Source of the DNA: Candidatus Sumerlaeota bacterium
GTDB taxonomy: Bacteria; Sumerlaeota; Sumerlaeia; SLMS01; JAHLLQ01
DNA length: 64,000 nt
Assembly: GCA_030156535.1 (NCBI GenBank)
Contig: JASGMJ010000006.1
Coordinates: 62,001 to 126,000, forward strand
Direction of reading: 5' to 3'
In this document: positions 1 through 64,000 of the stretch, in pieces
How the letters are laid out: each line of letters opens with the position of its first letter
Position numbering within the stretch: the stretch's first letter is position 1
Made by a program: the position numbers and the translations under genes
Notes under the pieces: generated by a model
What the model saw: only the letters and a program-made list of their open reading frames with translations
The model's database searches: none
What the model was told of the DNA's origin: nothing

Positions 1-545
1 ATTTCCCCGGCCTTCTCGCTGCCCTCGGCGGCGTCAAGCCGGGCTCCATCGTGCCGTACAAGCTCACCGGCCAACTCGACGTCAAGAACCCGCTCTCGGC
101 CGATCCGCTCTCGCTTCCCTTCTCCCACGAAGGGGAACTCCCCGTCCCCGCCCCACCCGACATTCAGGTCGGCGGTATCGAATGGCAGAGCATCTCGCTT
201 TCCGAAGTCAGCGGCGCGCTCAAGCTCGACCTCGCGAATCCGAACGATTTCGCCGTCACGCTCAGCGAACTCGACTATGGCCTGAAGCTCAACGACACGG
301 ACATTTCGAGCGGCGACGTGCGCGATCAGGCGCCCGACGGCATCGCGTTCCAGCCCGGCGCCAAGCAAAGCCTGGAGATTCCGCTAAACCTCAAGCCCAG
401 CCAGATCGGCCTCGCGGCCCTCGGAATGCTCAAGAGCCGCAACGCCAACTATGAGTTGCAGGGGCACTATCGTATCGAGACGCCCTTCGGCCCCATCACC
501 GACGCCTACGAGAAGAAGGGCAGCACGGGGATGGGCACGAAGTAG
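1..545 (+). CDS. LEA14-like (LEA type 2 / WHy domain) protein, C-terminal part
   Basis: The reading frame is open from the left edge of the window, so the start lies upstream and only about 180 C-terminal residues are seen. The protein alternates hydrophobic and polar beta-strand stretches. The segment around GALKLDLANPNDFAVTLS matches the core of LEA14/WHy domains, where a strand is followed by an NPN turn and a strand describing the inner core. A second stretch (SLEIPLNLKP) looks like the closing strands of the same immunoglobulin-like fold. Bacterial members are usually exported or lipid-anchored proteins linked to desiccation or envelope stress; an export signal cannot be judged because the N-terminus is missing. 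It converges on purB with 66 bases between the stop codons. The family call rests on pattern only. Confidence 0.6.
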   Translation, partial: FPGLLAALGGVKPGSIVPYKLTGQLDVKNPLSADPLSLPFSHEGELPVPAPPDIQVGGIEWQSISLSEVSGALKLDLANPNDFAVTLSELDYGLKLNDTDISSGDVRDQAPDGIAFQPGAKQSLEIPLNLKPSQIGLAALGMLKSRNANYELQGHYRIETPFGPITDAYEKKGSTGMGTK

Positions 546-611
546 CGCAGAACGATTCCGTCCTGAGCATTGGCGAGAAGGGAATCTCCTGCCAAGTAGT
601 GCCCTCCCGCC

Positions 612-1913
612 TCACTCCAGTTCGATTCCGCAGCGCCGGAAGATCGCCTTCACCTGGCCCAGATAGGGCTGCACGTCGAACGCCTTCTCCAGGTCCTCGC
701 GTGTCAGGCGTTCGGCGACGGCGGCTTCCTTCAGCAACTCGCCCGCGAAGTCCTCGCCGCCGTGCCACGTGCGCATCGCCGCGCCCTGCACCGCCGCGTA
801 GGCATCCTCGCGCGTCAGCCCCTGGTCCACCAAATAGAGCAGCATCTTCTGCGAGAAGATCAGCCCGCGCGTCACGTTCAGATTCGCGCGCATCCGCTCC
901 TCGTTCACCGTCAGGCGCTCGAGAATGCCCGCGATCTTGTGCAGCATGTAGTCCGCGAGGATGCACGAATCGGCCAGCACGACGCGCTCGGTGCTCGAAT
1001 GCGAGATGTCGCGCTCGCTCCACAGCGCCACGTTCTCCATCGCCGGAATGGCGTTGCCGCGCAGCACACGCGCCAGCCCGGTCAACTGCTCGCACTGCAC
1101 GGGGTTGCGCTTGTGCGGCATGGCCGAGGAGCCCTTCTGGCCCTTGCGGAACGGCTCTTCGAGTTCGCGGACTTCGGGGCGCTGGAGGTTGCGGATTTCC
1201 GTCGCGATTTTCTCGATCGACGCGCCGATCAGCGCCAGCGTCGTCATGAAGTGCGCATGGCGGTCGCGCTGGAGCACCTGCGTCGAGACCGGCGCGGCCT
1301 TCAGCCCGAGTTCCGCCATCACGGCTTCCTCCAGCTCGATCCCCGTGTGCGCGCACGTGCCCACCGCGCCGCTGATCTTGCCGACGTTCATTTCCTCGAT
1401 GGCCTCGCGCATCCGGTGCAGGTGGCGGCCGAACTCCTCGCGCCAAACGAGCGCCTTCAGGCCCATCGTCGTCGGCTCCGCGTGCATTCCGTGCGTGCGC
1501 CCCATCATCACCGTGTACGCGTGCTTCACCGCCAGGTTGGAAAGCACCGCGTGGACCCGCTCCAGCCCGTTGAGGATCAACGCCCCCGCGCGTTTGACGC
1601 GCAGCGCCAGCGCCGTGTCCACCACGTCGCTGCTCGTCAGTCCCATGTGCACGAAGCGCGAGGACGGGCCGATCTTCTCGGCGAGTTGCGTCGTGAACGC
1701 GATTACGTCGTGGCGCACTTCCTCCTCGATGGCCTCGATGCGGGGCACGTCGATTTTCGCGCGCTGGTGGATCGTTTCGAGATCCTCCGCCGGAATGCGG
1801 CCGACGGAAGCCCAGTAGTCACAAACTGCCAGCTCCACTTCCAGCCAACTGTCGAACTTGGCCTCCTCGCTCCAAAGGTCCTTCATTGGCGACAACGCAT
1901 AGCGTTCGATCAT
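612..1913 (-). CDS. purB: Adenylosuccinate lyase
   Basis: 433 residues. The enzyme cleaves fumarate from SAICAR and from adenylosuccinate, so it acts twice in purine synthesis. The fumarase/aspartase superfamily signature GSSAMPHKRNP is at residues 261-271. The TSSD segment near 93-96 and the TH pair at 140-141, where the general acid lies, are also present. The start at 1913 gives the typical N-terminus MIERYALSPM and has a GGGAGAG stretch a few bases upstream. The frame stays open 38 codons further upstream, but that extension has no family character. The gene is divergent from the pyrophosphatase gene, with 229 bases between the starts. Cytoplasmic homotetramer in characterised relatives. 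The assignment is firm. Confidence 0.97.
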   Translation of the reverse strand: MIERYALSPMKDLWSEEAKFDSWLEVELAVCDYWASVGRIPAEDLETIHQRAKIDVPRIEAIEEEVRHDVIAFTTQLAEKIGPSSRFVHMGLTSSDVVDTALALRVKRAGALILNGLERVHAVLSNLAVKHAYTVMMGRTHGMHAEPTTMGLKALVWREEFGRHLHRMREAIEEMNVGKISGAVGTCAHTGIELEEAVMAELGLKAAPVSTQVLQRDRHAHFMTTLALIGASIEKIATEIRNLQRPEVRELEEPFRKGQKGSSAMPHKRNPVQCEQLTGLARVLRGNAIPAMENVALWSERDISHSSTERVVLADSCILADYMLHKIAGILERLTVNEERMRANLNVTRGLIFSQKMLLYLVDQGLTREDAYAAVQGAAMRTWHGGEDFAGELLKEAAVAERLTREDLEKAFDVQPYLGQVKAIFRRCGIELE

Positions 1914-2142
1914 TCCTGTACTCTCCCGGGGTCCGGTTTGGCCTGCCTGCTGCACGCTGCCCTCCCCTTTCATCCGCGCCCGCCGGGGGGAAGGGGAAAA
2001 GCCCGCCGGGCACACCGTGCTCCGCATCGGCGGAGAGACAGAACTCGGTTAGCGTCCGGCTTTCGCTTTGACATCCGGCGCAGGAGGTCAGCGAGATGGG
2101 GGCGTACGATGGAGAATTCACTAACCTAACGAGAGAGCCTTT

Positions 2143-2874
2143 ATGTTGCATCCGTGGCATGACCTGTCCCCCGGCAACGACGCGCCGGACACGATCCATG
2201 TCGTAATCGAAATTCCAAAGGGGTCGCGCAACAAGTACGAACTCGACAAGGAAACCGGCCTCTACCACCTGAGCCGCGTCCTTTACTCCCCGATGATCTA
2301 CCCGGGCGACTATGGGTTCATCCCTCAGAGCTACTATGAGGACGGCGACCCGCTCGATATCCTGATCCTGACGAACGAGCCCACATTCACGGGCTGCGTG
2401 GTGGAAGTGCGTCCCGTCGGGATTTTCAAGATGCTCGACAAGGGCGAGCCCGACGACAAGATCTTGTGCGTGGCGACCCAGAGCCCGTACTTCGGGCACA
2501 TCCACGAACTGGGCGACGTGCCGCCGCACTTCCTCAAGGAAGTCGCGCACTTCTTCGCCGTCTACAAGGATCTCGAGGGATCGCGGACGCTGGCACTGGG
2601 CTGGGACTCTGCGGCGAAGGCACGCGAGCAGGTGCGCCACGCGCTGGACCTGTATCGTCACAAATTCAAGAAGGCCCCGGCGCCCGAAGCACAGGCCCAC
2701 GCCCCCGCAAAGGCCAAGGCCCCGGCAAAGGGCAAGGCTCCGGCAAAGGCCAAGGCTCCCGCCAAGGCCAAGGCCCCGGAGAAGCAGACACCCGCCGCCC
2801 CGGCCGTCAAGAAAGCCGCTCCCGCGAAGAAGGCAGCACCCGCAAAGAAGGCAGCACCGAAAGCCAAGAAGTAA
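2143..2874 (+). CDS. ppa: Family I inorganic pyrophosphatase with Lys/Ala/Pro-rich C-terminal tail
   Basis: 243 residues. Hydrolyses pyrophosphate to orthophosphate and so drives nucleotide and polymer synthesis. The metal-binding active-site motif DGDPLDIL is at 67-74, preceded by PGDYGFIPQSYYE, both diagnostic of family I. The catalytic part ends near residue 176, close to the usual bacterial length. About 66 residues follow, made almost entirely of PAKAKAPAKGK-type and later PAKKAA-type repeats ending in lysines. This tail resembles histone H1 or bacterial H1-like proteins and is not part of the enzyme fold. It could bind nucleic acid or polyphosphate, but that is inference. A GAGAG stretch lies upstream of the ATG. 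A perfect hairpin terminator follows the stop. Confidence 0.95.
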   Translation: MLHPWHDLSPGNDAPDTIHVVIEIPKGSRNKYELDKETGLYHLSRVLYSPMIYPGDYGFIPQSYYEDGDPLDILILTNEPTFTGCVVEVRPVGIFKMLDKGEPDDKILCVATQSPYFGHIHELGDVPPHFLKEVAHFFAVYKDLEGSRTLALGWDSAAKAREQVRHALDLYRHKFKKAPAPEAQAHAPAKAKAPAKGKAPAKAKAPAKAKAPEKQTPAAPAVKKAAPAKKAAPAKKAAPKAKK

Positions 2875-2906
2875 CGCGCTGTTTTTCAACGGTCCGATGA
2901 AGACAA

Positions 2907-2937
2907 AAAGCCCCGGGGTGTCGAGCCCCGGGGCTTT
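2907..2937. terminator. Bidirectional intrinsic terminator between ppa and the flotillin gene
   Basis: A perfect 12-bp inverted repeat, 2907-2918 against 2926-2937, with a 7-nt loop. The arms start with AAAG and end with CTTT, so either strand gives a GC stem followed by a short U tract. It sits between two convergent genes. Confidence 0.85.
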
Positions 2938-2970
2938 CGTTGTGCGGAACGGGTGGAGAAGAAGTGGGGA

Positions 2971-4539
2971 TTATTCGCTGGGGGTGTTGTCCTTGGGAGC
3001 CTCGTTCTTCGGAGCTTCGCCCTTCGGAGCCGACCCCTTGATGCCTGGCACGCGGCGGACGAGTTCGTTGAGGTCGAGCCCGGTCAAGGATTCGACGACA
3101 GGCGGAAGGCCTGCGATGACCTGGGCAATGTCCTTGGTAACCTTCTGGGCGCCGGTGGCTCCGTCGCCGCCCATGCTGACGACCGTCATGCGGTCCATCT
3201 TGCCAAGCGGGATGGCGATCTTCTCGGCGATTTCGGGGAGCTTGTCGATGACGATCTGTGCGATGGCCGCCTCGTTGTATTCCTTCCAGGCTTCGGCCTT
3301 CTTGCGGTTGGCTTCGGCTTCGGCCAGACCCTTGGCACGGATGGCTTCGGCTTCGGCCAGACCGCGCGCCTTGATGACGTCGGCGTCGGCCAGACCGCGT
3401 GCCTTGTTGGCCTCGGCTTCGGCCAGACCGTTGGCGCGCACGACGTCGGCGTTGGCGAAGCCGCGCTTCTTTTCGGCCTCGGCTTCACCGAAGGCTTCGC
3501 GTTCGAGCTTGAGGGCGGTTGCTTCGGCCAGCGTTTCGATGCGGAAGCGCTCGGCCTCGGCGGGCTTGCGGACGGTGGCGTCGAGTTCGCGTTCGCGGCG
3601 CTCGATTTCGTTTTTCTGAACCTCGATGAGTCCGAGTCGCTCGACGACCTGGATTTTGACTTCCTCGGCCTTCGAGGTCTGCATCGTGGTGTTGCGCTGA
3701 ATGTCGTAGGCGAGTTCGGCCTCGGCGCGTTTCATGTTCACGCTGGCTTCGAACTCCTGGACCTTCATGCGGTAGTCGCGGTCCGCCTCGGCGATCTTGG
3801 TTTCGGCGGCCAGGCGGGCGATCTGCCCCTGCTGGTTGGCGTCGGCGCTGCGTGCGGTGGCGTCGCGATCGGCTTCGGCCTGGCCGATGATGGCGTCACG
3901 CTTGACCTGCGCAGTGCGGGGCTTGCCGAGGGCGTCGAGGTAGCCGTTGTTGTCGGCGATGTTCTTGACGGTGAAGGAAACGATGCGCAGGCCCATGTTG
4001 CGCATGTCGGGGGTGGCGATTTCCTGGACCTTCTGGGCGAACTTGTCGCGTTCCTTGTAGATTTCCTCGACGGTCAGCGTGCCGAGAACGGCGCGCAGGT
4101 GGCCTTCGATGGTCTCCAGGGCAACGCGTTCGATTTCGGCGTCGCCCATGCCCAGGAACTGCTCGGCAGCCGTGTCGATCGACGCCTGATCGTTGTCGAT
4201 CTTCACCTGCGCCACGCCGTCCACGACGACGGGAACGCCCTGGATCGTGTAGACCTCGGGAGTGCGCACGATCAGCGTCATGATGTTGAGGGAAAGGCGG
4301 TCCACCCGTTCCAGGAACGGCCAGACGAACGCGCCGCCGCCTCGAATCGTGCGGAAACCTTTCTTCCCGATCAGGCGCCCCGAAATCACCAGCACTTCGT
4401 TCGGGCCGACCTTCTTGTAGCGCGTCGCGAAGAAACCACCAATCACGACGATCATCACGACGACGATGACGGCGATGACCAGTTCGACGGGAAGCGGGGA
4501 CGCGACTTGTCCGGCAAGCAGAATGCAACTGTCGATCAT
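2971..4539 (-). CDS. Flotillin-like SPFH-domain membrane protein
   Basis: 522 residues. A single hydrophobic segment at about 18-42 is followed by an SPFH/PHB domain (about 45-230) and a long coiled coil. In the coiled coil, AEAE-type repeats recur (for example GLAEAEANKARGLADADV), as in flotillins such as YuaG/FloT. Flotillins form oligomeric scaffolds in the inner membrane that organise lipid microdomains. The gene start overlaps the stop of the upstream NfeD-like gene as ATGA (4536-4539), so the two are translationally coupled; this gene pair is widely conserved. Around residues 370-420 the AE repeats are near-perfect 10-residue units (xGLAEAEAxx), longer than in many homologues. The C-terminus is acidic and Pro/Lys/Glu rich. 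Confidence 0.93.
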   Translation of the reverse strand: MIDSCILLAGQVASPLPVELVIAVIVVVMIVVIGGFFATRYKKVGPNEVLVISGRLIGKKGFRTIRGGGAFVWPFLERVDRLSLNIMTLIVRTPEVYTIQGVPVVVDGVAQVKIDNDQASIDTAAEQFLGMGDAEIERVALETIEGHLRAVLGTLTVEEIYKERDKFAQKVQEIATPDMRNMGLRIVSFTVKNIADNNGYLDALGKPRTAQVKRDAIIGQAEADRDATARSADANQQGQIARLAAETKIAEADRDYRMKVQEFEASVNMKRAEAELAYDIQRNTTMQTSKAEEVKIQVVERLGLIEVQKNEIERRERELDATVRKPAEAERFRIETLAEATALKLEREAFGEAEAEKKRGFANADVVRANGLAEAEANKARGLADADVIKARGLAEAEAIRAKGLAEAEANRKKAEAWKEYNEAAIAQIVIDKLPEIAEKIAIPLGKMDRMTVVSMGGDGATGAQKVTKDIAQVIAGLPPVVESLTGLDLNELVRRVPGIKGSAPKGEAPKNEAPKDNTPSE

Positions 4540-5168
4540 TGTGGTGAAACCCCCTGTGGTTTTGCGTCAGTTGTAGCAGTCTTTTCCCCTACGTTGTTGC
4601 CGCCCGGATTATTCTCGGCATTGCCTGCCGGAACGGCGGTGTTGCGCACGACAAAGTTGCCGCCGATGTGCTTCTCGATCAGGACGATGGAGTTGCGCGG
4701 AATGCGCGTGCCGTCGATCGAGCGGGCCCCCGCGCTGATGCGGCCAGATGGCGCGTCGAAGGTAATCTCGCCAAGACCTTCCTCGGGGACCTCGATGATG
4801 ACCTCTGCCTCGTGCCCCACCCAGTTCTTCGGATCGTACACGGTCCCCCCCTCCTGGGTGAGGATGAGCTTTGCAAAGGCGAAGTAGACGACGGTGGAGC
4901 CGACCAGACCCGTGAGCGTGGCAACCACCACGCTGGCCGCAGGGCCAGTACCCAGCAACGACTCCGCGATCAGCCCACCACCTCCGAAGAGCACCAGGAA
5001 GGAGGCGATCACAGGGCCGGAGAAGGGGCCGAAATCGCCGGTGTCGAAAGCGAAGTCGATAATGTCGCCAACCACGACACTGATGATCCCCAAGGCCGTC
5101 CCCACAAAGAGGCAGGCCCAGAAGATCGTGTCGGTCGTCAGCGAGAGACCATTGAGAAAGTCCAGCAT
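4536..5168 (-). CDS. NfeD-like (YuaF-type) membrane protein
   Basis: 210 residues. Three or four hydrophobic segments occupy residues 10-110 (DTIFWACLFVGTALGII, GPVIASFLVLFGGGGLIAESLL, and the VVVATLTGLVGSTVVYFAFA stretch). They are followed by a soluble OB-fold-like domain (about 120-185) containing VGHEAEVIIEVPEEGLGEI, typical of NfeD C-terminal domains. Such proteins partner flotillins: in Bacillus, YuaF is encoded directly upstream of the flotillin YuaG. Here the two genes overlap by four bases. There is no N-terminal serine protease domain, so this is the short NfeD class. The start at 5168 has a GAAGG directly in front and GGGAG a little further upstream. Confidence 0.88.
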   Translation of the reverse strand: MLDFLNGLSLTTDTIFWACLFVGTALGIISVVVGDIIDFAFDTGDFGPFSGPVIASFLVLFGGGGLIAESLLGTGPAASVVVATLTGLVGSTVVYFAFAKLILTQEGGTVYDPKNWVGHEAEVIIEVPEEGLGEITFDAPSGRISAGARSIDGTRIPRNSIVLIEKHIGGNFVVRNTAVPAGNAENNPGGNNVGEKTATTDAKPQGVSPQ

Positions 5169-5354
5169 CCTTCTGTCATCTCCCCTTGATGGATGCGGCG
5201 TGGGGACTCGGGTTCGTTCGCGTGTGATTGAGCCTCACAGCCGGAAAAGTCGGCAAGGACAATGTCCCGGCGGCATACCGAAAGAAGTACGGCCACCGGA
5301 CGTCCGCTATTCACCGAAATCGCACCGCGCCCGCCCAGCAATGGAGACCGCGCC

Positions 5355-5510
5355 CTGAAAGCGGCGCGATCCCAAGGGTCGATTCCGAAGAGGCGTTCAG
5401 TGTGGATCGCACCACCTTCGGGGTGCGGGTTGAAACGCTGCGCCTACCCAGGGCGGCGCGCCTGCGGCGCTTGCCCTGGGCTGGGTGATCCCGCCTCTTC
5501 GAGGCGTACC
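5355..5510. repeat. Candidate dispersed palindromic intergenic element (three hairpins in series)
   Basis: Part of the 432-base gap between the NfeD-like gene and recJ. Three consecutive hairpins are visible: 5408-5413 with 5422-5427 (one bulged A and a TTC loop); 5447-5454 with 5473-5480 (CCCAGGGC/GCCCTGGG, 18-nt GC-rich loop); and 5492-5497 with 5501-5506 (CGCCTC/GAGGCG, TTC loop). Arrays of this kind are known to me as multicopy intergenic elements in planctomycete-like genomes, but only one copy is in this window, so the repeat status is an inference. Several overlapping short frames cross it and none looks like a real protein. Confidence 0.45.
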
Positions 5511-5600
5511 GCGTTCCTTCGGCAATCGCCCGCTTCCTCATTTCTCAAGGCTGACGCCTCCCCGTAACGTGCCTCCGGCCACGATGCATCGAAGGATGTT

Positions 5601-7391
5601 CTACACCGCCGCAGGGCGCATGTCCTGGAGTTCGAGCTGGATGTCCGTGCGACCCTGCCAGGTGTTTTCGGTGGGGCGGAAGACAACGTCGACGGAGTGA
5701 GACTGCGACTCGCAAAGAGTCAGCAGGTGCCCGAGGCGGAAACCGATGGCGGGGAAGGTGGAGCCGGCGCTGCGCAGGGCGACCTTCAGGTGGTTGGTGC
5801 CGACGACGCGGGGCGCTCCGACGGGACGCGCACCGCCGAGAAGGAAGAGCGGCGCGGCGTTCTGCTCGCCAAAGGGCTGAAGGCGCTGGAGATCGTGGTA
5901 GAATTCCCAAGTGATTTCTGTGCCGTCGATGGGGGCATCAACGAGGATTTCGGGCGAAAGGTCGCGCTGCTCGAAGAGCGGACGCGCGTGGTCGTTGATG
6001 GCGGCGCGAAAGTCGTCGAGGTGCTCGGGCGCCACCTGGAGGCCTGCGGCCATGGCGTGGCCGCCAAACGTGAGCAGGTGCGGCGCGCAGGCGGAAAGCG
6101 CCTCGTGAATGTCGAAGCCCGGGATTGAACGAGCACTCCCCTTGGCGCGCTCCGGATCGATACGCAGGACGATGGCGGGGCGGTGGAAGCGCTCGACAAG
6201 GCGGGAGGCGACGATGCCCACGACACCCAGATGGTAGTCGAGGCCCGCGACGACGAGAATGCTGTCGAGCCCGCTGGCAAGCTGGCTCTCGGCCTGAGCC
6301 ACGGCGTCATCGACGATGGAGGCTTCCTCGCTGCGGCGCTGGCGGTTGAGCGCGGACAGTTTGTTGGCGAGCACGGTGGCCTCGTTGGCCGACTCGGTCA
6401 GCAGCAGATCGAGCGCGGTCCCCGCGTGATCGGTGCGCCCCGCCGCATTCAGGCGAGGCCCGATGACGAAGCCGACGTGGTGGGGATTGAGCGCGGTGCC
6501 GCTGAGTTTGCTCTCGGCCAGCAGAGCCCGCAAGCCCGGACGGCGGGTGCGTGAAAGACACTGGAGCCCGTGGTGGACGAGGATGCGGTTCTCGCCAACG
6601 AGCGGAACAACGTCGGCAATCGTGGCGAGCGCGACGAGATCGAGCAGGCCGCGCAGGAAGGCGCGCGCGGATTCCGCTGCCTCGCCCGCGCACTTGAGCA
6701 GCGCGTGCGCGAACTTGAAGGCTACGCCCGTGCCGCACAGGCTGGCGCCGTCGTAGGGCGCATCCGGGCGGTTGGGGTTCACGATGGCGACGGCGTCGGG
6801 CAGGCCGCCCTCCGGCAAATGGTGGTCGGTGACGACGACATCCATTCCGAGTTCGTGGGCGCGGCGGATTTCGTCGACCGCCGTGATGCCGGTGTCCACG
6901 GTGATGAGAAGCCGCACGCCCGCATGCGCGAGTTCCTCGACGCGCTCGATGCTCATGCCGTAGCCATCGAGAACGCGGTGCGGAATGAAGTGGACGGGCT
7001 CGGCCCCGAGGCGTCGAAGCACGAGCAGCATCAACGCCGTGGAGCAGATGCCATCGACGTCGTAGTCGCCGAAGACGCCGATCTTCTCGTGATGCCGGAT
7101 CGCGTGGACAGTGCGATCGACGGCAGTCTGCATGTCCGCCAGCTCGAACGGGTCGCGCAGCGACGCAAGACGGGGATTGAGAAACTCCGCATCGTCCTCG
7201 CTCTCCGTCCAGTCGCGTGCGGCCAGCACACGGGCGACGGCGGGATGAATTCCCAAATGGGCGGCAATGGCGGCTTCGCGGACGCGATCAACGGAACGAA
7301 CCGTCCAGCGCGCGGGGCGGGGCGAGGTCTTGGCGAACAGTGCGGGGTTCATTGCCATCAGAACGGAAAAGGGCTCAACAAGAGGATGCAA
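5601..7391 (-). CDS. recJ: Single-stranded-DNA-specific 5'-3' exonuclease RecJ
   Basis: Up to 596 residues. RecJ degrades single-stranded DNA 5' to 3' in RecF-pathway recombination and in mismatch and base-excision repair. Motif DYDVDG is at 109-114, the DHH motif (VVVTDHHLP) at 189-191, the GPRLNAAGR segment in the middle, and GGHAMAAGL of the DHHA1 domain further on. All metal-binding motifs appear intact. The start is uncertain: ATG codons occur at 7391, 7358 and 7352, and none has a convincing ribosome-binding site. The family N-terminus would fit MNPALFAKT (7352) best, so the first 11-13 residues may not be translated. The gene is divergent from mscS with about 92 bases between. Confidence 0.95.
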   Translation of the reverse strand: MHPLVEPFSVLMAMNPALFAKTSPRPARWTVRSVDRVREAAIAAHLGIHPAVARVLAARDWTESEDDAEFLNPRLASLRDPFELADMQTAVDRTVHAIRHHEKIGVFGDYDVDGICSTALMLLVLRRLGAEPVHFIPHRVLDGYGMSIERVEELAHAGVRLLITVDTGITAVDEIRRAHELGMDVVVTDHHLPEGGLPDAVAIVNPNRPDAPYDGASLCGTGVAFKFAHALLKCAGEAAESARAFLRGLLDLVALATIADVVPLVGENRILVHHGLQCLSRTRRPGLRALLAESKLSGTALNPHHVGFVIGPRLNAAGRTDHAGTALDLLLTESANEATVLANKLSALNRQRRSEEASIVDDAVAQAESQLASGLDSILVVAGLDYHLGVVGIVASRLVERFHRPAIVLRIDPERAKGSARSIPGFDIHEALSACAPHLLTFGGHAMAAGLQVAPEHLDDFRAAINDHARPLFEQRDLSPEILVDAPIDGTEITWEFYHDLQRLQPFGEQNAAPLFLLGGARPVGAPRVVGTNHLKVALRSAGSTFPAIGFRLGHLLTLCESQSHSVDVVFRPTENTWQGRTDIQLELQDMRPAAV

Positions 7392-7483
7392 TGCTTATGG
7401 AAGCCATGCGCGGGCAGGTCAAGGTGGGAGAGCGGCCCCCGTCCAGGCTTCGCCCTTGAGTCCGGCGGAGAACTTCTTGTGTT

Positions 7484-8680
7484 GTGGCGCACGCAAATGC
7501 GAGCGTGGTGCAAATCGACGAGAGGCTCTCCCCCACCCCCGTGATACGCTTCTCCAACATCCGCCCCTTTGCCTTCCTGCTCGCGATCATGTTCTTCGCC
7601 GCCGGGCTGTTTCTGGCGGAGTCCTCCCCCACCGCTGCCTTCGCCCAGGACCCGGCCACGCAACTGCTCGGCGCCGCGCCGGGCGGCAACCGGGCCGAGC
7701 CTGCGTCCGGGGCCACCGCCGCCGATGGCAAGACGACGCAAACGGAGACCCTCCTGAGCCCGTTGGAACACACGGCGGAGAGCTATTCAGAGCAATCCGC
7801 CATCGGGAGATTCCTTTACAAGGTGTTCTTCGGTTACGGTTTCACAGTGGACGGACAGACAATCAATCTGTCGAAGATTCTGATCGCGCTGCTGGTGTTC
7901 GTGATCGGGGTCAAGGTCTCGCATCGCGCGCGTCACATCATGCGCCAGCGGCTCAAAGACAGCAGCGACTACATGCGCTTTCTCGAGCGCCTGCTTGGCA
8001 TTTCGATCATCGTGATTTTTGGCCTTCTGGCGATGGACCTCGCGGGCATTCCGCTAAAGGCCTTTGCGTTTCTTGGCGGAGCAATCGCCATCGCCATCGG
8101 CTTTGGAGCCCAGGAGGTGCTCGCCAACTTCATCAGCGGCATCATCCTGACGTTCGAGAAGCCGATTCGCGTGGGCGATCTGATCGAGTTCGACGGCGAA
8201 CGCGGCAAGGTGGCCGACATCGGCCCGCGCTGCACCCGCGTGCGCCAGCCCGGCAACGTGGACCTCTTGATTCCGAACAAGAAGCTGCTCGAAGGCAAAC
8301 TGATCAACTGGACGTTGACCGATGAGCAACTCCGCACCGAGGTTCTCGTCGGCGTTGCCTACGGCTCGCCAACGCGCACCGTCGAGGAGTTGCTGCGCAA
8401 GGCCATGGCCGAGCATCCGCGCATCGACAAGTCACCCAAACCCGTCATCCTCTTCGCGGAATTCGGCGACAACTCGCTGAACTTCCGGGTCCTGTTCTGG
8501 GTCACCGTACGCGACCTCATGGAGCAACTCATCATTCAGAGCGAACTGCGCTTCCGGATCGACGAGCTGTTCCGCGAGGCCGACATCACGATCGCCTTTC
8601 CGCAACGCGACGTACATCTGGACACGCTGGCCCCACTGGAGGTGCGAATGGTTGGGGCGGAAGAAAAGGATAAGAAGTGA
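7484..8680 (+). CDS. Small-conductance mechanosensitive channel, MscS family
   Basis: 398 residues from a GTG start (GGAG about 13 bases upstream). A signal-peptide-like hydrophobic segment (residues 27-50, ending TAAFAQD) suggests an extracytoplasmic N-terminal region, followed by membrane helices near 125-145 and 165-200. The pore-lining segment FGAQEVLANFISGIILTFEK and following PIRVGDLIEF are textbook MscS. The beta domain (VDLLIPNKKLLEGKLINWT) and the C-terminal FPQRDVHL are also present. The channel releases osmolytes on hypo-osmotic shock. The stop codon overlaps the GTG start of the next gene (8677-8680, GTGA), so the two products are made together. An in-frame ATG at residue 36 is a less likely alternative start because it would cut the signal segment. 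Confidence 0.93.
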   Translation: MAHANASVVQIDERLSPTPVIRFSNIRPFAFLLAIMFFAAGLFLAESSPTAAFAQDPATQLLGAAPGGNRAEPASGATAADGKTTQTETLLSPLEHTAESYSEQSAIGRFLYKVFFGYGFTVDGQTINLSKILIALLVFVIGVKVSHRARHIMRQRLKDSSDYMRFLERLLGISIIVIFGLLAMDLAGIPLKAFAFLGGAIAIAIGFGAQEVLANFISGIILTFEKPIRVGDLIEFDGERGKVADIGPRCTRVRQPGNVDLLIPNKKLLEGKLINWTLTDEQLRTEVLVGVAYGSPTRTVEELLRKAMAEHPRIDKSPKPVILFAEFGDNSLNFRVLFWVTVRDLMEQLIIQSELRFRIDELFREADITIAFPQRDVHLDTLAPLEVRMVGAEEKDKK

Positions 8681-10521
8681 CTCAGCCGTCTGCCATTGTC
8701 GAACTCACCCCCAACGTGGCGATGGTGCCCGTGCTGCGCGGCAGCGTGGCCTTCGCGAACGAAGTGCGCCGGGGAATGCTGGAGTGGCGGCCCGAGCGTC
8801 TGGCCGTGGAGTTGCCCGCAGCCCTGGAGGAAGCGCTGCGGCGAATGATCGACGCCCTCCCCCACTTGCAGGTGATGGCGTGGAAACCCAATGACGAGGG
8901 CACCGCGCGCTTCATGGCCGCCGACCCGTGCGACGCGCGGATCGAAGCCTACCGTCTGGGGCGCGAATTTGGCCTGCACGTAAACGCCGTGGACGGCGTG
9001 GAAGCGGCGGCCGAAGAGACGTGGGCGTTCCATCCCGACGAAACCGCCGTGGAGAAGACGGGTGCGGCGGCCTTTGCCCGCGTCTGGATGCAGCACGTTC
9101 CTGCGGCGCCCGCCACGGCGCGGCAGAAACTGATGGCCGGGCGCATTGCACGCCTGGCCGCCACGGGCCAGCGCACGCTCGTCGTCGCCGATGTCGGCCA
9201 CGTGCGCGCGCTGAAGGAGTTGCTGGCCGACAAGAACGCCGCGGACTTCGAAGAGGAAACGCCCGGCGCCGTCCGCCTGACGGTTCGCACGGCGCGCCCT
9301 GAATGGCTGCCGCATCTGCTCGGTGAACTGCCTTACCTGACGTTTCTCTACGAACGCTTTCGCCCGGGCGCCGACGTGGGTACGCCCTTCCCCGTGGCCG
9401 AGGCACTCACCCGGATTCTGGACGAGTCGGCCACGCAGTACCAGGAAGAATACGATGAGGAAGTGAATCTGACGGAGTGGCGGGCGCTGTACCAGTTCGG
9501 GCGAAACCTCTCGCTGGTGCGCGGACGCCTGCGTCCGAGGTTGTACGAAGTCGTCACGACAGCGAAGTCATGCGTGGACGACGACTTCGGCGCGATCGTT
9601 CTGGAGAAAGCCACCGCGTATCCACCCAACACGATCGACGAGGAAAATGAATCGCGTGAAGACGCCAGCAAACTGAGGAGCACGCACCTCTACTTCGACC
9701 TGGGCTGCGGGATGGAACGCGGCGCCCCGGCATACCCGCAGCCCGAGCTCTCGACGCTGGAGTTCCACTTCCGCCGCTCGCGTCCCTCGCAACGTCAAAA
9801 GCGGGCGTGGCAGGAACAGTTCGGCATGGGGCTGGGCATGTGCTCGTGGCCACCCGAGGACGAGAGGATCGAAAAGTTCTTCGCCTTTCTGCGCCGCAAG
9901 GCACTCGCCCAGATTTCCGCCGAGCACACGCTCGTCGAAGAGTTTTCCTCCTCGATGCAGGATGGCCTGGACGTGCGCGAAACGATGCGGAACTGGCATC
10001 GCGGCAAGCTGTACGTGCGGCGCGAACGCACCCCCCCGGGCAAGGTCGGGCCCGTGGTGCTCGTCTGGCGCGATTACCCGCTCGAATGGCCGGACATCTG
10101 GAAGACGACGTTCTATGCCGAGCACCAGAACGAATCCGATATTTCGTTCTACGGCACGCCACTGGGCCAGGAGATGGTTGGTCCCCAGATCGCACGGACC
10201 GAGTACCACGGGATTCTGTCGGTCTTCCCGGCGGCGCACATCCCCGACGTCTGGCAGGTGCCGGTACTCTATCAGTGGGAGACGCACGCGCGGCTGCTGC
10301 TCGCGGCGGCGATTCTGCTGTGCACGGAAAAGTACGTGGCGTGGGTGGCGCCCGTGCCGCCGGACCGCGATCTCGTGGACTTCGCGCGGGCCAACAACGT
10401 GGGCATCATCACGCTGCCGCTGGCGGGATTCAGCAGAAAGACGCTGAAACGCCTGCGGCAGGTGCATGTGCTCGGGACGAAACGTGCCCGCGAATGGGGC
10501 GCGGACTACATCGCCGACTGA
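8677..10521 (+). CDS. Unknown protein with N-terminal TraB/PrgY-like domain, coupled to MscS
   Basis: 614 residues, GTG start overlapping the mscS stop, with AAAGGA upstream. Residues 1-190 have the layout of the TraB/PrgY/TIKI superfamily: a hydrophobic strand and helix (NVAMVPVLRGSVAFANEV), a strand with glutamate (PERLAVELP), and near 150-185 the conserved RQKLMAGRIARLAATGQRT followed by VVADVGHVRAL. This last part matches the family's R..MA..I......GH pattern. The remaining about 420 residues are rich in Arg, Glu and Trp and I do not recognise them; no signal peptide or membrane segment is obvious. The stop lies 6 bases from the convergent recA stop. The coupling to a mechanosensitive channel suggests a cytosolic partner or regulator of osmotic stress, which is inference. 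Confidence 0.75.
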   Translation: MTQPSAIVELTPNVAMVPVLRGSVAFANEVRRGMLEWRPERLAVELPAALEEALRRMIDALPHLQVMAWKPNDEGTARFMAADPCDARIEAYRLGREFGLHVNAVDGVEAAAEETWAFHPDETAVEKTGAAAFARVWMQHVPAAPATARQKLMAGRIARLAATGQRTLVVADVGHVRALKELLADKNAADFEEETPGAVRLTVRTARPEWLPHLLGELPYLTFLYERFRPGADVGTPFPVAEALTRILDESATQYQEEYDEEVNLTEWRALYQFGRNLSLVRGRLRPRLYEVVTTAKSCVDDDFGAIVLEKATAYPPNTIDEENESREDASKLRSTHLYFDLGCGMERGAPAYPQPELSTLEFHFRRSRPSQRQKRAWQEQFGMGLGMCSWPPEDERIEKFFAFLRRKALAQISAEHTLVEEFSSSMQDGLDVRETMRNWHRGKLYVRRERTPPGKVGPVVLVWRDYPLEWPDIWKTTFYAEHQNESDISFYGTPLGQEMVGPQIARTEYHGILSVFPAAHIPDVWQVPVLYQWETHARLLLAAAILLCTEKYVAWVAPVPPDRDLVDFARANNVGIITLPLAGFSRKTLKRLRQVHVLGTKRAREWGADYIAD

Positions 10522-10527
10522 CGGGTC

Positions 10528-11631
10528 TCACTCGGCGCTGGCGCCGTTTCCCGCTTCCGCGTCGCCGGCCCCTTCCTTGCCCGCAATCACGGGCAACACT
10601 CCGCACGCTTCCTTGACTTCTCTCTCGATGGCGTCGCGCAGGGCGGGATTCTCGCGCAGGAAATTCTTCGAGTTCTCGCGCCCCTGCCCGAGCCGCTCGC
10701 CCTTGTAGGAAATCCACGAACCGCTCTTGTCGATCACGTGCAGCAAAATGCCCAGGTCGATCAGATCGCCTTCGCGGCTGATGCCCTTGCCGAATTCGAT
10801 GTCGAACTCCGCCTCGCGAAACGGCGGCGCGACCTTGTTCTTCACGACGCGCACGCGCACGCGGTTGCCCACATTCTCGCCGTTTTCCTTGATGCTGCCG
10901 ATGCGGCGAACGTCCAACCGGATCGAACAGTAGAACTTCAGCGCCCGGCCGCCGGGCGTCGTCTCCGGGCTGCCGAACATCACGCCAATCTTCTCGCGAA
11001 TCTGGTTGATGAAGATCACGGCGGTGCGGGCCTGGCTGATGGCCCCGGTCAGCTTGCGCAGCGCCTGACTCATCAGACGCGCCTGGAGCCCGACGAAGGA
11101 GTCGCCGATTTCGCCCTCCAGTTCCGCGCGCGGGACAAGCGCCGCCACGGAGTCCACCACCACGATGTCCACCGCGTTGCTCTTCACCAGCGTCTCGACG
11201 ATGTCGAGCGCCTGCTCACCGTAGTCGGGCTGGCTGATGAGAAGCTCGTCGAGATTCACGCCCAGCGCCTTCGTATAGGCGGGATCCATCGCGTGTTCGA
11301 CGTCGATGAACGCCGCCGTTCCCCCCATCGCCTGTGCGCTGGCCACCGCATGGAGCGCCACCGTCGTCTTGCCCGAGCTCTCCGGCCCGAAGACCTCGAT
11401 AATGCGCCCGCGCGGGAATCCCCACGACCCCAGCGCGCGATCCAGCGAAATCGACCCCGAAGAGATCGCGTCCAGATCGCTCGCCACGGTGTTCTCGCCA
11501 AAGCGCCGGATGATCCCTTCGCCATGATTGCGGCGCACCTGGGTCAGCGCCAGATCGAGAGCCTTCTCGCGTTCCTTGGCTCCGGTGTGCCGGGGATTGT
11601 TGGCTTTGGTATTGGTGACGGCCTTGGCCAT
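10528..11631 (-). CDS. recA: Recombinase A
   Basis: 367 residues. RecA forms filaments on single-stranded DNA, promotes strand exchange and triggers LexA self-cleavage. Walker A is GPESSGKTT, with the following [19 protein letters not shown] (Walker B) and loop segments [21 protein letters not shown] and [20 protein letters not shown] all intact. The C-terminus is acidic and Ala/Gly-rich as usual. The start [10 protein letters not shown] has AAGGA upstream. The N-terminus carries about 15 residues more than short RecAs before the ALDLALTQV segment. I looked for an SOS box in the 278 bases upstream and found none of the common types. That stretch, shared with the divergent NtrC-like gene, shows no other clear element. 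Confidence 0.98.
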
Positions 11632-11909
11632 GATCGGGTCCTTCGCGTAAAAAAATCGTCAGCGGCACTCAATGCGCGCAGGCGAGCAGAGAGAGCTCGG
11701 GGTGGTCAAGATGAAAAGCGAAAGAAATACGAACGCCATCAAGTCCACTTTCAACCGCATGGAAGGGGCCAGCGAACGAAAGAAGCAACCGGTATGAAAT
11801 GAAGGGCAAACGGCGCAGGGGCTCCGGCGGTCGGCTTTGCCGAATGATTGACCCGGCTGCGCCAGCAAGAGAGGGTGCGGCTTGCGAACCTTGAGGAGCC
11901 CCCCTGTTC

Positions 11910-13304
11910 ATGCCCCGTATACTGGTGATCGAAGACGACCGCGTGTTTGCCACCCGGTTGGCGCGCAATCTGGGCCTCGACGGCTTTGAGGCCGAAGTGG
12001 CCGAAGGCCCCGCCGAGGCACTGGCGCGTCTGGGGACCGAGCGCTTCGACGGCGCGGTGTGCGACATCAAGATGCCGGGGATGACGGGGCTGGAGCTGCT
12101 CGAGCGCGTGCGCGAGGGTCAGGAGCCCGGCGTGGACCCCGAACTGCCGTTCGTCATGCTGACGTCGGTCAACTCGGTCGAGACCGCCGTGGAGGCCATG
12201 CGCCTGGGAGCGAGCGACTACCTGACGAAAGAGGCGGGGCGCCAGGAGATCGTCGTGCGGCTGCGCAAGGCGCTGGCCGAGCACGCCATGAGCGAGGAGA
12301 ACCGCCGCCTGCGCGAGACCGTCGCGCGCGTCGATGAGTTCGGCGAACTGATCGGCGTCTCGGAGGGAATGCGCCAGATCAAGCAGGACATCGGCGAAGT
12401 CGCCTCGACGAACGCGACGGTGATGCTGCTGGGCGAAACGGGGGTCGGCAAGGAACTCGTGGCGCGCGCGATCCACCGTGCTTCCCGCCGCTCCGGGGCC
12501 TTCGTGGATCTGAACGGCGCAATGCTCCCCGACGACACGATGCTGCAAAGCGAGTTGTTCGGCCACGAACGCGGCTCGTTCACCGATGCGAAGTCGCTGA
12601 AGAAGGGGAAGCTGGAACTGGCCGACGGCGGGACGTTGTTTATTGACGAGGTGGGCGAGATTTCCCGCGAGGTGCAGGCCAAGCTGCTGCGCGTGCTCGA
12701 AACGATGACGTTCACGCGCGTGGGCGGAACACGCGAAATCACCGTGGACGTGCGTATTGTCGTGGCGACAAACCGCGACTTGTTGGCCGAAGTGGAAGCG
12801 GGGCGCTTTCGAGACGACTTGTACTACCGCCTCAACGTCTTCCCGATCGAGATTCCGCCGCTGCGCGAACGCCGCGACGACATCGTGCCGCTCGTGCGTT
12901 TCTTCCTCGCGCGCACGGCCGAGCGCTACGGCCGCCCGAACCCCGAGCCCCAGCCCGAGGCGCTCGAAGAATTGCGCGCCTGCCACTGGCCCGGCAACAT
13001 CCGCGAGCTCCGCAACATCTGCGAGCGCCTGGTGATCCGAGCGCGCGGCGGCAGCGTTCTGACGGCCGCCGACGTCCGTGCCTGCGGCCTCGGCCCCGCG
13101 AGCGACGCGACCAAGACAATGACGATTCCCGACAGCGGCATCCAGCTCGATGAAGTGGAAAAGGCCCTGGTACTCGAAGCGCTGCGCAAGTCCGACTGGA
13201 ACCAGACGGAAGCCGCGCGCCTGCTGGGCATCTCCGTCGACCGCATCAACAACCGGGTGAAGAAGTACGGCTTCACCCACCCCTCCTGGCGCGTGAACAA
13301 GTAG
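11910..13304 (+). CDS. Orphan NtrC-family response regulator with altered GAFTGA loop
   Basis: 464 residues. An N-terminal receiver domain has the acidic pair EDD at 8-10, phospho-acceptor D52 (AVCDIKMPG), T85 and K107. An AAA+ domain follows with Walker A GETGVGKE at 175-182, Walker [13 protein letters not shown] and the arginine-finger region. A C-terminal Fis-type helix-turn-helix ([24 protein letters not shown]) ends the protein. Sigma54 activators contact the polymerase through a GAFTGA loop; here residues 222-227 read GSFTDA, which keeps F and T but replaces the second glycine by aspartate. This may weaken or change sigma54 activation. No histidine kinase is adjacent, so the partner is unknown. 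The receiver has an insert ([11 protein letters not shown]) before strand 4. Confidence 0.92.
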
Positions 13305-13345
13305 GCGGGGCGCCGGGTTCCGCCCAGCCCGCCCAGCCCCCTTTT
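13304..13345 (+). terminator. Possible terminator after the NtrC-like gene
   Basis: GGCGGG at 13304-13309 can pair with CCCGCC at 13328-13333 across a GC-rich loop, followed about 8 bases later by CTTTTCTCC. The loop is long and the stem short, so this is weak. Confidence 0.35.
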
Positions 13346-13476
13346 CTCCTTGAGCATTCCCTCCGCTCCCGGCTGAATGGGCACGACGCTCCCGAAAAGC
13401 GACCGTCTCGCGTGCGCCAACGCTACCAGCGCCCGCGATCTGCATCCCGCAACGTCCTTCCCAGGAGATGCCCTTC

Positions 13477-16400
13477 ATGCGCATGAATCATTTTGCTTGT
13501 CTGATGGGAATGGCGACTCTGGCCATCGTGCCAGCCGCCTTCGCCGACGACGCCCCCCACGCCGCCAACATGGCGGAAATGCCGGAGGAGTCCGCCGCCC
13601 CAAGCGCCGACGCCGCCGAACGCACCCAACTCGAAGCCAAAGGACTCCTCTTTCCCCTGAAGAACGCGGAAAAGAGCGCCGCCCCCAATCTCAAGGAGGG
13701 CGGAATCGTCTTTGGGTACGCGCAAAGCTACGGGTCATCCGGCTCCCACACCGACTTCTACCGCTGGGAGGCACTCTCCCATGTGGCCTCGACTTTCGTT
13801 TCCTTCTCCAACGACGGCACGATCAGCGCCGCGAACGAGAACACGTGGATCAACCGCGATTCCAACCTGAAGGCGGGAGGCGCCGCAGAGGCCGCCGGCG
13901 TGAAGGTCATCCTGACAATCCTCAACTCGGGGTTTGACGTGGATGTCATCAACGACGTGATGGACGACTCGGGCAACGGCTCGGCGGCAAAGCGCCAAAC
14001 CCTCGTCGATGAAATCGTCACGCTGCTCAAGAACGACGACTACAACCACGGCGTGACGTTCGACTTCGAGCCCTTCTCCTGGTCCTCCGGCGCCACAACG
14101 GGCATGGTCGACTTCTTCAGCCGCCTGCGCACCTCCCTCGATGCCGAGGGACTGACCAGCCACGAGATCTCGATCTACAGCGACCCCACCCCAGGCACCA
14201 ACCAGTGGGCCAACCCGGGCATCTCGCCGTACCTCGACTACATGCTCTACAGCGGCTACGACTATGCCAGCGGCCTGACGCCCCACGCGATCACCGATCA
14301 CAACAGCACCATCGGCAACATGGACTTCTACTTCGAGCGCGGCCTCGAACCGGAGAAGTTTGTCTATGTGATCTCGTCCTACTCACGGCGGTGGGCCAAC
14401 ACGACCGCCTACAATTCCGCGGGAACAAGTTCGTCTTCCATGGGCTTCACCGACGCTCTCTACGACGTGACGCTGAATCCCACGAATGGCGGCCCGCACA
14501 CCGAGAACTACGTCACGGGCGACGAGGTGAGCTGGTACACGTACAACAGCAGTGGCACGGACTACACCGTGACGTTCGATTCGCCGCGCGCGCTGACGCA
14601 CAAGGTGGGGAGTTCGCTCTCCTATCCCGGCTCGGGCGACTACCAGGGACGCAAGATGGCCGGCGTCGGCTTCTGGTCGCTGATGTGGATGAACGAAACG
14701 ACGTCGTACGATCCCATCGCCTCCGCCAGCGCGAACAAGACGCGCACGTACCCGCAAATTTATCAGCTCTGCCAGGAGATTCTCGCTCCCGCCGGACAGG
14801 AAGACTTCGTTGCCGTGGGCTTCGAGGGACTGAACTTCCGCTGGCGCGATCCGAACGAAGGGCCCGACGACTCGGGCGATTCGGACAACAACTCCGTGCG
14901 CAACATCGTCACCGCCCCCGCAGGCGCGGGACGTCCAGCCAGCACCAACAACGCCATGCAGCTCAGCTTCGACATGGAGTCCGGCGGCAAACTCTTCTTC
15001 CGGCACGAGTTGCTGGCCAGCAACACGGCCACCTCCGTCATGGACACCAACGCCGTCGCCGCCCAGTTCGACAGCACCACCGAACTGGAGGCGTACATCC
15101 ACACGTCCTTGGCCTACGCCAACGCGACCGTTCGCATGGTCGTGATGGATGCCAACCGCGAGCTGGAAATGTCGCCCGCGTTCTCGCTCAATGCAACGGG
15201 GTGGCGGACGATCACCTGGGATCTAACCAACCCGGCGACGGCTTTCGCCTATAACACGAGCGAGCCCGCTTTCCTCGATGGCGATGGCGCGATCGATTCG
15301 GCCAACGATGGCTCGCGCGACCTCGCCTTCGTCGGCTTCCTGCTCGAAAACTCTTCCTCGGTGAACGGCTCGGTGATCTTCGACGAAGTCACCTACCGCC
15401 ACGTCAACGCAGGCGGACTGGACTATAAGATCAACGAAGTGCGCTACGACTCTTCGACCGGTGAGTACGTCGAAATCTACGGGCCTGCCGGTTCGTTGCC
15501 CGCGGGCTTCCAGCTGCGCGCCATCGACGGTGAATCAGGCACGATCACCACGTTCAACGTCAGTGGCACGGTGCCCAACGACGGCGGCGGCTTTGGCTAC
15601 TTCGTCGTCGGCGACTCCAACGTTCCGAACGTCGATTTCAGCACGGGCTTCTCCACGGGCGTCGATGACCTGCCCGACGGCGATCCTTCCGCCATCCAGC
15701 TCATCAACACCACCAACACCGGTGTGTACGATTCGTTTGTGTACGAAGCCTTTGCGGGTCTGGATGAACTCGTCTCGCAGGAGATGCTCGGCGTGGCGAA
15801 CGAAGGCTTCCCCTGGTTCGGGCGCTCGGCCAACGGCACCGACCCGGCAGGCACCAAGCACGCCGCCGGCCGCTATCCCGACGGCACCGACACGAACATC
15901 AACAACGCGGACTTCTCGCTGATGAAGGCCACCCCTGGCGCCCCCAATGGCACGGGGCTCACGGCTTCCTCGATCACGACGTGGGACTTCTCCTCCACGC
16001 CCGCACATGCCTTCTCCACGTTCCAGAGCATCGTAACGACAGCCTCGGGTGTGGGCGCGTCGCCGAGCGGCGGCAATGTGCTGCGCTGCGTCGACACAGC
16101 AGGGGGCGGAGTGCTCAACTACTTCGGCGATGCCGGCCTCGGCAGCGACGGCAATGGCTACCAGGTGGCGGGCGAAATCTTCCTGCCTGCGTCCGGCGCC
16201 CCGGCACAGGCGGTTGCCGTCGGCATCTGCGGCGGACAGGGCTCCACCTTCTTCAGCAGCTTCCGCGATTCGAGCAGCTACGAGAACGGCTACTGGCTGA
16301 TTTACGAAAACAACAGCAGCGCCGATCTCGACGATGGCCTCGCCAGCCATCCCGGCGTCGTGCATTTCGTCATGGCCAGCCACGACAATCAGGACGCCGC

Positions 16401-16689
16401 GCCCGTCGTCTCGCTCGGCAGCCTCAACGTCTCCGGGCTCTCTGGTGGCTGGACGGACTTCGACATCTCCATCGACCCGGTCGGCAACGCCCTCGTCGCC
16501 ACCGTCGGCGGCAACACGATCTACTCGGGCACGATCCCGTCGGGCGGACGCACCAGCGGCCCTGTCATGATCGGCTTCCGTGAATTCGACAGCACCGTCA
16601 GCAGCGTCGAAGGGACCTGGATCGACAACCTGCGCGTCGGCCCCGTCGGCACGGTTCCCGTCGAAGTGGACGCCTGGGTGGTTGACTGA
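13477..16689 (+). CDS. Secreted GH18-like glycoside hydrolase with lamin-tail-like and lectin-like regions
   Basis: 1070 residues. A Sec signal peptide (MRMNHFACLMGMATLAIVPAAFA|DD) leads into a GH18-like TIM barrel with YAQSYG, ILTILNSG and GVTFDFEPF. E199 is the putative catalytic acid and D197 its partner, while the first two aspartates of DxxDxDxE are replaced by H and T. GH18 enzymes hydrolyse chitin or related beta-1,4 glycans, but some members only bind. Residues about 645-830 (KINEVRYDSSTGEYVEIYGP, GGFGYFVVGDSN, NNADFSLMKATPGAPNG) look like a lamin-tail domain, and the last 230 residues resemble a jelly-roll lectin module. The start at 13477 is preferred over 13468 because AGGAG at 13463-13467 is then nine bases away. 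A terminator follows. Confidence 0.78.
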   Translation: MRMNHFACLMGMATLAIVPAAFADDAPHAANMAEMPEESAAPSADAAERTQLEAKGLLFPLKNAEKSAAPNLKEGGIVFGYAQSYGSSGSHTDFYRWEALSHVASTFVSFSNDGTISAANENTWINRDSNLKAGGAAEAAGVKVILTILNSGFDVDVINDVMDDSGNGSAAKRQTLVDEIVTLLKNDDYNHGVTFDFEPFSWSSGATTGMVDFFSRLRTSLDAEGLTSHEISIYSDPTPGTNQWANPGISPYLDYMLYSGYDYASGLTPHAITDHNSTIGNMDFYFERGLEPEKFVYVISSYSRRWANTTAYNSAGTSSSSMGFTDALYDVTLNPTNGGPHTENYVTGDEVSWYTYNSSGTDYTVTFDSPRALTHKVGSSLSYPGSGDYQGRKMAGVGFWSLMWMNETTSYDPIASASANKTRTYPQIYQLCQEILAPAGQEDFVAVGFEGLNFRWRDPNEGPDDSGDSDNNSVRNIVTAPAGAGRPASTNNAMQLSFDMESGGKLFFRHELLASNTATSVMDTNAVAAQFDSTTELEAYIHTSLAYANATVRMVVMDANRELEMSPAFSLNATGWRTITWDLTNPATAFAYNTSEPAFLDGDGAIDSANDGSRDLAFVGFLLENSSSVNGSVIFDEVTYRHVNAGGLDYKINEVRYDSSTGEYVEIYGPAGSLPAGFQLRAIDGESGTITTFNVSGTVPNDGGGFGYFVVGDSNVPNVDFSTGFSTGVDDLPDGDPSAIQLINTTNTGVYDSFVYEAFAGLDELVSQEMLGVANEGFPWFGRSANGTDPAGTKHAAGRYPDGTDTNINNADFSLMKATPGAPNGTGLTASSITTWDFSSTPAHAFSTFQSIVTTASGVGASPSGGNVLRCVDTAGGGVLNYFGDAGLGSDGNGYQVAGEIFLPASGAPAQAVAVGICGGQGSTFFSSFRDSSSYENGYWLIYENNSSADLDDGLASHPGVVHFVMASHDNQDAAPVVSLGSLNVSGLSGGWTDFDISIDPVGNALVATVGGNTIYSGTIPSGGRTSGPVMIGFREFDSTVSSVEGTWIDNLRVGPVGTVPVEVDAWVVD

Positions 16690-16722
16690 CCGAGTCTGCC
16701 ACCAACCCGTCTGAACGAAAGA

Positions 16723-16752
16723 GCCCCCGCTTCTCGCAAGAGAAACGGGGGC
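16723..16752. terminator. Bidirectional terminator between the GH18-like and M50 genes
   Basis: GCCCCCG (16723-16729) pairs with CGGGGGC (16746-16752), and the inner TTCTC/GAGAA extends the stem around a GCAA tetraloop at 16736-16739. ATTTTG follows on the plus strand. Confidence 0.8.
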
Positions 16753-16781
16753 ATTTTGATGAAGGGGTGCGGCGCGGCGTC

Positions 16782-17876
16782 CTACGCGCGGTTCTCGTCC
16801 GCCTTCTTCTCCAGATACTTGATGCGGCGCTGAATGCGACCGGCCAGCAGGAAGTCCTCGTTCTTCGCGGCGTCACGCATCATGGCCAGCAGTTTCGCCT
16901 TGTCCGTGATGTCCTCGGGCTCGGCGACCTCGGCGATGTCGATCACCTTGGCGGGTCCGCGCCTGCGCGGCGCGGCCTTCCCCGTCTTCGGCTTCAGGCG
17001 GAACAAGCCGCGCACGTCGCTCGCTGCCCGGGCACGCGCCTGCGCCACAAGGTCCTGATCGTAGTACACCGTCTTCGCTCCCCACATGTCCGACCGCCCG
17101 TACACGGGCATGTGCTGGATGCGTTGCTGCTCGTACAGGCACGCCTGAATTCCCAACACGCCGATCAGCGCCAGCCACCCGCTGACAATGCCAAGGAATG
17201 GCAGCTCGATGCGCAGAAAGAACGCCATCAGCAGCGCGATGCCGAGCCCGACACCAAGCTGGCTGACGCGCAGCGTCACGAGCTGCGGGTTGTGCTTCAG
17301 CGAGAACGCCGCGCGAATCAGCCGGGCGCTGTCCATCGGGAAGAGCGGGAACAGCAGGTTGAACACCGCGAGCATCGTGTTGACCGCCGCCACGATTCCA
17401 AGCGTCAGCACAAGCCAGAGCAAAACGTGCGCGCCCTGGCTCCAGAGTTCACCCGGCCCGGGGAGCAGCCACAACGCCACGTGAGCAGCAACGGCCAGTA
17501 CGACGCTGACCGCGGGGCCCAGCGCCGTCACGATCAGCTCGCCCTTCGGCGATGAATCCGCCCCCGAGCCAAACGCCACGCCACCGATCGGCGTCAGCAG
17601 AACCTGCTCCGTCCGCCCCCCCACCAAGCGGTTGCCCCAGGCGTGCCCGAACTCGTGGGCCAGCACGGAACCGTAAAGCACCCCGATAAAAATCAACGCG
17701 AACGCAATCCCCCCCAGCACGCCAAACGCCGGGGAATATGCCTGATAGAACGAGAATCCGAGAAACGGCGCGAAGAGCACCAGTGCCAGGTGCACGCGCA
17801 GGGGAATCCCCAGCAGACGCCCCGCCGGGAGCGTCGTCGTGAAGAACCATCGAAACCAGTAGATCAGTGTCTGCAT
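16782..17876 (-). CDS. Membrane M50 (site-2) metalloprotease with C-terminal UVR-like motif
   Basis: 364 residues with six or so membrane helices. The zinc motif HEFGH is at 74-78 and the second ligand motif NLLFPLFPMD at 173-182, so the protease core is complete. Site-2 proteases cleave membrane-bound regulators within the bilayer. After the membrane part come a basic soluble region and, at about 325-360, KAKLLAMMRDAAKNEDFLLAGRIQRRIKYLEKK. That stretch has the helical-hairpin spacing of a UVR motif (as in UvrB/UvrC and McsA). Such a motif on an M50 protease is unusual. I chose the ATG at 17876. A TTG eight codons upstream (17900) is also open, and neither has a good ribosome-binding site. 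Substrate unknown. Confidence 0.85.
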   Translation of the reverse strand: MQTLIYWFRWFFTTTLPAGRLLGIPLRVHLALVLFAPFLGFSFYQAYSPAFGVLGGIAFALIFIGVLYGSVLAHEFGHAWGNRLVGGRTEQVLLTPIGGVAFGSGADSSPKGELIVTALGPAVSVVLAVAAHVALWLLPGPGELWSQGAHVLLWLVLTLGIVAAVNTMLAVFNLLFPLFPMDSARLIRAAFSLKHNPQLVTLRVSQLGVGLGIALLMAFFLRIELPFLGIVSGWLALIGVLGIQACLYEQQRIQHMPVYGRSDMWGAKTVYYDQDLVAQARARAASDVRGLFRLKPKTGKAAPRRRGPAKVIDIAEVAEPEDITDKAKLLAMMRDAAKNEDFLLAGRIQRRIKYLEKKADENRA

Positions 17877-18034
17877 CGCCGTGCTTTGCCCCGCAAGCAA
17901 GGGAACGGGAAAAGAAAGCTCCGAGTCTTCCGTTGGCTTTCAATCCCCGCCCTGATTGCGGGAAACATGGCGCCGTTCCCGGCCCACTGGCAACCGGGAT
18001 CGCAGGTAAAGAGGTGCGGGACGTGACGTCCTGG

Positions 18035-18958
18035 TCAGCGGCCCGACGCTCCCCCCGGTGTTTCGGGTGGATAGGGAAGGTCCTGGCGCGGATGCTCGTC
18101 GGAAGGGTATGCCTGCCCGGCCGGCGGAATGGATTCACCGTACTCTGGATTCTCGTCGATGTCGTCGAAGCTGGGCTTCTTGATGACGCGCGAGGGGGTG
18201 AGGGGGGCGTTCTCGTGTGGCTGGAAGTCCTCGCGGTTCTGCATGTGATCCGGAAGATTGACGTAGGATTCGTAGCCTGCGGCCCCTTCGGCTCCGACTT
18301 CCTCGTAGTATTCCTCGTAGGACTCTTCGTATTCCGCTTCCAAGGCCTCGGGATCGGCGAAACGGAACTTCGTGTCCACCAGCGAGGACTGGCGGCGGTC
18401 CTCCAGCCCTTCGGGCATGACGGTGCTCCCCTTGATGGCCTCCGACATGGGGATTGCCTTCACCCACTGGATGGCATCGCGGCGCACGAAATACGTCACG
18501 TCGCTGCCGTGCAGGATCATGAAGCGATCAGTCATGTTCGCGTAGTCGGAGATATTGCGCTCGGTCTCGGGAACGTGGATGTGAAACCAGGCAGTCCCCT
18601 TGACCAGACGCTTGTTGGTCAGCGTGGCCGACATGATGGCGAAGGATTCGACGTCTTCCTTCGACTCGACCAGGGAGATTTCGGACATCTGGGGATAGGT
18701 CTGGAGCATCGCTTTCACGGTGCGGTGTGTCAGCTCCACGACATAGCATTGGGACAGCGGGATGAGCGCTTCGCTGCCGTCGCGCAGGCGGGCGGGAAAG
18801 AACTCGCGCTGGCGGCGATTCAGAAACGATTCCAACGTGTCGATCGGGTTGTCGTATTGATGCGAGAGAAGCGGAAAAATCGTCGCTCCGATCGAGGAAT
18901 CGTCCTGAAGGCGAATATGCACCTCCATCTCGATTTTTTGCCTCGGAATCTCTGACAT
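18035..18958 (-). CDS. Unknown protein with two DUF6812-like domains and acidic tail
   Basis: 307 residues, no signal peptide. Residues 1-75 and about 95-170 appear to be two copies of one small beta domain. Each has a strand, a region about ten residues long, a loop, then R/F-containing strands and a closing hydrophobic strand with R-D-A-I-x-W-V in the second copy (VRRDAIQWVK). The layout V.G......P...R.SDY.N...RF..L resembles the DUF6812-type proteins found in many candidate phyla. Residues 205-240 are strongly acidic and tyrosine-rich (YEESYEEYYEE), then Pro-rich to the end. A shorter relative lies directly upstream on the same strand, and its NRDAILWIEP matches the second copy here. Function unknown. 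Confidence 0.65.
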   Translation of the reverse strand: MSEIPRQKIEMEVHIRLQDDSSIGATIFPLLSHQYDNPIDTLESFLNRRQREFFPARLRDGSEALIPLSQCYVVELTHRTVKAMLQTYPQMSEISLVESKEDVESFAIMSATLTNKRLVKGTAWFHIHVPETERNISDYANMTDRFMILHGSDVTYFVRRDAIQWVKAIPMSEAIKGSTVMPEGLEDRRQSSLVDTKFRFADPEALEAEYEESYEEYYEEVGAEGAAGYESYVNLPDHMQNREDFQPHENAPLTPSRVIKKPSFDDIDENPEYGESIPPAGQAYPSDEHPRQDLPYPPETPGGASGR

Positions 18959-19129
18959 CGGGCACCCCCGGTGAATAGTGGAAGACGCATTACAGGAAGT
19001 CTGGTCTGAGGGCCGGGTTTACCGCAAGCAAAGACAGACCACGAAACGGCACCGTTTTGCACCATGCCTCGTTGGGCGGAGACAGAGGAAATCTCGGGAT
19101 CAGATAAAGGGGAGCCGAAAGGGTGGGGC

Positions 19130-19669
19130 TCAGAAGTAGGCGGTCTCGTTCTCCGCGCGTGCCCGGGCTTCGGCCTCGGGACGCACCTCGGCGTGCTCCA
19201 TCCCGAACAGTTGCGTCTCCGGGTCCAGCACGAACGGCTCAATCCACAGAATTGCATCGCGATTGATATAGAAAAAACGTGCCGCGCCTTCGAGCGTCAC
19301 GAACTGCTCTTTGCCCGCCATCGCCTCGGCGATCACGGTGCGCACATCCAGATTCCCGGCCCGGCCTTCCAAAACGCCCAGAAGCATCTGCCAGTTGGAC
19401 ATCATCACAGCGACCAAATAGCGGGATGCCGTGGTTGCGGGCTCCTCGTGCGCAAAGCAAGTACGCGCAACCTCCAGGAGATCGCACTTCTCGAACTGGA
19501 GGTGAATCGGAGCCCCCCATTCAATATTCAGAGCGAATTCGCCCGCTGCCAACTCCGCTTCAAAGCTCTGGCGACTGGGCAGACCGGCGATCTCGCCGAC
19601 AAACGGAAGGGCAAGCGTCCCTCGGACGACCTGGGAATCGGTAAGGCAAGCTGTAACCGTAAAATCCAT
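19130..19669 (-). CDS. Unknown DUF6812-like single-domain protein, paralogue of the downstream gene
   Basis: 179 residues from the ATG at 19669. A GTG 14 codons upstream (19711) is also open, but neither site has a clear ribosome-binding site. MDFTVTACLTDSQVVRGTLALP begins a beta-rich domain. The C-terminal half has GKEQFVTLEGAARFFYINRDAILWIEP, which aligns by eye with ETERNISDYAN...RFMILHGSDVTYFVRRDAIQWV of the next gene, so the two are related. No catalytic motif is visible. The product is soluble and acidic at the end (EAEARARAENE). The gap of 171 bases to the next gene holds no strong terminator, so the two may be co-transcribed. What the pair does is unknown. Confidence 0.6.
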   Translation of the reverse strand: MDFTVTACLTDSQVVRGTLALPFVGEIAGLPSRQSFEAELAAGEFALNIEWGAPIHLQFEKCDLLEVARTCFAHEEPATTASRYLVAVMMSNWQMLLGVLEGRAGNLDVRTVIAEAMAGKEQFVTLEGAARFFYINRDAILWIEPFVLDPETQLFGMEHAEVRPEAEARARAENETAYF

Positions 19670-20117
19670 GGAGAGGCGCACGATCCTGTCAAATGGGGAG
19701 GCGTGGAACACAATGCCCTGGGATCAGGGGTGAGTGCACCTTTGATACCAAGCGAGAACCCCAGAGCAAATAAACGTCTCCGCAGCGATTCCCGCCTGAG
19801 GTGGGCAGACGGTTCAGGATAAGCCCAAACACGGGCAAGCAGAGAATTGGCTGCCTGTGCCACCGCGCAGAAAGACACGGGCCTTTGAAGAGAAAGTACT
19901 TATGGAATTCTCCAGAAGAGGGGTCGGCACTGGGTGGAAGCGCTTGCGCAGCCTGAATCCCCCCCTGTGCACGTGCCGTCTCTCTTCAGGCTGGCGGCAA
20001 CGAGGGAGCGCGAGGGTGCACCGGTGCAGCAGTATTGTCTCCATACGAGAATAGAAACGGGCGCCTCGTTTGGCTACAACGGGCGCCCGAATGGTTCTCT
20101 TTGATCTCTCAGGCGAC
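19670..20117. other. Intergenic stretch of 448 bases between pgk and the DUF6812-like gene
   Basis: No gene is supported here. The only clear structure is the pgk terminator at 20058-20089 near its right end. The rest has no recognisable RNA family or repeat, although it includes the promoter region expected for the 19130-19669 gene. Confidence 0.5.
20058..20089 (-). terminator. pgk terminator
   Basis: CGGGCGCC at 20058-20065 pairs with GGCGCCCG at 20082-20089 (8 bp, 16-nt loop). On the minus strand the stem is followed by TTTCTATTCTC. It lies 29 bases past the pgk stop. Confidence 0.7.
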
Positions 20118-21341
20118 TTATGCCTCGTCGAGGGCCGCAATTCCCGGGAGCTTTTTGCCCTCCAGGAATTCCAGGCTCGCGCCGCCGCCGGTGGAAACGT
20201 GGTCCATCTTGTTCTTGAGATCAAACTTCAGGACCGCCGCGGCCGTGTCCCCACCACCAATGATGGTGATCACGTTGTCGAGAGCCGCGAGCTTTGTTGC
20301 CACGGCCTTCGTGCCCTTGGCGAAGTCGTCGATTTCAAACACGCCCACCGGGCCATTCCAGACGACGGTGCCGGCCTTTTCCAGTTCTGCTTCGAGCGCC
20401 GCGATGGACTCCGGCCCGATGTCCACGCCTTCCATGTCAGCCGGAATGGCGTCGACGCTGACGACCTTGGTCGTCGCACCGGCGGCGAACTTGTCCGCCA
20501 CCAACACGTCGACGGGCATCATCACCTTGGCCTTGGCGCCCTTGAATTCCTCCAGAAGCTGCTTGGCAATCTCGGCGGACTCGTCGTCATAGAGCGACTT
20601 GCCGATTTCCTTCCCCTGCACCTTGTAGAAGGTGTAGGTCATGCCGCCGCCGAGGTACAGGATGTCCACCTTGGAGAGCAGGGCGCGGATCACGCCGATC
20701 TTGCTGCCCACTTTGGCGCCGCCGAGGATGGCGATCAGCGGGCGCTTGGGCTGCTCCAGCGCGCCCTGCAGGTACTTGAGTTCCTTCTCGATCAGGAAGC
20801 CCGCAACGTTGGGGGAGAGGAAGTTCGTCACGCCGCACGTCGAGCAATGATCGCGATGCGCGGTGCCGAAGGCATCGTTGACGAACAGGTCGGCCAGGCC
20901 CGCCAGCTTCTTGGCGAACTCCATGCGGGCGTCGCTGAACTTGCCCGTCGCCTTGTCCTTCTTCTCGTCCTCTTCCTTGTGAAAGCGCACGTTCTCCAAC
21001 AGGAGTGCGCGGCCGGGCTGGACGGCGGCGGCCATCTTCTCGACCTCCGGGCCGACGCAATCCGGCGCCAGGGGAACATCAAAGCCGAGCAGCTCGCCAA
21101 GGCGCTTGGCCACGGGCTTCAGGCTCATCGCGGGCACGGGTTCGCCTTTGGGGCGGCCCAGGTGCGAGCACAGGATCACCTTCGCGCCCTGCTCAAGCAG
21201 GTGCTTGATCGTCGGCAGCGACTCGGTGATGCGCGCGTCGTCGGTGATGTTGAGGGCGTCGTCGAGAGGCACATTGAAGTCGCAGCGCACCAGGACGCGC
21301 TTGCCTTTGACATCGATATCTTTGACGGACTTCTTGGCCAT
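20118..21341 (-). CDS. pgk: Phosphoglycerate kinase
   Basis: 407 residues, the usual length. Transfers phosphate between 1,3-bisphosphoglycerate and ADP in glycolysis and gluconeogenesis. The N-terminal signature [15 protein letters not shown], the segment [11 protein letters not shown], the [19 protein letters not shown] stretch and the C-terminal nucleotide-binding [11 protein letters not shown]-type loop ([13 protein letters not shown]) are all present. The start at 21341 lies 3 bases after a small inverted repeat GGAGGGAGCCTCC, in which the likely Shine-Dalgarno GGAGG could pair with the CCTCC next to it. This could affect initiation but is unproven. No other glycolytic gene is in the window. 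Its own terminator follows. Confidence 0.97.
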
Positions 21342-21653
21342 GATGGAGGCTCCCTCGGAGAAAATCGGGCGGCCACGGGAAAGAGACCCCGCCGCGCCGC
21401 CAAGGGGCTAGCCGGGCAGGGTGCCGCGTGTCAACGCCCCCAGAAGAGTTCCTGACAAGTTTTCAGTGAAACGGTCTCGGGGAGCGGGACGTGGTTCGGG
21501 GTTCGAGGATCGAGAACACGGGACGTGCGAGCCCCCTCCGCCAACTTCGGCACCAATCCCCCCCCCGATTTCGCAAAAGAGCCCCGCCGGGACGACTGAA
21601 CCGTTGATTTCCAAAGAGTACGCTGTTTTGAGAGCGCCCTCTCTCCCCTGCTT
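21342..21653. other. Intergenic stretch of 312 bases upstream of pgk
   Basis: No open frame here looks real and no strong hairpin stands out. It must hold the end of the DUF1611 transcript and the pgk promoter on the minus strand, but I could not assign either. Confidence 0.5.
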
Positions 21654-22736
21654 CTACTTCCCGATTTCCTTGCGGTGCTTCTCAATGGCCTCGACGAGGA
21701 CTTCGGCGCCAAAGCGCACCGGGTCGGTGACGGGCCGGCCGAGATCGTTCTCCGCCGCCTCAATGGCCGCCCGCGCCGTGTCCTCCGCCATGCCGTGCGT
21801 GTTGAGCACCCCGCCGATCACCCGCGAAGGCTTGAGCAGCTTCTGGACGTCTTCGTAGAGTTTGGCCACGATGGAGAGCGCGGGAATCAGAACGTGCTCG
21901 CGGTTCGACACGGCTGTGCGCGAGGGCTGGTGACACAGGATCATGCCGTCGGGCATGCAGCCGTGCAGCAGGCCAAGCGTCACCGGCGAATACCCGGGGT
22001 GCAGGAGCGACCCCTGGCCCTCGACGATGATCGCGTCGCATTGCCCATCCACGCTCAGGCAGTCCTTCTCCACGCACCCGCACATGAAGTCCCCCGGGAT
22101 GGCGTCCACCGGATGCCCCCAGCCCGTAATCATCATGCCCGTCTGGCCGGTGGCGACGAACTCGTAGTGCTTGCCGATGGCCTTGGCGGCGTCGCGAATC
22201 ACGAGCCCCGCCGTCATCTTGCCCAAGGCGCAGTCGGTGCCGACCATCAGCATCGAGTAGGACTTGTTGTTGATCATGGCGCCCATGCCGACGGGCAGGT
22301 CCTCGGGGGGCTTGCGCACGTCCCAGATTTCCGCTCCGCCGCGTTCGGCCGCCAGACGCAGCTCCTGATCGTTCTGGAGGAACTGGTGCATCCCGCTCCA
22401 GACGTCGATGCCGGCTTCCAGAGCCTCGATAACGGGGCGGCGGAAGCTCGTCGGAAGGCGCCCGCCAACCGGAGTGACGCCCACGACCAGTGTGTCAGGC
22501 TTGAGCCCCATCCGGAAAACGTCTGCCAACGAACCTACCACCGGAATGTCGCCGCCGCCATCGAGCAACTGCCGGGCAGTCTTGCCCGCGTTGGTCGAGT
22601 CGATCACGGCCACCGAGTCGTGCTCGGAATACACGAGGACGCCGCGGGTCGTTTTTGCTCCTCGTGGCGTGCAATATCCTTCGGCCAGATGAACGATGGT
22701 ACGTTTCGTGAAGTTCCTTTTCGCCGAGGAAGGCAT
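21654..22736 (-). CDS. DUF1611 P-loop protein (DgcN-like acetyltransferase family)
   Basis: 360 residues. The C-terminal half has a P-loop GTDCALGKMTA at 166-176 and downstream TGQTGMMI and VEGQGSL segments typical of DUF1611. The family includes DgcN, reported to acetylate D-glutamate, although substrates of most members are not known. The N-terminal half resembles a Rossmann-type domain with VVGVTPVGGRLP. The start at 22736 (MPSSAKRNFT) has AGGGAGATCAC directly upstream; the frame is open 33 codons further but with no family character. In many genomes a DUF1611 gene sits next to a dipeptide epimerase (DgcA); no such gene is seen here. The 128-base gap to the divergent kinase gene must hold both promoters. 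Confidence 0.85.
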   Translation of the reverse strand: MPSSAKRNFTKRTIVHLAEGYCTPRGAKTTRGVLVYSEHDSVAVIDSTNAGKTARQLLDGGGDIPVVGSLADVFRMGLKPDTLVVGVTPVGGRLPTSFRRPVIEALEAGIDVWSGMHQFLQNDQELRLAAERGGAEIWDVRKPPEDLPVGMGAMINNKSYSMLMVGTDCALGKMTAGLVIRDAAKAIGKHYEFVATGQTGMMITGWGHPVDAIPGDFMCGCVEKDCLSVDGQCDAIIVEGQGSLLHPGYSPVTLGLLHGCMPDGMILCHQPSRTAVSNREHVLIPALSIVAKLYEDVQKLLKPSRVIGGVLNTHGMAEDTARAAIEAAENDLGRPVTDPVRFGAEVLVEAIEKHRKEIGK

Positions 22737-22864
22737 GTGATCTCCCTTGAAAGTTGTCAGTGGTTGATTCTGCTTGATTTGTACTGAAAGGAAGGGCGAT
22801 ACGCCTCGTCCATGGTGGTCAATATGGGCCACCATGTGGTAAATTCGCCCCAGAGACGACCATC

Positions 22865-24709
22865 GTGACTCCCAGACGTTCCCTTGCCGGGTGCAAATCC
22901 GGCGGCCTTGAGGTCCTGTACACGATCTCGAACATCATCAACACCACCCAGGACCGGGCGAAGGTGTTGAAGGCGATCATGCGGGAAGTCGTCAAGCTGA
23001 CCCGGGCGACTTCGGGGAGCATCGCGATGCTGAATCCTCATCGCGGAATCCTGGCAATCGAGACGGCCATCAACATTCCCGCAAAATCCTGGAAAGGGCT
23101 CAAGCTCCAACTCGGAGTCGGCGTCACTGGCTGGGCTGCGTACAAGGGAGAGACCGTGCGCGTCGATGACGTTTTTCGCGACCCGCACTACGTGGCCATC
23201 AAACAGACGATTCGCTCGGAGCTGGCGGTGCCGATGTTTCTCCATCGCCAGGTGATCGGGGTCATCAACGTGGACTCCACGCGGCGCGGCGCCTTCACGG
23301 AAGACGACGCGCGCCTGCTGCAGGCCGTTGCCGAGCAGGCCGCCAAGGTGATCGAGACGGCGCGCCTCTACGAGGAGCAAAAGCGCCATAATCGGCAGAT
23401 GGAGGCGCTGTTCGAGGTGGGACGCCAGTTGTCCTCGCCGGCGCCCGTGGACGCGGTCTTGCAGACCGTGGTGCGCGAAGGACGCCTGCTGCTGAAGGCC
23501 GACGTGTGCGCCTTCGTGGAGTACCGCGAGGACAAGGACGAGTTGGCGATCCGCGCGCAGGAGGGGGCGGCGCCATCGTGGCTGGCGGCCGATCCGATTA
23601 CGTGGCGCTCGAGCATCCTGGGGCCGGTGATCACGCACCGCGCGCCGCTGTTCCTCTCCGAGCTTCACGAGGGCCACGCCTTCTGGGGGGGCGTGCTGGC
23701 CGGAGGCGGCGACTTCCGCAGCCTGGTCGCCGTGCCCGTCGTGTTCCAGAAAACGTTGCTGGGCGTTCTGGTGGTGCTGACGTCAGAGCCGCGCTCCATC
23801 ACCGAACATGAAACGCGATTGCTGACCCTGCTGGCCAGCCAAACGGCCGCGGCGCTCGAGAACGCGCGCCGCCTCGAACGCATTCATGCAACGGAGGACG
23901 ACCTGCACCGCGTCGAGCGCTTCTCGCTGATGGGCTCGCTCGCCGCCGAAATCGCACACGAGATCCGCAATCCGGTCACGATCATCAACCTGATCATGGA
24001 CTCGCTGATCGAAACGTACCGCGACAACGAGACGACGTTTCACGACTTGTCACTGGTGCGCGAGAAAGTCTCGCGGATCGACCACATCGTCGAGCAGACG
24101 CTGGCGATGGCGCGCAATCCGAAGGCGCGCAGCTTCGAGCGCCAGCCAATCGGCCCCGTCGTGGCCGATGTGCTGCTCTTCCTCAACTACAAGGTCGCAC
24201 GCCGCGGTATCGAAGTTGAAACGCTCCTGCCCGCCGATCTGCCGGAACTGGAAATGGACCGCGGCCAGATGCAGCAGGTCTTCCTCAATCTTGCCATGAA
24301 CGCCATCGAAGCGATGCCCGACGGCGGCCGTCTCTCCATCACGGCCGAACGGATCCACGACGTGGACCTGGGCGATTGTGTCGCCGTCTCGGTGCGCGAC
24401 GAAGGCCCGGGCATCGCCCGCGAAAACGTGCAGGCACTCTTCGAACCGTTCTACACCACGCGCGCCGAAGGCACCGGCCTCGGGCTTTTCATCACCCGCA
24501 AGCTCGTCGCCAATCACAACGGCGACGTGCGCGTGCAAAGTTTTCAGGGCAAGGGCTCGACGTTCACCGTGCTTCTCCCCGTGAAGCCACCGGAAGAGAA
24601 GCAAACGAGGAACGGAGAAGAGTCCGCGCTCGATTCCCTGATCGAAGGCAAGGCCATCCACTCCCAAGAGGTTCTTCCCCGTGCCCCAGCAAACAATTCT
24701 CGTCGTTGA
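22865..24709 (+). CDS. Soluble sensor histidine kinase with two GAF domains
   Basis: 614 residues from a GTG start with no clear ribosome-binding site. GAF 1 is at about 15-165 (GVGVTGWAAYKGETVRVDD, LAVPMFLHRQVIGVINVDS) and GAF 2 at about 185-335. The HisKA domain carries the phospho-accepting histidine in AAEIAHEIRNP. The HATPase domain has N box NLAMNAIEA, G1 DEGPGIA, F box FEPFYTT and G2 GTGLGLFI, all intact. There is no membrane segment, so it should sense a cytosolic signal. It overlaps the next gene by 29 bases; the pair forms a two-component system. The last about 30 residues after the kinase core overlap the start of the regulator gene and may be non-essential. Confidence 0.95.
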   Translation: MTPRRSLAGCKSGGLEVLYTISNIINTTQDRAKVLKAIMREVVKLTRATSGSIAMLNPHRGILAIETAINIPAKSWKGLKLQLGVGVTGWAAYKGETVRVDDVFRDPHYVAIKQTIRSELAVPMFLHRQVIGVINVDSTRRGAFTEDDARLLQAVAEQAAKVIETARLYEEQKRHNRQMEALFEVGRQLSSPAPVDAVLQTVVREGRLLLKADVCAFVEYREDKDELAIRAQEGAAPSWLAADPITWRSSILGPVITHRAPLFLSELHEGHAFWGGVLAGGGDFRSLVAVPVVFQKTLLGVLVVLTSEPRSITEHETRLLTLLASQTAAALENARRLERIHATEDDLHRVERFSLMGSLAAEIAHEIRNPVTIINLIMDSLIETYRDNETTFHDLSLVREKVSRIDHIVEQTLAMARNPKARSFERQPIGPVVADVLLFLNYKVARRGIEVETLLPADLPELEMDRGQMQQVFLNLAMNAIEAMPDGGRLSITAERIHDVDLGDCVAVSVRDEGPGIARENVQALFEPFYTTRAEGTGLGLFITRKLVANHNGDVRVQSFQGKGSTFTVLLPVKPPEEKQTRNGEESALDSLIEGKAIHSQEVLPRAPANNSRR

Positions 24710-26240
24710 CGACGAGCCCGATTTCATCACGGGATTCCGACGCGTCCTTGCGCGCGACGATCTCGAAATCCTTTCCGCCCAGAGCGGCGAGGAAGCGCTC
24801 GCCCTCGTGCGCCAGCGCCGCCCCGACGTCATCTTCATGGACCTGCGCATGCCCGGCCTCGACGGCCTCGCAACGCTCAAGCGCCTGCGCGAGATGGACT
24901 CGCGCCTCATCATCATCCTCATGACGGCCTACACGACGACCAGCACCATCATCGAGGCAATGAAGCACGGCGCCTTCGAGTTCGTCGCCAAGCCCTTCTC
25001 CGGCACCAAGCTGCGCGAGATCGCCGCCGAGGCACTCAAAGTCGCCAACGACATGCGCACCGTCGTCTCCTACCACCCCAGCGCCAACGAAAGCGAAAGC
25101 ACTGAACAAATCATCGGCAGCAGCGACGCCATGCAAAGCGTCTACAAGGCCATCGGCCAGGTGGCCGCCAGCAACGCCACGATCCTGATCACCGGCGAGA
25201 GCGGCACCGGCAAGGAACTCGTCGCCCGCGCCATCTACCACCACAGCGACCGTTCCACCAAACCGTTCATCGCCGTCAACTGCGCGGCCATCCACGACAA
25301 CCTGTTGGAGAGCGAACTCTTCGGCCACGAGAAGGGAGCCTTCACGGGCGCCGCGGCGCGCAAGCTCGGCAAGTTCGAGGTCGCCCGCAACGGCACGATC
25401 TTCCTCGACGAAATCGGCGACATGGCACTCTCCACGCAGACGAAAATCCTGCGCGTTCTCCAGGACGGTTCGTTCCAGCGCGTCGGCGGCACCGAAACCC
25501 TGCAGGCCGACATCCGCGTCATCGCCGCCACCAACCGCGATCTCCCCCGCATGATCAAGGAAGGCACCTTCCGCAGCGACCTGTACTACCGCCTCAACGT
25601 CGTGCACATTGAAATGCCGCCGCTGAGTCAGCGCGCCGAGGACATCCCGTTGCTCGTCGACTACTTTCTGCGCCGCCTGCAACGCGAAACGCGCCGCCAG
25701 TGCCCCTCCGTGTCCTCCGCCGCGATGAAGGTGCTGCAAGCCTACCCGTGGCCGGGCAACGTGCGCGAACTCGAGAACGTGATCCGCAACCTCGTGCTCA
25801 CCGTGAAATCCGACACGGTGCTGCCGAGCGATCTGCGCCTGCGCGGCGAACTCGCCGAGACGGCTCCGCCACGCGGCGAGTTCAGCGCCGCCGCCCCCTC
25901 CACACAGGCCTTTGCTTCCCGGACACCGGAGACTTCAAACGACGACGCGGACCTCATTGGCGGCGACGCGGCACTCGACAACTGCGTCTTCGACTCCGGG
26001 GTCTTTCGAGACATTGAGACCGCCGTGGAACCGTTGTTCGACCAACTCGTTGACGCCCGCGACCGCGGCCACAAGTTCAGCGCCTTCGACGTCATGGAAC
26101 GCGCCATGATCCTGCACGCCCTCAACAAAGTGAAAGGCAACCAGGTGCAGGCCGCGCGCCTGCTCGGCATCACGCGCAGCACCCTGCGCAAACGCATCGC
26201 CCGTTACGGGCTGAAAATCGACACGAGGGTCAGAGGGTAG
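24681..26240 (+). CDS. Sigma54-dependent NtrC-family response regulator, partner of the GAF kinase
   Basis: 519 residues from a GTG start that lies inside the kinase gene, giving a 29-base overlap. Receiver: acidic pair DDE at 10-12, phospho-acceptor D54 (IFMDLRMPG), T82 and K104. AAA+ domain: Walker A GESGTGKE at 172-179, an intact GAFTGA loop at 219-224 and Walker B GTIFLDEIGDM. The C-terminal Fis-type helix-turn-helix is QVQAARLLGITRSTLRKRIARYG. A low-complexity spacer of about 90 residues, including QAFASRTPETSNDD, separates AAA+ from DNA-binding domains and is longer than usual. It should activate sigma54 promoters on phosphorylation by the kinase encoded upstream; the targets are unknown. 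Confidence 0.95.
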   Translation: MPQQTILVVDDEPDFITGFRRVLARDDLEILSAQSGEEALALVRQRRPDVIFMDLRMPGLDGLATLKRLREMDSRLIIILMTAYTTTSTIIEAMKHGAFEFVAKPFSGTKLREIAAEALKVANDMRTVVSYHPSANESESTEQIIGSSDAMQSVYKAIGQVAASNATILITGESGTGKELVARAIYHHSDRSTKPFIAVNCAAIHDNLLESELFGHEKGAFTGAAARKLGKFEVARNGTIFLDEIGDMALSTQTKILRVLQDGSFQRVGGTETLQADIRVIAATNRDLPRMIKEGTFRSDLYYRLNVVHIEMPPLSQRAEDIPLLVDYFLRRLQRETRRQCPSVSSAAMKVLQAYPWPGNVRELENVIRNLVLTVKSDTVLPSDLRLRGELAETAPPRGEFSAAAPSTQAFASRTPETSNDDADLIGGDAALDNCVFDSGVFRDIETAVEPLFDQLVDARDRGHKFSAFDVMERAMILHALNKVKGNQVQAARLLGITRSTLRKRIARYGLKIDTRVRG

Positions 26241-26310
26241 TTTTCAGTCTTCGGTCTTCAGTCTTCGCCTTTCGGTCTTGGGGAGTCTGCCATCCTTGGC
26301 CGCCCCAGTG

Positions 26311-26429
26311 CTGAGGCGCCCGTGCGTCCCAGTGAGGCGTCCTTCTGCTGAGGCGCTCCTGCGTCCCAGTGCTGGGGCATCCTTCTGCTGAGGCGCTCCT
26401 GCATCCCTGTGGTGAGGCGCTCCTGTGCC
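26311..26429. repeat. Degenerate tandem repeat, three units of about 37-42 bp
   Basis: Units start at 26311, 26348 and 26388, each opening CTGAGGCGC. A 23-base stretch beginning at 26340 is repeated exactly from 26380 (period 40). GAGGCGCTCCTG recurs at 26350, 26390 and 26413. It lies downstream of the response-regulator stop in a non-coding gap. Confidence 0.75.
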
Positions 26430-26497
26430 AACCCGTCCCTTGTGTCCCCTTCCTGTCCCTTTGGTCCCTTCACCATCACCCGCCCGCCCAAGAAAAT

Positions 26498-26522
26498 GGC
26501 CGGCCTCACTAGGAGGCCGGCC
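26498..26522. terminator. pnp terminator (also usable on the plus strand)
   Basis: A perfect 9-bp stem GGCCGGCCT/AGGCCGGCC (26498-26506 with 26514-26522), 7-nt loop, followed on the minus strand by ATTTTC. It is 30 bases past the pnp stop. Confidence 0.85.
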
Positions 26523-26552
26523 AGGTTCGATTTCACGCTCAGGCGCCAGCGA

Positions 26553-28856
26553 TCAGGACTCGCCGCCTTCGCTGCGCGGAGGGCGCGGACGACGCGGGCG
26601 GTCTCCGCCACGGCCACCACGATCGCCGCCACGGCCACGGTCGCCGCCGCGTCCGCCACGATCACCGCGGTCTCCACGATCACCATAGTCACGGCGTCCA
26701 CCGCCTTCGCCGCCCTCGGGCATGCCTTCGGGACGGGGGAGCAGAGCCTTGCGGCTGAGCCGGATGCGGCCACGTGCCTTGTCGACTTCGACAACCTTCA
26801 CGGTGACGACGTCGCCCACGTTCAGCACGTCCTCCACCTTCTCGACGCGGTGGTACTCGAGTTCGCTGATGTGGATCATGCCGTCCTTGTTCGGGCCGAT
26901 CTGAACAATGGCGCCGGCTTCCATCGTGCGCGTCACGGTGCCGGTCAGGACTTCGCCTTCCTCGATTTCGCGGACGATGTCGTCGATCATGCCGATCGCC
27001 TTGTTGGTCGCTTCCGCGCCTGGCGCGGTCACGTACACGGTGCCGTCGTCCTCGATGTCGATCTTGGCGCCGGTCTGCTCCTGAATGGCGCGGATCGTCT
27101 TGCCGCCGCTGCCGATGATGTCGCGGATGTTCTCCGTCGGCACCTTCAGGATCGTCATGCGCGGGGTCTGGGGCTTCATTTCGGGGCGGGGCTCGGCGAT
27201 GACCTCGGCCATCTTGCCGAGAATGTGCAGCCGTCCCTGGCGGGCCTGCTCAAGAGCCGTCGCGAGCACCTCGCTCGTCACGCCCTCGATCTTGATATCC
27301 ATCTGCAACGCCGTCACGCCTGCTTCCGTTCCGCAGACCTTGAAGTCCATGTCGCCGCAATGGTCCTCGATTCCCTGGATGTCGCTCAGGATCGCAACCT
27401 TCTGCGTGTCGGGGTCCTGGATCAGGCCCATCGCAATGCCTGCAACGGGGCGCTTCATCGGGATGCCCGCGTCCATCATCGCCATCGACGAGGAGCACAC
27501 CGTGGCCATCGACGAGGAGCCGTTGGATTCCAGAATTTCCACGACCATGCGGATCGTGTAGGGGAACGTGTCGTTCTCGGGCAGAGCGGGGAAGAGCGCG
27601 CGCTCGGCCAGCGTGCCGTGGCCGATCTCGCGCCGGCCCGGGCCGCGCGGCGGCTTGCACTCGCCCACCGAGTAGGACGGGAAGTTGTAGTGCAGGAAGA
27701 AGTGCTTGTGGGTAACGCCGGTCATATCGTCGATCATCTGCTTGTCGTCGATCGAACCCAGCGTGCAGACGGCGAGTGCCTGGGTCTGGCCGCGCGTGAA
27801 CACCGAAGAGCCGTGGACGGAGGGGAGCACGTCGGTCTCGCACCAGATCGGGCGGATTTCCGCCGGCTTGCGGCCGTCGGCGCGTTCGCCCTTTTCCACC
27901 ACGCGCTTGCGCATGTTGCGTTCATCGAGATCGTGAATGATGCCGGCGACTTCGGCGTCGCGCTCGGCGTATTCCTCGCCAAGCTCCGCCAGAATTTCCG
28001 TCACGGCCTGCTTCAGGCGCTGCTCGCGTGCCTTCTTCTCGAACGTCTTCTCGATCTCGCGCAGATGCGGTCCCACCATCTTTTCGATGCGCTTGACGAG
28101 AGCCTTGTCTTCGGCGGGCGGCTCGTAGGCGAACTTCGGCTTGCCGACCTTCGCGCGCAGTTTCTCGACTCCGGCGGTGACGTCCTTGATGGACTTGTGG
28201 GCCAGGTCGAGCGCGGCGACGACGTCGGCTTCGCTGATTTCGTTGAAGCCCGCTTCCACCATGTTGATCGCGCCGTCGTGGCCAGCCACGATCAGATTCA
28301 CGTCGCCCTGCTCAACCTGGTTGAAGGTCGGGTTGACGACAAACTTGCCATCCACGCGGCCGACGCGCACGCCGGCGATGGGCCTGGCAAAGGGAATCTC
28401 GGAGATATGCAGCGCCGCACCGGCCGCGCACATCGCGACGAGTTCAGCGGGGTTCTCCAAGTCCATCGCGATCACCGTCAGGAACACCATGACTTCGTTC
28501 TTGAAGCCCTTGGGGAACATCGGGCGCAGCGTGCGATCAATCAGGCGCGCGCGCAGCGTCTCGTTGTCGGAGGGGCGCGACTCGCGCTTGAAGAACCCGC
28601 CCGGGATGCGGCCCGAGGCGTAGAACTTCTCGCGGTAGTCCACCATCAGCGGGAAGAAATCCTTGTCCGACGGCTTGTCGGACATGACGACGGCGGCGAG
28701 AACCACCGTGCCGCCGACGCGGGCGAGCACGGAGCCACTGGCCTGCTTGGCCAGCTTGCCCGTGCGCAGTTCGAGTTCCTTGCCGTCGCCGAACGGGATG
28801 GTGACGCAGGTTTCCGTGAAATTCAGGCCAGCGGCCTGTTCGATTTTGCTACTCAT
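26553..28856 (-). CDS. pnp: Polyribonucleotide nucleotidyltransferase (PNPase)
   Basis: 767 residues. Degrades RNA 3' to 5' using phosphate, a core enzyme of mRNA turnover. Two RNase PH domains (first with FPLMVDYREKFYASGRIPGGFFKRE, second with RTQ-type catalytic area and GRREIGHG), then a KH domain (VPTENIRDIIGSGGKTIRAIQEQ) and an S1 domain (GTVTRTMEAGAIVQIGPNKDGMIHISEL). The extreme C-terminus (residues about 720-767) is an arginine-glycine-aspartate tail of DRGGRGGDRG type, absent from E. coli PNPase and likely RNA-binding. The start has GGAGG about 10 bases upstream. It lies downstream of rpsO on the same strand, the usual gene order, but the gap holds a terminator, so pnp also needs its own promoter. 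Confidence 0.97.
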   Translation of the reverse strand: MSSKIEQAAGLNFTETCVTIPFGDGKELELRTGKLAKQASGSVLARVGGTVVLAAVVMSDKPSDKDFFPLMVDYREKFYASGRIPGGFFKRESRPSDNETLRARLIDRTLRPMFPKGFKNEVMVFLTVIAMDLENPAELVAMCAAGAALHISEIPFARPIAGVRVGRVDGKFVVNPTFNQVEQGDVNLIVAGHDGAINMVEAGFNEISEADVVAALDLAHKSIKDVTAGVEKLRAKVGKPKFAYEPPAEDKALVKRIEKMVGPHLREIEKTFEKKAREQRLKQAVTEILAELGEEYAERDAEVAGIIHDLDERNMRKRVVEKGERADGRKPAEIRPIWCETDVLPSVHGSSVFTRGQTQALAVCTLGSIDDKQMIDDMTGVTHKHFFLHYNFPSYSVGECKPPRGPGRREIGHGTLAERALFPALPENDTFPYTIRMVVEILESNGSSSMATVCSSSMAMMDAGIPMKRPVAGIAMGLIQDPDTQKVAILSDIQGIEDHCGDMDFKVCGTEAGVTALQMDIKIEGVTSEVLATALEQARQGRLHILGKMAEVIAEPRPEMKPQTPRMTILKVPTENIRDIIGSGGKTIRAIQEQTGAKIDIEDDGTVYVTAPGAEATNKAIGMIDDIVREIEEGEVLTGTVTRTMEAGAIVQIGPNKDGMIHISELEYHRVEKVEDVLNVGDVVTVKVVEVDKARGRIRLSRKALLPRPEGMPEGGEGGGRRDYGDRGDRGDRGGRGGDRGRGGDRGGRGGDRPRRPRPPRSEGGES

Positions 28857-29036
28857 GTGAGATCAATCCTCCGTGGAATGATGCGGTCAAAAAGACGGCC
28901 GTTGTTCCGCCGGAGCGCTTGTCCCTTCGGAATTCGCATCCGGCATCGAATCGCGCGGGGCGCGAAGCCGATGCCGGGTGTCAATCCCGAGGGGGGGAAA
29001 CCGCCCGGCCTGGGGTTGGAACTGCGGTCCTGTTCT

Positions 29037-29082
29037 CCCGGTAAAGCCGGGCTGGGGTCATTGCCCTCCCGGCAAAGCCGGG
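29037..29082. repeat. Pair of similar small hairpins in the pnp leader
   Basis: CCCGG at 29037-29041 pairs with CCGGG at 29047-29051, and CCCGGC at 29068-29073 with GCCGGG at 29077-29082. Both have an A-rich loop (TAAAG and AAA), spaced 31 bases apart. Confidence 0.55.
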
Positions 29083-29100
29083 TTGGTGTCTCCATGTGAA

Positions 29101-29134
29101 AATGCGTCTCCAGCCTCATCGGCGGAGACGCATT
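29101..29134 (-). terminator. rpsO terminator
   Basis: Perfect 11-bp stem, 29101-29111 (AATGCGTCTCC) with 29124-29134 (GGAGACGCATT), 12-nt loop, followed on the minus strand by TTTTC. It lies 111 bases past the rpsO stop. Confidence 0.75.
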
Positions 29135-29244
29135 CCATGATTCGATTCATTGCTGGCGTTGTACATCCGCGCGGAGGCGCGGACTCGCCGTTGTTGTTCG
29201 ATGGTTCAGTTGCCACAATCACTCGGTTTCGTGTGGACCCTTCG

Positions 29245-29514
29245 TTACTTACGCAGGCCAAGGCGCCCGATCAACGTACGGTAGCGTCCAATGTCCTTCT
29301 TGCGCAGATAGTCCAGCAGGCTCTTGCGCGTGCCAACCATCTTCAGCAGGCCACGCCGGCTGTGGTGGTCCTTCTTGTTCAACTTCAGGTGCTCGGTCAG
29401 GTTGTTAATGCGCTCGGTCAAAACCGCCACTTGGACCTCGGGCGAGCCCGTGTCCCCTTCTTTCGTGGCGTACTCCTTCATGAGCACGGCCTTGCGTTCT
29501 GCTGTGATGGACAT
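29245..29514 (-). CDS. rpsO: Small ribosomal subunit protein uS15
   Basis: 89 residues, exactly the usual length. uS15 binds 16S rRNA helices 20-22 and bridges to the large subunit. The signature [26 protein letters not shown] and the C-terminal [24 protein letters not shown] are intact. GGAGAG lies 11 bases before the ATG. Upstream on the same strand is a secreted protein gene with a 158-base gap; downstream is pnp. In E. coli uS15 represses its own mRNA through a pseudoknot; no such element was identified here. Confidence 0.97.
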
Positions 29515-29672
29515 GGTATAATCTCTCCAAAATCAATGATGTATCCATGGACCCAGGCCGCCGCCGGAGAGGCGCGGACGCCCGAGCCACAGGACGGCGG
29601 GGAGCATCCGGCCTGCCCGGGGGGCTGTCAAGCCACAACCGCTCCCGGCGGCGCCCAAGCCCAAAGCGCGGC

Positions 29673-31835
29673 TCAGCCGTTGCCCGGATGCACATGCAGC
29701 GCCGTTCCGGCTGTCCTGCCGCTCTCCGGCTCCACCGCCAGAAGCTGCACGGTTCCCGTGTAGCCCTGCTCCAGGGCCAGCGCCGTGGCGGCCGAACGCA
29801 CCCCGGGCACGCCACCAGCCTTGTCGGCCATGACGGCAGACGGCGGGATTGGCTCCCACGGCCCGAACTCCGGGCGCTTTCCGGCGTAGGCACGCATCCG
29901 CCGCCAGTAGAGTTCCGGCATCCCGCGCTGGAAGCCCGTCAGCACCAGCGACACGCCCACCTCGCCCCGGGCGTCGGCCATGAAGCGTTCGCCCAGCGGC
30001 AGGGCCTCCAGCCGCGCCGGCATGAAAGCAGACTCGCCGTTGCGCGCAGCCGCCATCGCCTCGGCCCGCCGCGAAGCCAACTCCGTTTCCGCAACGGGAT
30101 CGGTGCGGCGCACGGACTCCGGCCGCGGATCGTCCACATCCCCGGCCGCCGCCTGATTCAGCGCGACGTCCATCCAGGCAATCTCGCCGCTCGAGCCCAC
30201 GGGAACACTGACGCGCAATGTCCCCCGCGTGAGGTCGAAGTAGAGGAGTCCGGCCCGGTCCTCCGGCGAAAGGGCGGGGTCGAGCGTGGGCGGCGACGTG
30301 CGCGGCGCAAGATGCAGGACGTCCTTCACGTGCACCACATCCGTATCGTAGCCCGTGCGGGCGCGCTCCGATGCCGGGGAGGCCTGCCCGTCACCCAACA
30401 CCACCGTCCCGCGCGCAATCAGCGACGCGAAGCTCTCCGGCTGGATCGCCATTCCCTCGTAGCGGGGATCGACGGCGGCGGCGGAAACGAGCGCTGCTCC
30501 CCCGCCGCTGTTCGGCACCGGGTCGGCAATCGTCACACCCACCGATTGCGGGATCACCAGGTGGTCCGCCGGGCCGTTGGGGCAGTGCGAGTAATCCGTC
30601 GAATCGGAAACGGGAAGCACTTCGATCTGCGCCAAGTCGCGGATGCGCCCCTGGCATCGCCAGTCCTCGCAACCGGGGAGCGACGGGTCCGGGGGATTCG
30701 AGTAGTAGAGTTCGTTGATGTTCGTCTGCACGCGCACGCCGCGGGCCTGGCCGACGTTGACGAAACTGTCCGGGATGTCCGCCGTGACATAGGCATCCAC
30801 CCCGATGGCGCTGTAGAGATACCCCGGGGCGCGCAGGGGGTCCGTGTCGGGCAGGAAGTAGCAACTCACCTCCCCCTCGGCGGCGCGGGCGTTGTCCATG
30901 TGCGCCATGGCGAGCGTTCCCTCGATCATGCCGATGGCAACGACAGGCTGCCAGCGGTCGTCCTCCTTGAACGGCAAGGCACGCGCGTCCACGCCACTCG
31001 TCAGTTCGGTGTCCTTGGACGTGGAAATGCGCCGGGCCACGTAGCCATGATTTTCCGATCCGGTGGCGCGGCCGTGAAGGCGCATTGCGAATGTGTCGCC
31101 GTTGATGGAGCACCACGGCTCGTAGCTGGGCAGTTGCGTCAGCGTGTCGGAGGTGAGCGAGTCGAACGCCAGCCACCCAAAGTTCGCCGCGCCCAGCGCC
31201 GTGATGACGTCGTAGTAGGTGCCGCCCGTAAGCTGTGCTCCGTGATTCACCGACCCGACGGCGTACTTGGGATGACGATACATCGTCGGATCAATGTCGG
31301 GGACGGGGGGATACGTGCGGCCCACGCCCGTCTTCAGGCTCGCGACGCCCGCGTTCGAGGCTCCCACCATGAAGATCGTGCGGGGGGCGAACTGAGTCGC
31401 CTGCTCGCCGGGATCCCACATGCCGTCCTGGAACAGCCCCTGCACCGTCAGGGCGTCGAACTCATTGGGTGCTCCCGGCCACGGCAGCGCCCCCGAGCAG
31501 TCGAACGGATCCGGCCCGTTCGTCCCGGGGCCGCTTGTCCCCTGATTGCTCGAATAGTTCGGGGTCAGCGCCCAGTTGCGCAGCGGCAACACGCCCCCCT
31601 TTGCTCCGGGACCGCCCATGCGCGCGCGCCCTTCCGTCAGTGGCTGCATCGGGATACGGCTTCCCGTGACGGTCTGCACTTCGGCGGTGCCGAACGTCAC
31701 TTCCGGCTGCATCGGCGTGGGCGAAGAAGCAAAGTCGCAGTCCCCGCCTTCATCGCACGGCGACGTGGGCGGATCGTCCGCGAAAGTGAGCGATGTCAGA
31801 ATGGCAAGGAGGAGAAACAGGGAAAGACGGTTCAT
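29673..31835 (-). CDS. Unknown secreted protein, 720 residues
   Basis: Starts MNRLSLFLLLAILTSLTFA|DD, a clear Sec signal peptide. GGGGTG is about 8 bases upstream of the ATG at 31835; the frame runs 90 codons further up but that extension is basic and not credible. The mature protein is rich in Gly, Pro, Asp and Ser. Three cysteine-containing areas (SPCDEGGDCDF, CEDWRC and YSHCPNG) could form disulphides. It has no recognised catalytic motif. The sequence looks like a beta-rich surface or periplasmic protein; a repeated AxxxVxVP pattern near 500-560 is seen but weak. It is on the same strand as rpsO and separated from the beta-propeller gene by a terminator. I do not recognise the family. Confidence 0.7.
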   Translation of the reverse strand: MNRLSLFLLLAILTSLTFADDPPTSPCDEGGDCDFASSPTPMQPEVTFGTAEVQTVTGSRIPMQPLTEGRARMGGPGAKGGVLPLRNWALTPNYSSNQGTSGPGTNGPDPFDCSGALPWPGAPNEFDALTVQGLFQDGMWDPGEQATQFAPRTIFMVGASNAGVASLKTGVGRTYPPVPDIDPTMYRHPKYAVGSVNHGAQLTGGTYYDVITALGAANFGWLAFDSLTSDTLTQLPSYEPWCSINGDTFAMRLHGRATGSENHGYVARRISTSKDTELTSGVDARALPFKEDDRWQPVVAIGMIEGTLAMAHMDNARAAEGEVSCYFLPDTDPLRAPGYLYSAIGVDAYVTADIPDSFVNVGQARGVRVQTNINELYYSNPPDPSLPGCEDWRCQGRIRDLAQIEVLPVSDSTDYSHCPNGPADHLVIPQSVGVTIADPVPNSGGGAALVSAAAVDPRYEGMAIQPESFASLIARGTVVLGDGQASPASERARTGYDTDVVHVKDVLHLAPRTSPPTLDPALSPEDRAGLLYFDLTRGTLRVSVPVGSSGEIAWMDVALNQAAAGDVDDPRPESVRRTDPVAETELASRRAEAMAAARNGESAFMPARLEALPLGERFMADARGEVGVSLVLTGFQRGMPELYWRRMRAYAGKRPEFGPWEPIPPSAVMADKAGGVPGVRSAATALALEQGYTGTVQLLAVEPESGRTAGTALHVHPGNG

Positions 31836-31936
31836 GCGTGGCACCCCGGGTTGGAAATTACCGCGAGGATGACACTTGCGCATGGCGTGCGCAAACAGAG
31901 TCTTGCGTTCGTTCGGCAGTGCATCGAAACCACGAA

Positions 31937-31967
31937 GAAAGCCGCCGGTGGAGGGCCGGCGGCTTTC
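31937..31967 (-). terminator. Terminator of the beta-propeller gene
   Basis: Perfect 12-bp stem, 31937-31948 (GAAAGCCGCCGG) with 31956-31967, 7-nt loop, followed on the minus strand by TTCTTCG. It is 28 bases past the stop codon. Confidence 0.8.
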
Positions 31968-31995
31968 GGTCAAGCGTTCAGGAGACGGCGGGCCG

Positions 31996-33090
31996 TTACT
32001 GATACATTTCCCAACCATCGGCGGAGGAGGGGCCACCGGTCTGAAGCACGGCGCCGTCGATGCCGAAGACGGAGATGCGGCCATTGGTCGTGCCAGTGGG
32101 CGCATCGGAATTGGAGACGACGAGGTACTGCGAGGAGCCCTCGGTCACCACCACCGCGTCGCGCGGGAAGGTCAGGTTGGTGGGGTCCGTCAGCGTCGCG
32201 TACACCGTCGCCGTGTCCAGATCGATGATGCGGATTTCGGCGCTCTCCGGCAGACAAAGAAGCGCGTATTCCGTGTTGTTGCCGAGATAGGTGAAGGTGC
32301 TGATGCCCTGAACGCCACCGTTGGCGGTAACGGTGCCTGTGTACCATTCGGAAACGATCGTGTTCCCGGTGAGGCTGAGGGGGTTGGTGGCGTCATCGTT
32401 GAGCCGGTGGATGCCCACGCTGGTGCCAGAGCCCGATTGATCAACCCAGAAGTTGTTGTAGGAGACCAGAACGTCGCCGCTGGAGGTGACGGCAAGGTCC
32501 TTGGTGGCAGCCGGTACCGTCGGGCCGAAGAAGCCGGGGCCCGTCAAAGCCGAAAGGGTGTTGTTGAACTGCCAGTAGTTGTTTCCGGCCTGGAATTGCG
32601 CGATGATGTTGTCACCGTAGAACTCGGCACCGGCCACGCGGCGCGGGGCCGCGCCACTGCCACCAACGATGTTGGGTGTCTGATAGATGGCCGAGTCGTC
32701 CGTCGGATCGATCAGGATCGCCATGCCGTCGGTATACTGGTCGCCAGCCACCAGCACCATATTCGTGGTGGGGTTGTAAGCGGCAGTAATCAGACCGCTG
32801 CTCGGGATCCAATTCACGGGGCCGGGAGGCGTATCGTCGTCTGAAGTACGCAGGGCAATTTCGGCGGCGCCCGGCGAAGTGGTAATGATACCAGGAACCT
32901 TGACGACGCGGCGGTTGGCATTACCGGCCACATAGGCAACACCGTCGTTGGTCACAGTGATACCGCAGGGGACGGTTGTAAAGTCGTTGACCATCACGTC
33001 CTGCAGGTGGGTGATCGTCGGCTGGGCGGCAAGCGCCATGGGGAGAGCGGCGACAGCCGTAACGGCGGCGATCAAAACAGTTTTTTTCAT
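31996..33090 (-). CDS. Secreted beta-propeller-like protein
   Basis: 364 residues with a Sec signal peptide (MKKTVLIAAVTAVAALPMALAA). The mature protein shows repeated blade-like units of about 45 residues, each with a loop and strands: PCGITVTNDGVAYVAGN, NMVLVAGDQYTDGMAILID, DLAVTSSGDVLVSYNNFWVD and DAVVVTEGSSQYLVVSNSD. This pattern fits an NHL or SMP-30/quinoprotein-like propeller of about six blades, used for binding or for lactonase or dehydrogenase activity. No metal-binding or PQQ motif was recognised, so enzyme activity is not claimed. The start is preceded by GAGGGAAACCC. The 136-base divergent gap to the methyltransferase holds a small hairpin with an AGGAG-containing loop on this strand. 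Confidence 0.7.
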   Translation of the reverse strand: MKKTVLIAAVTAVAALPMALAAQPTITHLQDVMVNDFTTVPCGITVTNDGVAYVAGNANRRVVKVPGIITTSPGAAEIALRTSDDDTPPGPVNWIPSSGLITAAYNPTTNMVLVAGDQYTDGMAILIDPTDDSAIYQTPNIVGGSGAAPRRVAGAEFYGDNIIAQFQAGNNYWQFNNTLSALTGPGFFGPTVPAATKDLAVTSSGDVLVSYNNFWVDQSGSGTSVGIHRLNDDATNPLSLTGNTIVSEWYTGTVTANGGVQGISTFTYLGNNTEYALLCLPESAEIRIIDLDTATVYATLTDPTNLTFPRDAVVVTEGSSQYLVVSNSDAPTGTTNGRISVFGIDGAVLQTGGPSSADGWEMYQ

Positions 33091-33145
33091 GGGTTTCCCT
33101 CGACATAGTGAGTTGGATCTTACGTTTGTTTTTCAGGCTCACGTG

Positions 33146-33164
33146 CCACTTTCTCCTAAAGTGG
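33146..33164 (-). promoter_or_regulatory. Leader hairpin with an SD-like loop upstream of the beta-propeller gene
   Basis: CCACTTT (33146-33152) pairs with AAAGTGG (33158-33164). On the minus strand the 5-nt loop reads AGGAG. It is about 55 bases before the start, so it is not the ribosome-binding site, and it could be a transcriptional or RNA regulatory element for either divergent gene. Confidence 0.35.
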
Positions 33165-33226
33165 ACGGCGGTTCAACCCTTTTCTCTCTCTCTTTACTAA
33201 ATTATGCCAAGATATCTCGCAAGTAG

Positions 33227-34012
33227 ATGAGCAACTCGTTCCTTCCCCCCTCCTCCCCCCTCTACGAGGCCCCCGACCTCTACGCCCGGGCCTTCGAGCC
33301 CCCTGATCCCGGGCAAGCCGGTTTCTTTGCCACGCTTCTGGGTTCACCCGGCGGGCGCGTGCTTTCGCTGGGCTGCGGCGAGGGCCGGCTGGAGGAGACG
33401 CTTGCCCGGCACGGCCTGCGGTTCGTCGGAATCGACGCCTCGGTGGCCATGGCGGCCCGGGCCGCCCGGCGCGATCCGTTCGGGCTCTACGTGGCCGCCC
33501 GGATGGAAGCCCTGCCGCTGGCACCCGCCGGATACGCGGGGGCCCTGTCGGCGCTTCTGAGCTTCGCGTACCTGACGCAGCGCGCGCAGCAGGAGGCGGT
33601 GCTGCGCTGGCTGGCCGTGGCTCTGATGCCGGGGGCGCCACTGGTGCTCGAAATCCCTCTGGCATGGCGGCCGCGCCGCTTGCAGGGAATCTCGGAGCGG
33701 CACGAGTTTGGTGGTGGTGAGTACGCGTTCCATTACTTCGACGTTCTGGAGGAGAACGACTCGGGTGCGGTGCTGGCCACGGCGATGAGGATCGCAACGC
33801 CGGAGGCCGTGGCAGAGCGCCACGCGCCGCTGATGGTCTTCACGCCACCGGGAATCCGCGAGCTGCTCGAAGCGGCGGGATTCGAGGGCGTGCGCTTCCA
33901 CGCGCCTTACGATCTGGAATCAGGGACGGAGTCGCCGCCACGCGATTGCCTGAGGGGCGTGGTCGTGGCACAGCGAAGGGAAAGCCTGCAACGGAGAGGG
34001 AAGGACGAATAA
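33227..34012 (+). CDS. Class I SAM-dependent methyltransferase
   Basis: 261 residues. Motif I VLSLGCGEGRLEETLARHG is followed by FVGIDAS (motif II region), the glycine-rich SAM site and acidic Asp that hold the ribose. ALSALLSFAYL and LMPGAPLVLEIP correspond to the fourth and fifth strands of the Rossmann fold. The C-terminal part (HAPLMVFTPPGIRELLEAAGF) is typical of small-molecule or ubiquinone-type methyltransferases. The substrate cannot be told from sequence. It is a single gene, convergent with the nudix gene (56 bases between stops). The ATG at 33227 has no strong ribosome-binding site. Confidence 0.9.
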   Translation: MSNSFLPPSSPLYEAPDLYARAFEPPDPGQAGFFATLLGSPGGRVLSLGCGEGRLEETLARHGLRFVGIDASVAMAARAARRDPFGLYVAARMEALPLAPAGYAGALSALLSFAYLTQRAQQEAVLRWLAVALMPGAPLVLEIPLAWRPRRLQGISERHEFGGGEYAFHYFDVLEENDSGAVLATAMRIATPEAVAERHAPLMVFTPPGIRELLEAAGFEGVRFHAPYDLESGTESPPRDCLRGVVVAQRRESLQRRGKDE

Positions 34013-34068
34013 TGATCCTCCGTCGCTCACCCCATGGAGGACGCGTTCACACAGCTTCCGCGAACGCA

Positions 34069-34479
34069 CTAAACGCCTTCGGCCATTAGCCGCGCAACGA
34101 TCGGCTCGTCCGCGGGCAGCCAATCGTACTTTGCCAGGTCCTCGGGGCGGCTCCAGTCGAAGGCGGCGACCTCCACGGGGCTCGGCTCGCCCGAAACGAT
34201 TTCCACCTTGATGAAGAGCAGAAGAACCGGGCCGAGATCCGCATAGGTGTGGTGAACGACGTCATAGACGGCACCCGCGCGCGCAATGACTCCGAGTTCC
34301 TCTTCGCACTCGCGTTCGAGTGCCAGGCGCGGATTCTCCCCCACTTCGAGCTTGCCGCCCGGGAACTCCCACTTTCCGGCGCCCCAATCGCCCACGCGGC
34401 GCTGGCAGACGAGAATCCTGCCAGCGTGTTCAATGATCGCCGCGACGACGACTTTGTGACGCGGGCCTCCGGAAGACAT
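34069..34479 (-). CDS. NUDIX hydrolase, MutT-like
   Basis: 136 residues. The Nudix box GGKLEVGENPRLALERECEEELGV fits GX5EX7REUXEEXGU, so metal binding and pyrophosphohydrolase activity are expected. The fold, size and N-terminus (KVVVAAIIEHAGRILVCQRR) match the MutT/8-oxo-dGTP diphosphatase group, although other nucleotides cannot be excluded. It is the last gene of a tight minus-strand operon, cdd-rnj-nudix: its start at 34479 lies 3 bases past the rnj stop. Clustering with a nuclease and cytidine deaminase suggests nucleotide salvage or clean-up. Confidence 0.93.
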   Translation of the reverse strand: MSSGGPRHKVVVAAIIEHAGRILVCQRRVGDWGAGKWEFPGGKLEVGENPRLALERECEEELGVIARAGAVYDVVHHTYADLGPVLLLFIKVEIVSGEPSPVEVAAFDWSRPEDLAKYDWLPADEPIVARLMAEGV

Positions 34480-34482
34480 GCG

Positions 34483-36195
34483 TTACAGCTCCATGACGAC
34501 GGGCATGATGACGGGAAAGCGCTGGTTGGTCTTCTTGATGTAGCGGCGCACGGCGCGCTTCATCGCGGCCTGCACCTCGGTGTGCTCCGTGCGTGTCTCG
34601 ATGGGCAGATCCTCATACGCTTGCAGAACGATGGCCTTCAGGCTGTCGAACGCGGCGTCGCCTTCCTCGCCGAGGACAAAGCCGCGTGCGACGATTTCCG
34701 GGCCGCTCAGGATTTCGCCCGACTCGTGGTCCACGCCGAGAATAATGACGACCATGCCGTCCTCGGCGAGGTAACGCCGGTCGCGCAGCACGATCTCGTC
34801 CACGTCGCCGATTCCCTTGCCGTCAACGAGCACGCGCCCGTGCGGAATCTGGCCAAGCACCCGCGCGGAGTTGCGCGTGAGTTCGAGGCAGTCGCCGTTT
34901 TCGAGCAGGAAGGCCTCCTCGTCCCTCATACCCTGCTCGCGCGCCAGGGCGCAGTGCGCGTTCAGATGGCGGAACTCGCCATGAACGGGAACGAAGAAGC
35001 GCGGATTCGTGAGGTTGATGAGGTGCTTCATGTCGTCGCGGTAGGCGTGGCCGGAGACATGGATGAGCGCCATGCCCTCGTGAATCACGCGTGCACCGCG
35101 GCGCGACAAGTGATTGATCAGGCGGTAGATCGTGCTTTCGTTGCCGGGGATGCGGCGGGCGGAGAGCACGACGAGGTCGCCGGGTTCGACGACGCCGTCG
35201 CGATGCGTCCCCATTGCCATGCGCGAGAGGCTCGACATCGCCTCGCCCTGACTCCCCGTGCAGAGAATCAGGCGCCGTTCGCGCGGAATGCGGCGCGCCA
35301 TGCGCGATTCGTCGTGATAGGTGCCGGGAATGTCGATCGCATCGATTTCCGACGCGATGCGGATGTTGCGCTCCATGTTGAGGCCCATGCTGACGACTTC
35401 ACGGCCGTATTGCGCGGCCAGGTTCAGCACGTTCTGGATGCGATGGAGCGACGAGGCGAAGGTGCAGACGACGATGCCCTGCTCGGCGCTGCGGATGATT
35501 TCTTCCAGGCCGGGAACCACTTCCATTTCGGAGGGGCAGGAGCCGCGGCGATCAACGTTGGTCGAATCGCTGAGCAGCAGCAGGACGCCGTCCTCGGTTT
35601 CCTCGGCGTACTTGGCAAAGGCATAGTGATCGAAAGCCACGCCGTCGGGCGGGTTGGGATCGATTTTGAAATCGCCGCTGTGGATGATGACGCCTGCGGG
35701 TGTGCGGAGCGCAAAGCCGAAGCAGTCGATCATCGAGTGCGTCACGGTGAGCGGTTCGACTTCGAAGTGCTCGGCCAGCCGCACCTTCTCGCGCGCGTTC
35801 AGCACCGTGAACTTCGGCTTCACGCCGTGTTCCTTCAGCTTCTCGCGCAACAGGGCGACGGTCATTTCGCTGGCATAGACCGGGACGTTCGGGAAGTGGG
35901 GCAGCACATAGGGAAGCGCGCCGACGTGATCCTCGTGCGCGTGGGTCAGGATGATCGCCTTCAGGCGGTCCTCCTGCCCTTTGAGGCACGAGATATCGGG
36001 GATCACATAATCGACGCCGAGCATTTCCTCATCCGGCATCATCTGCCCGCAGTCGAGCATGACGAGATCGCCGCCGCACTCGAACAACATGCAGTTCATG
36101 CCGATTTCGCCGAGTCCGCCCAAGGGCATAACGCGGACTTTGTCCGGTGTTGAATCAAGATCGGATAAGAGGATGGTCGGGGATGTCTTACTCAT
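34483..36195 (-). CDS. rnj: Ribonuclease J
   Basis: 570 residues. A metallo-beta-lactamase/beta-CASP RNase that cuts RNA endonucleolytically and chews 5' to 3'. The zinc motif HAHEDH (in ILTHAHEDHVGALPYVL), the HSGDFK segment, and the beta-CASP region (VVLSARRIPGNE and SGHAYRDDM) are intact. The C-terminal domain (LEVEL of conserved HESGEILSGPEIVARGFV) is present. RNase J is common in Firmicutes, Actinobacteria and many deep-branching phyla that lack RNase E. With PNPase also encoded nearby, it supports an RNase J type mRNA decay. Start MSKTSPTILL has GAGG upstream. It lies 9 bases after cdd. Confidence 0.96.
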   Translation of the reverse strand: MSKTSPTILLSDLDSTPDKVRVMPLGGLGEIGMNCMLFECGGDLVMLDCGQMMPDEEMLGVDYVIPDISCLKGQEDRLKAIILTHAHEDHVGALPYVLPHFPNVPVYASEMTVALLREKLKEHGVKPKFTVLNAREKVRLAEHFEVEPLTVTHSMIDCFGFALRTPAGVIIHSGDFKIDPNPPDGVAFDHYAFAKYAEETEDGVLLLLSDSTNVDRRGSCPSEMEVVPGLEEIIRSAEQGIVVCTFASSLHRIQNVLNLAAQYGREVVSMGLNMERNIRIASEIDAIDIPGTYHDESRMARRIPRERRLILCTGSQGEAMSSLSRMAMGTHRDGVVEPGDLVVLSARRIPGNESTIYRLINHLSRRGARVIHEGMALIHVSGHAYRDDMKHLINLTNPRFFVPVHGEFRHLNAHCALAREQGMRDEEAFLLENGDCLELTRNSARVLGQIPHGRVLVDGKGIGDVDEIVLRDRRYLAEDGMVVIILGVDHESGEILSGPEIVARGFVLGEEGDAAFDSLKAIVLQAYEDLPIETRTEHTEVQAAMKRAVRRYIKKTNQRFPVIMPVVMEL

Positions 36196-36204
36196 GGAGA
36201 AGCC

Positions 36205-36615
36205 TCAAGGTGCCGCGGAGTTGAGTTGGCCGGTGTCAAAGGCACCGGGGAGCAGATCACGCAATGTCGTTTCCGCGGGGTCGCCGGATTCGGCGCAGCA
36301 CAGAACAATGATATCGGGATTGAATTCATAAAGGAACTGGCGGCAGGCGCCGCACGGCGGCGTGGGCGTGGGCGTGCGTGTTGCCACGGCCACGGCCACG
36401 GGGCGGCCGGCATCCTGGATGACGGCACGGGTCATGGCCGTCCGCTCGGCGCAGATCGTCAGGCCATAGCTGGCATTCTCGACGTTGCAGCCGGTGACGA
36501 TTTCCCCTTTGTCGGTGAGGATGGCGGCTCCAACGTGGAACTTCGAATACGGCGCATAGGCGCGTTGAAGTGCTTCGCGGGCGGCGGCAATGAGTTCGGG
36601 GAATCGTTCGCGCAT
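36205..36615 (-). CDS. cdd: Cytidine deaminase
   Basis: 136 residues, the usual size of the homotetrameric class. Deaminates cytidine and deoxycytidine to uridine derivatives in pyrimidine salvage. The zinc site is in CNVENASYGLTICAERTA (glutamate as proton shuttle) and PCGACRQ. YAPYSKFHVGAA is the usual N-terminal signature. The ATG at 36615 is preceded by GAGG about 11 bases upstream, and 17 bases before the start is a hairpin (36633-36649, CGGGGA/TCCCCG). It is the first gene of the operon cdd-rnj-nudix, with a gap of 9 bases to rnj. The frame extends much further upstream but the extension is not conserved. Confidence 0.95.
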   Translation of the reverse strand: MRERFPELIAAAREALQRAYAPYSKFHVGAAILTDKGEIVTGCNVENASYGLTICAERTAMTRAVIQDAGRPVAVAVATRTPTPTPPCGACRQFLYEFNPDIIVLCCAESGDPAETTLRDLLPGAFDTGQLNSAAP

Positions 36616-36632
36616 GGGGTCTTGTGCCTCGG

Positions 36633-36649
36633 CGGGGAAAGTGTCCCCG
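36633..36649 (-). promoter_or_regulatory. Leader hairpin upstream of cdd
   Basis: CGGGGA (36633-36638) pairs with TCCCCG (36644-36649), 5-nt loop, 17 bases before the cdd ATG on the minus strand. It may influence translation of the operon, or be the last part of a terminator; there is no U tract. Confidence 0.35.
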
Positions 36650-36698
36650 GAGAGGTGACAGTCGCCGATCCTGGCTGCGGTGTCGAACGAAAAGGGGG

Positions 36699-36722
36699 GC
36701 GCTGCCCGGGGCCGGGCGGCGC
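36699..36722 (-). terminator. Terminator of the kinase-like gene
   Basis: GCGC plus GCCCGG (36699-36709) pairs with CCGGGC plus GCGC (36712-36722) around a GG loop, with one mismatch. On the minus strand CCCCCCTTTTCG follows. It starts at the stop of the kinase-like gene, so cdd probably has its own promoter. Confidence 0.55.
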
Positions 36723-37658
36723 TCAGGCGCTCCGGACAGCACGGATACAGGTGTGCTCCGCCGACTCGCGGGGCAGTGCGCGCACGGCAGCAGCCAAGTC
36801 CTCGCAGGACAGGAAGACGGCGTCGCGTTCCTGCGGAGGAACGCCCCGGCGGTGCCATTGCTTCAGAGGGGCCTGCTCGGTGGCGGCGGCGCGGCGGTGA
36901 AGTTCGACCCAGGCCGCATCGCGGCAAGCAAACGGAAGGGCCTCGAGCACCTGCCGCGTCAGGCGCGCCAGACGCTGCATGCGCAGGAGTGGCAGCGTCT
37001 TCACCGGTTTGGCGTTGTCAAAGTCCAGACGCACCCAACGTCCATCGGAATCAACCAGCACGTTTTCCGCATCAATGTTGCGGGTATAGAACTTATGGCG
37101 CTCCAGAAAAAGAACCGTGTCGAGGATGCGGGCGAGTTGCTCCAGAGACTCGACGGGGAGACGGCCCGGAAGCAGCCGTTTATCGAGGTTCGTGCCGGGA
37201 ATCAGGGGCATCACCTCGATCAGGTAGCTGCGCCCATTGGGCTGGCGCCACAGCCCCAGCGCCAGAAAAGGGCAAAGAGGGAAATCCGGGCAAGTCGCCA
37301 GATGCCGCTCAAGACGGGGAGCAAGGTCCATCAGGCTTCGGAGGCGCTCCGTATTGTCCCGGAAGACGGCGAACTTCACGGCCACCCGGGTGGGCAGAGT
37401 CCCGTCTGCCCGCCATTGAATGCCCAATTCCTGCTCCCAGCCCGGCTGCAGATCCGCGGCAAACACAGCCCCAACGTTGCCCGCACCCACCAGTTCGGGA
37501 TCATGGAGACAGGCGATCCTTCTGGTGACAATCTTCTGGACGCGTTGGCGAAGCCGGGCCTTCGCCCGTTTGCGGGAGTTGCCCCGCAGGATGAAAGCAG
37601 CCAATCCGATTGTGGAAGCGGCAAGAATGGGCGAAAGGAGGGACACGTGCGGTGGCAC
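36723..37658 (-). CDS. Membrane-anchored protein-kinase-like protein
   Basis: About 311 residues. A hydrophobic segment near the N-terminus (SPILAASTIGLAAFIL) is followed by a basic stretch and a kinase-like fold. Seen in order: a glycine-rich loop (VGAGNVGAVFAA), an invariant-lysine-like strand (RVAVKF), a hinge (YLIEVMP), a catalytic-loop-like TRNIDAENVLVD with D and N, and DFD in place of DFG. That layout fits RIO/WaaP/choline-kinase-like small kinases. The start is not certain: GTG codons at 37658 and 37646 are possible, and the frame stays open further upstream but runs into the divergent dacB region. The substrate is unknown; envelope sugar or lipid phosphorylation is one possibility. 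Confidence 0.7.
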   Translation of the reverse strand: MPPHVSLLSPILAASTIGLAAFILRGNSRKRAKARLRQRVQKIVTRRIACLHDPELVGAGNVGAVFAADLQPGWEQELGIQWRADGTLPTRVAVKFAVFRDNTERLRSLMDLAPRLERHLATCPDFPLCPFLALGLWRQPNGRSYLIEVMPLIPGTNLDKRLLPGRLPVESLEQLARILDTVLFLERHKFYTRNIDAENVLVDSDGRWVRLDFDNAKPVKTLPLLRMQRLARLTRQVLEALPFACRDAAWVELHRRAAATEQAPLKQWHRRGVPPQERDAVFLSCEDLAAAVRALPRESAEHTCIRAVRSA

Positions 37659-37866
37659 CAAAATCGAAAAGAGGAATAACTCTCGTCTCTTGAGAGCGGA
37701 AAGCTGATCATACAGCCGTTCCGGCCGGGGCCATGAAAATATTGTGAGAGGGGAATGGAATTGCGGCGGGCGGACCGCCTGGGCTTCAAGTACGAAATAC
37801 TGGGTCGCCGGGTACTGGTGCCAATCCTGCTTCCTGCCGCCCCCAGCCAACCCAAGGAATCCGACG

Positions 37867-39417
37867 ATGTCCCTCTTCACGCGCACGGCCTGTTTCTTTG
37901 CCCTGGCCGCCATGTTAGCTTCATGCCGAACCACCGGCGCCCCAGCATCCGCTCCTCCCCCACCTCCCCCCTCTGTTCCGGTGGCATCACCGGTGCAGCC
38001 ACAAAAGCCCCCTGCCGAGCTTCTCCAGGCAGTTGACGCCTTCTTCGAGGACGAGCGCTTTGCCAACGCGTTCTGGGGCGCCAAGATCAAGTCCCTCGAC
38101 ACCGGCGAGGTCTGGTACGAGCGCAACTCCGACAAACTCTTCATGCCCGCGTCGAATGAGAAAATCCCCACGACCGCCGCGGCTCTCGTGACGCTGGGGC
38201 CGGACTGGCAGTTCACCACGCACTTCACCACGAACGGCGAGATCCGCAACGGCGTGCTCGAAGGCGACCTGATTGTCTTCGGCAATGGCGACCCGACTCT
38301 GTATTCACGCTTCTACGACGACCCGCGCGATGTCTTCCGCCTCGTTGCCCAACGCTTCCACGATCTCGGGATCACGCGCATCACGGGCGACATCATTGGC
38401 GACGACAACGCCTTCGACGACGAGCACATTGGCTACGGCTGGCCGCTCGACGGACTGCCCTCGTGGTACTCCGCCGAGTTCGGCGCCCTGCAGATCAATG
38501 AGGGCTACGTGGACCTCACCGTTCGCCCCCCCGCCGATGCGAACGGCACCGTCACCATCGAGCCGAATCTCCCCAGCGACTACTATACGATCGACAACCG
38601 CGTCGTGGTCCGCCCCGGCCGCAACCGCATCTCGTCCGACCGCGCCTTTGGAACGAACAATCTCATCGTGCGCGGCTCCGTTGCGCCCGGTTCCAACCCC
38701 CAGGAAGTTTCTCCCACGATCACCAACCCCACCCTCTTCTACGTCACGGTGCTCGCGGAAGTTCTCCGCGACGAACGCATCGACATCGGCGGCAAGCCGA
38801 TGGATTGCGACGACATTGCCGCCTGGAATCAGAAGCCCGAGGATTTCACGTCCCTCTACGTTCACAAGTCTCCGCCCCTTTCGGAGATCATCAAGGGACT
38901 GATGAAGCGCAGCCAGAACCTGTATGCGGAAACGATGGCACGCGTGCTGGGCTGGGAGGTCCACGGCAACGGCAGCTTCCGCAACGGCCGGCGCGTGGTG
39001 AGCGACGTCCTCAAAGGCTTTGGCGTCGAGCCGGGAACCTACCGCTATATGGACGGCTCGGGCTTGTCGCGCTACAACTTCATCAGCCCGGACATTCTGG
39101 TCAAGATTCTCGAGGGAATGCACGAACACGAATACTGGCCCGAGTGGCGCGAGTCGATGCCCATCGCCGGAGTGGACGGCACGCTGGCGCGCCGGATGCG
39201 CGGCACCCCGGCCGAGGGGAACGTGCGCGCGAAGACGGGAACGATCTCCAACGTGCGTGGCCTCTCGGGCTATGTGACGACGGCGGACGGCGAGGAACTC
39301 GTTTTCTCGTTCCTCGTCAACGCGCACATCGTTTCTTCCGCCGCCACCGAGGACGTCACCGACGGCGTGCTTGCACTGCTGGCCGGCTATGATTCGGGCG
39401 CGGCCCCGGGCAACTGA
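37867..39417 (+). CDS. dacB: D-alanyl-D-alanine carboxypeptidase, S13 (PBP4) lipoprotein
   Basis: 516 residues. Starts MSLFTRTACFFALAAMLASC, a lipoprotein signal with C20 as the lipidated cysteine, so the enzyme is membrane-anchored outside the cytoplasm, unlike soluble E. coli PBP4. SxxK is SNEK at 96-99, SxN is the SQN of KRSQNLYAE, and KTG is in VRAKTGTIS; all three active-site motifs are intact. It trims peptidoglycan stem peptides and may act as an endopeptidase. A proline-rich linker follows the lipobox. The frame is open 41 codons upstream, but the lipobox decides the start. It converges on the histidine kinase gene with a 31-base overlap. The kinase-like gene is divergent. Confidence 0.93.
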   Translation: MSLFTRTACFFALAAMLASCRTTGAPASAPPPPPPSVPVASPVQPQKPPAELLQAVDAFFEDERFANAFWGAKIKSLDTGEVWYERNSDKLFMPASNEKIPTTAAALVTLGPDWQFTTHFTTNGEIRNGVLEGDLIVFGNGDPTLYSRFYDDPRDVFRLVAQRFHDLGITRITGDIIGDDNAFDDEHIGYGWPLDGLPSWYSAEFGALQINEGYVDLTVRPPADANGTVTIEPNLPSDYYTIDNRVVVRPGRNRISSDRAFGTNNLIVRGSVAPGSNPQEVSPTITNPTLFYVTVLAEVLRDERIDIGGKPMDCDDIAAWNQKPEDFTSLYVHKSPPLSEIIKGLMKRSQNLYAETMARVLGWEVHGNGSFRNGRRVVSDVLKGFGVEPGTYRYMDGSGLSRYNFISPDILVKILEGMHEHEYWPEWRESMPIAGVDGTLARRMRGTPAEGNVRAKTGTISNVRGLSGYVTTADGEELVFSFLVNAHIVSSAATEDVTDGVLALLAGYDSGAAPGN

Positions 39418-40646
39418 ACGACGAAGCGCGTGCCGCGCGGCACGTTGTCCTCGATCCGGATCGAGCCACCGAGGTCTGAGAGAATCTGTGTGCAGATGTA
39501 GAGGCCGAGACCGGAGCCTTCGGTTTCGGCCTTTGTCGTTGCGAACGGATCGAAGATGCGCGCGCGAATCTCCGGCGCGATCCCCGGCCCCGTGTCCGCG
39601 ACGACGATCTCCGTCCCTGATTTCACTGCACGCACGTCAACGGCAAGTTCCCCGCGCCCTTCCATTGCCTGGTAGGCGTTCAGAAAAAGGTTCGAGAAGA
39701 GCTGCACCAGCCGCCACGGCGGCGCGAAAACCAGCGGCAACGAACCGTCGCGCGCCGCGTTGACGGAAACGGCAACGTCGCGCTGCTCGTACTTCACCAA
39801 CGCCAGCGAGCGTTCGATGGATTCGGCCACGTCGCAAAACTCGTCCGCGCTTCCCTCCGCACGAACGAACTGTTCGAAGCCCGATTCCCTGAGCATCGTG
39901 AGGAACAACTCGGTCTGCTCCTTCATGGCAGCGATGGCCACGCGCGGGGCATCGCCAAGCTCGCCGCCCGCCAGCAGATCGTCGGCCTCGTGCTTGATGT
40001 TGAGCACCGGCTTCTTGATGTCGTGAAAAATGTTGGCGGACAGCTGGCCCGCGAGAGCGAGGCGCTCCAGACGAATGACCTCCGCGCGGCGCTGTTCGAG
40101 TTCGGAGACCGTGCGGCTGAGTTCGATGTCCTTGCCGCGCTGGCGAAAAACGAGCAGGCCGAGGCAAACCAGCAGGAAAACACCGAAGGCGGCGATCGTG
40201 CGATCAACCGCCTGGCGGTTGGAAGGCTCCAGCTTTACGTAGAGCCAGCCCGACGGGTTCTCCTCGGGACCGACGGTCAGCCGGCGCCACGCGGCAGTCT
40301 CCTCGCGCCAGGCCGGGTGCTCCAGTTCGTACCAGAAGGGATGCACGAGGACTTCGCGTCCACTGTGCGTGTTCTTGCCGACGAGCAGGGAAGCCACGAG
40401 GTCGCTCGCCTCAAAGCTGCCCGCCGTCGATTCCACAAGCGTGAAGCGAATCGCGTCGTTCTCCGGCCGCAGCAGCACGTTGCTGCGCTCGAACACGCGC
40501 ACGGCATTCTCCAGCGTCGCCTGCTCCTCGGCAACCAGCCGCCCGCGCAGCCAAAACAGCGTTCCCAGCGCCGCCACCGAAAGCAGCAACGCCAGCACCA
40601 GCGGCCAGCGGGCGGGACCCCGACGGGACGAGGAAGCCGGATTCAT
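39387..40646 (-). CDS. Membrane sensor histidine kinase, no adjacent regulator
   Basis: 419 residues. TM1 at about 14-33, an extracytoplasmic loop of about 110 residues with no known sensor fold, and TM2 near 150-167. HisKA-like histidine is in NIFHDIKKPVLNIKH. HATPase motifs are N box NLFLNAYQAMEG, G1 DTGPGIAPEI, F box FDPFATT and G2 GSGLGLYIC. The ATG overlaps the stop of the upstream PhnD-like gene as ATGA (40643-40646), so the kinase is produced together with the binding protein, as in binding-protein-dependent sensor systems. No response regulator lies beside it. The C-terminus overlaps dacB by 31 bases on the opposite strand. The histidine box differs from the usual H-E/D-(L)RNP in having KKP. 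Confidence 0.93.
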   Translation of the reverse strand: MNPASSSRRGPARWPLVLALLLSVAALGTLFWLRGRLVAEEQATLENAVRVFERSNVLLRPENDAIRFTLVESTAGSFEASDLVASLLVGKNTHSGREVLVHPFWYELEHPAWREETAAWRRLTVGPEENPSGWLYVKLEPSNRQAVDRTIAAFGVFLLVCLGLLVFRQRGKDIELSRTVSELEQRRAEVIRLERLALAGQLSANIFHDIKKPVLNIKHEADDLLAGGELGDAPRVAIAAMKEQTELFLTMLRESGFEQFVRAEGSADEFCDVAESIERSLALVKYEQRDVAVSVNAARDGSLPLVFAPPWRLVQLFSNLFLNAYQAMEGRGELAVDVRAVKSGTEIVVADTGPGIAPEIRARIFDPFATTKAETEGSGLGLYICTQILSDLGGSIRIEDNVPRGTRFVVQLPGAAPES

Positions 40647-41629
40647 GGCCGACGAATCTCCCGTCCCATCAATTCGTTGAAGCGTCCCAGCAGCGCGGGC
40701 GCGTCGGTGTAATCGCTGTTCGTGGCCGACTGCAGCGAAATCGGCCCAAACCCGGTCTCGATGGAAAAGTCGCGCAACGCCCGCTTGAGCTCGCGGCCCA
40801 GCGCGGAATCAAGCGGCGCAAACTCCGGGCGCACGACCACCGGATCCGTCGCCACCGGCCGCGACAACACCACCACACGGTGCATCCGCTCCTGCGCCCC
40901 CGAAGCGGCCAGCGTCTCCTCAATGGCTCCCTGCTCGCAGACGCCCACTTCCACCAGGCCGGAAACGACGGCCTTCACGACCTCGGCATTCGACTCCATC
41001 CACAAAAAATCCGAGGCCTGGGGGGTGACGCCATAGCGCTCCGCCAACGCGGTCAGCGGAGCCACGAATTCCGCCATGCCTTCCGACGTGACGACCGCCA
41101 TGCGCGTGCGCCGCAGGTAGGCGGCGAACGCCTCGCCGTCGAGGGGATCCTGGGCAAAGAACGACGAGCGCGGAGAGAGAAAGACCGCGCCGCGTTGGAG
41201 CACCATGTTGCCGCGCGTGGCCGTGGCATCGCGCTCGCGCCGCGTCTGCAGAATGACCTCGTAGCGCGCGGCGGGATTCTGCTCGGCCCACACGCGCAGG
41301 GGAACGAAGGCGAGATCGAACTCGCGGGCATTGAGCCGCCGCAGCATGTCGCGCCCGCCGTCGGTCTCATAGAGCCCGAAGCCATCAAAACCCGCCGCGC
41401 GGCACTCGGCCATCAGCACCTCGTCGGCCAGCAGGCGCGAGCGCAGCGCCTCCATCTGCCCACGCGTGAAGCCCGCTTCGCCCTCGGGCCGCAGATAGCC
41501 CACGCGAAAGAGCCGGGGCAGCGGTCCGCTCATCGTCGGCGTCGTGGGGGCATCCTGCGCGGCAAGGGGGAGGCAGGCAAGCAGCAGCGCGATTCCGAGC
41601 AGCAGGTGGCGAATGGGCAAACGCGGCAT
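40643..41629 (-). CDS. PhnD/SsuA-like periplasmic substrate-binding protein
   Basis: 328 residues with a signal peptide (MPRLPIRHLLLGIALLLACLPLAAQ). The mature protein has the two-lobed layout of PhnD-type binding proteins: FRVGYLRPEGE (first strand), REFDLAFVPLRVWAEQNP, FFAQDPLDGEAFAAYLRR, and AEVVKAVVSGLVEVGVCEQGAIEE. No conserved ligand residues could be named, so the ligand is unknown; phosphonate, phosphate-like anions or other small molecules are possible. It is encoded between ybbR and a histidine kinase whose start it overlaps, so it probably feeds the kinase sensor and is not part of an ABC transporter: no permease or ATPase gene is present. The start at 41629 has GGGGGAG five bases upstream. 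Confidence 0.85.
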   Translation of the reverse strand: MPRLPIRHLLLGIALLLACLPLAAQDAPTTPTMSGPLPRLFRVGYLRPEGEAGFTRGQMEALRSRLLADEVLMAECRAAGFDGFGLYETDGGRDMLRRLNAREFDLAFVPLRVWAEQNPAARYEVILQTRRERDATATRGNMVLQRGAVFLSPRSSFFAQDPLDGEAFAAYLRRTRMAVVTSEGMAEFVAPLTALAERYGVTPQASDFLWMESNAEVVKAVVSGLVEVGVCEQGAIEETLAASGAQERMHRVVVLSRPVATDPVVVRPEFAPLDSALGRELKRALRDFSIETGFGPISLQSATNSDYTDAPALLGRFNELMGREIRRP

Positions 41630-41649
41630 GGCGGCTCCCCCGTTTCGCC

Positions 41650-42927
41650 TCACGGCGACGTCGGCGTGTCGGCGGGCGAGACGGCGGCGGGGCGGAGAGT
41701 GGGCTCGGGGATCGACACGGGCGTACGCCGCGGCGCGGGCGAGTTCGGGGACGGGGACGGAGTCGGCTGGGGCGTGCGGGCGGGAACGATGACCGGCGGC
41801 GTGAGAAGCCGCGTCGTCGAGCGGTCGTCGCGCCGCACCACGGGCAGCGGCGTCGGCTCGGGCTCCAACGACGGCGTGGGCGTTTCAATCGGTGTCTCCG
41901 GTTCCTTGGCGTAGAAGCGCACGCGCACGAAACGTGGCTCGATGGTCGCCCGCAGGCGGTCGCGCAACTCGGGGTCGATGCCGTCAAAGGAGGCGTCGAT
42001 CAGCGTTTCGAAACTCTCTCCCGCCGTCTCCTCGTCCAGAAATTCGTTGGGCCGCGGAGTCAGCAGAATCGTTGCCGAGGACATCCGGTCAAGTTGGCTG
42101 ACGGGGCCGCTGACGGTGATGCTGGCAAATTCGGGCGACAACGTCGCGCCGATGCGCCGCTTGATCGGCTTGTAGCGGATGGGCACCTTGGGGAACGAAC
42201 GCTCCACCTCAATCTCGGGGATCGGCACGAACACCGTCACTGTGCTCGTGGGATTGCTGGGCATCGGGTAGACGCCGTCGCTGGTGTTATAGAGCAGCCC
42301 GGCCACGCGGCGCAGCGACGTGCGGGCTCCGGCAACGCTGATCTCCTCGGTGGGAATCTCGATGGTCTCGCGCTGGGCAAGTTCGTAGTGAAACAGATCG
42401 ACGGCCACGTCGATTTCGGAGGGCTCGGCACGGATCGCGTCGGTCTCGATGCGGTAGCCTTCCGCAGGTGGCTCGGGTCCCAGGCGCGGCACCACGGTGG
42501 CGCGGGCCACGCGCAGACGGGCCCGGAACGTCACCTCCGGCTCGGAGCGGTATTCCACGAAGCTCAGCTTGTCCGGCGCCTTCAGGTTCTCCCGCGTGAC
42601 ACGCACCACGTACTCGGTGTAGCGCTCGGTGCTCCCCACGCGCGTCCCCATGTCCGCCAGGTCGATGCGCAGACGGAACTCCGCCGACCCCACCATGCGC
42701 TCCTCGCCCTTGGGGAAGCTGAAGGAGACGGGGATCTGGGTCGGAGTGAACGGCTCGCTTGGGTCGAGTTCGACGTAGGGGGGCAGGTTGCGGTAGTCGA
42801 TGGGAACGAGAATCGTCTGCGTCAGGATCTCCTGTTGGCGGACGATGGCCCAGACCAGGAAAGCGAGCAGAAGCGAGAAGAGCACGAGCACGAGATCGTT
42901 GACGGGTTGCTTAGCCTGTTTCGCCAC
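41650..42927 (-). CDS. YbbR-domain protein (CdaR-like), regulator of CdaA
   Basis: 425 residues from a GTG at 42927, chosen because AGGAGGAGGAG sits just upstream of it; the frame opens eight codons earlier at a TTG. An N-terminal membrane anchor (about residues 11-29, VLVLFSLLLAFLVWAIV) is followed by three to four YbbR repeats with the strand pattern of the family (for example VSGPVSQLDRMSSATI). In Bacillus, CdaR controls the c-di-AMP cyclase CdaA from the outer face of the membrane. The last 90 residues are Pro/Thr-rich (TPTPSLEPEPTPLP) and unlike CdaR; they may span the wall or be low-complexity tail. It overlaps the end of cdaA by 17 bases and lies 20 bases before the binding-protein gene. 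Confidence 0.88.
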   Translation of the reverse strand: MAKQAKQPVNDLVLVLFSLLLAFLVWAIVRQQEILTQTILVPIDYRNLPPYVELDPSEPFTPTQIPVSFSFPKGEERMVGSAEFRLRIDLADMGTRVGSTERYTEYVVRVTRENLKAPDKLSFVEYRSEPEVTFRARLRVARATVVPRLGPEPPAEGYRIETDAIRAEPSEIDVAVDLFHYELAQRETIEIPTEEISVAGARTSLRRVAGLLYNTSDGVYPMPSNPTSTVTVFVPIPEIEVERSFPKVPIRYKPIKRRIGATLSPEFASITVSGPVSQLDRMSSATILLTPRPNEFLDEETAGESFETLIDASFDGIDPELRDRLRATIEPRFVRVRFYAKEPETPIETPTPSLEPEPTPLPVVRRDDRSTTRLLTPPVIVPARTPQPTPSPSPNSPAPRRTPVSIPEPTLRPAAVSPADTPTSP

Positions 42928-43729
42928 GGCTCTCCTCCTCCTCGATTTCAAAGAGATCGCGCAGCTTGACGCGCAACGATTCCGGCGTTTCGGGGCGCTC
43001 GATCAGGCCATCGTGCGCAAGCGAGATCGTGCCGGTCTCCTCGGAGACCACCACGACCACGGCGTCGGTTTCCTCTGTCAGGCCAATGGCAGCGCGGTGG
43101 CGCGTCCCCATGTCCTTGGGGAGTTCCTGGGTCGAGAGCGGCAGGATGCACCCCGCCGCCGCGATGCGGTTGTTGCGTACAATCACAGCCCCGTCGTGCA
43201 GCGGCGTGGAGAGCGCGAAAATCGTCCGCAGGGTTTCCACGGAAACGAGCGCATCCATGAGGGTTCCCGTTTCGTGGTACGGGCGCAGCGACGCGCGGCG
43301 CTCCAGACAGATCAGGGCACCGACTCTCTTTTCCGCCAGCCGGGCCGCGGCCTTGATGACTTCCTCAATCGGCGTGGTTTCCTGCTTGAACAGGGCGCGG
43401 AAGATCGGCAACCGGCCGTATTCGGTCAGCCCCTTCTTTATTTCATTCTGAAAGACGACCAGAAAAAGGACCACGATCACGATCCACGCCCGGCCCAGCA
43501 GCGCCCGCATGGCGCTCAGTTCCCCCAGAATCGTCACCAAATAGAAGAACAACGTCGCTCCGAACACGATCATCAGGCCGCGCAAGGCAACCTGGCTGCG
43601 CGACTGCCGGAACATGTTGAGCAGGATGTAGAACACCAGCGCCAACATCAGGATGTCCACGGCATCGCGGATTCCCATGTTGGCCGTCAGGGCAACCAGA
43701 TCGGAGAAGAAGGAACGGACTTGCTTCAT
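42911..43729 (-). CDS. cdaA: Diadenylate cyclase (c-di-AMP synthase), CdaA type
   Basis: 272 residues, the usual size. Makes c-di-AMP from two ATP. Three membrane helices (about 24-42, 48-68 and 80-98) precede a DAC domain. The DGA motif (LHDGAVIV) and the RHR segment (GTRHRAAIG) are intact, so it should be active. c-di-AMP controls potassium and osmolyte uptake and cell-wall homeostasis. The YbbR/CdaR gene follows with overlap; glmM, the third member of the common operon, is not present. Instead a PhnD-like binding protein and histidine kinase follow, an arrangement discussed in the findings. The start has GGAG about 5 bases upstream. Confidence 0.96.
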   Translation of the reverse strand: MKQVRSFFSDLVALTANMGIRDAVDILMLALVFYILLNMFRQSRSQVALRGLMIVFGATLFFYLVTILGELSAMRALLGRAWIVIVVLFLVVFQNEIKKGLTEYGRLPIFRALFKQETTPIEEVIKAAARLAEKRVGALICLERRASLRPYHETGTLMDALVSVETLRTIFALSTPLHDGAVIVRNNRIAAAGCILPLSTQELPKDMGTRHRAAIGLTEETDAVVVVVSEETGTISLAHDGLIERPETPESLRVKLRDLFEIEEEESRGETG

Positions 43730-43891
43730 GGAGGCTCCGGAACCGTCTCAATCGCGCAAGTCCAAGCTTATCCGGGCCTTGGGAGGGAAGGTCAAACCGG
43801 ATATGAATCTCCGGGGTCGATTGAAGCGCCGACGAGGGGAAGTGGAACCCGCCACCGAAAACCCTTGTCTAAAACCCGCGAGCCATTCGGG

Positions 43892-43910
43892 ACGCCGTGC
43901 TTGACGGCGT
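43892..43910. promoter_or_regulatory. Perfect 7-bp hairpin in the divergent gap upstream of cdaA and the 1304-residue gene
   Basis: ACGCCGT (43892-43898) with ACGGCGT (43904-43910) around GCTTG. It is in the 262-base divergent region between cdaA and the repeat-protein gene. It could be an operator or an RNA hairpin for either gene. Confidence 0.35.
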
Positions 43911-43991
43911 TCTCCAACGTGGGTGCATTGGGGCAGGCAAGGGAAGGAAGTGGGGAGCACTGGCCGGTAGCTGCTCTCATCGAATGAATAC

Positions 43992-46900
43992 ATGACATCG
44001 CGTGACGCACCTCCGTTGATTCTGATCGTCCTGATTGCCGCCACGGTGGCGATCTTCGGCGTCTTTTTAACCCGGCATTCAAGTACGCCTTCCGGGACCC
44101 CCGGAGTGCGCGGCTATACCTCTGATCGCATCGAGCGTCAGGATCCCGCCGCCATGACGCTGCGCCGCAAGGCGACTCCGGCACCCGAGCCCACCGCCGC
44201 ACCGGATCCGGAACCGACTCCGGAGCCCACGCCCGAAGCCGCTCCCGCCGAACTCGAACCGATCGAGAAGGCCATGAAGGAGCCGCCCGGCACCCTGTCC
44301 GGGTGGGTAAGCGGCGAGAACGGCATCCCCATTGCAGGCGTTGAGGTTCGCCTCGAATTCACGAATCTCGTCAAGGACGGCAAGCCAGGCCCCGAACTCA
44401 AGGTGCTCACCGGCGAGACGGGCCGCTTTGAGTTCCCTGCCGTCCCTCCCGGCACTTGGGACGTCATTGCCGAGCACCCCTCCTACGCCGTCGCCAAGAC
44501 CCCCGGCCTTGAGGTCCAATCGGAGAGGGAAACGGAAGGCGTCGAACTCGTCATGGAGCCGGCCCTGACCGTGAAGGGAAAGGCGCGCACCACCACGGGG
44601 CTGAATCTGGAAGGGGTGCAGCTCGTCCTGGCCCGCCAGATCGTCAGCGTCGCCCGCGCCGACGGCGAAGTCGTCGCCACCGAGATTCCCTATCGAGAGA
44701 CGCGCTCGAATGCGAAAGGCGAGTGGCAGATCGATCGGGCCGGGCCGGGCAGTCACATCCTGACAGCCTCGCTGCGGGGATTCGCCACCGAGCGCCTGGA
44801 ATTCGATCTGGCCCGCGAAGGCGCCAACGAGCTCACCGTCCTGCTCTCCCCCGGCGCCAACATCGGAGGGATCGTGCGCTCGGCCAAGGGCCTGCCGGTT
44901 CCCAGCACCACGATCACGCTGACCGATCCCTCAGACTCAAAGTTCAAGGAGGAAGTCACCACCAAGCCCGACGGCTCCTTCATTATCGGTGGCCTGCGGG
45001 CCGAGCGCACGTACAGCCTGACGGCCAAGGCGGACAACTTCGCCCCCGCAGGCCCAATCGCCATTCCCGCAGGACGCCTGGAAAACCTCATCATTCTCGA
45101 GTCCGGCGGAGCAATCACCGGGATGGTGACAAGCAGCGAAACCGGCCAGCCGCTTCAGGGCATCATCCTGGCCCTCGAATCCACCGTGTCGGGCATCCCC
45201 GTCGATCAGACGACCTCTTCGCGCTCCGACGGCACCTACGAGTTCCCCCTCCTCCCCTCGGGAACGTACAATATCCGGGTCAGGAACGACCGCCTGACGT
45301 GCGAGCCGCGTCTGGGCGTCAAAGTCAAAATCCCCAAAGTCACCGAGGGCATTAACTTCCAACTCTATCCGGGCAAGAGTATCACGGGAGTCGTGGCGGA
45401 TGCCGCCACGGGCGAACGCATCGGCGAAGCCACCGTGAACTTGACGAGCAGTGTCGGCCCCCAGTTCCTGTCCTCGAGCAGTCAGAAGACGACGACGGAC
45501 CCCGGCGGCTCGTTCACCGTGGAGAACCTCCCCTACGGCCTCTACTCGCTCGATGCAACGGCCGACGGCTACCTGCGCTACCCCGGGCCGGGAGGCACCG
45601 CCGAGGTGCGCCTGCTCCCCGACGAAAAACCCGAACCCGTCGAATTGTTTCTCGCCCGCGGAGGCACGGTTTCCGGCTGCGTACTCGACGCCTCCGGAGC
45701 CCCGGTGGGCGGCGCCTTTGTCAACCTGTACAACACCCCCGGCGCTCCCGTGCGCATCAATACCAGCAAGTTGCAGGCAACCGCCGACGATTCCGGCAAT
45801 TTCGAGATCGATGGAATTCCCCTGGACACGGACGTTTACCTGACCGCAAGCGCCACGCCACTGGGAGGAAAGATCCCCCTGGATGCGCAGGGCACAGCCG
45901 ACTCGGCCAGCACGGCGCTCTACGGACTCGCCAAGGGCAAGAGCGACCCCATCATTCTGACGCAGTTCCTTTCCACCGCCAATGTCACAATCCGCCTCAC
46001 CATCGGCGGGCCATTGACAGTGAACGTGATGGACGAGAATGGCTCGGCCCTCGTCGACGTTGACGTGTCCATTTCCCACGACGAGTTTAGCGGCGACGGG
46101 ACCCCGGCTGCCTGGAAGGGAAAAACGACGAGTTCGGGCAAGTACACATTCGCCAACGTCCCCGCCGGCGTGGGAACGGCCTACGCTTCCAAGAGCGGCT
46201 ATATTGGCTCCTCCACGCGTTTCGCGGTCCAGGATGGGTCGCCCTCCGAAGTCACTCTGACGCTTGAGAGTGGTCTCTCCATCGAAGGCTACGTCGTGGA
46301 CGACGCGGGGATTCCGTTTCAGGAAGGCTATGTCGATGCGCGCGGAGAATCCGGCGCGCGCGGCAGCGGCCGGGGCAGTATCGACGCGCGTGGGCACTTC
46401 ACCATCGACGGCCTGGGCGAGGGCAACTTCAAGCTCATCGCCTACGCCACCCGCCAGACGCCCACGGGCAAGCATACGGTGCGCCGGGAAGTCACCGGCG
46501 TCGACGTGCGCACCACCGAGGAAGTCATCCAGGTTCCGATGAACGGACGCGTCGACGGCGTCGTCGTCGATCAGGAAACAGACGATCCGATCTCCGGAGC
46601 CTCGATCACCATCTCGGGCACTTACGAGGTCCGTTCGGGCTCCAAGGCCAGCTTCAAGTCCAGCACCAGCGCCAAGGAACCCCCGGGAGAGTTCAGCTTC
46701 CGCAGTCTTCCCCCGGGGGACTACCGCCTCAGCATCAGCGCCTCGAACTACCTATCCACCACCCTGGACGGCATAACTGTCGATTCCCCCGGTACGTTCT
46801 CGGTGGGGCGCATCGCCTTGGCACAGGGAGCCGCGTTGACCGCAACGGTTGTGGCGGAGGACACGGAGAAGCCAATCAGCGGGGCAACGGTCGTGCTCGA

Positions 46901-47906
46901 CCCCAGCGGCAGAAGCGGCAAGACCAACAGCAAGGGGGTCGTGCGCATTGCTTCGCTCCCCGCCGATGTGTATACTCTTCAGGTCTCGCATTCCCAGTAT
47001 CTGTCGAAGACCGTGAAACTGGTCCAGGTGCCCGAGGAGGGCGACGTGGACGCAGGCACGATCAAGCTCGACCCTGGCGGGCGGCTCGTTGGGCGCGTCA
47101 CGGACGACGTGAGCAAGCCCGTCAAAGGCGCTCTCGTGACGGTGCGCTACGTCGGCGAAGAGTGGAAACGCACCGCGCGCACCAACGACGGCGGACGCGT
47201 CACCATCGAGGGACTCAAGCCCGGCACCGTTCTCATCACCGTCACCGCTGCCTTTACCCGCGGAAACGTGACCAAGAGCATCGAGAAGACCATCTCGTCG
47301 TCGGCAGAGACCACCTTCGACATCCAGCTCGTCGGCAACCTGGTTCTCGAAGGAGGGATTTTCTCCAACGGACGCGGCGATCCGATCAACTGCTCGGTCG
47401 ATCTCTATCCTTTGGAGAGCGACGGCAGCCCCGTCATCAACGGCCGCATCCGCGCCACCGTCACGGGCTCCAACTACCGCGCCACCGACCTGATCGAGGG
47501 CGACTACCTGATCCTCGTTTCCGCGTCGATCAACGGGCGTGTCTACCAGTGGGACGACCGCATCACGCTGACGTATCCCGGCAAGACTCTGCCACTGATC
47601 CCGCCGCGCGCACGCATCGCCGGGCGGGTGCTCAACGCCGACATGACCTACGCCCTGCCTGACATCAACATCCGCCTGCGCAGTCTTTCGGCTCCGCAAA
47701 GCGGCGTCGCCGCGCTCCAGGCCTTCTGGGAATACACCACCCAGTCCGACGAGCTCGGCTACTACGAATTCGAGTGCCTGCGCGCGGGCACCTACGAAAT
47801 CGTGGCCACCGAGGTCGGCTCCTCCGACCCCCTCGTCCTCGACATCCTGCAGCTCAATGATTCCAACACCACCCTGAGCTACGACCTGATCGAGCAGAGA
47901 GACTAG
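43992..47906 (+). CDS. Membrane-anchored protein with about a dozen carboxypeptidase-regulatory-like repeats
   Basis: 1304 residues. An N-terminal hydrophobic segment (about 8-26, LILIVLIAATVAIFGVF) acts as a signal anchor, followed by a basic loop, then a Pro/Glu/Ala linker (about 55-90). From residue about 100 on there are repeated beta domains of 80-90 residues. Each begins with a strand like GTLSGWVSGENGIPIAGVEVRL or ISGMV.. and contains ...GRFEFPAVPPGTWDVI... or ...YEFPLLPSGTYNIRV..., the hallmark of carboxypeptidase regulatory-like (CarboxypepD_reg) or Cna_B-like domains. At least ten are visible. Such proteins form extended stalks at the cell surface. No enzymatic domain was found. It is alone, followed by a strong hairpin. 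No clear ribosome-binding site. Confidence 0.82.
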   Translation: MTSRDAPPLILIVLIAATVAIFGVFLTRHSSTPSGTPGVRGYTSDRIERQDPAAMTLRRKATPAPEPTAAPDPEPTPEPTPEAAPAELEPIEKAMKEPPGTLSGWVSGENGIPIAGVEVRLEFTNLVKDGKPGPELKVLTGETGRFEFPAVPPGTWDVIAEHPSYAVAKTPGLEVQSERETEGVELVMEPALTVKGKARTTTGLNLEGVQLVLARQIVSVARADGEVVATEIPYRETRSNAKGEWQIDRAGPGSHILTASLRGFATERLEFDLAREGANELTVLLSPGANIGGIVRSAKGLPVPSTTITLTDPSDSKFKEEVTTKPDGSFIIGGLRAERTYSLTAKADNFAPAGPIAIPAGRLENLIILESGGAITGMVTSSETGQPLQGIILALESTVSGIPVDQTTSSRSDGTYEFPLLPSGTYNIRVRNDRLTCEPRLGVKVKIPKVTEGINFQLYPGKSITGVVADAATGERIGEATVNLTSSVGPQFLSSSSQKTTTDPGGSFTVENLPYGLYSLDATADGYLRYPGPGGTAEVRLLPDEKPEPVELFLARGGTVSGCVLDASGAPVGGAFVNLYNTPGAPVRINTSKLQATADDSGNFEIDGIPLDTDVYLTASATPLGGKIPLDAQGTADSASTALYGLAKGKSDPIILTQFLSTANVTIRLTIGGPLTVNVMDENGSALVDVDVSISHDEFSGDGTPAAWKGKTTSSGKYTFANVPAGVGTAYASKSGYIGSSTRFAVQDGSPSEVTLTLESGLSIEGYVVDDAGIPFQEGYVDARGESGARGSGRGSIDARGHFTIDGLGEGNFKLIAYATRQTPTGKHTVRREVTGVDVRTTEEVIQVPMNGRVDGVVVDQETDDPISGASITISGTYEVRSGSKASFKSSTSAKEPPGEFSFRSLPPGDYRLSISASNYLSTTLDGITVDSPGTFSVGRIALAQGAALTATVVAEDTEKPISGATVVLDPSGRSGKTNSKGVVRIASLPADVYTLQVSHSQYLSKTVKLVQVPEEGDVDAGTIKLDPGGRLVGRVTDDVSKPVKGALVTVRYVGEEWKRTARTNDGGRVTIEGLKPGTVLITVTAAFTRGNVTKSIEKTISSSAETTFDIQLVGNLVLEGGIFSNGRGDPINCSVDLYPLESDGSPVINGRIRATVTGSNYRATDLIEGDYLILVSASINGRVYQWDDRITLTYPGKTLPLIPPRARIAGRVLNADMTYALPDINIRLRSLSAPQSGVAALQAFWEYTTQSDELGYYEFECLRAGTYEIVATEVGSSDPLVLDILQLNDSNTTLSYDLIEQRD

Positions 47907-47915
47907 CGCCTTCCC

Positions 47916-47962
47916 CTTCTGTGAGCGCCGGGTTGGGTTCCGCACCGGCGCTCTCACAGAAG
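47916..47962 (+). terminator. Long imperfect hairpin after the 1304-residue gene
   Basis: A 16-nt arm at 47916-47931 pairs with 47945-47962, with one bulged T at 47954 and a 13-nt loop. The stem is long and starts ten bases past the stop. There is no U tract (GAGCCGG follows), so it may protect the 3' end instead of terminating. Confidence 0.6.
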
Positions 47963-48164
47963 AGCCGGAAAGTTGTAGCCGGCAAGCACGGGAAGCAGCG
48001 CGTCTTGGGCGAGGCTACGCCCCCAGCCTCTCTTCTGGTGTCTTCTTTCTTGACGGTGTTGTGCGAACCCCGGGAAGCCTCGCGCAATCAGGATTCACCA
48101 TGGTGGGGAACAAGGCTCATTCAGGCCGTTTCCCGTCCTTGGAATATCCGCCAGGAACAGGCCG

Positions 48165-49652
48165 TTGACCGGGCAGAATCACGCCGCCGCATCCCGCGTT
48201 CTCTATGTTGCCGCCTCGGCCGACGAGGCGGAACTGGCTGCGCTGGTGTTCGGGCGCCACTGGCCCGCCGTTTCCCTGATCGCCGTCAACGAGACGCCCG
48301 CTCTCCTCGACGCCCTTGCCGGTGGCCCCTTCCTCGCCGCCGTACTCGATGCCGGAGCTCACTGGGCGGGCGGCAGCGCCCTGATCCCCATGCTTCGCCG
48401 GGACAACGCTGCCCTCCCCCTGCTGATTCTGCGGGACGCCCGGGACTGCTCCGCCGCGCATTCGCCCGAGCCTGCCTGCCAGTCCACTGAGAAATGCCCC
48501 GCCGTTTTCCTGCGCCTTCCCGCCCTGGTGCGCTCGCTCGTCGAGACTCCCGGCTCGCCGGCGCAGTCCTCCGCCGCGCTCGAACCCCTCCTCGACGATG
48601 CCGGCATCGGATGGTTTCTTGCCAATCGGGACGGACGCTTGCTGGAGGCAAACGCCGCATTCCGCCGTCTGATCGCCGCCGACGGGAAGGCCGCTGCCAC
48701 CTCGTTGAATCTCGCGGAACTCTCCGCCGCGCCGGGTTCGCTCTCGCGTTTGCTGGAGCAGGCCGCCGCCAGCGAAACGGGCATCGAGGAGCGCCTGCCC
48801 CTGCGCGCGCTCGACGGCAGCCCGCTCTTCGTGTCACTCCGCCTGCGCCGCCAGGATGCCGCCGGTGCCCTGCTGCGCGGCCTCGTCGAAGACCACACCG
48901 CGCGCGAGAACCGCATCCACGAACTCGAAACAAGAATCGTCAGCCTCGAAAGCGACCAGGCCGAACTCCAGCACCTGACCCACTTTGCCTCCCATGAATT
49001 GCAGGAACCCCTGCGCACCGTCGAACGCTTCACGCGCCTCCTGATCGAGCAGTGCCGCGAGTTTCTCAATGGGACCACCGACCAGCACGCCCGCCTGATC
49101 GTGGAATCGACCGAGCGTGCCCAGCGCCTCGTCGATGACTTGCTGCTTTACTCGCGCGCCCTCAATGTGCCCGTGCGTCTCGAACGCGTCGACGCCAACC
49201 GGGCGCTGGCGCAGGCGCTGGCCAACGTGCAGGCACTGATCGAGGAAACGGGCGCGGACGTGCGCCGCGGCCCGCTTCCCGACACGCTGCGCGGCGACCC
49301 CCGCGGCCTGGCAACGCTCTTCCAGAATCTTGTCGCCAATGCCCTCAAGTACCGGAGCACGCAGAAGCCCCGCGTGGAAATTTCTGCGGAACCGCAAGGG
49401 GGCGAATGGCGCTTTGCCGTCCGCGACAACGGAGAAGGCATCGCGGAAAACGACCGCGATCGCATCTTCCGTCCCTTTGAACGCCTGCACAGCCACGACG
49501 AAATCCCCGGCACCGGGCTCGGTCTCGCCCTGTGCCGACGCATTGCACAGAGCCATGGAGGAAGTCTCTGGGTGGAATCCCAGCCGGGAGAGGGCTCCAC
49601 CTTCTATTTCACGCTGCCAGCCATGGAGGCACCACATGAGTCACCCCGATAA
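48165..49652 (+). CDS. Soluble histidine kinase with pseudo-receiver and PAS-like domain
   Basis: 495 residues from a TTG start with AGGAACAGG upstream. Residues 10-110 have a receiver-like layout (VLYVAASADEAELAALVF, AAVLDAG, PLLILRDARD), but the acidic pair is lost, so it is probably a pseudo-receiver. Residues about 135-250 look like a PAS domain (DDAGIGWFLANRDGRLLEANAAFRRLI). HisKA has the histidine in FASHELQEPLRTVERF, the phytochrome-type box. HATPase motifs are N box FQNLVANALKYRS, G1 DNGEGIAEND, F box FRPFERLH and G2 GTGLGLALC. The stop overlaps the next gene by 17 bases. It may phosphorylate the receiver of the downstream GGDEF-EAL protein. Confidence 0.9.
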   Translation: MTGQNHAAASRVLYVAASADEAELAALVFGRHWPAVSLIAVNETPALLDALAGGPFLAAVLDAGAHWAGGSALIPMLRRDNAALPLLILRDARDCSAAHSPEPACQSTEKCPAVFLRLPALVRSLVETPGSPAQSSAALEPLLDDAGIGWFLANRDGRLLEANAAFRRLIAADGKAAATSLNLAELSAAPGSLSRLLEQAAASETGIEERLPLRALDGSPLFVSLRLRRQDAAGALLRGLVEDHTARENRIHELETRIVSLESDQAELQHLTHFASHELQEPLRTVERFTRLLIEQCREFLNGTTDQHARLIVESTERAQRLVDDLLLYSRALNVPVRLERVDANRALAQALANVQALIEETGADVRRGPLPDTLRGDPRGLATLFQNLVANALKYRSTQKPRVEISAEPQGGEWRFAVRDNGEGIAENDRDRIFRPFERLHSHDEIPGTGLGLALCRRIAQSHGGSLWVESQPGEGSTFYFTLPAMEAPHESPR

Positions 49653-51795
49653 GCCCGGCAACAGGGCACGTTCCGCTCCCGGAGAAGCAACGGGCACGCC
49701 GGCGGACAAGACCCGCGTCCTGCTGATCGAGGACTCGCTCGCTGATGCGGCGTGGGTCCAGCAGTGCCTCGCCGCAGCTCCTCGCGGCAAATACGAGGTC
49801 GATCACGCCGGCCGCCTTGCCGAGGGCATCGAGCGCGCCTCGTCGGCGGACTACGACATCGTCCTGCTCGACCTTTGCCTCCCCGACAGCCGGGGCGAAG
49901 AGACCTGGCGCCGCGCCCTCACCGACATCGCCGGTCTTCCCATTATCCTGATGACCGGGCTCGAAGACGATCACCTTGCCGAAACAGCCCTGCGCGACGG
50001 CATTCAGGACTACCTGCACAAACGCGGCATCGAAGCCGATCCGCTGACTCGCGCCATCCGCTACGCCATCGAGCGGCACCGCGCCAGCGTCGCCCTGCAG
50101 GAAAGCCAGGAACGCTATGCCCTGGCCGCGCGCGGAGCCAACGACGGCATCTGGGACTGGAACCTGCGCACCAACACGATGACGTTCTCGAGCCGCTGGA
50201 AAGCCATGCTGGGCTTCGAGGACTTCGAGGTGGACGACGAACCCGACGAGTGGTTCCGCCGCGTCCACCCCGAATACAACGACGCCGTCCGCATGAAAAT
50301 CGACGCCCACCTCGCGGGCAACACGACCTGCTTCGAGGACGAACACCCCATCATGCACCGCGACGGGCACTACATCTGGGTCCTCGTACGCGGCCTCGCC
50401 GTCTTCGGCGAAGACGGCAAGCCCCATCGCATGGCTGGATCGCAGACCGACATCTCCAAGCGCAAGAGCGCCGAGATCCGCCTCCACCACGAAGCCATGC
50501 ATGACGCCCTCACCGGATTGCCCAACCGCGCCCTGCTGCTCGACCACCTGCGCTCCGCCCTGGCACGCGCCCGCAGAAACCCGGGCTACCAGTTCGCCGT
50601 ACTCTTCATCGACCTCGACCGCTTCAAGATCGTCAACGACAGCCTCGGCCACCACACCGGCGACCAGGTCCTCGTCGAATTCGGAACAAAGATGCGCAGC
50701 CTTCTGCGCCCCGGCGACATTGCCGCGCGCCTGGGGGGCGACGAATTCGTCGTCTTCCTCAGCGATATCTCCCACATGCGCGACGCCACCCGTGTCGCCA
50801 CACGCATCCACGACGAACTGGTGAAGCCGTTCCGTCTCGACGGCATGGACGTCACCACGACCGCCAGCATCGGCATCGCCCTCAGCGCCACGGGCTACGA
50901 CAAGCCCGAAGACATCCTGCGCGACGCCGACGCCGCCATGTACCGCGCCAAATCCGGCGGGCGGAATCGCCACGAGGTCTTCGACCGCGAAATGCACGTC
51001 GCCGTCGTCTCCCTCCTCAAGCTCGAATCCCATCTGCGCCGCGCCCTGGAAAACAACGAGTTCCTCATCCACTACCAGCCCTTCGTTTCCCTCGAAAAGT
51101 GCCGCCTCACCGGCTTCGAGGCCCTCGTGCGCTGGATGCACCCGGAGAGGGGCCTCCTCGCCCCCAACGACTTCATCCCCCTGGCCGAGGAAACGGGGCT
51201 CATCGTCCCTCTCGGCTACTGGGTTCTGGAGAACGCCTGCCGCCAGATGGCACTGTGGAACCGCGACTACCCCGCCACCAAGGACATCAACATCAGCGTC
51301 AACCTGGCCAGCCCCCAGCTCTGCCAGGCCGACTTCAGCGGCGAACTCGCCCGGATTCTCGAAGAAACCGCGCTCCCCCCACGGCGCCTCAAACTCGAAA
51401 TCACCGAACGCACCATCATGGAGCCGCGTCCCGAGGTGCTCCAGAACCTCGCCGACCTCCGGGCGCTCGGCGTCCAGCTCCAAATCGACGACTTCGGAAC
51501 GGGCTACTCCTCGCTCGGGTTCCTGCGCAGCTACCCGATCGACCATCTCAAAATCGACCGCTCGTTCGTCCGCGGCATGGCCGAAAGTGGCGAGGACCTC
51601 GAAATCATCCGCACAATCGCCAGCCTGGCCAGCAACCTGCGCCTTCAAGTCATCGCCGAAGGCGTGGAAACCCACGCACAGTACAGCGCCCTGCGCGATC
51701 TGAAGATCGGCGAGGGTCAGGGGTTCTACTTCTCCCGTCCCCTGAGCGTCGACGGCGTCACCGGCCTGTTTGAGTCCCGGCATCTGGGCGGGTAA
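49636..51795 (+). CDS. REC-PAS-GGDEF-EAL dual c-di-GMP enzyme
   Basis: 719 residues, ATG at 49636 with GGAGG six bases upstream. Order: receiver with D79 (IVLLDLCLPD), PAS with PAC (about 155-275, GANDGIWDWNLRTNTMTFSSRW), GGDEF (GGDEF at 367-371 in ARLGGDEFVVF, I-site RPGD at 358-361) and EAL (EAL at 495-497, then NLASPQLC and DDFGTGYSSL). Both catalytic domains look intact, so the protein can make and break c-di-GMP; which wins is decided by regulation. The receiver could be phosphorylated by the kinase encoded just upstream. A terminator follows. Confidence 0.95.
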   Translation: MSHPDKPGNRARSAPGEATGTPADKTRVLLIEDSLADAAWVQQCLAAAPRGKYEVDHAGRLAEGIERASSADYDIVLLDLCLPDSRGEETWRRALTDIAGLPIILMTGLEDDHLAETALRDGIQDYLHKRGIEADPLTRAIRYAIERHRASVALQESQERYALAARGANDGIWDWNLRTNTMTFSSRWKAMLGFEDFEVDDEPDEWFRRVHPEYNDAVRMKIDAHLAGNTTCFEDEHPIMHRDGHYIWVLVRGLAVFGEDGKPHRMAGSQTDISKRKSAEIRLHHEAMHDALTGLPNRALLLDHLRSALARARRNPGYQFAVLFIDLDRFKIVNDSLGHHTGDQVLVEFGTKMRSLLRPGDIAARLGGDEFVVFLSDISHMRDATRVATRIHDELVKPFRLDGMDVTTTASIGIALSATGYDKPEDILRDADAAMYRAKSGGRNRHEVFDREMHVAVVSLLKLESHLRRALENNEFLIHYQPFVSLEKCRLTGFEALVRWMHPERGLLAPNDFIPLAEETGLIVPLGYWVLENACRQMALWNRDYPATKDINISVNLASPQLCQADFSGELARILEETALPPRRLKLEITERTIMEPRPEVLQNLADLRALGVQLQIDDFGTGYSSLGFLRSYPIDHLKIDRSFVRGMAESGEDLEIIRTIASLASNLRLQVIAEGVETHAQYSALRDLKIGEGQGFYFSRPLSVDGVTGLFESRHLGG

Positions 51796-51892
51796 ACGGC
51801 GCCCCCTGCCGTCCCTGTCCCGTTCGATTCGCCTCCTATTCAGGTTGACGAGGCCACACGACTTCGCTTCCGTCAATCAACTGGAAAGTCTC

Positions 51893-51917
51893 GGGAAGTG
51901 ATATCAGTGCACTTCCC
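51893..51917 (+). terminator. Terminator after the GGDEF-EAL gene
   Basis: GGGAAGTG (51893-51900) pairs with CACTTCCC (51910-51917), 9-nt loop, followed by TCTTTCTTGG. It lies 98 bases past the stop, so it may end a long 3' UTR. Confidence 0.55.
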
Positions 51918-52042
51918 TCTTTCTTGGGGGTCCGTATTCGGGAATTCGGATCAGCCCGGTGTAAGTGTGGCAGCTTGCGCTGGGCTCGGCGGGCTGCTGA
52001 ACGCATCCCCCCAACAGCTTATTTCCTCAGGAGACCAAGAGC

Positions 52043-54124
52043 ATGCGTATGCAACTGGCAGTCGCCGCGCTTTGCGTGGGCGCAGCAATTCCGGCCGGGG
52101 CGGCGACGATTGTTGTCGACGCCGGAGGTGGTGGCGCGTTCACCACGATTCAGGCCGCAATCGATGACGCCGGCACGGTCGCAGGCGACATCATCGAAAT
52201 CATGGGCACCGGCAAGAGCGTCGGCGATGCGGCCGATTACGCCGAAATCGTCACCGTGAGCAAGGCCGTGACCCTTCGCGGCATCAACAACCCGATCGTG
52301 GAAGCCCCCGTTGTTGCCGGCCCTTATGCTGGCGGCCGCGCCTTCCGCAACGTCGGCGTCGTGCAGATCGCCTCGGACGACGTGACCGTCGAGGGGCTGC
52401 TCATCAAGGTGAACGCCCCCTACGCGGGATGGGGTGTTCTCGCTGCCGACGCGGCGGGCTCCAATGCACTGATCGTCCCGGCCACCGGCCCCTTCGACAA
52501 CCTCGTGATCGACGGCTGCACGATCTGGCCGCAGATTGCGATCGGCCCCGTGCCCGCCCGTACCGCGGGCGGCAGTGCCGCCTTCGATCTCTACCGCGTT
52601 CGCGGCATGCGCCTGGACAGCAACAACGGCACCGTCATTGAAGAAGTCACCGTTCGCAATACGACCATCACCTACACGGACGATGGCGGCAACGACCTGC
52701 GCACCAAGCTGCCCGGCAACGTGGCCAAGATCCCGCAGATCTTCGGGCGCGGCATGTCCATCAGCGATGTGAAAGCCAACATCATCAACTGCGACGTCAC
52801 GGGCTTCGTCCAGGACATCCACACGGACTTCCTCAATGCCCCGCTGCTCGTCCAGGGCACCACGTTCCGTTGCGCCGGCCTTGAAATGTCCGGGCTCAAC
52901 GGCGCGGGCGACGCCTTCGTCACCGGCAATACGTTCAGCCCCGAATTCGTCCTGGTCGACGACAACGGCGACACCGTCTCCGGCACCGACCAGTATCCCT
53001 TCCAGAACGCGATTCTCGTGAAGGCCAACAACAGCTCCAATGGCGTCTTCATCGAGGACAACACGTTCTACACCCAGGCGCGCGGCGTCTACTCCACCGC
53101 CGCCCAGAACGTCATCGTCAGCGGCAACACGTTCGCCGTCAGCGAAACCACCCGTAACGACAATTGGGTCGACGGCACCTTCATCCACGTCGACGTCGAC
53201 CGCGCCTGGCCGCAGACATGCTGCTCGGGAAGCATCGCCGACTCCGAAATCCGGGTCTCCGGCAATGACTTCCAGAGCACCACGATGCTGGTCGACGGCA
53301 ACCCGGTCTCCGGCATCGGCGTCCGCTTCGCCTTCATCAACTCGATAGGCGCTCTGGGGTACAACCCGACGATCAACGACAGCGACACGTCGATCTGCGG
53401 CAACAACTTCGACGCCTCGCTGATCGCCATCATGAACGATGATGCGACCACCGATCTGAGCGGCGAGGCCGTTGATCCCCAGCCCCTGCCCAACATCCAG
53501 GCATCGGACAACTGGTACGGCGGCGTCCCCAACGTCGATGGCGCCACCGTCGCGGGAACGGTCTCGACCAATGAAACCACGCAGGCCGTGGACTTCGCCC
53601 TCGACTCTGATTACGACGGCCTCAAGGACGTCTTCGAGCTGTGCGTCTCCGGCACCAATCCCTTCGACAAGGACACCGACGGCGACCGCATCGAGGACCG
53701 CATCGAGGTGCTCTTCCCCGGCCAGGGCCTCGACCCGCTCGTTCCCAATGTCTACACGGACAACGATAACGACGGCCTGCCCGCCGCCATCGACTCCAAC
53801 GACAACGATCCCGACAGCGACGGCGACGGCGTTGCCGACTCCACCGAGGTCGCTCTCGGCACCGACCCCGACAGTGCCGCCAGCAAGCCCGGCATCGGCG
53901 ACGTGAACGACGACGGAACCATTGGCTTCGACGACGGGCTCGACATCCTCCAGGTCTTCCTGGGCCTCAAGGCCCGTGGCGACCTCGTCGCGCCCCAGAA
54001 CATCGACGTCAACCGTGACGGCGCCGAAGACAACGTCGATGGCGTCATCGTCATCAACTACTTCCTCGGCAACATCCCCGCCGTTCCATTCCCCTTCAAG
54101 CCCCCCGCACCCCCCGTAATCTAG
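52043..54124 (+). CDS. Secreted right-handed beta-helix protein with TSP3 and dockerin-like repeats
   Basis: 693 residues with a Sec signal (MRMQLAVAALCVGAAIPAGA). The body (about 25-530) has parallel beta-helix character: GGAFTTIQAAIDDA, repeated VTLRGI, NLVIDGCTI, VRNTTITY and VSGNTF, as in pectate-lyase-like or right-handed beta-helix proteins. Then come calcium-binding TSP3 repeats (DSDYDGLKD, DTDGDRIED, DNDNDGLPA, DSDGDGVAD). Finally there are two dockerin-like F-hand segments (GDVNDDGTIGFDDGLDILQVF and NIDVNRDGAEDNVDGVIVINYFLG). Dockerin-like modules usually bind cohesins; here no cohesin is seen in the window. AGGAG at 52028-52032 is ten bases before the ATG. A good terminator follows. 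Confidence 0.85.
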   Translation: MRMQLAVAALCVGAAIPAGAATIVVDAGGGGAFTTIQAAIDDAGTVAGDIIEIMGTGKSVGDAADYAEIVTVSKAVTLRGINNPIVEAPVVAGPYAGGRAFRNVGVVQIASDDVTVEGLLIKVNAPYAGWGVLAADAAGSNALIVPATGPFDNLVIDGCTIWPQIAIGPVPARTAGGSAAFDLYRVRGMRLDSNNGTVIEEVTVRNTTITYTDDGGNDLRTKLPGNVAKIPQIFGRGMSISDVKANIINCDVTGFVQDIHTDFLNAPLLVQGTTFRCAGLEMSGLNGAGDAFVTGNTFSPEFVLVDDNGDTVSGTDQYPFQNAILVKANNSSNGVFIEDNTFYTQARGVYSTAAQNVIVSGNTFAVSETTRNDNWVDGTFIHVDVDRAWPQTCCSGSIADSEIRVSGNDFQSTTMLVDGNPVSGIGVRFAFINSIGALGYNPTINDSDTSICGNNFDASLIAIMNDDATTDLSGEAVDPQPLPNIQASDNWYGGVPNVDGATVAGTVSTNETTQAVDFALDSDYDGLKDVFELCVSGTNPFDKDTDGDRIEDRIEVLFPGQGLDPLVPNVYTDNDNDGLPAAIDSNDNDPDSDGDGVADSTEVALGTDPDSAASKPGIGDVNDDGTIGFDDGLDILQVFLGLKARGDLVAPQNIDVNRDGAEDNVDGVIVINYFLGNIPAVPFPFKPPAPPVI

Positions 54125-54162
54125 GCGAACGGCAACCTAGCCACGTCATTCACACCCACCCC

Positions 54163-54188
54163 CCGCCCGCTCCCACCGGAGCGGGCGG
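54163..54188 (+). terminator. Terminator of the beta-helix gene
   Basis: CCGCCCGCTC (54163-54172) pairs with GAGCGGGCGG (54179-54188), 6-nt loop, followed by TTTCC. It is 38 bases past the stop. Confidence 0.75.
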
Positions 54189-54448
54189 TTTCCGTCAGTC
54201 CCCCATCTGCCCTCTTCTCGTCAAAACGAGACACTGCCGACACATCGGCGTCCGCAAACGAGACGAGACTTTTCACATCTGATCGAGAAAAGATTGGCAA
54301 CTCCAGTCCCATGAGCCTTGCGCGGCGGAACGCGAAGCAGGTAGTTTTTTGCTGTATGCTCCGCATATTGGCATTGGCTTCGCCCAGTGAAGTAATGCAG
54401 ATAACAGCACTCCTTTGAGCTGAATTAGAGAGAGCAGGTATACCCCTC
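54189..54448. other. Upstream region of the desaturase gene
   Basis: The part of a 324-base gap that remains after the terminator. No gene is supported. It is less GC-rich than its surroundings near 54330-54370, as expected for a promoter, but no consensus -35/-10 pair was found. Confidence 0.45.
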
Positions 54449-55594
54449 ATGTCCCAAGTCATGGCCTCCCCGTCGGGGGGCAGCGTTACCCGTACCAAGA
54501 AGTCAGGGGCGAGCAAGTCCCCCCGCGTGCGGTTCGAGCCCACAAAAGGTTTCCAGCACGAATTGAAAAGCCGCGTGGAGGAATACTTCGCGGCAACCGG
54601 CAAGACACCGCGCGGATCCACCGCCATCTACCGCAAAGCAATCGTCATTCTCGCCTGGCTGGCAGGTTCCTACGCCGCCTTGGTCTTTCTGCCGCTCCCG
54701 CTGTGGGGCTCCATCGCAGCCGCCCTTTCTCTGGGGCTCGCCACCGCAGCCGTCGGCTTCAACATCCAGCACGACGGCGGGCATCGCGCCTTCTCCGACA
54801 ACACGCTCCTCAACAAGGCGTCCGCGTTCACTCTCGACATCGTCGGAGCCAGTTCCTACATCTGGAACCATAAGCACAACGTCCTGCACCACACCTACGC
54901 CAATATCGAAGGGCACGACGACGACATCGACCTCGGCGTTCTCGGCCGTCTCTCCCCCCACCAGAAGTACCTCTGGTTCCACCGCTTCCAGCACGTCTAT
55001 CTCTGGTTTTTCTACGGTTTTCTGACCTTCAAGTGGTTCTTTGTCACCGACTTCGTCCGCGCCATGAGCGGCAAGATCAACACGCACTCCTTCCCCCGCC
55101 CCAAGGGGATGGATCTCTTCCTCTTCGTGCTCGGCAAAGTCATCTTCTTCTCCCTCGCCTTCGTGATCCCCGCGCTGATCTACCCGCTCCCCATCGTGAT
55201 CGCCTTCTTCATGGGGATTCAGTTCGTCCAGAGCGTCATCATCAGCGTCGTCTTCCAGATGGCCCACACGGTGGAAGAAGCGGAGTTTCCGATTCCCGAA
55301 GGCACGCCACCCGAGCGCATTCGCAACGAATGGATGATTCACCAGATCGAAACGACGGTGGATTTCGCCCGCAACAACAAGCTGCTGGGCTGGTACATCG
55401 GCGGCCTGAACTTCCAGATCGAGCACCATCTCTTCCCGCGCGTCTCGCACGTCCACTACCCCGCCTTGTCGCGGATCGTGGAGGAGACCTGCGCGAAGTA
55501 CGGAGTCACCTACACGGCGCACCCGACCCTCTTCCACAGCCTGCGCTCGCATTACCGCTGGCTGCGGACGCTCTCGCATCCCACGCCAGCCTGA
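54449..55594 (+). CDS. Membrane fatty acid desaturase
   Basis: 381 residues. Introduces a double bond into acyl chains using a di-iron centre, which adjusts membrane fluidity. The three histidine boxes are intact: HDGGH (108-112), HNVLHH (143-148, following WNHK) and QIEHH (near 327-331, in FQIEHHLFPRVSH). Four membrane helices fit the pattern of acyl-lipid/acyl-CoA desaturases of the linoleoyl type. There is no fused cytochrome b5, so an external ferredoxin or reductase is needed. The N-terminal 30 residues are basic and probably cytosolic. It stands alone and converges on grpE with a terminator between. Confidence 0.93.
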   Translation: MSQVMASPSGGSVTRTKKSGASKSPRVRFEPTKGFQHELKSRVEEYFAATGKTPRGSTAIYRKAIVILAWLAGSYAALVFLPLPLWGSIAAALSLGLATAAVGFNIQHDGGHRAFSDNTLLNKASAFTLDIVGASSYIWNHKHNVLHHTYANIEGHDDDIDLGVLGRLSPHQKYLWFHRFQHVYLWFFYGFLTFKWFFVTDFVRAMSGKINTHSFPRPKGMDLFLFVLGKVIFFSLAFVIPALIYPLPIVIAFFMGIQFVQSVIISVVFQMAHTVEEAEFPIPEGTPPERIRNEWMIHQIETTVDFARNNKLLGWYIGGLNFQIEHHLFPRVSHVHYPALSRIVEETCAKYGVTYTAHPTLFHSLRSHYRWLRTLSHPTPA

Positions 55595-55620
55595 GACGGT
55601 GGGCGGTTCCGGATATGAAT

Positions 55621-55646
55621 CGGGCGGATCCTTTCGGACCCGCCCG
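55621..55646 (+). terminator. Terminator between desaturase and grpE
   Basis: CGGGCGG (55621-55627) with CCGCCCG (55640-55646), with TCC/GGA inside, around TTTC; then TTGTGTTTTT on the plus strand. It lies 26 bases past the desaturase stop. Confidence 0.75.
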
Positions 55647-55654
55647 TTGTGTTT

Positions 55655-56377
55655 TTATGTTGATGGCTCGTCTGGAACAGGCGTCTTGGGGGGTGTCCCG
55701 GCCGTGTCCGCGTTTGGCTTGTTCACCTTCACCATGGCGGGGCGCAGCACGCGCTCCTTGAGCCTCCAGCCCGGCCGAAGCACTTCCACGATTTCGCCAT
55801 CAGCCTTTTCGGCAAAGCACTCGGTGGCCACGGCCTCGTGCAAAGCGGGATCGAACGTCTCGCCCATCGGGTCGATGACCTGCAACCCGTTGGAGGCAAG
55901 GACACCCATCAGCTCGCGATGGATCATCACAACGCCCTGACGCACGGAATCGACGTCGGTGGCCGATTCAAGCGACTGCAACGCCAGCCCGAAATGGTCG
56001 AGAGCCGGCACGATGCTGTGGAGCAGATCCTCCGTGGCATACTTGCGCAGCTCGTCCTTTTCCTTCAGGTGGCGGCGGCGCTGGTTTTCGAGATCGGCCC
56101 TCCCGCGCAGCACCTGCTCCTTGAGTTCCTCACGCTCTTTCTCGGCGGCCTGCTTCTCCGCCTTCAGTTGCTCCAGAATCTCCGGGCTGATGGAGGGCGC
56201 GGCTGCCGCTCCCCCGGTGGTCTCCACGAGGGGCTGCGAGTTATAGCTGCGCCGGCGCAGGCGGTACTTCCTGCGCTTGCGCAAGCCCCCCAGCGGCACG
56301 CCCGGAGCGGCAGGCGAGGGGGTGGGGGTGGGAGCGGGGCCTCCGATGACACGGGTGCGGGGCTTGGGAAGATCCAT
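55655..56377 (-). CDS. grpE: Nucleotide exchange factor GrpE
   Basis: 240 residues. Releases ADP from DnaK. The long coiled-coil helix (residues 70-130) leads to RADLENQRRRHLKEKDELRKYA and the signature DHFGLAL. The beta domain carries ETFDPALHEAVATE and ..VLRPGWRLKERVLRPAMVKVNK, which decide the assignment. An N-terminal extension of about 60 residues is Pro/Arg-rich, and the C-terminus is Pro/Thr-rich. ATG at 56377 has GAGGAAC directly upstream; the frame opens 36 codons further but without family character. dnaK and dnaJ are not adjacent, which is unusual but not rare in such genomes. It is on the same strand as the fusion-protein/membrane-fusion genes. Confidence 0.93.
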   Translation of the reverse strand: MDLPKPRTRVIGGPAPTPTPSPAAPGVPLGGLRKRRKYRLRRRSYNSQPLVETTGGAAAAPSISPEILEQLKAEKQAAEKEREELKEQVLRGRADLENQRRRHLKEKDELRKYATEDLLHSIVPALDHFGLALQSLESATDVDSVRQGVVMIHRELMGVLASNGLQVIDPMGETFDPALHEAVATECFAEKADGEIVEVLRPGWRLKERVLRPAMVKVNKPNADTAGTPPKTPVPDEPST

Positions 56378-56410
56378 GTTCCTCGTTTCATCCTCGAATC
56401 GAACTGTCGG

Positions 56411-56428
56411 GGAACGGACAAACGTTCC
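56411..56428 (-). promoter_or_regulatory. Leader hairpin upstream of grpE
   Basis: GGAACG (56411-56416) with CGTTCC (56423-56428), 6-nt loop, about 35 bases before the grpE start on the minus strand. A second small stem GAAGGC/GCCTTC follows at 56454-56469. Neither matches CIRCE. Confidence 0.35.
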
Positions 56429-56515
56429 GCTGTGGCTTAATGCGCCACGTTCCGAAGGCCAGGGCCTTCCTCCCGCATGAGACAACCAAAAACGGGCCCG
56501 GAAAGGATGCCCGGC

Positions 56516-57841
56516 CTACCCCGCCGTGGGGCGATGCTCAACCGACGGCACCGAATCCCAGCGGCCGAGAAGCAACTCGCCTTCCTGCACGCCCTTCGTC
56601 ACAATCACCCGGCGGCTGTTGCGGGCGCCCAATTCGACTTCGCGCTCCTGCCATCCCCCGTTGCCGTCCAGCACGCCGACCACTGCCTTGCCGTCGCGCC
56701 AGGCCACAGCTTCGACGGGGATGGTCAGCACGTCCTCGTGGCGGTCGAGCTGGATCGAAACGCTCGCGGTGATTCCGGGCTTGATGCGCGGGTCCGGCTC
56801 ATCGAATGCGATCTCGGTCTCGAAGACCTTCTGGCCCGAGTATCCTTCCGTCTGCACCAGGGCTCCGGCCGCGCTGGTCTCGCGCTCGATCGCGACCTTG
56901 CCGATCATCGTGACCTTCCCCGTCAGCTTGAGCCCATCGTAGGCGTCGAAGGCGATGCGAACGGGGGCACCGACGCGGACCTGGGCCACGTTGCCTTCGG
57001 GAATCTGGCTCTTCAAAATCAGTGTGGAAAGGTCGGGAATCCGGCCGATTTCCTGGCCGCCGCGCACTGAATCCCCTGGCTTGGCCTCCACCATTGCGTT
57101 CTGCGACCACTGCCAGCGCTTGGTCCTGATGAACATTCCGGCGACGGGTGCCTTCAGGCGCGAGGAGTCGATGCGCTCCTGGGCCTCGTCGACTTCGCGG
57201 CGGGCACGCTGCCCGCGCAGGGCCTGGCGCTCGATGTCGTTGAGCGTTGCCGTGCGGTTCGTTTCGCTCGTCAACGCTCCCGTGCGCAGGCTGAAATCGC
57301 TTCCCAGCGTCTGGTAGCGGCTGTTCACCACGTCGGACTCGGCCTCGCGCAGATCCTCGGCGGGCACGACGTCCTTTTCGAGCAGCACGGCCGTTTCCGC
57401 CAGCCGCGTGTTGATTTCCTGCAAGCGCACGCGCTCGAAGGCCAACTCCGCCTCGGCGAGGTCGGTGTCCAGCGTCCCCGAGCGGATCGCGATCGTCAGC
57501 GATTCCACAGAGGCCTCGAGTTCGGAGCGCACGGTCTTCAGCTCGTCGAGCTGATCCTGCAAGTCCTTGATTTCCTGGGTGTTCTCCATGACGAGGATGA
57601 CGTCACCCTCGGCGACCGTCTGCCCCGTTTCGGCGAGGCTGATGAGCTTGCCTCGGTAAGGCGCAAGGACGGAAACGACGCGTGTCGCATCCACGACGCC
57701 GATCTCTTCGAGCACGAGCTCAAACGTGCCGCGCTCCACGCGCGCCTTTGGCAGCTCGTCAGCATTCTGAGTGCCGGAGCCGCACGCAAAGGCGGCCCCG
57801 GCAAACAGGATCAGACACAACAGGCGATGAAGAGAGGGCAA
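56516..57841 (-). CDS. Lipoprotein of the membrane-fusion (HlyD/RND MFP) family
   Basis: 441 residues from a TTG start with GGAG ten bases upstream. Lipobox FAGAAFAC with lipid cysteine at about residue 20. Two biotinyl-lipoyl-like halves flank a coiled-coil hairpin of about 150 residues (ENTQEIKDLQDQLDELKTVRS onward). They meet again at SSRLKAPVAGMFIRTK, after which follows a beta-barrel domain with ETEIAFDEPDPRIKPGITASVSI. This is the layout of periplasmic adaptors in RND or MacA-type efflux and secretion. No inner-membrane transporter or outer-membrane channel gene is next to it; instead it follows the dehydratase-glycosyltransferase fusion gene by 15 bases, as in polysaccharide or exopolymer export. 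Confidence 0.85.
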   Translation of the reverse strand: MPSLHRLLCLILFAGAAFACGSGTQNADELPKARVERGTFELVLEEIGVVDATRVVSVLAPYRGKLISLAETGQTVAEGDVILVMENTQEIKDLQDQLDELKTVRSELEASVESLTIAIRSGTLDTDLAEAELAFERVRLQEINTRLAETAVLLEKDVVPAEDLREAESDVVNSRYQTLGSDFSLRTGALTSETNRTATLNDIERQALRGQRARREVDEAQERIDSSRLKAPVAGMFIRTKRWQWSQNAMVEAKPGDSVRGGQEIGRIPDLSTLILKSQIPEGNVAQVRVGAPVRIAFDAYDGLKLTGKVTMIGKVAIERETSAAGALVQTEGYSGQKVFETEIAFDEPDPRIKPGITASVSIQLDRHEDVLTIPVEAVAWRDGKAVVGVLDGNGGWQEREVELGARNSRRVIVTKGVQEGELLLGRWDSVPSVEHRPTAG

Positions 57842-57856
57842 TGCGCCACTCCGGGG

Positions 57857-60800
57857 TTACTTGGATTTGAGCTGGCGGTTGAGGGCAATGCGCCGCCGCA
57901 GTGCTTCCTGACGAGCCCGGTTCTTGTTCTTGTACTTCATCTCCGGGTCGCGGATCACGTCGGTGTTGTCGCCATGACGGCGGTAGAAGTAAAGCACTTC
58001 GTGAACGCGGTCCACGTCGTACTTCTCGCCCGTCTTGACGACCATGTCGTAGTCTTCGCCGAAGTTGCCGTAGTGTTCCTCGTCGTAGTAGCCGAACTCT
58101 TCGAGCACGGCCTTGGGGAACACGCGGAGCGCTCCGGCGCCGTCGCGGCGCAGGATCTGGTTGCGCGAGTAGCCGCTGTGCGTGATCGGGTCCACGTCCT
58201 CGATCACGTTCGCGTTTTCGTCCATGAGCCGGTAGTAGCTGATGGCCAGGCCGCACTTGGGATGGCTCTCAAGGTGCCCGACCATCTTCTCCAGCGTCGT
58301 GGGTGCGTACTGGTCGTCGCTGTCGAGCTGGCAGATGTACTTGCCGCGGGACGCCTTGATTGCCTCGTTGAGCGCCGAGGCGATGCTGCTTCCCTTGCCG
58401 TGCAGCAGGCGCACCCGGGGGTCCTTCTTCGCGATTTCATTCACGACGTCGATGGTGCCGTCCTTCGAGCCGTTGTCCACAACGATGACCTCGAAGTCCT
58501 GGAACGTGCCTTCGAGCACCTTCTGGATCGCGTTGCCGATGAAGCGCACGCGGTTGAGCACGGGAATCACGACCGAGGCCATGACCTCCGGCTTGGTGGC
58601 GGGCTGGGGAACGGGCAGGGTTTCGTGGTCGATCCACGCGCCCCAGCGCTTCAGCGCCTTCTCGAATGCGCCCGTCACTTCCTTGTCCATCTCGGCCGGA
58701 TAGAAGACGTAGGAGAAGCCACCCAGCGGCCCGGCTCCCGGCGAATACAGGCCACCGGCCTGCGATTCCTCCTTGGCCGGCTGCACCACGGTGACCACCG
58801 GCTCCGCGACGCGCAGGAACACGCCGTTGTCCAGCAGCCGCAACTGCGCGTCATACTCCCAGGCATACTTGAGCGATTCGTCGAAACCGCCGGCCTGGCG
58901 CAATGCGTCGGCCTTGTAGGCCATCACGGGGCCGAACTCGAAACGCTCGTGCGGGCAGCCTTCGTGCTGGTGCACGATGACGGTCTCTTCCTTGTCACCC
59001 GACTTGATGATGTGCGAAACGTAGGTCAGGACGGCCTGCTCGTCGCCTTCGAGCACGCCGCGCACCTTGGCAACGAAGTCCTCGGCCAAAATCAGGTTGG
59101 CGACAACCGAGCAAAGAATCGCGCCCTCGGGGCACAGCGCGAGCGCTGCGTTCCAGCGCGCCGGCGGGTTCACGCAGTCGGCGGGCAGCGCCTTCGTGCG
59201 CGCACGCAGCGATTCCGGCACGGCGGAATCTGACTCAAGCCCGGCGGTGATGAGCATCGCGTCCGGTTCGGCACGGGTGGCGAGATGGTCGAGAAACGCC
59301 TTGGCCTTCTCGGCTCCCACCCCATCCAGAATCGCAAGAAATACGAATGGCTTCTTACCCTCGGTTGCTGACATTATCTCGTCCTCTCTTGTGTAATGGG
59401 GCTCCTCATCAGCCCGTGTTTCCCCTTCCAGTCCACTGAGCAGGTCCGCGTTCAGGGACTCCTCCTCACTGGCATTCTCCTCCTTGTCCGGCTCGTTTTC
59501 CGGCCTTTCCGCGTCCAGCCTGCCGATGCCGGTTTCCGGCGCGTCCTGTGGGAATCCGGGCTGCTCAATTTCGACGGAAGGATACGCCTGCGCCGGATCC
59601 TGGTGGAAATCTCCGCCTTCCAGTTCCGCAAGCGCCCCCGCTGGCAACGCCGGTTCCGCCTCCTCTGCGCCTTCGCGCACCGTTTGCGCGCCCGCTTCCT
59701 CTGCTCCCGGCTCGCCGGGTGTCAAGCCGGGCTGGTCCGGCGTCGCTTCCTGCGTCACTTCCGGCGCTGTTTCCTCGGCGAACAGATCGGGCTGATCCCC
59801 CTCGGCACCTCTCGGCGGTTCTTCGGCAACCTCATCGGCGGTTTCATCGGAAATTTCGCGTTCCAGTTCCGTGGCGGTGGTGCTCTCGGCCTCTTCGAGA
59901 GCCTCCTGCGCCTCCTCCACGGCGTCCTCGAGCGCCTCGGCGTCCGACAACTCCGGCAGCTGGGCGGGGTGGTAGTCGGGAATCGCCTCGCGCAGCGTGC
60001 GGTAGATCCCCTCGCGGTCGTGTGACTCGGCCTGCTCTTGCAGCGTGGCCAGCAACTCCTGGGTTTCCTCCCACGCGGGCACCCGCCGCGGACGGGTGCA
60101 CTTGACCTTGTCGATGCCCGTGCTCTCCGCACCTTCGTGCGATGTGACCAGGTCCTCGTGGAGTTTCTCGCCCGGCCGCAGCCCCGTGTACTGCAATTCC
60201 ACGTCGATGCCTTCGCTCAGGCCCGAGAGCGTGATCATCTGGCGCACCAGATCGACGATGCGCACCGGCTCGCCCATCTCCAAGAGGAACAGGAGGCCGC
60301 TCTCGCGCTTGCGCCCGGCCTGGAGCAGCAGGCTCACCGCCTCGGGCACCGTCATGAAGTAGCGGGAAACATCCGGGTGCGTCACGGTGACGGGGCCGCC
60401 CGCCGCGATTTGCCGCTCGAACGTGCGGGTTGCCGACCCCCGGCTCCCCAACACGTTGCCAAACCGCACGGCCTGGAAAATCGTTTCGGAGTCCGCCGCG
60501 AGACTGAACGCCACGAGTTCGGCCAGGCGCTTGCTCGCGCCCATCACGCCCGCGGGACGCACCGCCTTGTCCGACGAGACGAGAACGAAGCGCCGTGCCT
60601 TGTGGCGCTTGGCCAGGAAAGCCACGACCGCCGTCCCCAACACGTTGTTCTTGATCGCTTCCTCGGGCTGCGCCTCCATCAGGTCCACGTGCTTGTGCGC
60701 CGCCGCGTGAAAGACGATCGTCGGCCTGTAGTCCTCGAAGACGCGCTCCATCGCCGTGCGGTCGCGCACGTCCGCGATCACGGCCAACAGCTCCGTTTCC

Positions 60801-61879
60801 CCCTTCTTTCCCTGTAATTCCTGACGAATCTCGTGGATCGAGTTCTCGCCCTTGCCGAGCAGCACCAGCCGCTTCGGAAGGCACGTCAACACCTGGCGCG
60901 CCAGCTCGGAGCCGATCGAGCCACCCGCTCCCGTGATCAGCACCGTCTCGTTGCGCAGGTAGTTTTCGTCCTCGGGGAGCTGCAACCGCACTGCTTCGCG
61001 CCCCAGCAGGTCCTCCAGCTTCACCGCGCGCACCGGGCGCACCTCCACCCGTCCTTCGGCGATGTCGCGCAGGGCGGGAATCATGTGGAACGCCACCCGC
61101 GCGTTCTGGCAATGCCGCACGATCTCGCGCATCATCGCGGGATCGTCCTCGTCCAGCGCGATCAGCACGGTCGTGATTCCGTGCTTCTTCAGCAACTCGG
61201 GGATTTTCTCGATCCGTCCCTCCACGGGAATCCCGTGCAGCGCCGTTCCCACGCGATTGGGCGTCGTCGCCACCGCGCAAACGGGGCGGAACTTCGCGGC
61301 CGCCGAGCGCAAAATCTCGCGCAGCGCCGTCTCCGCCACATCCCCGGCCCCCACGATCAGCGTCGCGGGCGCGTTGTCCTCGACGGAAGACTCGCGGCTC
61401 TCCGACCACAATCGCCGGCTGAATCGAAACCCACCCACCATGAAAATCGAAATGAAGAAGTACATGCCCAGAACGCCAAACGGCACCCGCATCACATGCG
61501 ACGAGGGATCGTTGATGTCCAGGGGCGGCAGGGAAAAGAACGTGGCCCGCGTCTGAACGAACAGACTGAACAGCAGCCAGAAAGCGCCGTGTCCGAGCGC
61601 CGCCAGTCCGATCATTTTCAAGTCCGCCGTCCCCACATAGCGGGGCACGGTCCGGTACAGACCAAAGGCAAACAGCAACCCCACATGCATGAGCACGACC
61701 CACGGCAACAGGGCCAGCATCTGCTCGGCCGCGCCGTAGGCCGGTTCACTCGTCAACGACGGAATCGTGAACTCAAATCGCAGCAGATAGGCCAGCACCC
61801 AGGCCAGCGAAAGCAGCAAAACGTCCACAAAGACGAGAGATGCCTGACGGGTGTTCATCGATTTCAAGGCGCTCATCAT
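57857..61879 (-). CDS. Fusion of a membrane FlaA1/CapD-type nucleotide-sugar dehydratase and two glycosyltransferase modules
   Basis: 1340 residues. Residues 1-160 carry four membrane helices and 170-290 an N-terminal Rossmann domain. Residues 312-600 form a catalytic SDR domain with GAGGSIGS (317-324), SSDK near 435-438 and MGASKR near 446-451, typical of 4,6-dehydratases such as WbpM, PglF and CapD. A linker of about 195 residues (640-835) is mostly Glu, Ala and Pro. Residues 836-1095 look like a degenerate GT-A domain (GGFDESLKYAWEYDAQLRLLD); residues 1100-1340 are GT2 (VVIPVLNR, VVDNGSKDGT, LDSDDQY, NFGEDYDM). An in-frame ATG at 59374 has a GAGAGGACGAG Shine-Dalgarno, so the GT part could also be made alone. 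The start at 61879 has GGGGAGG upstream. The enzyme probably makes and transfers a bacillosamine-like sugar. Confidence 0.85.
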   Translation of the reverse strand: MMSALKSMNTRQASLVFVDVLLLSLAWVLAYLLRFEFTIPSLTSEPAYGAAEQMLALLPWVVLMHVGLLFAFGLYRTVPRYVGTADLKMIGLAALGHGAFWLLFSLFVQTRATFFSLPPLDINDPSSHVMRVPFGVLGMYFFISIFMVGGFRFSRRLWSESRESSVEDNAPATLIVGAGDVAETALREILRSAAAKFRPVCAVATTPNRVGTALHGIPVEGRIEKIPELLKKHGITTVLIALDEDDPAMMREIVRHCQNARVAFHMIPALRDIAEGRVEVRPVRAVKLEDLLGREAVRLQLPEDENYLRNETVLITGAGGSIGSELARQVLTCLPKRLVLLGKGENSIHEIRQELQGKKGETELLAVIADVRDRTAMERVFEDYRPTIVFHAAAHKHVDLMEAQPEEAIKNNVLGTAVVAFLAKRHKARRFVLVSSDKAVRPAGVMGASKRLAELVAFSLAADSETIFQAVRFGNVLGSRGSATRTFERQIAAGGPVTVTHPDVSRYFMTVPEAVSLLLQAGRKRESGLLFLLEMGEPVRIVDLVRQMITLSGLSEGIDVELQYTGLRPGEKLHEDLVTSHEGAESTGIDKVKCTRPRRVPAWEETQELLATLQEQAESHDREGIYRTLREAIPDYHPAQLPELSDAEALEDAVEEAQEALEEAESTTATELEREISDETADEVAEEPPRGAEGDQPDLFAEETAPEVTQEATPDQPGLTPGEPGAEEAGAQTVREGAEEAEPALPAGALAELEGGDFHQDPAQAYPSVEIEQPGFPQDAPETGIGRLDAERPENEPDKEENASEEESLNADLLSGLEGETRADEEPHYTREDEIMSATEGKKPFVFLAILDGVGAEKAKAFLDHLATRAEPDAMLITAGLESDSAVPESLRARTKALPADCVNPPARWNAALALCPEGAILCSVVANLILAEDFVAKVRGVLEGDEQAVLTYVSHIIKSGDKEETVIVHQHEGCPHERFEFGPVMAYKADALRQAGGFDESLKYAWEYDAQLRLLDNGVFLRVAEPVVTVVQPAKEESQAGGLYSPGAGPLGGFSYVFYPAEMDKEVTGAFEKALKRWGAWIDHETLPVPQPATKPEVMASVVIPVLNRVRFIGNAIQKVLEGTFQDFEVIVVDNGSKDGTIDVVNEIAKKDPRVRLLHGKGSSIASALNEAIKASRGKYICQLDSDDQYAPTTLEKMVGHLESHPKCGLAISYYRLMDENANVIEDVDPITHSGYSRNQILRRDGAGALRVFPKAVLEEFGYYDEEHYGNFGEDYDMVVKTGEKYDVDRVHEVLYFYRRHGDNTDVIRDPEMKYKNKNRARQEALRRRIALNRQLKSK
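59355..59395 (-). promoter_or_regulatory. Internal translation start inside the dehydratase-glycosyltransferase gene
   Basis: On the minus strand, GAGAGGACGAGATA stands directly before an ATG at 59374 in the same frame as the large gene. It is located exactly at the end of the acidic linker, at residue 836, where the glycosyltransferase part begins. Confidence 0.5.
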
Positions 61880-62478
61880 GCGGCGCGGCACCTCCCCAAG
61901 GAAACGATCCGGACAACACCGCGATCCTTTCGCCTGACACCGGACGGCTTCAACCATGATTGAACGGCACGCGGCCCGGGTTGCATCCGGGTTCCTCCAA
62001 TCGAGACAAGCGTTGCGGGCCTGCAACGCCGCCGGAGGCTCCCCAGGGGCATCAGCATGGCCTGCGGGCAGACCGCACGCCGTGATTGCAGCCCCGCACC
62101 CGGGTCGCCTTGGCAGGCCATTTCCCGACCAACAGTCAAGAAACGCGGGAATTGTGTTTGAACAGCGCCGCTCCCCCCTCCACGCCGGCTTAAACAAGTG
62201 ACCCCCGGGTGGCTGGGGCACCCGGGGGATCAAGAGACGCTTGCTCAGTGGTAGTATCTTCGCCCGTCCTTACCTGAGCAGCTACCGTGCCAACTCTCGC
62301 CGCAGTGTCTTTCCCATTAGATTATCCCGCTCCTCCACCCATCCCCGCACCCGCCCCGCCTCCTCCCTCACCCCATCCACACAGTCCACACCGCACCAAA
62401 CCCGGAGCCCGCAATTGTGGTTGAGCAGGTGCGGGACCGGCGGTACCCCAAACACCGTTCGACAGGGCAGGAGCCCCG
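61880..62478. other. Divergent gap of 599 bases between the fusion gene and the zinc-ribbon gene
   Basis: No gene is supported. It contains two hairpins: 62202-62211 (CCCCCGGGTG) with 62219-62228, and 62242-62248 (TGCTCAG) with 62274-62280 (CTGAGCA). It should hold promoters for both genes, but no consensus was found. Plus-strand frames inside are low in content and not family-like. Confidence 0.5.
62202..62228. promoter_or_regulatory. Strong GC hairpin in the divergent gap
   Basis: A perfect 10-bp stem around a 7-nt loop, without U tract on either strand. A second stem (TGCTCAG/CTGAGCA, 62242-62248 with 62274-62280) lies 13 bases further on. The pair may be the 5' end of an RNA or a protein binding site; function unknown. 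Confidence 0.45.
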
Positions 62479-62727
62479 ATGCGCGACGCCAACGACATCA
62501 AGCAATCCTACCACTGCGCAAAGTGCCGCAACTCAACGTGCGTCGTACATCACGTTACGATTCCCCGTGACGTCTTCCCCCTGCCCGTCGGACGTTATCT
62601 GATCACGACCTGTTCGCTGTGCGGATACACGGAGTTCTTCGATCAGTCCGTATTCGAACACAACGGCAGCTCCGTTCCCGCAAAAACCACCACCGCCGCG
62701 GAAGACTCCGGCATGGAACCGTCCTGA
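62479..62727 (+). CDS. Small zinc-ribbon nucleic-acid-binding-like protein
   Basis: 82 residues. Two CxxC knuckles (CAKC at 13-16 and CSLC at 46-49) with the ending CGYTEFFD. This matches the zinc_ribbon_13 family, whose members are annotated as nucleic-acid-binding zinc ribbons but have no proven role. AGGAG is five bases before the ATG. The last 25 residues are low-complexity. It lies 13 bases before a lipoprotein gene and could be co-transcribed with it. Confidence 0.75.
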   Translation: MRDANDIKQSYHCAKCRNSTCVVHHVTIPRDVFPLPVGRYLITTCSLCGYTEFFDQSVFEHNGSSVPAKTTTAAEDSGMEPS

Positions 62728-62740
62728 AGGCGTACTGGCC

Positions 62741-63298
62741 ATGAAGCATCAAGCACTGATCCTCACAGGTTTGCTGATTCTGAGCACCGGCTGCACGAGC
62801 ACCCGGGTGCAGCGTATCGGCACGGCGGAATACAACGCCGTGCGCGACCCCGAAGCCGTCCGCCTGTTCCTCGGTGATGTTTCGCGTCCCTACCGCGAAA
62901 TCGCGTGGATCGACTCGTTCTCGGCGGTAGAGAAGGACCGCGAGGTGAAGCGCGAACAGCTCGCCGAGTTGCGCCGCGAGGCCGCCCGCATCGGCGCCGA
63001 CGCCATCATTGAAATCCAGTCGCTGAAGGAAATGCGCCGGGGAATGACCAACGACCCGCGCACCCCCTTTCCCGCCTGGGAGCAGGCGCGCACTGAGATG
63101 AATTTTCTGCGCGGCAAGGCCGTCCGCTTTGTGGAAGAGGAGCAGGCACTCGAACGCGAAGAGGAACGCGCGGGCATGGAACTGATAGCACCGGAGACGG
63201 GCGAAACCCCTTCGGAAACCGCGCTCGACGAGATTCCCGAAGTCCCCGCTCCCCGCGATTCAACCCCCGACCCCGCCCCATCCCGCCCGGGCTACTAA
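62741..63298 (+). CDS. Lipoprotein of unknown function
   Basis: 185 residues with lipobox LSTGC (lipid cysteine at about 18). The mature part has LFLGDVSRPYREIAWIDSF, then a coiled-coil-like charged helix ending in ARIGADAIIEIQ, a pattern common in small bacterial lipoproteins of unknown role (AA..GADAVI). The C-terminal third is Pro/Glu-rich. The gene is close behind the zinc-ribbon gene. Nothing shows a catalytic function. Confidence 0.7.
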   Translation: MKHQALILTGLLILSTGCTSTRVQRIGTAEYNAVRDPEAVRLFLGDVSRPYREIAWIDSFSAVEKDREVKREQLAELRREAARIGADAIIEIQSLKEMRRGMTNDPRTPFPAWEQARTEMNFLRGKAVRFVEEEQALEREEERAGMELIAPETGETPSETALDEIPEVPAPRDSTPDPAPSRPGY

Positions 63299-63418
63299 CG
63301 ACGGCGGCGGCCATTCGGTCAACTTGACGCCAACCCGTGTGCTGCCCCATCTTTTCAAGAATAATCAGGCGACACTGTTTCAAGCGCCTTGTCCCCTTCC
63401 GGAGCCCCCATTCGCATC

Positions 63419-64000
63419 ATGAACAGAAGACTGATCATCGCGATTCTCGCCCTTGTCTTTCTCGGAGTCGTAGCCGCCGTTGCCCTTCTTGTGGGCGGCG
63501 GAGGCTCCACCACCCCGGCCATCCCCGACGACTCCGCGCAGGCCTCCCCGGATTCCGGTGCGGCCCCCGCCAGCAGCCAGGGACGCTACTCCAGAACGGG
63601 CATCCGCGCGAATGCCTCTGACGGCGGGAACGCCGAAGGAGACGCACTGGCTAGTGGCGGGACTCAAAGGCCGCCTGTGCCCGGCGGCGCCGGCGGACTG
63701 GTGCCAAACGCTGCCAACGGCCTCGACACCTCGAAGTACGGGCCTGAGTTCTGGCGCGGCATCAACTTGTTCGACGACCCCGCCAAACTTGAGGAACTGC
63801 TCGAGGAATTCGGCAGCATCGAGGGCCTTTACGCCGCTGCTCCCGCCGACATCCGCCAGCAACTCGTCAACTATCTGCTCTATACCGGCGAATTGCGCGA
63901 GCACCTCGCCGACATCCTCCCCATCGAGACCGACTCCCTCGCCCGCGCCGACATCCTGATGAAAGTCACCCCGGAGGGGTTCTTTGACCCCGAAAACGAG
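63419..64000 (+). CDS. Membrane-anchored protein, N-terminal 194 residues (cut by window end)
   Basis: The frame is open from ATG 63419 to the right edge with no stop codon. MNRRLIIAILALVFLGVVAAVALLV is a signal anchor, followed by a Ser/Gly/Ala/Pro-rich linker (about 30-100) and then a more structured region (LDTSKYGPEFWRGINLFDDPAKLEELLEEFGSIEGLY). The structured part looks helical. The family cannot be named from this fragment. It follows the lipoprotein gene by 120 bases. Confidence 0.65.
   Translation, partial: MNRRLIIAILALVFLGVVAAVALLVGGGGSTTPAIPDDSAQASPDSGAAPASSQGRYSRTGIRANASDGGNAEGDALASGGTQRPPVPGGAGGLVPNAANGLDTSKYGPEFWRGINLFDDPAKLEELLEEFGSIEGLYAAAPADIRQQLVNYLLYTGELREHLADILPIETDSLARADILMKVTPEGFFDPENE

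Follow-up and report, generated by a model that had tools for sequence, protein, structure and literature searches.

A protein family with a predicted TIKI/TraB-like domain, encoded next to mscS in a Sumerlaeota genome, is linked to one group of MoxR/CobS-type AAA+ ATPases

The 64,000-nucleotide stretch of Sumerlaeota DNA analysed here (referred to as the window) carries, directly behind an mscS gene, a gene for a 614-residue protein of an unnamed family, and the genes of this family are linked to those of a particular group of AAA+ ATPases. This link is well supported: it is seen in the sequence family, in the co-occurrence of the two genes, in a recurrent ATPase-then-gene order and in the conservation of the proteins. 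In three phyla the two genes are present or absent together; this, the recurrent order and the conservation of both proteins argue that the 614-residue protein works with the ATPase. We consider it rather likely that it is the dedicated partner or adaptor of one tight MoxR/CobS-type (AAA_5) ATPase group that acts as a remodeller; the two gene products probably form a two-protein remodelling machine. This partnership becomes visible only by counting across genomes; the GTGA overlap with mscS is a striking but misleading local feature of the window, and the lasting partner is encoded on another contig.

Neither Pfam nor NCBIfam contains a profile that the window protein matches over cutoff, and searches of PADLOC at E 0.1 and of PHROGs at E 0.01 returned nothing for it. 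Homologues are present in 15 of the 99 genomes in a set of relatives, the window's own included. Scanning 84,980 species genomes with sequence patterns led to 152 confirmed relatives, of which the best 80 were retained, so that more distant carrier groups may be missing; according to the record titles, these best 80 of 152 derive from the Sumerlaeota/Sumerlaeia/BRC1, the Planctomycetota, Nitrospinota, Omnitrophota and SAR324, and from Nitrospirae/Nitrospirales MAGs. All counts given below for 82 loci refer to the window, L017 and L030-L109 (the best 80 of the 152 relatives); many of these loci are close relatives and hence do not represent 82 independent events. One homologue is encoded on a Neochlamydia plasmid. 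This plasmid copy, and the use of MoxR-type ATPases in MoxR-vWA ternary conflict systems as described in a part of PMC7159879, might suggest that the gene pair is itself such a conflict or defence system, a notion that we regard as highly doubtful. Two members examined lack matches in PADLOC at E 0.1 and in PHROGs at E 0.01. Among 50,697 phage records none matched the window protein, and six exact peptide patterns, which reach close relatives only, found nothing in viral contigs. Furthermore, the gene is present in 26 of the 31 good Nitrospinota genomes, and 53 of the 56 carriers in this phylum have one match each, a distribution that resembles that of a core gene. A phage or defence origin was consequently rejected, as phage records, viral contigs, PADLOC and PHROGs all give no support for it.

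Neighbouring genes were compared by clustering ORFs of at least 100 codons from the 81 other loci (flanks of 8 kb, or less on short contigs) and from the initial 20 kb of the window. In 49 of the 82 loci, an ATPase gene belonging to one cluster and about 320 codons long lies upstream of the homologue on the same strand. The distance between the ATPase stop codon and the start of the homology match is at most 60 nt in 32 of these 49 cases and at most 250 nt in 43, with 1,818 nt as the largest value; a small ORF is located between the two genes in L041 and L045, and on the Neochlamydia plasmid 5 bases lie between the homologue and the preceding gene for an AAA family ATPase. Two other large clusters consist of shadow ORFs: half or more of the ORF falls within the gene or the ATPase gene for 171 of 187 members of one and for all 21 of the other. 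Once these are set aside, the other ORF clusters recur in at most 17 of the 82 loci, a count in which a few neighbours could be missed because some loci have little upstream sequence.

Among the Sumerlaeota loci the ATPase gene is found nearby in only one (L041, at a distance of 463 nt), and in this phylum the link between gene and ATPase is therefore carried by their co-occurrence. The window genome encodes its ATPase on another contig (G000:C22:99416-100303), and the protein is 62% identical to the L041 copy. Altogether, 33 loci have no ATPase gene nearby; for 30 of them, including the window's own, the ATPase is encoded elsewhere in the genome. This holds for 12 of the 13 Sumerlaeota loci concerned, the exception (G031) being a genome that is 71% complete, and for 18 of the 20 others, where two of the 18 ATPases are fragmentary (107 and 222 residues) and two are interrupted by a single in-frame stop.

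The co-occurrence of the two genes was counted throughout in the order both, gene only, ATPase only and neither. ATPases were scored at thresholds of E 1e-30 or 1e-40, chosen after the next paralogue in the window genome had scored only 3.4e-9. The 99 relatives are distributed as 14/1/2/82. The corresponding counts are 13/1/2/23 for the window's class alone (39 genomes; Fisher p 1.7e-7; three discordant), 52/4/1/20 for 77 genomes of the phylum of G044, presumably the Nitrospinota (p 1.4e-13; five discordant), and 18/0/1/100 for 119 genomes drawn from the Planctomycetota, the phylum of G111 with locus L092 (p 2e-20; one discordant), p values that overstate independence because the genomes are related. 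Without the centre genome, the planctomycete count is 17/0/1/100. The eight discordant genomes among the 99 relatives and the Nitrospinota are all 71-85% complete. Both genes are absent, for example, from G003 and G004, which belong to the window's family, and from G120, G146 and G148 of the Nitrospinota; these are relatives of carriers, and their gene content points to joint loss or joint absence. The two genes are 8-226 nt apart in 10 of the 18 planctomycete carriers, on the same contig but distant in four (0.39, 2.6, 3.0 and 4.5 Mb), and on different contigs in another four. Genes that are separated by megabases or lie on different contigs still co-occur, and the link is therefore independent of neighbourhood.

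Judged by their amino acid sequences, the partner ATPases are one tight group. A group profile of 45 rows (one ATPase was entered twice, and the window-genome and Neochlamydia copies are among the rows) gives 482.6 bits for the window-genome copy and 461.9 bits for the Neochlamydia copy; five other ATPases of the window genome score at most 37.5 bits, and E. coli YehL and RavA were not reported (at E 10 in the case of YehL). Three cluster members are over the Pfam cutoff for both AAA_5 and AAA_3. The ATPase of the window genome reaches 74.8 bits (cutoff 22) and 36.2 bits (cutoff 27), respectively, and is thus of the AAA_3/AAA_5 kind found in MoxR-vWA systems; the best PHROG profile is phrog_249, annotated as porphyrin biosynthesis (E 6.1e-25). 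MoxR/CobS-type is a fair name for this ATPase because AAA_3 and AAA_5 both pass and the best PHROG is one of porphyrin biosynthesis. The same annotation, together with the haem-binding protein ChaN among the structural matches of the 614-residue protein (Z 7.1), would fit a role of the gene pair in inserting or handling a cofactor, either a metal or a tetrapyrrole; this role is compatible with that of an ATPase partner. We nevertheless give it little credence, as both resemblances are to broad superfamilies and no cofactor gene cluster was seen to recur nearby among the clusters identified. At the C-terminal tail of the ATPase, the form GLGDFFF...PLHPD is common in planctomycetes and Nitrospinota, and the form found in the Sumerlaeota differs.

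The mscS gene of the window (7484-8680, + strand; 398 residues) encodes a mechanosensitive channel of the MscS/MscK type, as a preliminary description of this DNA had recognised: Pfam PF00924 and PF21082 are both over cutoff (MS_channel_2nd, E 3.7e-20; MS_channel_3rd, E 1.4e-18). The bases at 8677-8680 (+ strand) indeed read GTGA and are common to the mscS stop codon and the GTG start of the following gene, whose ORF (8677-10521, + strand) agrees with the product length of 614 residues given at that time. A four-base overlap is ordinary in bacterial operons; taken alone, it indicates possible co-translation and nothing more. The mscS gene also precedes the homologue (61-63% identical) in a sister species (G001, locus L030), where the overlap is not kept: the ATG follows the stop codon after 9 bases and in frame with it, and the channel frame is open for 896 codons, versus 398 in the window, with the same two MscS domains. 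Hence, the mscS neighbourhood is genus-level, and the GTGA overlap is not common to the genus.

The preliminary description had considered an osmotic or peptide-signalling link possible, an idea that finds no support in the wider comparison. In just 2 of the 82 loci, the window and the one sister species, was mscS recognised beside a member of the family. ORF clustering gave the window mscS a relative in one other locus, and in a tblastn search at E up to 1 its sole match among 94 locus entries (13 of which are second copies of contigs also represented in L030-L109) was the sister-species contig, entered twice. The gene thus occurs mostly apart from mscS, and the conserved neighbourhood expected of a functional operon is lacking in these loci. 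Other neighbours are found within the same taxonomic order: a formyltransferase gene is the next same-strand gene upstream in G002, which belongs to the same family as the window genome, and in two loci from another family of the order a gene for the exonuclease VII large subunit follows the homologue at a distance of 0-15 bases. That the channel and the 614-residue protein act jointly in osmotic or envelope stress, as the overlap in the window and the adjoining mscS in the sister species might imply, is in our view most improbable, and the osmotic link is rejected because of the rarity of mscS among the loci. The most plausible reading of the mscS neighbour is that it provides, in this genus, a context for expression, the operon probably just serving to express the gene of the 614-residue protein.

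The N-terminal part of the 614-residue protein (residues 1-240; 8677-9396, + strand) is predicted to form a TIKI/TraB/ChaN/Ere-like domain on the basis of an AlphaFold2 model (mean pLDDT 91.3 for the whole protein), of structural matches and of a profile comparison with E. coli YehM. The modelled domain matches the Tetrahymena complex IV chain 8b6h_DQ (Z 9.5, rmsd 4.3, 167 residues aligned), ChaN (2g5g; Z 7.1, rmsd 5.3, 145 aligned), HopBA1 (5t09; Z 6.6, rmsd 4.6, 151 aligned) and EreC (6xcs; Z 6.3, rmsd 5.3, 156 aligned). Together with PMT (2ebf) and 6a7h, these are six entries that we take to be members of the TIKI superfamily, with Z values of 9.5-5.4 over 131-167 residues, a range in which only the Tetrahymena chains exceed Z 8 and phosphatases reach 5.9. 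Entry 6a7h, titled 'Bacterial protein toxins', is presumably RRSP, judging from its numbering. Foldseek alone, run with the model of the 614-residue protein, gave no match at E < 0.001. PMC6254334 assigns ChaN, HopBA1 and PMT to the TIKI superfamily, and a figure legend of PMC10060162 includes among the complex IV subunits a TraB-family protein, which we infer to be 8b6h_DQ.

At the level of sequence profiles, the window protein has no match to TraB_PrgY_gumN (PF01963) at E 1, and the best of seven relatives scores 21 bits against a cutoff of 26.8; for DUF5682 (PF18934), the best of seven relatives reaches 20.8 bits against a cutoff of 26 and covers the first 82 of 727 positions only, and the window's genome contains no match. 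Membership of either family by Pfam was therefore rejected, the scores being below the gathering values. A comparison of the family profile with YehM, itself a DUF5682 protein (E 2.4e-98), gave an alignment over columns 19-228 with E 7.4e-5 and a probability of 62. This independent match and the sub-cutoff matches of relatives to TraB_PrgY_gumN (E 3.4e-4, L018) and DUF5682 (E 1.4e-4, L024) make the TIKI/TraB-like assignment credible. The TraB-like N-terminus of the preliminary description is accordingly upheld as a predicted fold and as a remote similarity, and not as a Pfam or NCBIfam match of the window protein itself; the model places residues 1-240 within the common fold of the TIKI/TraB/ChaN superfamily.

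Residues of catalytic type were compared in 52 aligned members, including the window protein. Arg21 of the window protein (codon 8737-8739, + strand) is aligned with a His of YehM and is His in 48 of the 52; Glu45 (8809-8811, + strand), aligned with a Glu of YehM, is Glu in 15, and His175 (9199-9201, + strand), aligned with another YehM His, is His in 15 and Asp in 34. If Arg149 is added, which we place as the basic residue of the superfamily, the columns 21/45/149/175 read HPRD in 24 members, HERH in 11, RERH in two (the window and the sister species) and eight other patterns in the remaining 15. None of the 52 has Glu at position 19, where we place the first of the two glutamates in the 2His/2Glu motif described for RRSP; the residue there is V, I, S, A or M. 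The active site of the superfamily is given as 2His/2Glu in a part of PMC6254334, with PMT as a member that lacks it.

The window protein (R21, E45, H175) does not possess this conserved set of His and Glu residues; because Arg replaces the first catalytic-type His, it is probably not an active hydrolase of this type, and a TIKI-type activity has probably been lost. The family may be enzymatic elsewhere, given that 11 members keep all four catalytic-type residues. These members, and the resemblance of the predicted fold to the erythromycin esterase EreC, are what speaks for a TIKI-type hydrolase or protease that is switched on, or fed its substrate, by the AAA+ ATPase. We consider this explanation unlikely in view of Arg21 in the window and the sister species, the prevalence of the HPRD pattern and the universal absence of the presumed first Glu; moreover, conservation peaks in the C-terminal domain and not in the TIKI-like one.

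Residues 241-365 (9397-9771, + strand) form, according to the model and the conservation pattern, a helical region and a variable linker, with mean pairwise identities of 0.43 (residues 241-320) and 0.26 (residues 321-365). They are followed by a predicted alpha/beta domain (residues 366-614; 9772-10518, + strand), the best conserved part of the protein, whose 249 residues contain 21 of the 29 invariant positions and have a mean pairwise identity of 0.51 versus 0.39 for residues 1-240. Modelled alone, this domain has a mean pLDDT of 88. No family match was obtained for it, a Foldseek comparison of its fold with the PDB gave no E < 0.001, VIA reached a best Z of 2.9, every one of 999 chains scoring below 5, and a PDB sequence search with whole-protein and C-terminal profiles gave a best E of 0.24. 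Several of the weak fold matches are presumably RNase H-like or related folds, and such Z values may mean only a common arrangement; novelty of the fold cannot be concluded from a weak or absent structural match. The portion beyond the TraB-like domain, which the preliminary description put at about 420 residues and could not assign, amounts to about 374 residues.

How an ATPase partner of this architecture might function can be envisioned from the properties of other MoxR-type ATPases. The ATPase, probably a ring, would use ATP to act on or through the 614-residue protein, and this action would remodel or assemble a target, as other MoxR-type ATPases do with their vWA partners. The TIKI-like N-terminal domain could then be a binding or scaffold module and the conserved C-terminal domain a surface that binds the ATPase or the target, which would imply a physical interaction between the two proteins. 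By analogy, the 614-residue protein likely hands a target to the ATPase or is itself remodelled by it. In the window genome, the gene would have become uncoupled from that of the ATPase and, from its position downstream of mscS, would be expressed by the mscS operon.

We further suggest, tentatively and with slightly more doubt than belief, that the gene pair represents a widespread two-gene AAA+ system whose MoxR/CobS-type ATPase has, in place of the vWA co-chaperone, a TIKI-like protein carrying a new C-terminal domain. The span of this proposed system comprises the Sumerlaeota, Planctomycetota, Nitrospinota, Omnitrophota, SAR324, a chlamydial plasmid and MAGs labelled Nitrospirae. The partners known for MoxR-type ATPases are mostly vWA proteins, and the pair would be a clear example of a different partner type; it is present also in cultured planctomycetes such as Singulisphaera acidiphila DSM 18658 (L052) and takes its place beside the little described yehLM genes of E. 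coli. A description of the gene pair was not found in a mainly open-access journal literature; within the same scope, nothing was found on DUF5682 or on MoxR with TraB and VWA, the matches for MoxR with TraB were unrelated, and those for YehL/M/P/Q were whole-genome studies by title.

The closest known arrangement is that of yehL-yehM within the yehLMPQ genes of E. coli, in which a MoxR-family AAA+ gene immediately precedes the gene that encodes a large protein. The N-terminus of YehM aligns with the 614-residue family, but the alignment ends before the C-terminal domain; YehL and the partner ATPase are 22% identical over 161 residues (E 0.009). In E. coli, yehM is followed by yehP (vWA) and yehQ (SWIM), neither of which was seen to recur beside the 614-residue family. 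The predicted fold of residues 1-240 is like that of the TIKI/TraB/ChaN/erythromycin-esterase superfamily, from which the window protein differs by Arg in place of the first His, by the lack of a Pfam match over cutoff and by its additional conserved C-terminal domain. A vWA protein is the usual partner of MoxR-type ATPases. In the MoxR-vWA pairs RavA-ViaA and NorQ-NorD and in the MoxR-vWA ternary conflict systems, an AAA+ ATPase of the MoxR type likewise has a partner dedicated to it, an association described in parts of PMC7159879, PMC3893208 and PMC9976466. Here, in contrast, a TIKI-like protein is the partner, and a recurrent vWA neighbour of the 614-residue family was not seen: among neighbours that were clustered, only a few of them being profile-scanned, no third ORF cluster occurs in more than 17 of the 82 loci. 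Matches of the CoxE type in the window genome are located on contigs C27, C18 and C58, with none on C22 or C59. On contig C27, another ATPase gene lies close to a CoxE-type vWA gene.

The gene next after the partner ATPase gene, the MoxR/CobS-type AAA+ ATPase that recurs with the family gene, is one of about 740 codons at nine of the 14 Sumerlaeota ATPase loci, all nine from the window's order; the copy in the window's genome contains TPR repeats. A further conserved gene also follows the ATPase gene at eight of these 14 loci. At locus L131, the region of genes following the ATPase spans positions 5859-8956. The ATPases themselves differ in their C-terminal tails (e.g., L097:7038-7985, from Nitrospina, and L131:9362-10315): among the planctomycete and Nitrospinota partner ATPases, a short C-terminal extension with the pattern GLGDFFF...PLHPD is recurrent, while the copy in the window's genome carries an acidic tail. 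The C-terminal tail of the partner ATPase could serve as a docking peptide.

The window's genome also encodes another AAA+ protein (contig C27, 62772-64279; loci L114 and L166), whose gene lies near one for a CoxE-type vWA protein, and the two genes apparently represent a conventional MoxR-vWA pair. In one Sumerlaeota MAG (L039), the family member is directly followed by a canonical MoxR ATPase gene (3704-4732; AAA_3, E 1.3e-62, plus AAA_lid_2), and the dedicated partner ATPase of this genome is found on a different contig from the family member.

Downstream of the family gene in the window, a gap of only 6 bases (10522-10527) separates its end from that of a convergent ORF, which, judged by its sequence rather than by a profile match, reads as recA. 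At two other loci, the gene for the large subunit of exonuclease VII lies directly 3' of the family gene, with gaps of 0 bases (L032:4387-5613) and 15 bases (L038:8366-9592), respectively. On a plasmid of the chlamydial symbiont Neochlamydia sp. S13 (L164:4102-6815), the ATPase and family genes adjoin, with a 5-base gap between them.

Follow-up and report, generated by a model that had tools for sequence, protein, structure and literature searches.

In a genome of Candidatus Sumerlaeota, the genes for a membrane diadenylate cyclase and its regulator are followed on the same strand by genes encoding an exported binding protein (BP) and a sensor histidine kinase (HK). This raises the question of whether the four genes form one device by which an outside ligand is reported to the cell alongside c-di-AMP control, as was initially suggested, or whether two separate systems meet here. 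The window analysed, a stretch of 64,000 nucleotides, was compared with related genomes, beginning with the layout of the locus itself.

Layout of the cdaA-cdaR-BP-HK locus

On the minus strand, an uninterrupted reading frame was confirmed for each of the four genes at the positions initially annotated. The cdaA gene (42911..43729) encodes a membrane diadenylate cyclase of 272 aa, which matches TIGR00159 over its cut-off as well as PF02457 (4e-42) and PF19293, contains both the transmembrane (TM) and DAC domains, and is the sole DAC gene of the source genome. The overlapping cdaR gene (41650..42927) encodes a YbbR-like CdaA partner with an N-terminal TM segment and a proline-rich C-terminal tail. 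The Pfam search returned no YbbR match for the window's CdaR itself, and its identity is assigned through homologous genes that adjoin cdaA in relatives, several of them matching YbbR (PF07949) above cut-off. The third gene (40643..41629) encodes a PhnD/PtxB/AioX-like exported BP of 328 aa (PF12974, 1.5e-12), and the fourth (39387..40646) encodes the HK, with two TM helices and a HATPase_c domain (3e-24). The overlaps of 17 bases between cdaA and cdaR and of 4 bases (ATGA) between BP and HK were reproduced, as was the 20-base gap between cdaR and BP. This gap is counted from the BP ATG at 41629. A GGGGGAG ribosome site lies just 5' of this start; an alternative GTG start at 41653 would give a 4-base overlap with cdaR. 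For HK, the ATG at 40646 was kept in preference to a later start offered by the gene caller, because the resulting overlap with BP is also seen in G001 and other genomes.

The locus resembles the Bacillota cdaA-cdaR-glmM operon in that cdaA is followed by an overlapping cdaR/YbbR gene, but the Bacillota operon carries glmM in third place, whereas the window operon lacks glmM and carries BP and HK (PMC6368335, PMC8573169). The reported absence of glmM from the operon holds, and the nearest glmM-family gene, scoring below cut-off, lies on contig C40. In other Sumerlaeota, pdxJ and a glycosyltransferase gene stand where the Bacillota operon has glmM. Scanning the window for promoters yielded no sigma-70-like promoters, and the terminator-like sites were scattered inside genes and were useless for setting transcript limits. 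Upstream of cdaA, a divergent gene (43992-47906) encodes a protein of 1304 aa with about 12 carboxypeptidase-regulatory-like repeats, and the same gene lies upstream of cdaA in G001.

The binding protein and kinase as a pair

Among 39 searchable genomes of class Sumerlaeia, BP was found as a single-copy gene in 34, a total that a profile search left unchanged. HK orthologues, defined by a threshold of >180 bits that separated them clearly from other kinases, were detected in 36 genomes; 34 genomes hold both genes, and none holds BP without HK. The two genes are adjacent in 23 of these 34 genomes, and the 4-base ATGA-type overlap was found in seven of the checked loci, the window's included. 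In G023 and G032, BP was not found, by profile search either, although HK and its response regulator (RR) are kept there. In family f6 (Sumerlaeaceae), BP and HK lie at separate places; the Sumerlaeaceae loci carry BP at L072, L074, L076, L078, L082, and L106, and HK at L073, L075, L077, L083, and L107.

Relatives of HK also occur outside the class, in Omnitrophota and Hinthialibacteria. At two loci that are outside Sumerlaeota or without assigned lineage (L175 and L180), a PF12974 gene scoring over the cut-off lies directly upstream of the HK relative, and at a third such locus (L172) a weak PF12974 match lies two genes upstream; no cdaA was called beside any of the three. At further Omnitrophota loci the genes upstream of HK are unrelated, and the pairing thus does not hold everywhere beyond the class. 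Across the loci compared, no recurring gene fit to be a permease was found beside the pair. The frequent adjacency and ATGA overlap, together with the gene order at the two non-Sumerlaeota loci and, weakly, at the third, bear out the early proposal that BP and HK are used together. On the evidence of sequence, BP and HK are a conserved pair of their own, old and separate from cdaA-cdaR.

The BP N-terminus is hydrophobic and signal-peptide-like. The AlphaFold prediction of its structure reached a pLDDT of 88.6, and the best PDB folds for this model were PtxB, ArrX, AioX, and PhnD, at 11-18% identity. Searching solved structures with the single BP sequence gave no matches, and a family profile was needed instead. 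In the profile alignment to ArrX, the place of AioX Cys106 is occupied by Pro in the window BP; a Cys one residue before this place is frequent in the BPs of other families and is Val in the window BP. From the same alignment, a Glu or Asp appears to be mostly kept at the ArrX Asp equivalent to AioX Asp210. Given the predicted fold and the aligned residues, an oxyanion-like ligand is plausible. The binding protein of G021 (L070:2278-4656) is a larger form of 792 aa, with PF12974 at 474-698, preceded by a long N-terminal stretch for which Pfam gave no match.

The HK has TM helices at aa 15-33 and 149-167, with an external alpha/beta domain of about 115 aa between them. An H-box with His208 (FHDIKKP) is followed by the HATPase domain; all kinase motifs are present, and the catalytic residues are invariant or nearly so in an alignment of 31 sequences. 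Foldseek matched the kinase core alone and gave no identification for the external domain.

A probable NtrC-type partner regulator and a proposed three-component design

The initial annotation described an HK with no RR adjacent to it. The missing adjacency is correct, but the implication that HK lacks a partner is weakened by a gene about 26 kb from BP and HK in the same window (11910..13304, plus strand). This gene encodes an NtrC-type RR of 464 aa, consisting of a receiver, a sigma-54 AAA+ domain, and a Fis-type HTH, and it is the orthologue of a regulator that lies directly downstream of HK in five genomes of three families (G014, G022, G023, G032, and G034). BP, HK, and RR follow one another in G014 and G022, as they do in G013 up to the contig end, where RR is cut; HK and RR are adjacent in G023, G032, and G034. 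The window regulator and that of G014 are reciprocal best matches with 54% identity, and a search with the G014 protein gave 530 bits to the 11910-13304 gene versus 339 for the next gene. Orthologues of the regulator are present in 35 of the 39 class genomes, a few as fragments, and the four genomes that lack it have completeness values of 58-75%. The regulator is single-copy, with identities of 51-84% among full-length orthologues and scores below 365 bits for paralogues. An NtrC gene upstream of BP-HK in G002 was rejected as the cognate regulator; it is a paralogue (42%), and the true orthologue lies elsewhere in that genome. The pairing in the window is based on orthology because the regulator is unlinked there, and by this measure the unlinked 11910-13304 gene is the probable RR of HK.

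The source genome contains rpoN. The sigma-54 contact loop reads GSFTDA in the window regulator and GAFTDA in most orthologues, as compared with GAFTGA. The corresponding Gly-to-Asp substitution frees NorR from repression by its regulatory domain and leaves it active (PMC2941729). The neighbours of the RR gene are not conserved and thus give no pointer to its targets, and a search of the window for sigma-54 promoters returned one match, fewer than expected by chance, so no regulon is proposed. Behind the regulator gene, and in the same orientation, 13510-16689 encodes a glycosyl hydrolase family 18 protein of 1059 aa. Elsewhere in the window (22865-26240), a gene for a 614-aa protein overlaps a gene whose 519-aa product is a receiver-type regulator belonging to the same NtrC cluster; the two are likely another two-component pair.

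A PhnD-like periplasmic binding protein, an HK, and a sigma-54 regulator make up the design of AioXSR (PMC5908839, PMC7533571). The arsenic systems AioXSR, ArxX, and ArrX thus share with the window system a separate PhnD-like periplasmic BP, a membrane HK, and an NtrC-type sigma-54 regulator. The tandem X-S-R order of AioXSR is matched in G014 and G022, and a partner regulator is present by orthology in the window and by adjacency in the five genomes with HK and RR side by side. However, the genes are dispersed in the window system, with those of one family beside cdaA-cdaR, unlike in the arsenic systems; the window BP has 14-18% identity to the AioX and ArrX structures, and Cys106 of the AioX arsenite-binding pocket is replaced by Pro. 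An arsenite oxidase model retrieved from the genome, which is 94% complete, only a relative below cut-off (123 bits against 359). An arsenic sensor of the AioXSR kind was therefore considered and rejected, because two defining features, the pocket Cys and an arsenic oxidoreductase gene, are lacking. TtrSR and ThsSR, which are sensors of tetrathionate and thiosulfate, likewise drive an HK through a PhnD-like domain, but this domain is fused to the kinase in TtrS and ThsS, whereas the window BP is a separate exported protein encoded by its own gene (PMC5408782). No paper on such a system in Sumerlaeota was found in a literature search that lay mainly outside subscription journals.

The reading that we favour, and hold to be likely, is a dispersed BP-HK-NtrC three-component sensor with the 11910-13304 product as its regulator, the sensing half of which has been placed behind cdaA-cdaR in one family. 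The exported BP would bind a small, probably oxyanion-like ligand and, loaded (or empty), would dock on the short external domain of HK. HK would then autophosphorylate at His208 and pass the phosphate to the 11910-13304 regulator, which would activate sigma-54 promoters. The cdaA-cdaR genes would remain a separate unit that makes and controls c-di-AMP, and their join to BP-HK, which would have arisen in one family, is probably a matter of shared transcription rather than the mark of a dedicated c-di-AMP sensor. This reading draws on sequences, linkage, conservation, the predicted BP fold, the kinase and activator motifs, and the presence of rpoN. Points against it are the unlinked position of the regulator in the window, the genomes in which only HK and RR were found (G023 and G032), the separation of BP and HK in f6, and the retention of the cdaA linkage across two genera. 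Seen locally, the c-di-AMP operon appeared to hold a kinase without a partner; the comparison identifies the likely three components of a sensory system that is kept across the class, in an uncultured phylum. AioX-like sensors would then no longer be limited to arsenic, and one BP, one HK, and one regulator form a set that can be tested.

Linkage to cdaA-cdaR and competing readings

BP-HK is linked to cdaA in four of the five genomes of one family, representing two genera (G000, G001, G003, and G004). The linked locus has cdaA in place in G000, G001, and G003, while the 5.8-kb contig of G004 carries the end of cdaR, a glycosyltransferase gene, BP, HK, and a convergent carboxypeptidase gene; in both G003 and G004, the glycosyltransferase gene lies between cdaR and BP. 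G002, the remaining genome of that family, lacks the cdaA link, as do the sister family f2 and all other families examined. In the unlinked families, cdaA-cdaR mostly occurs with pdxJ and a glycosyltransferase gene, often after folP or an aminotransferase gene. Homologues free of a cdaA link had been named at the outset as a result that would count against the proposal; they occur in every other family examined, and the linkage is thus not supported as a general system.

Within the family, the linkage is better conserved than its surroundings. BP identity across the two linked genera is about 36-41%, and the only common order found between the window and the G003 stretches compared is the cdaA-cdaR-BP-HK-carboxypeptidase block; around the RR genes of the two, the RR alone is in common. 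The persistence of the linkage across two genera with a diverged BP suggests more than chance linkage, and co-transcription of BP-HK with cdaAR may matter locally, because the linkage outlasted a deep divergence in which the order of nearby genes was lost. Judged by gene order and homology, the cdaA link is old and kept within its family, yet the sensor is not defined by it.

The same observations could be read as a single c-di-AMP module, in which an external signal perceived by BP-HK would govern CdaA activity or cdaA expression, or in which the sensor and c-di-AMP output would converge on a common target, for instance envelope or osmotic state. The retained order cdaA-cdaR-(glycosyltransferase)-BP-HK, the paucity of other shared order in the flanks and around the RR, and the short gaps and overlaps, which suggest a single transcript, are in its favour. 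However, both units stand apart in G002, the sister family, and every other family examined, and G003 and G004 also retain the convergent carboxypeptidase gene that lies past HK, indicating that the linkage is not limited to the operon. The shared operon of one family is the sole evidence tying the sensor to c-di-AMP control. We regard the module as unlikely, and equally so its narrower form, in which, in the cdaA-linked family, one transcript would carry the cyclase, its regulator, and the sensor of an outside ligand, so that a periplasmic ligand would set c-di-AMP output or share its regulon. The family-specific join offers a natural experiment for asking if a signal from outside becomes coupled to c-di-AMP through a common operon.

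Control of type IV pili or type II secretion, in the manner of PilS-PilR, concerns the regulon of the three-component system and is compatible with the favoured reading. In f6, BP adjoins a PilB/PilC-like cluster in six of seven loci and HK lies near PilC-PilT in five of eight, and one study reports pili in every one of its Sumerlaeota MAGs (PMC8092238). This linkage is confined to f6, where it probably reflects two inherited events, and was seen in 1 of 29 loci elsewhere; such a role is accordingly doubtful. Very improbable is an ordinary ABC-transporter binding protein with its permease elsewhere and an incidental kinase neighbourhood: such a role would suit the PF12974 family and the transporter proteins PhnD and PtxB among the closest folds, but no permease candidate recurs beside the pair, ATGA coupling is frequent, and the pairing with one HK orthologue group is conserved in the class and beyond.
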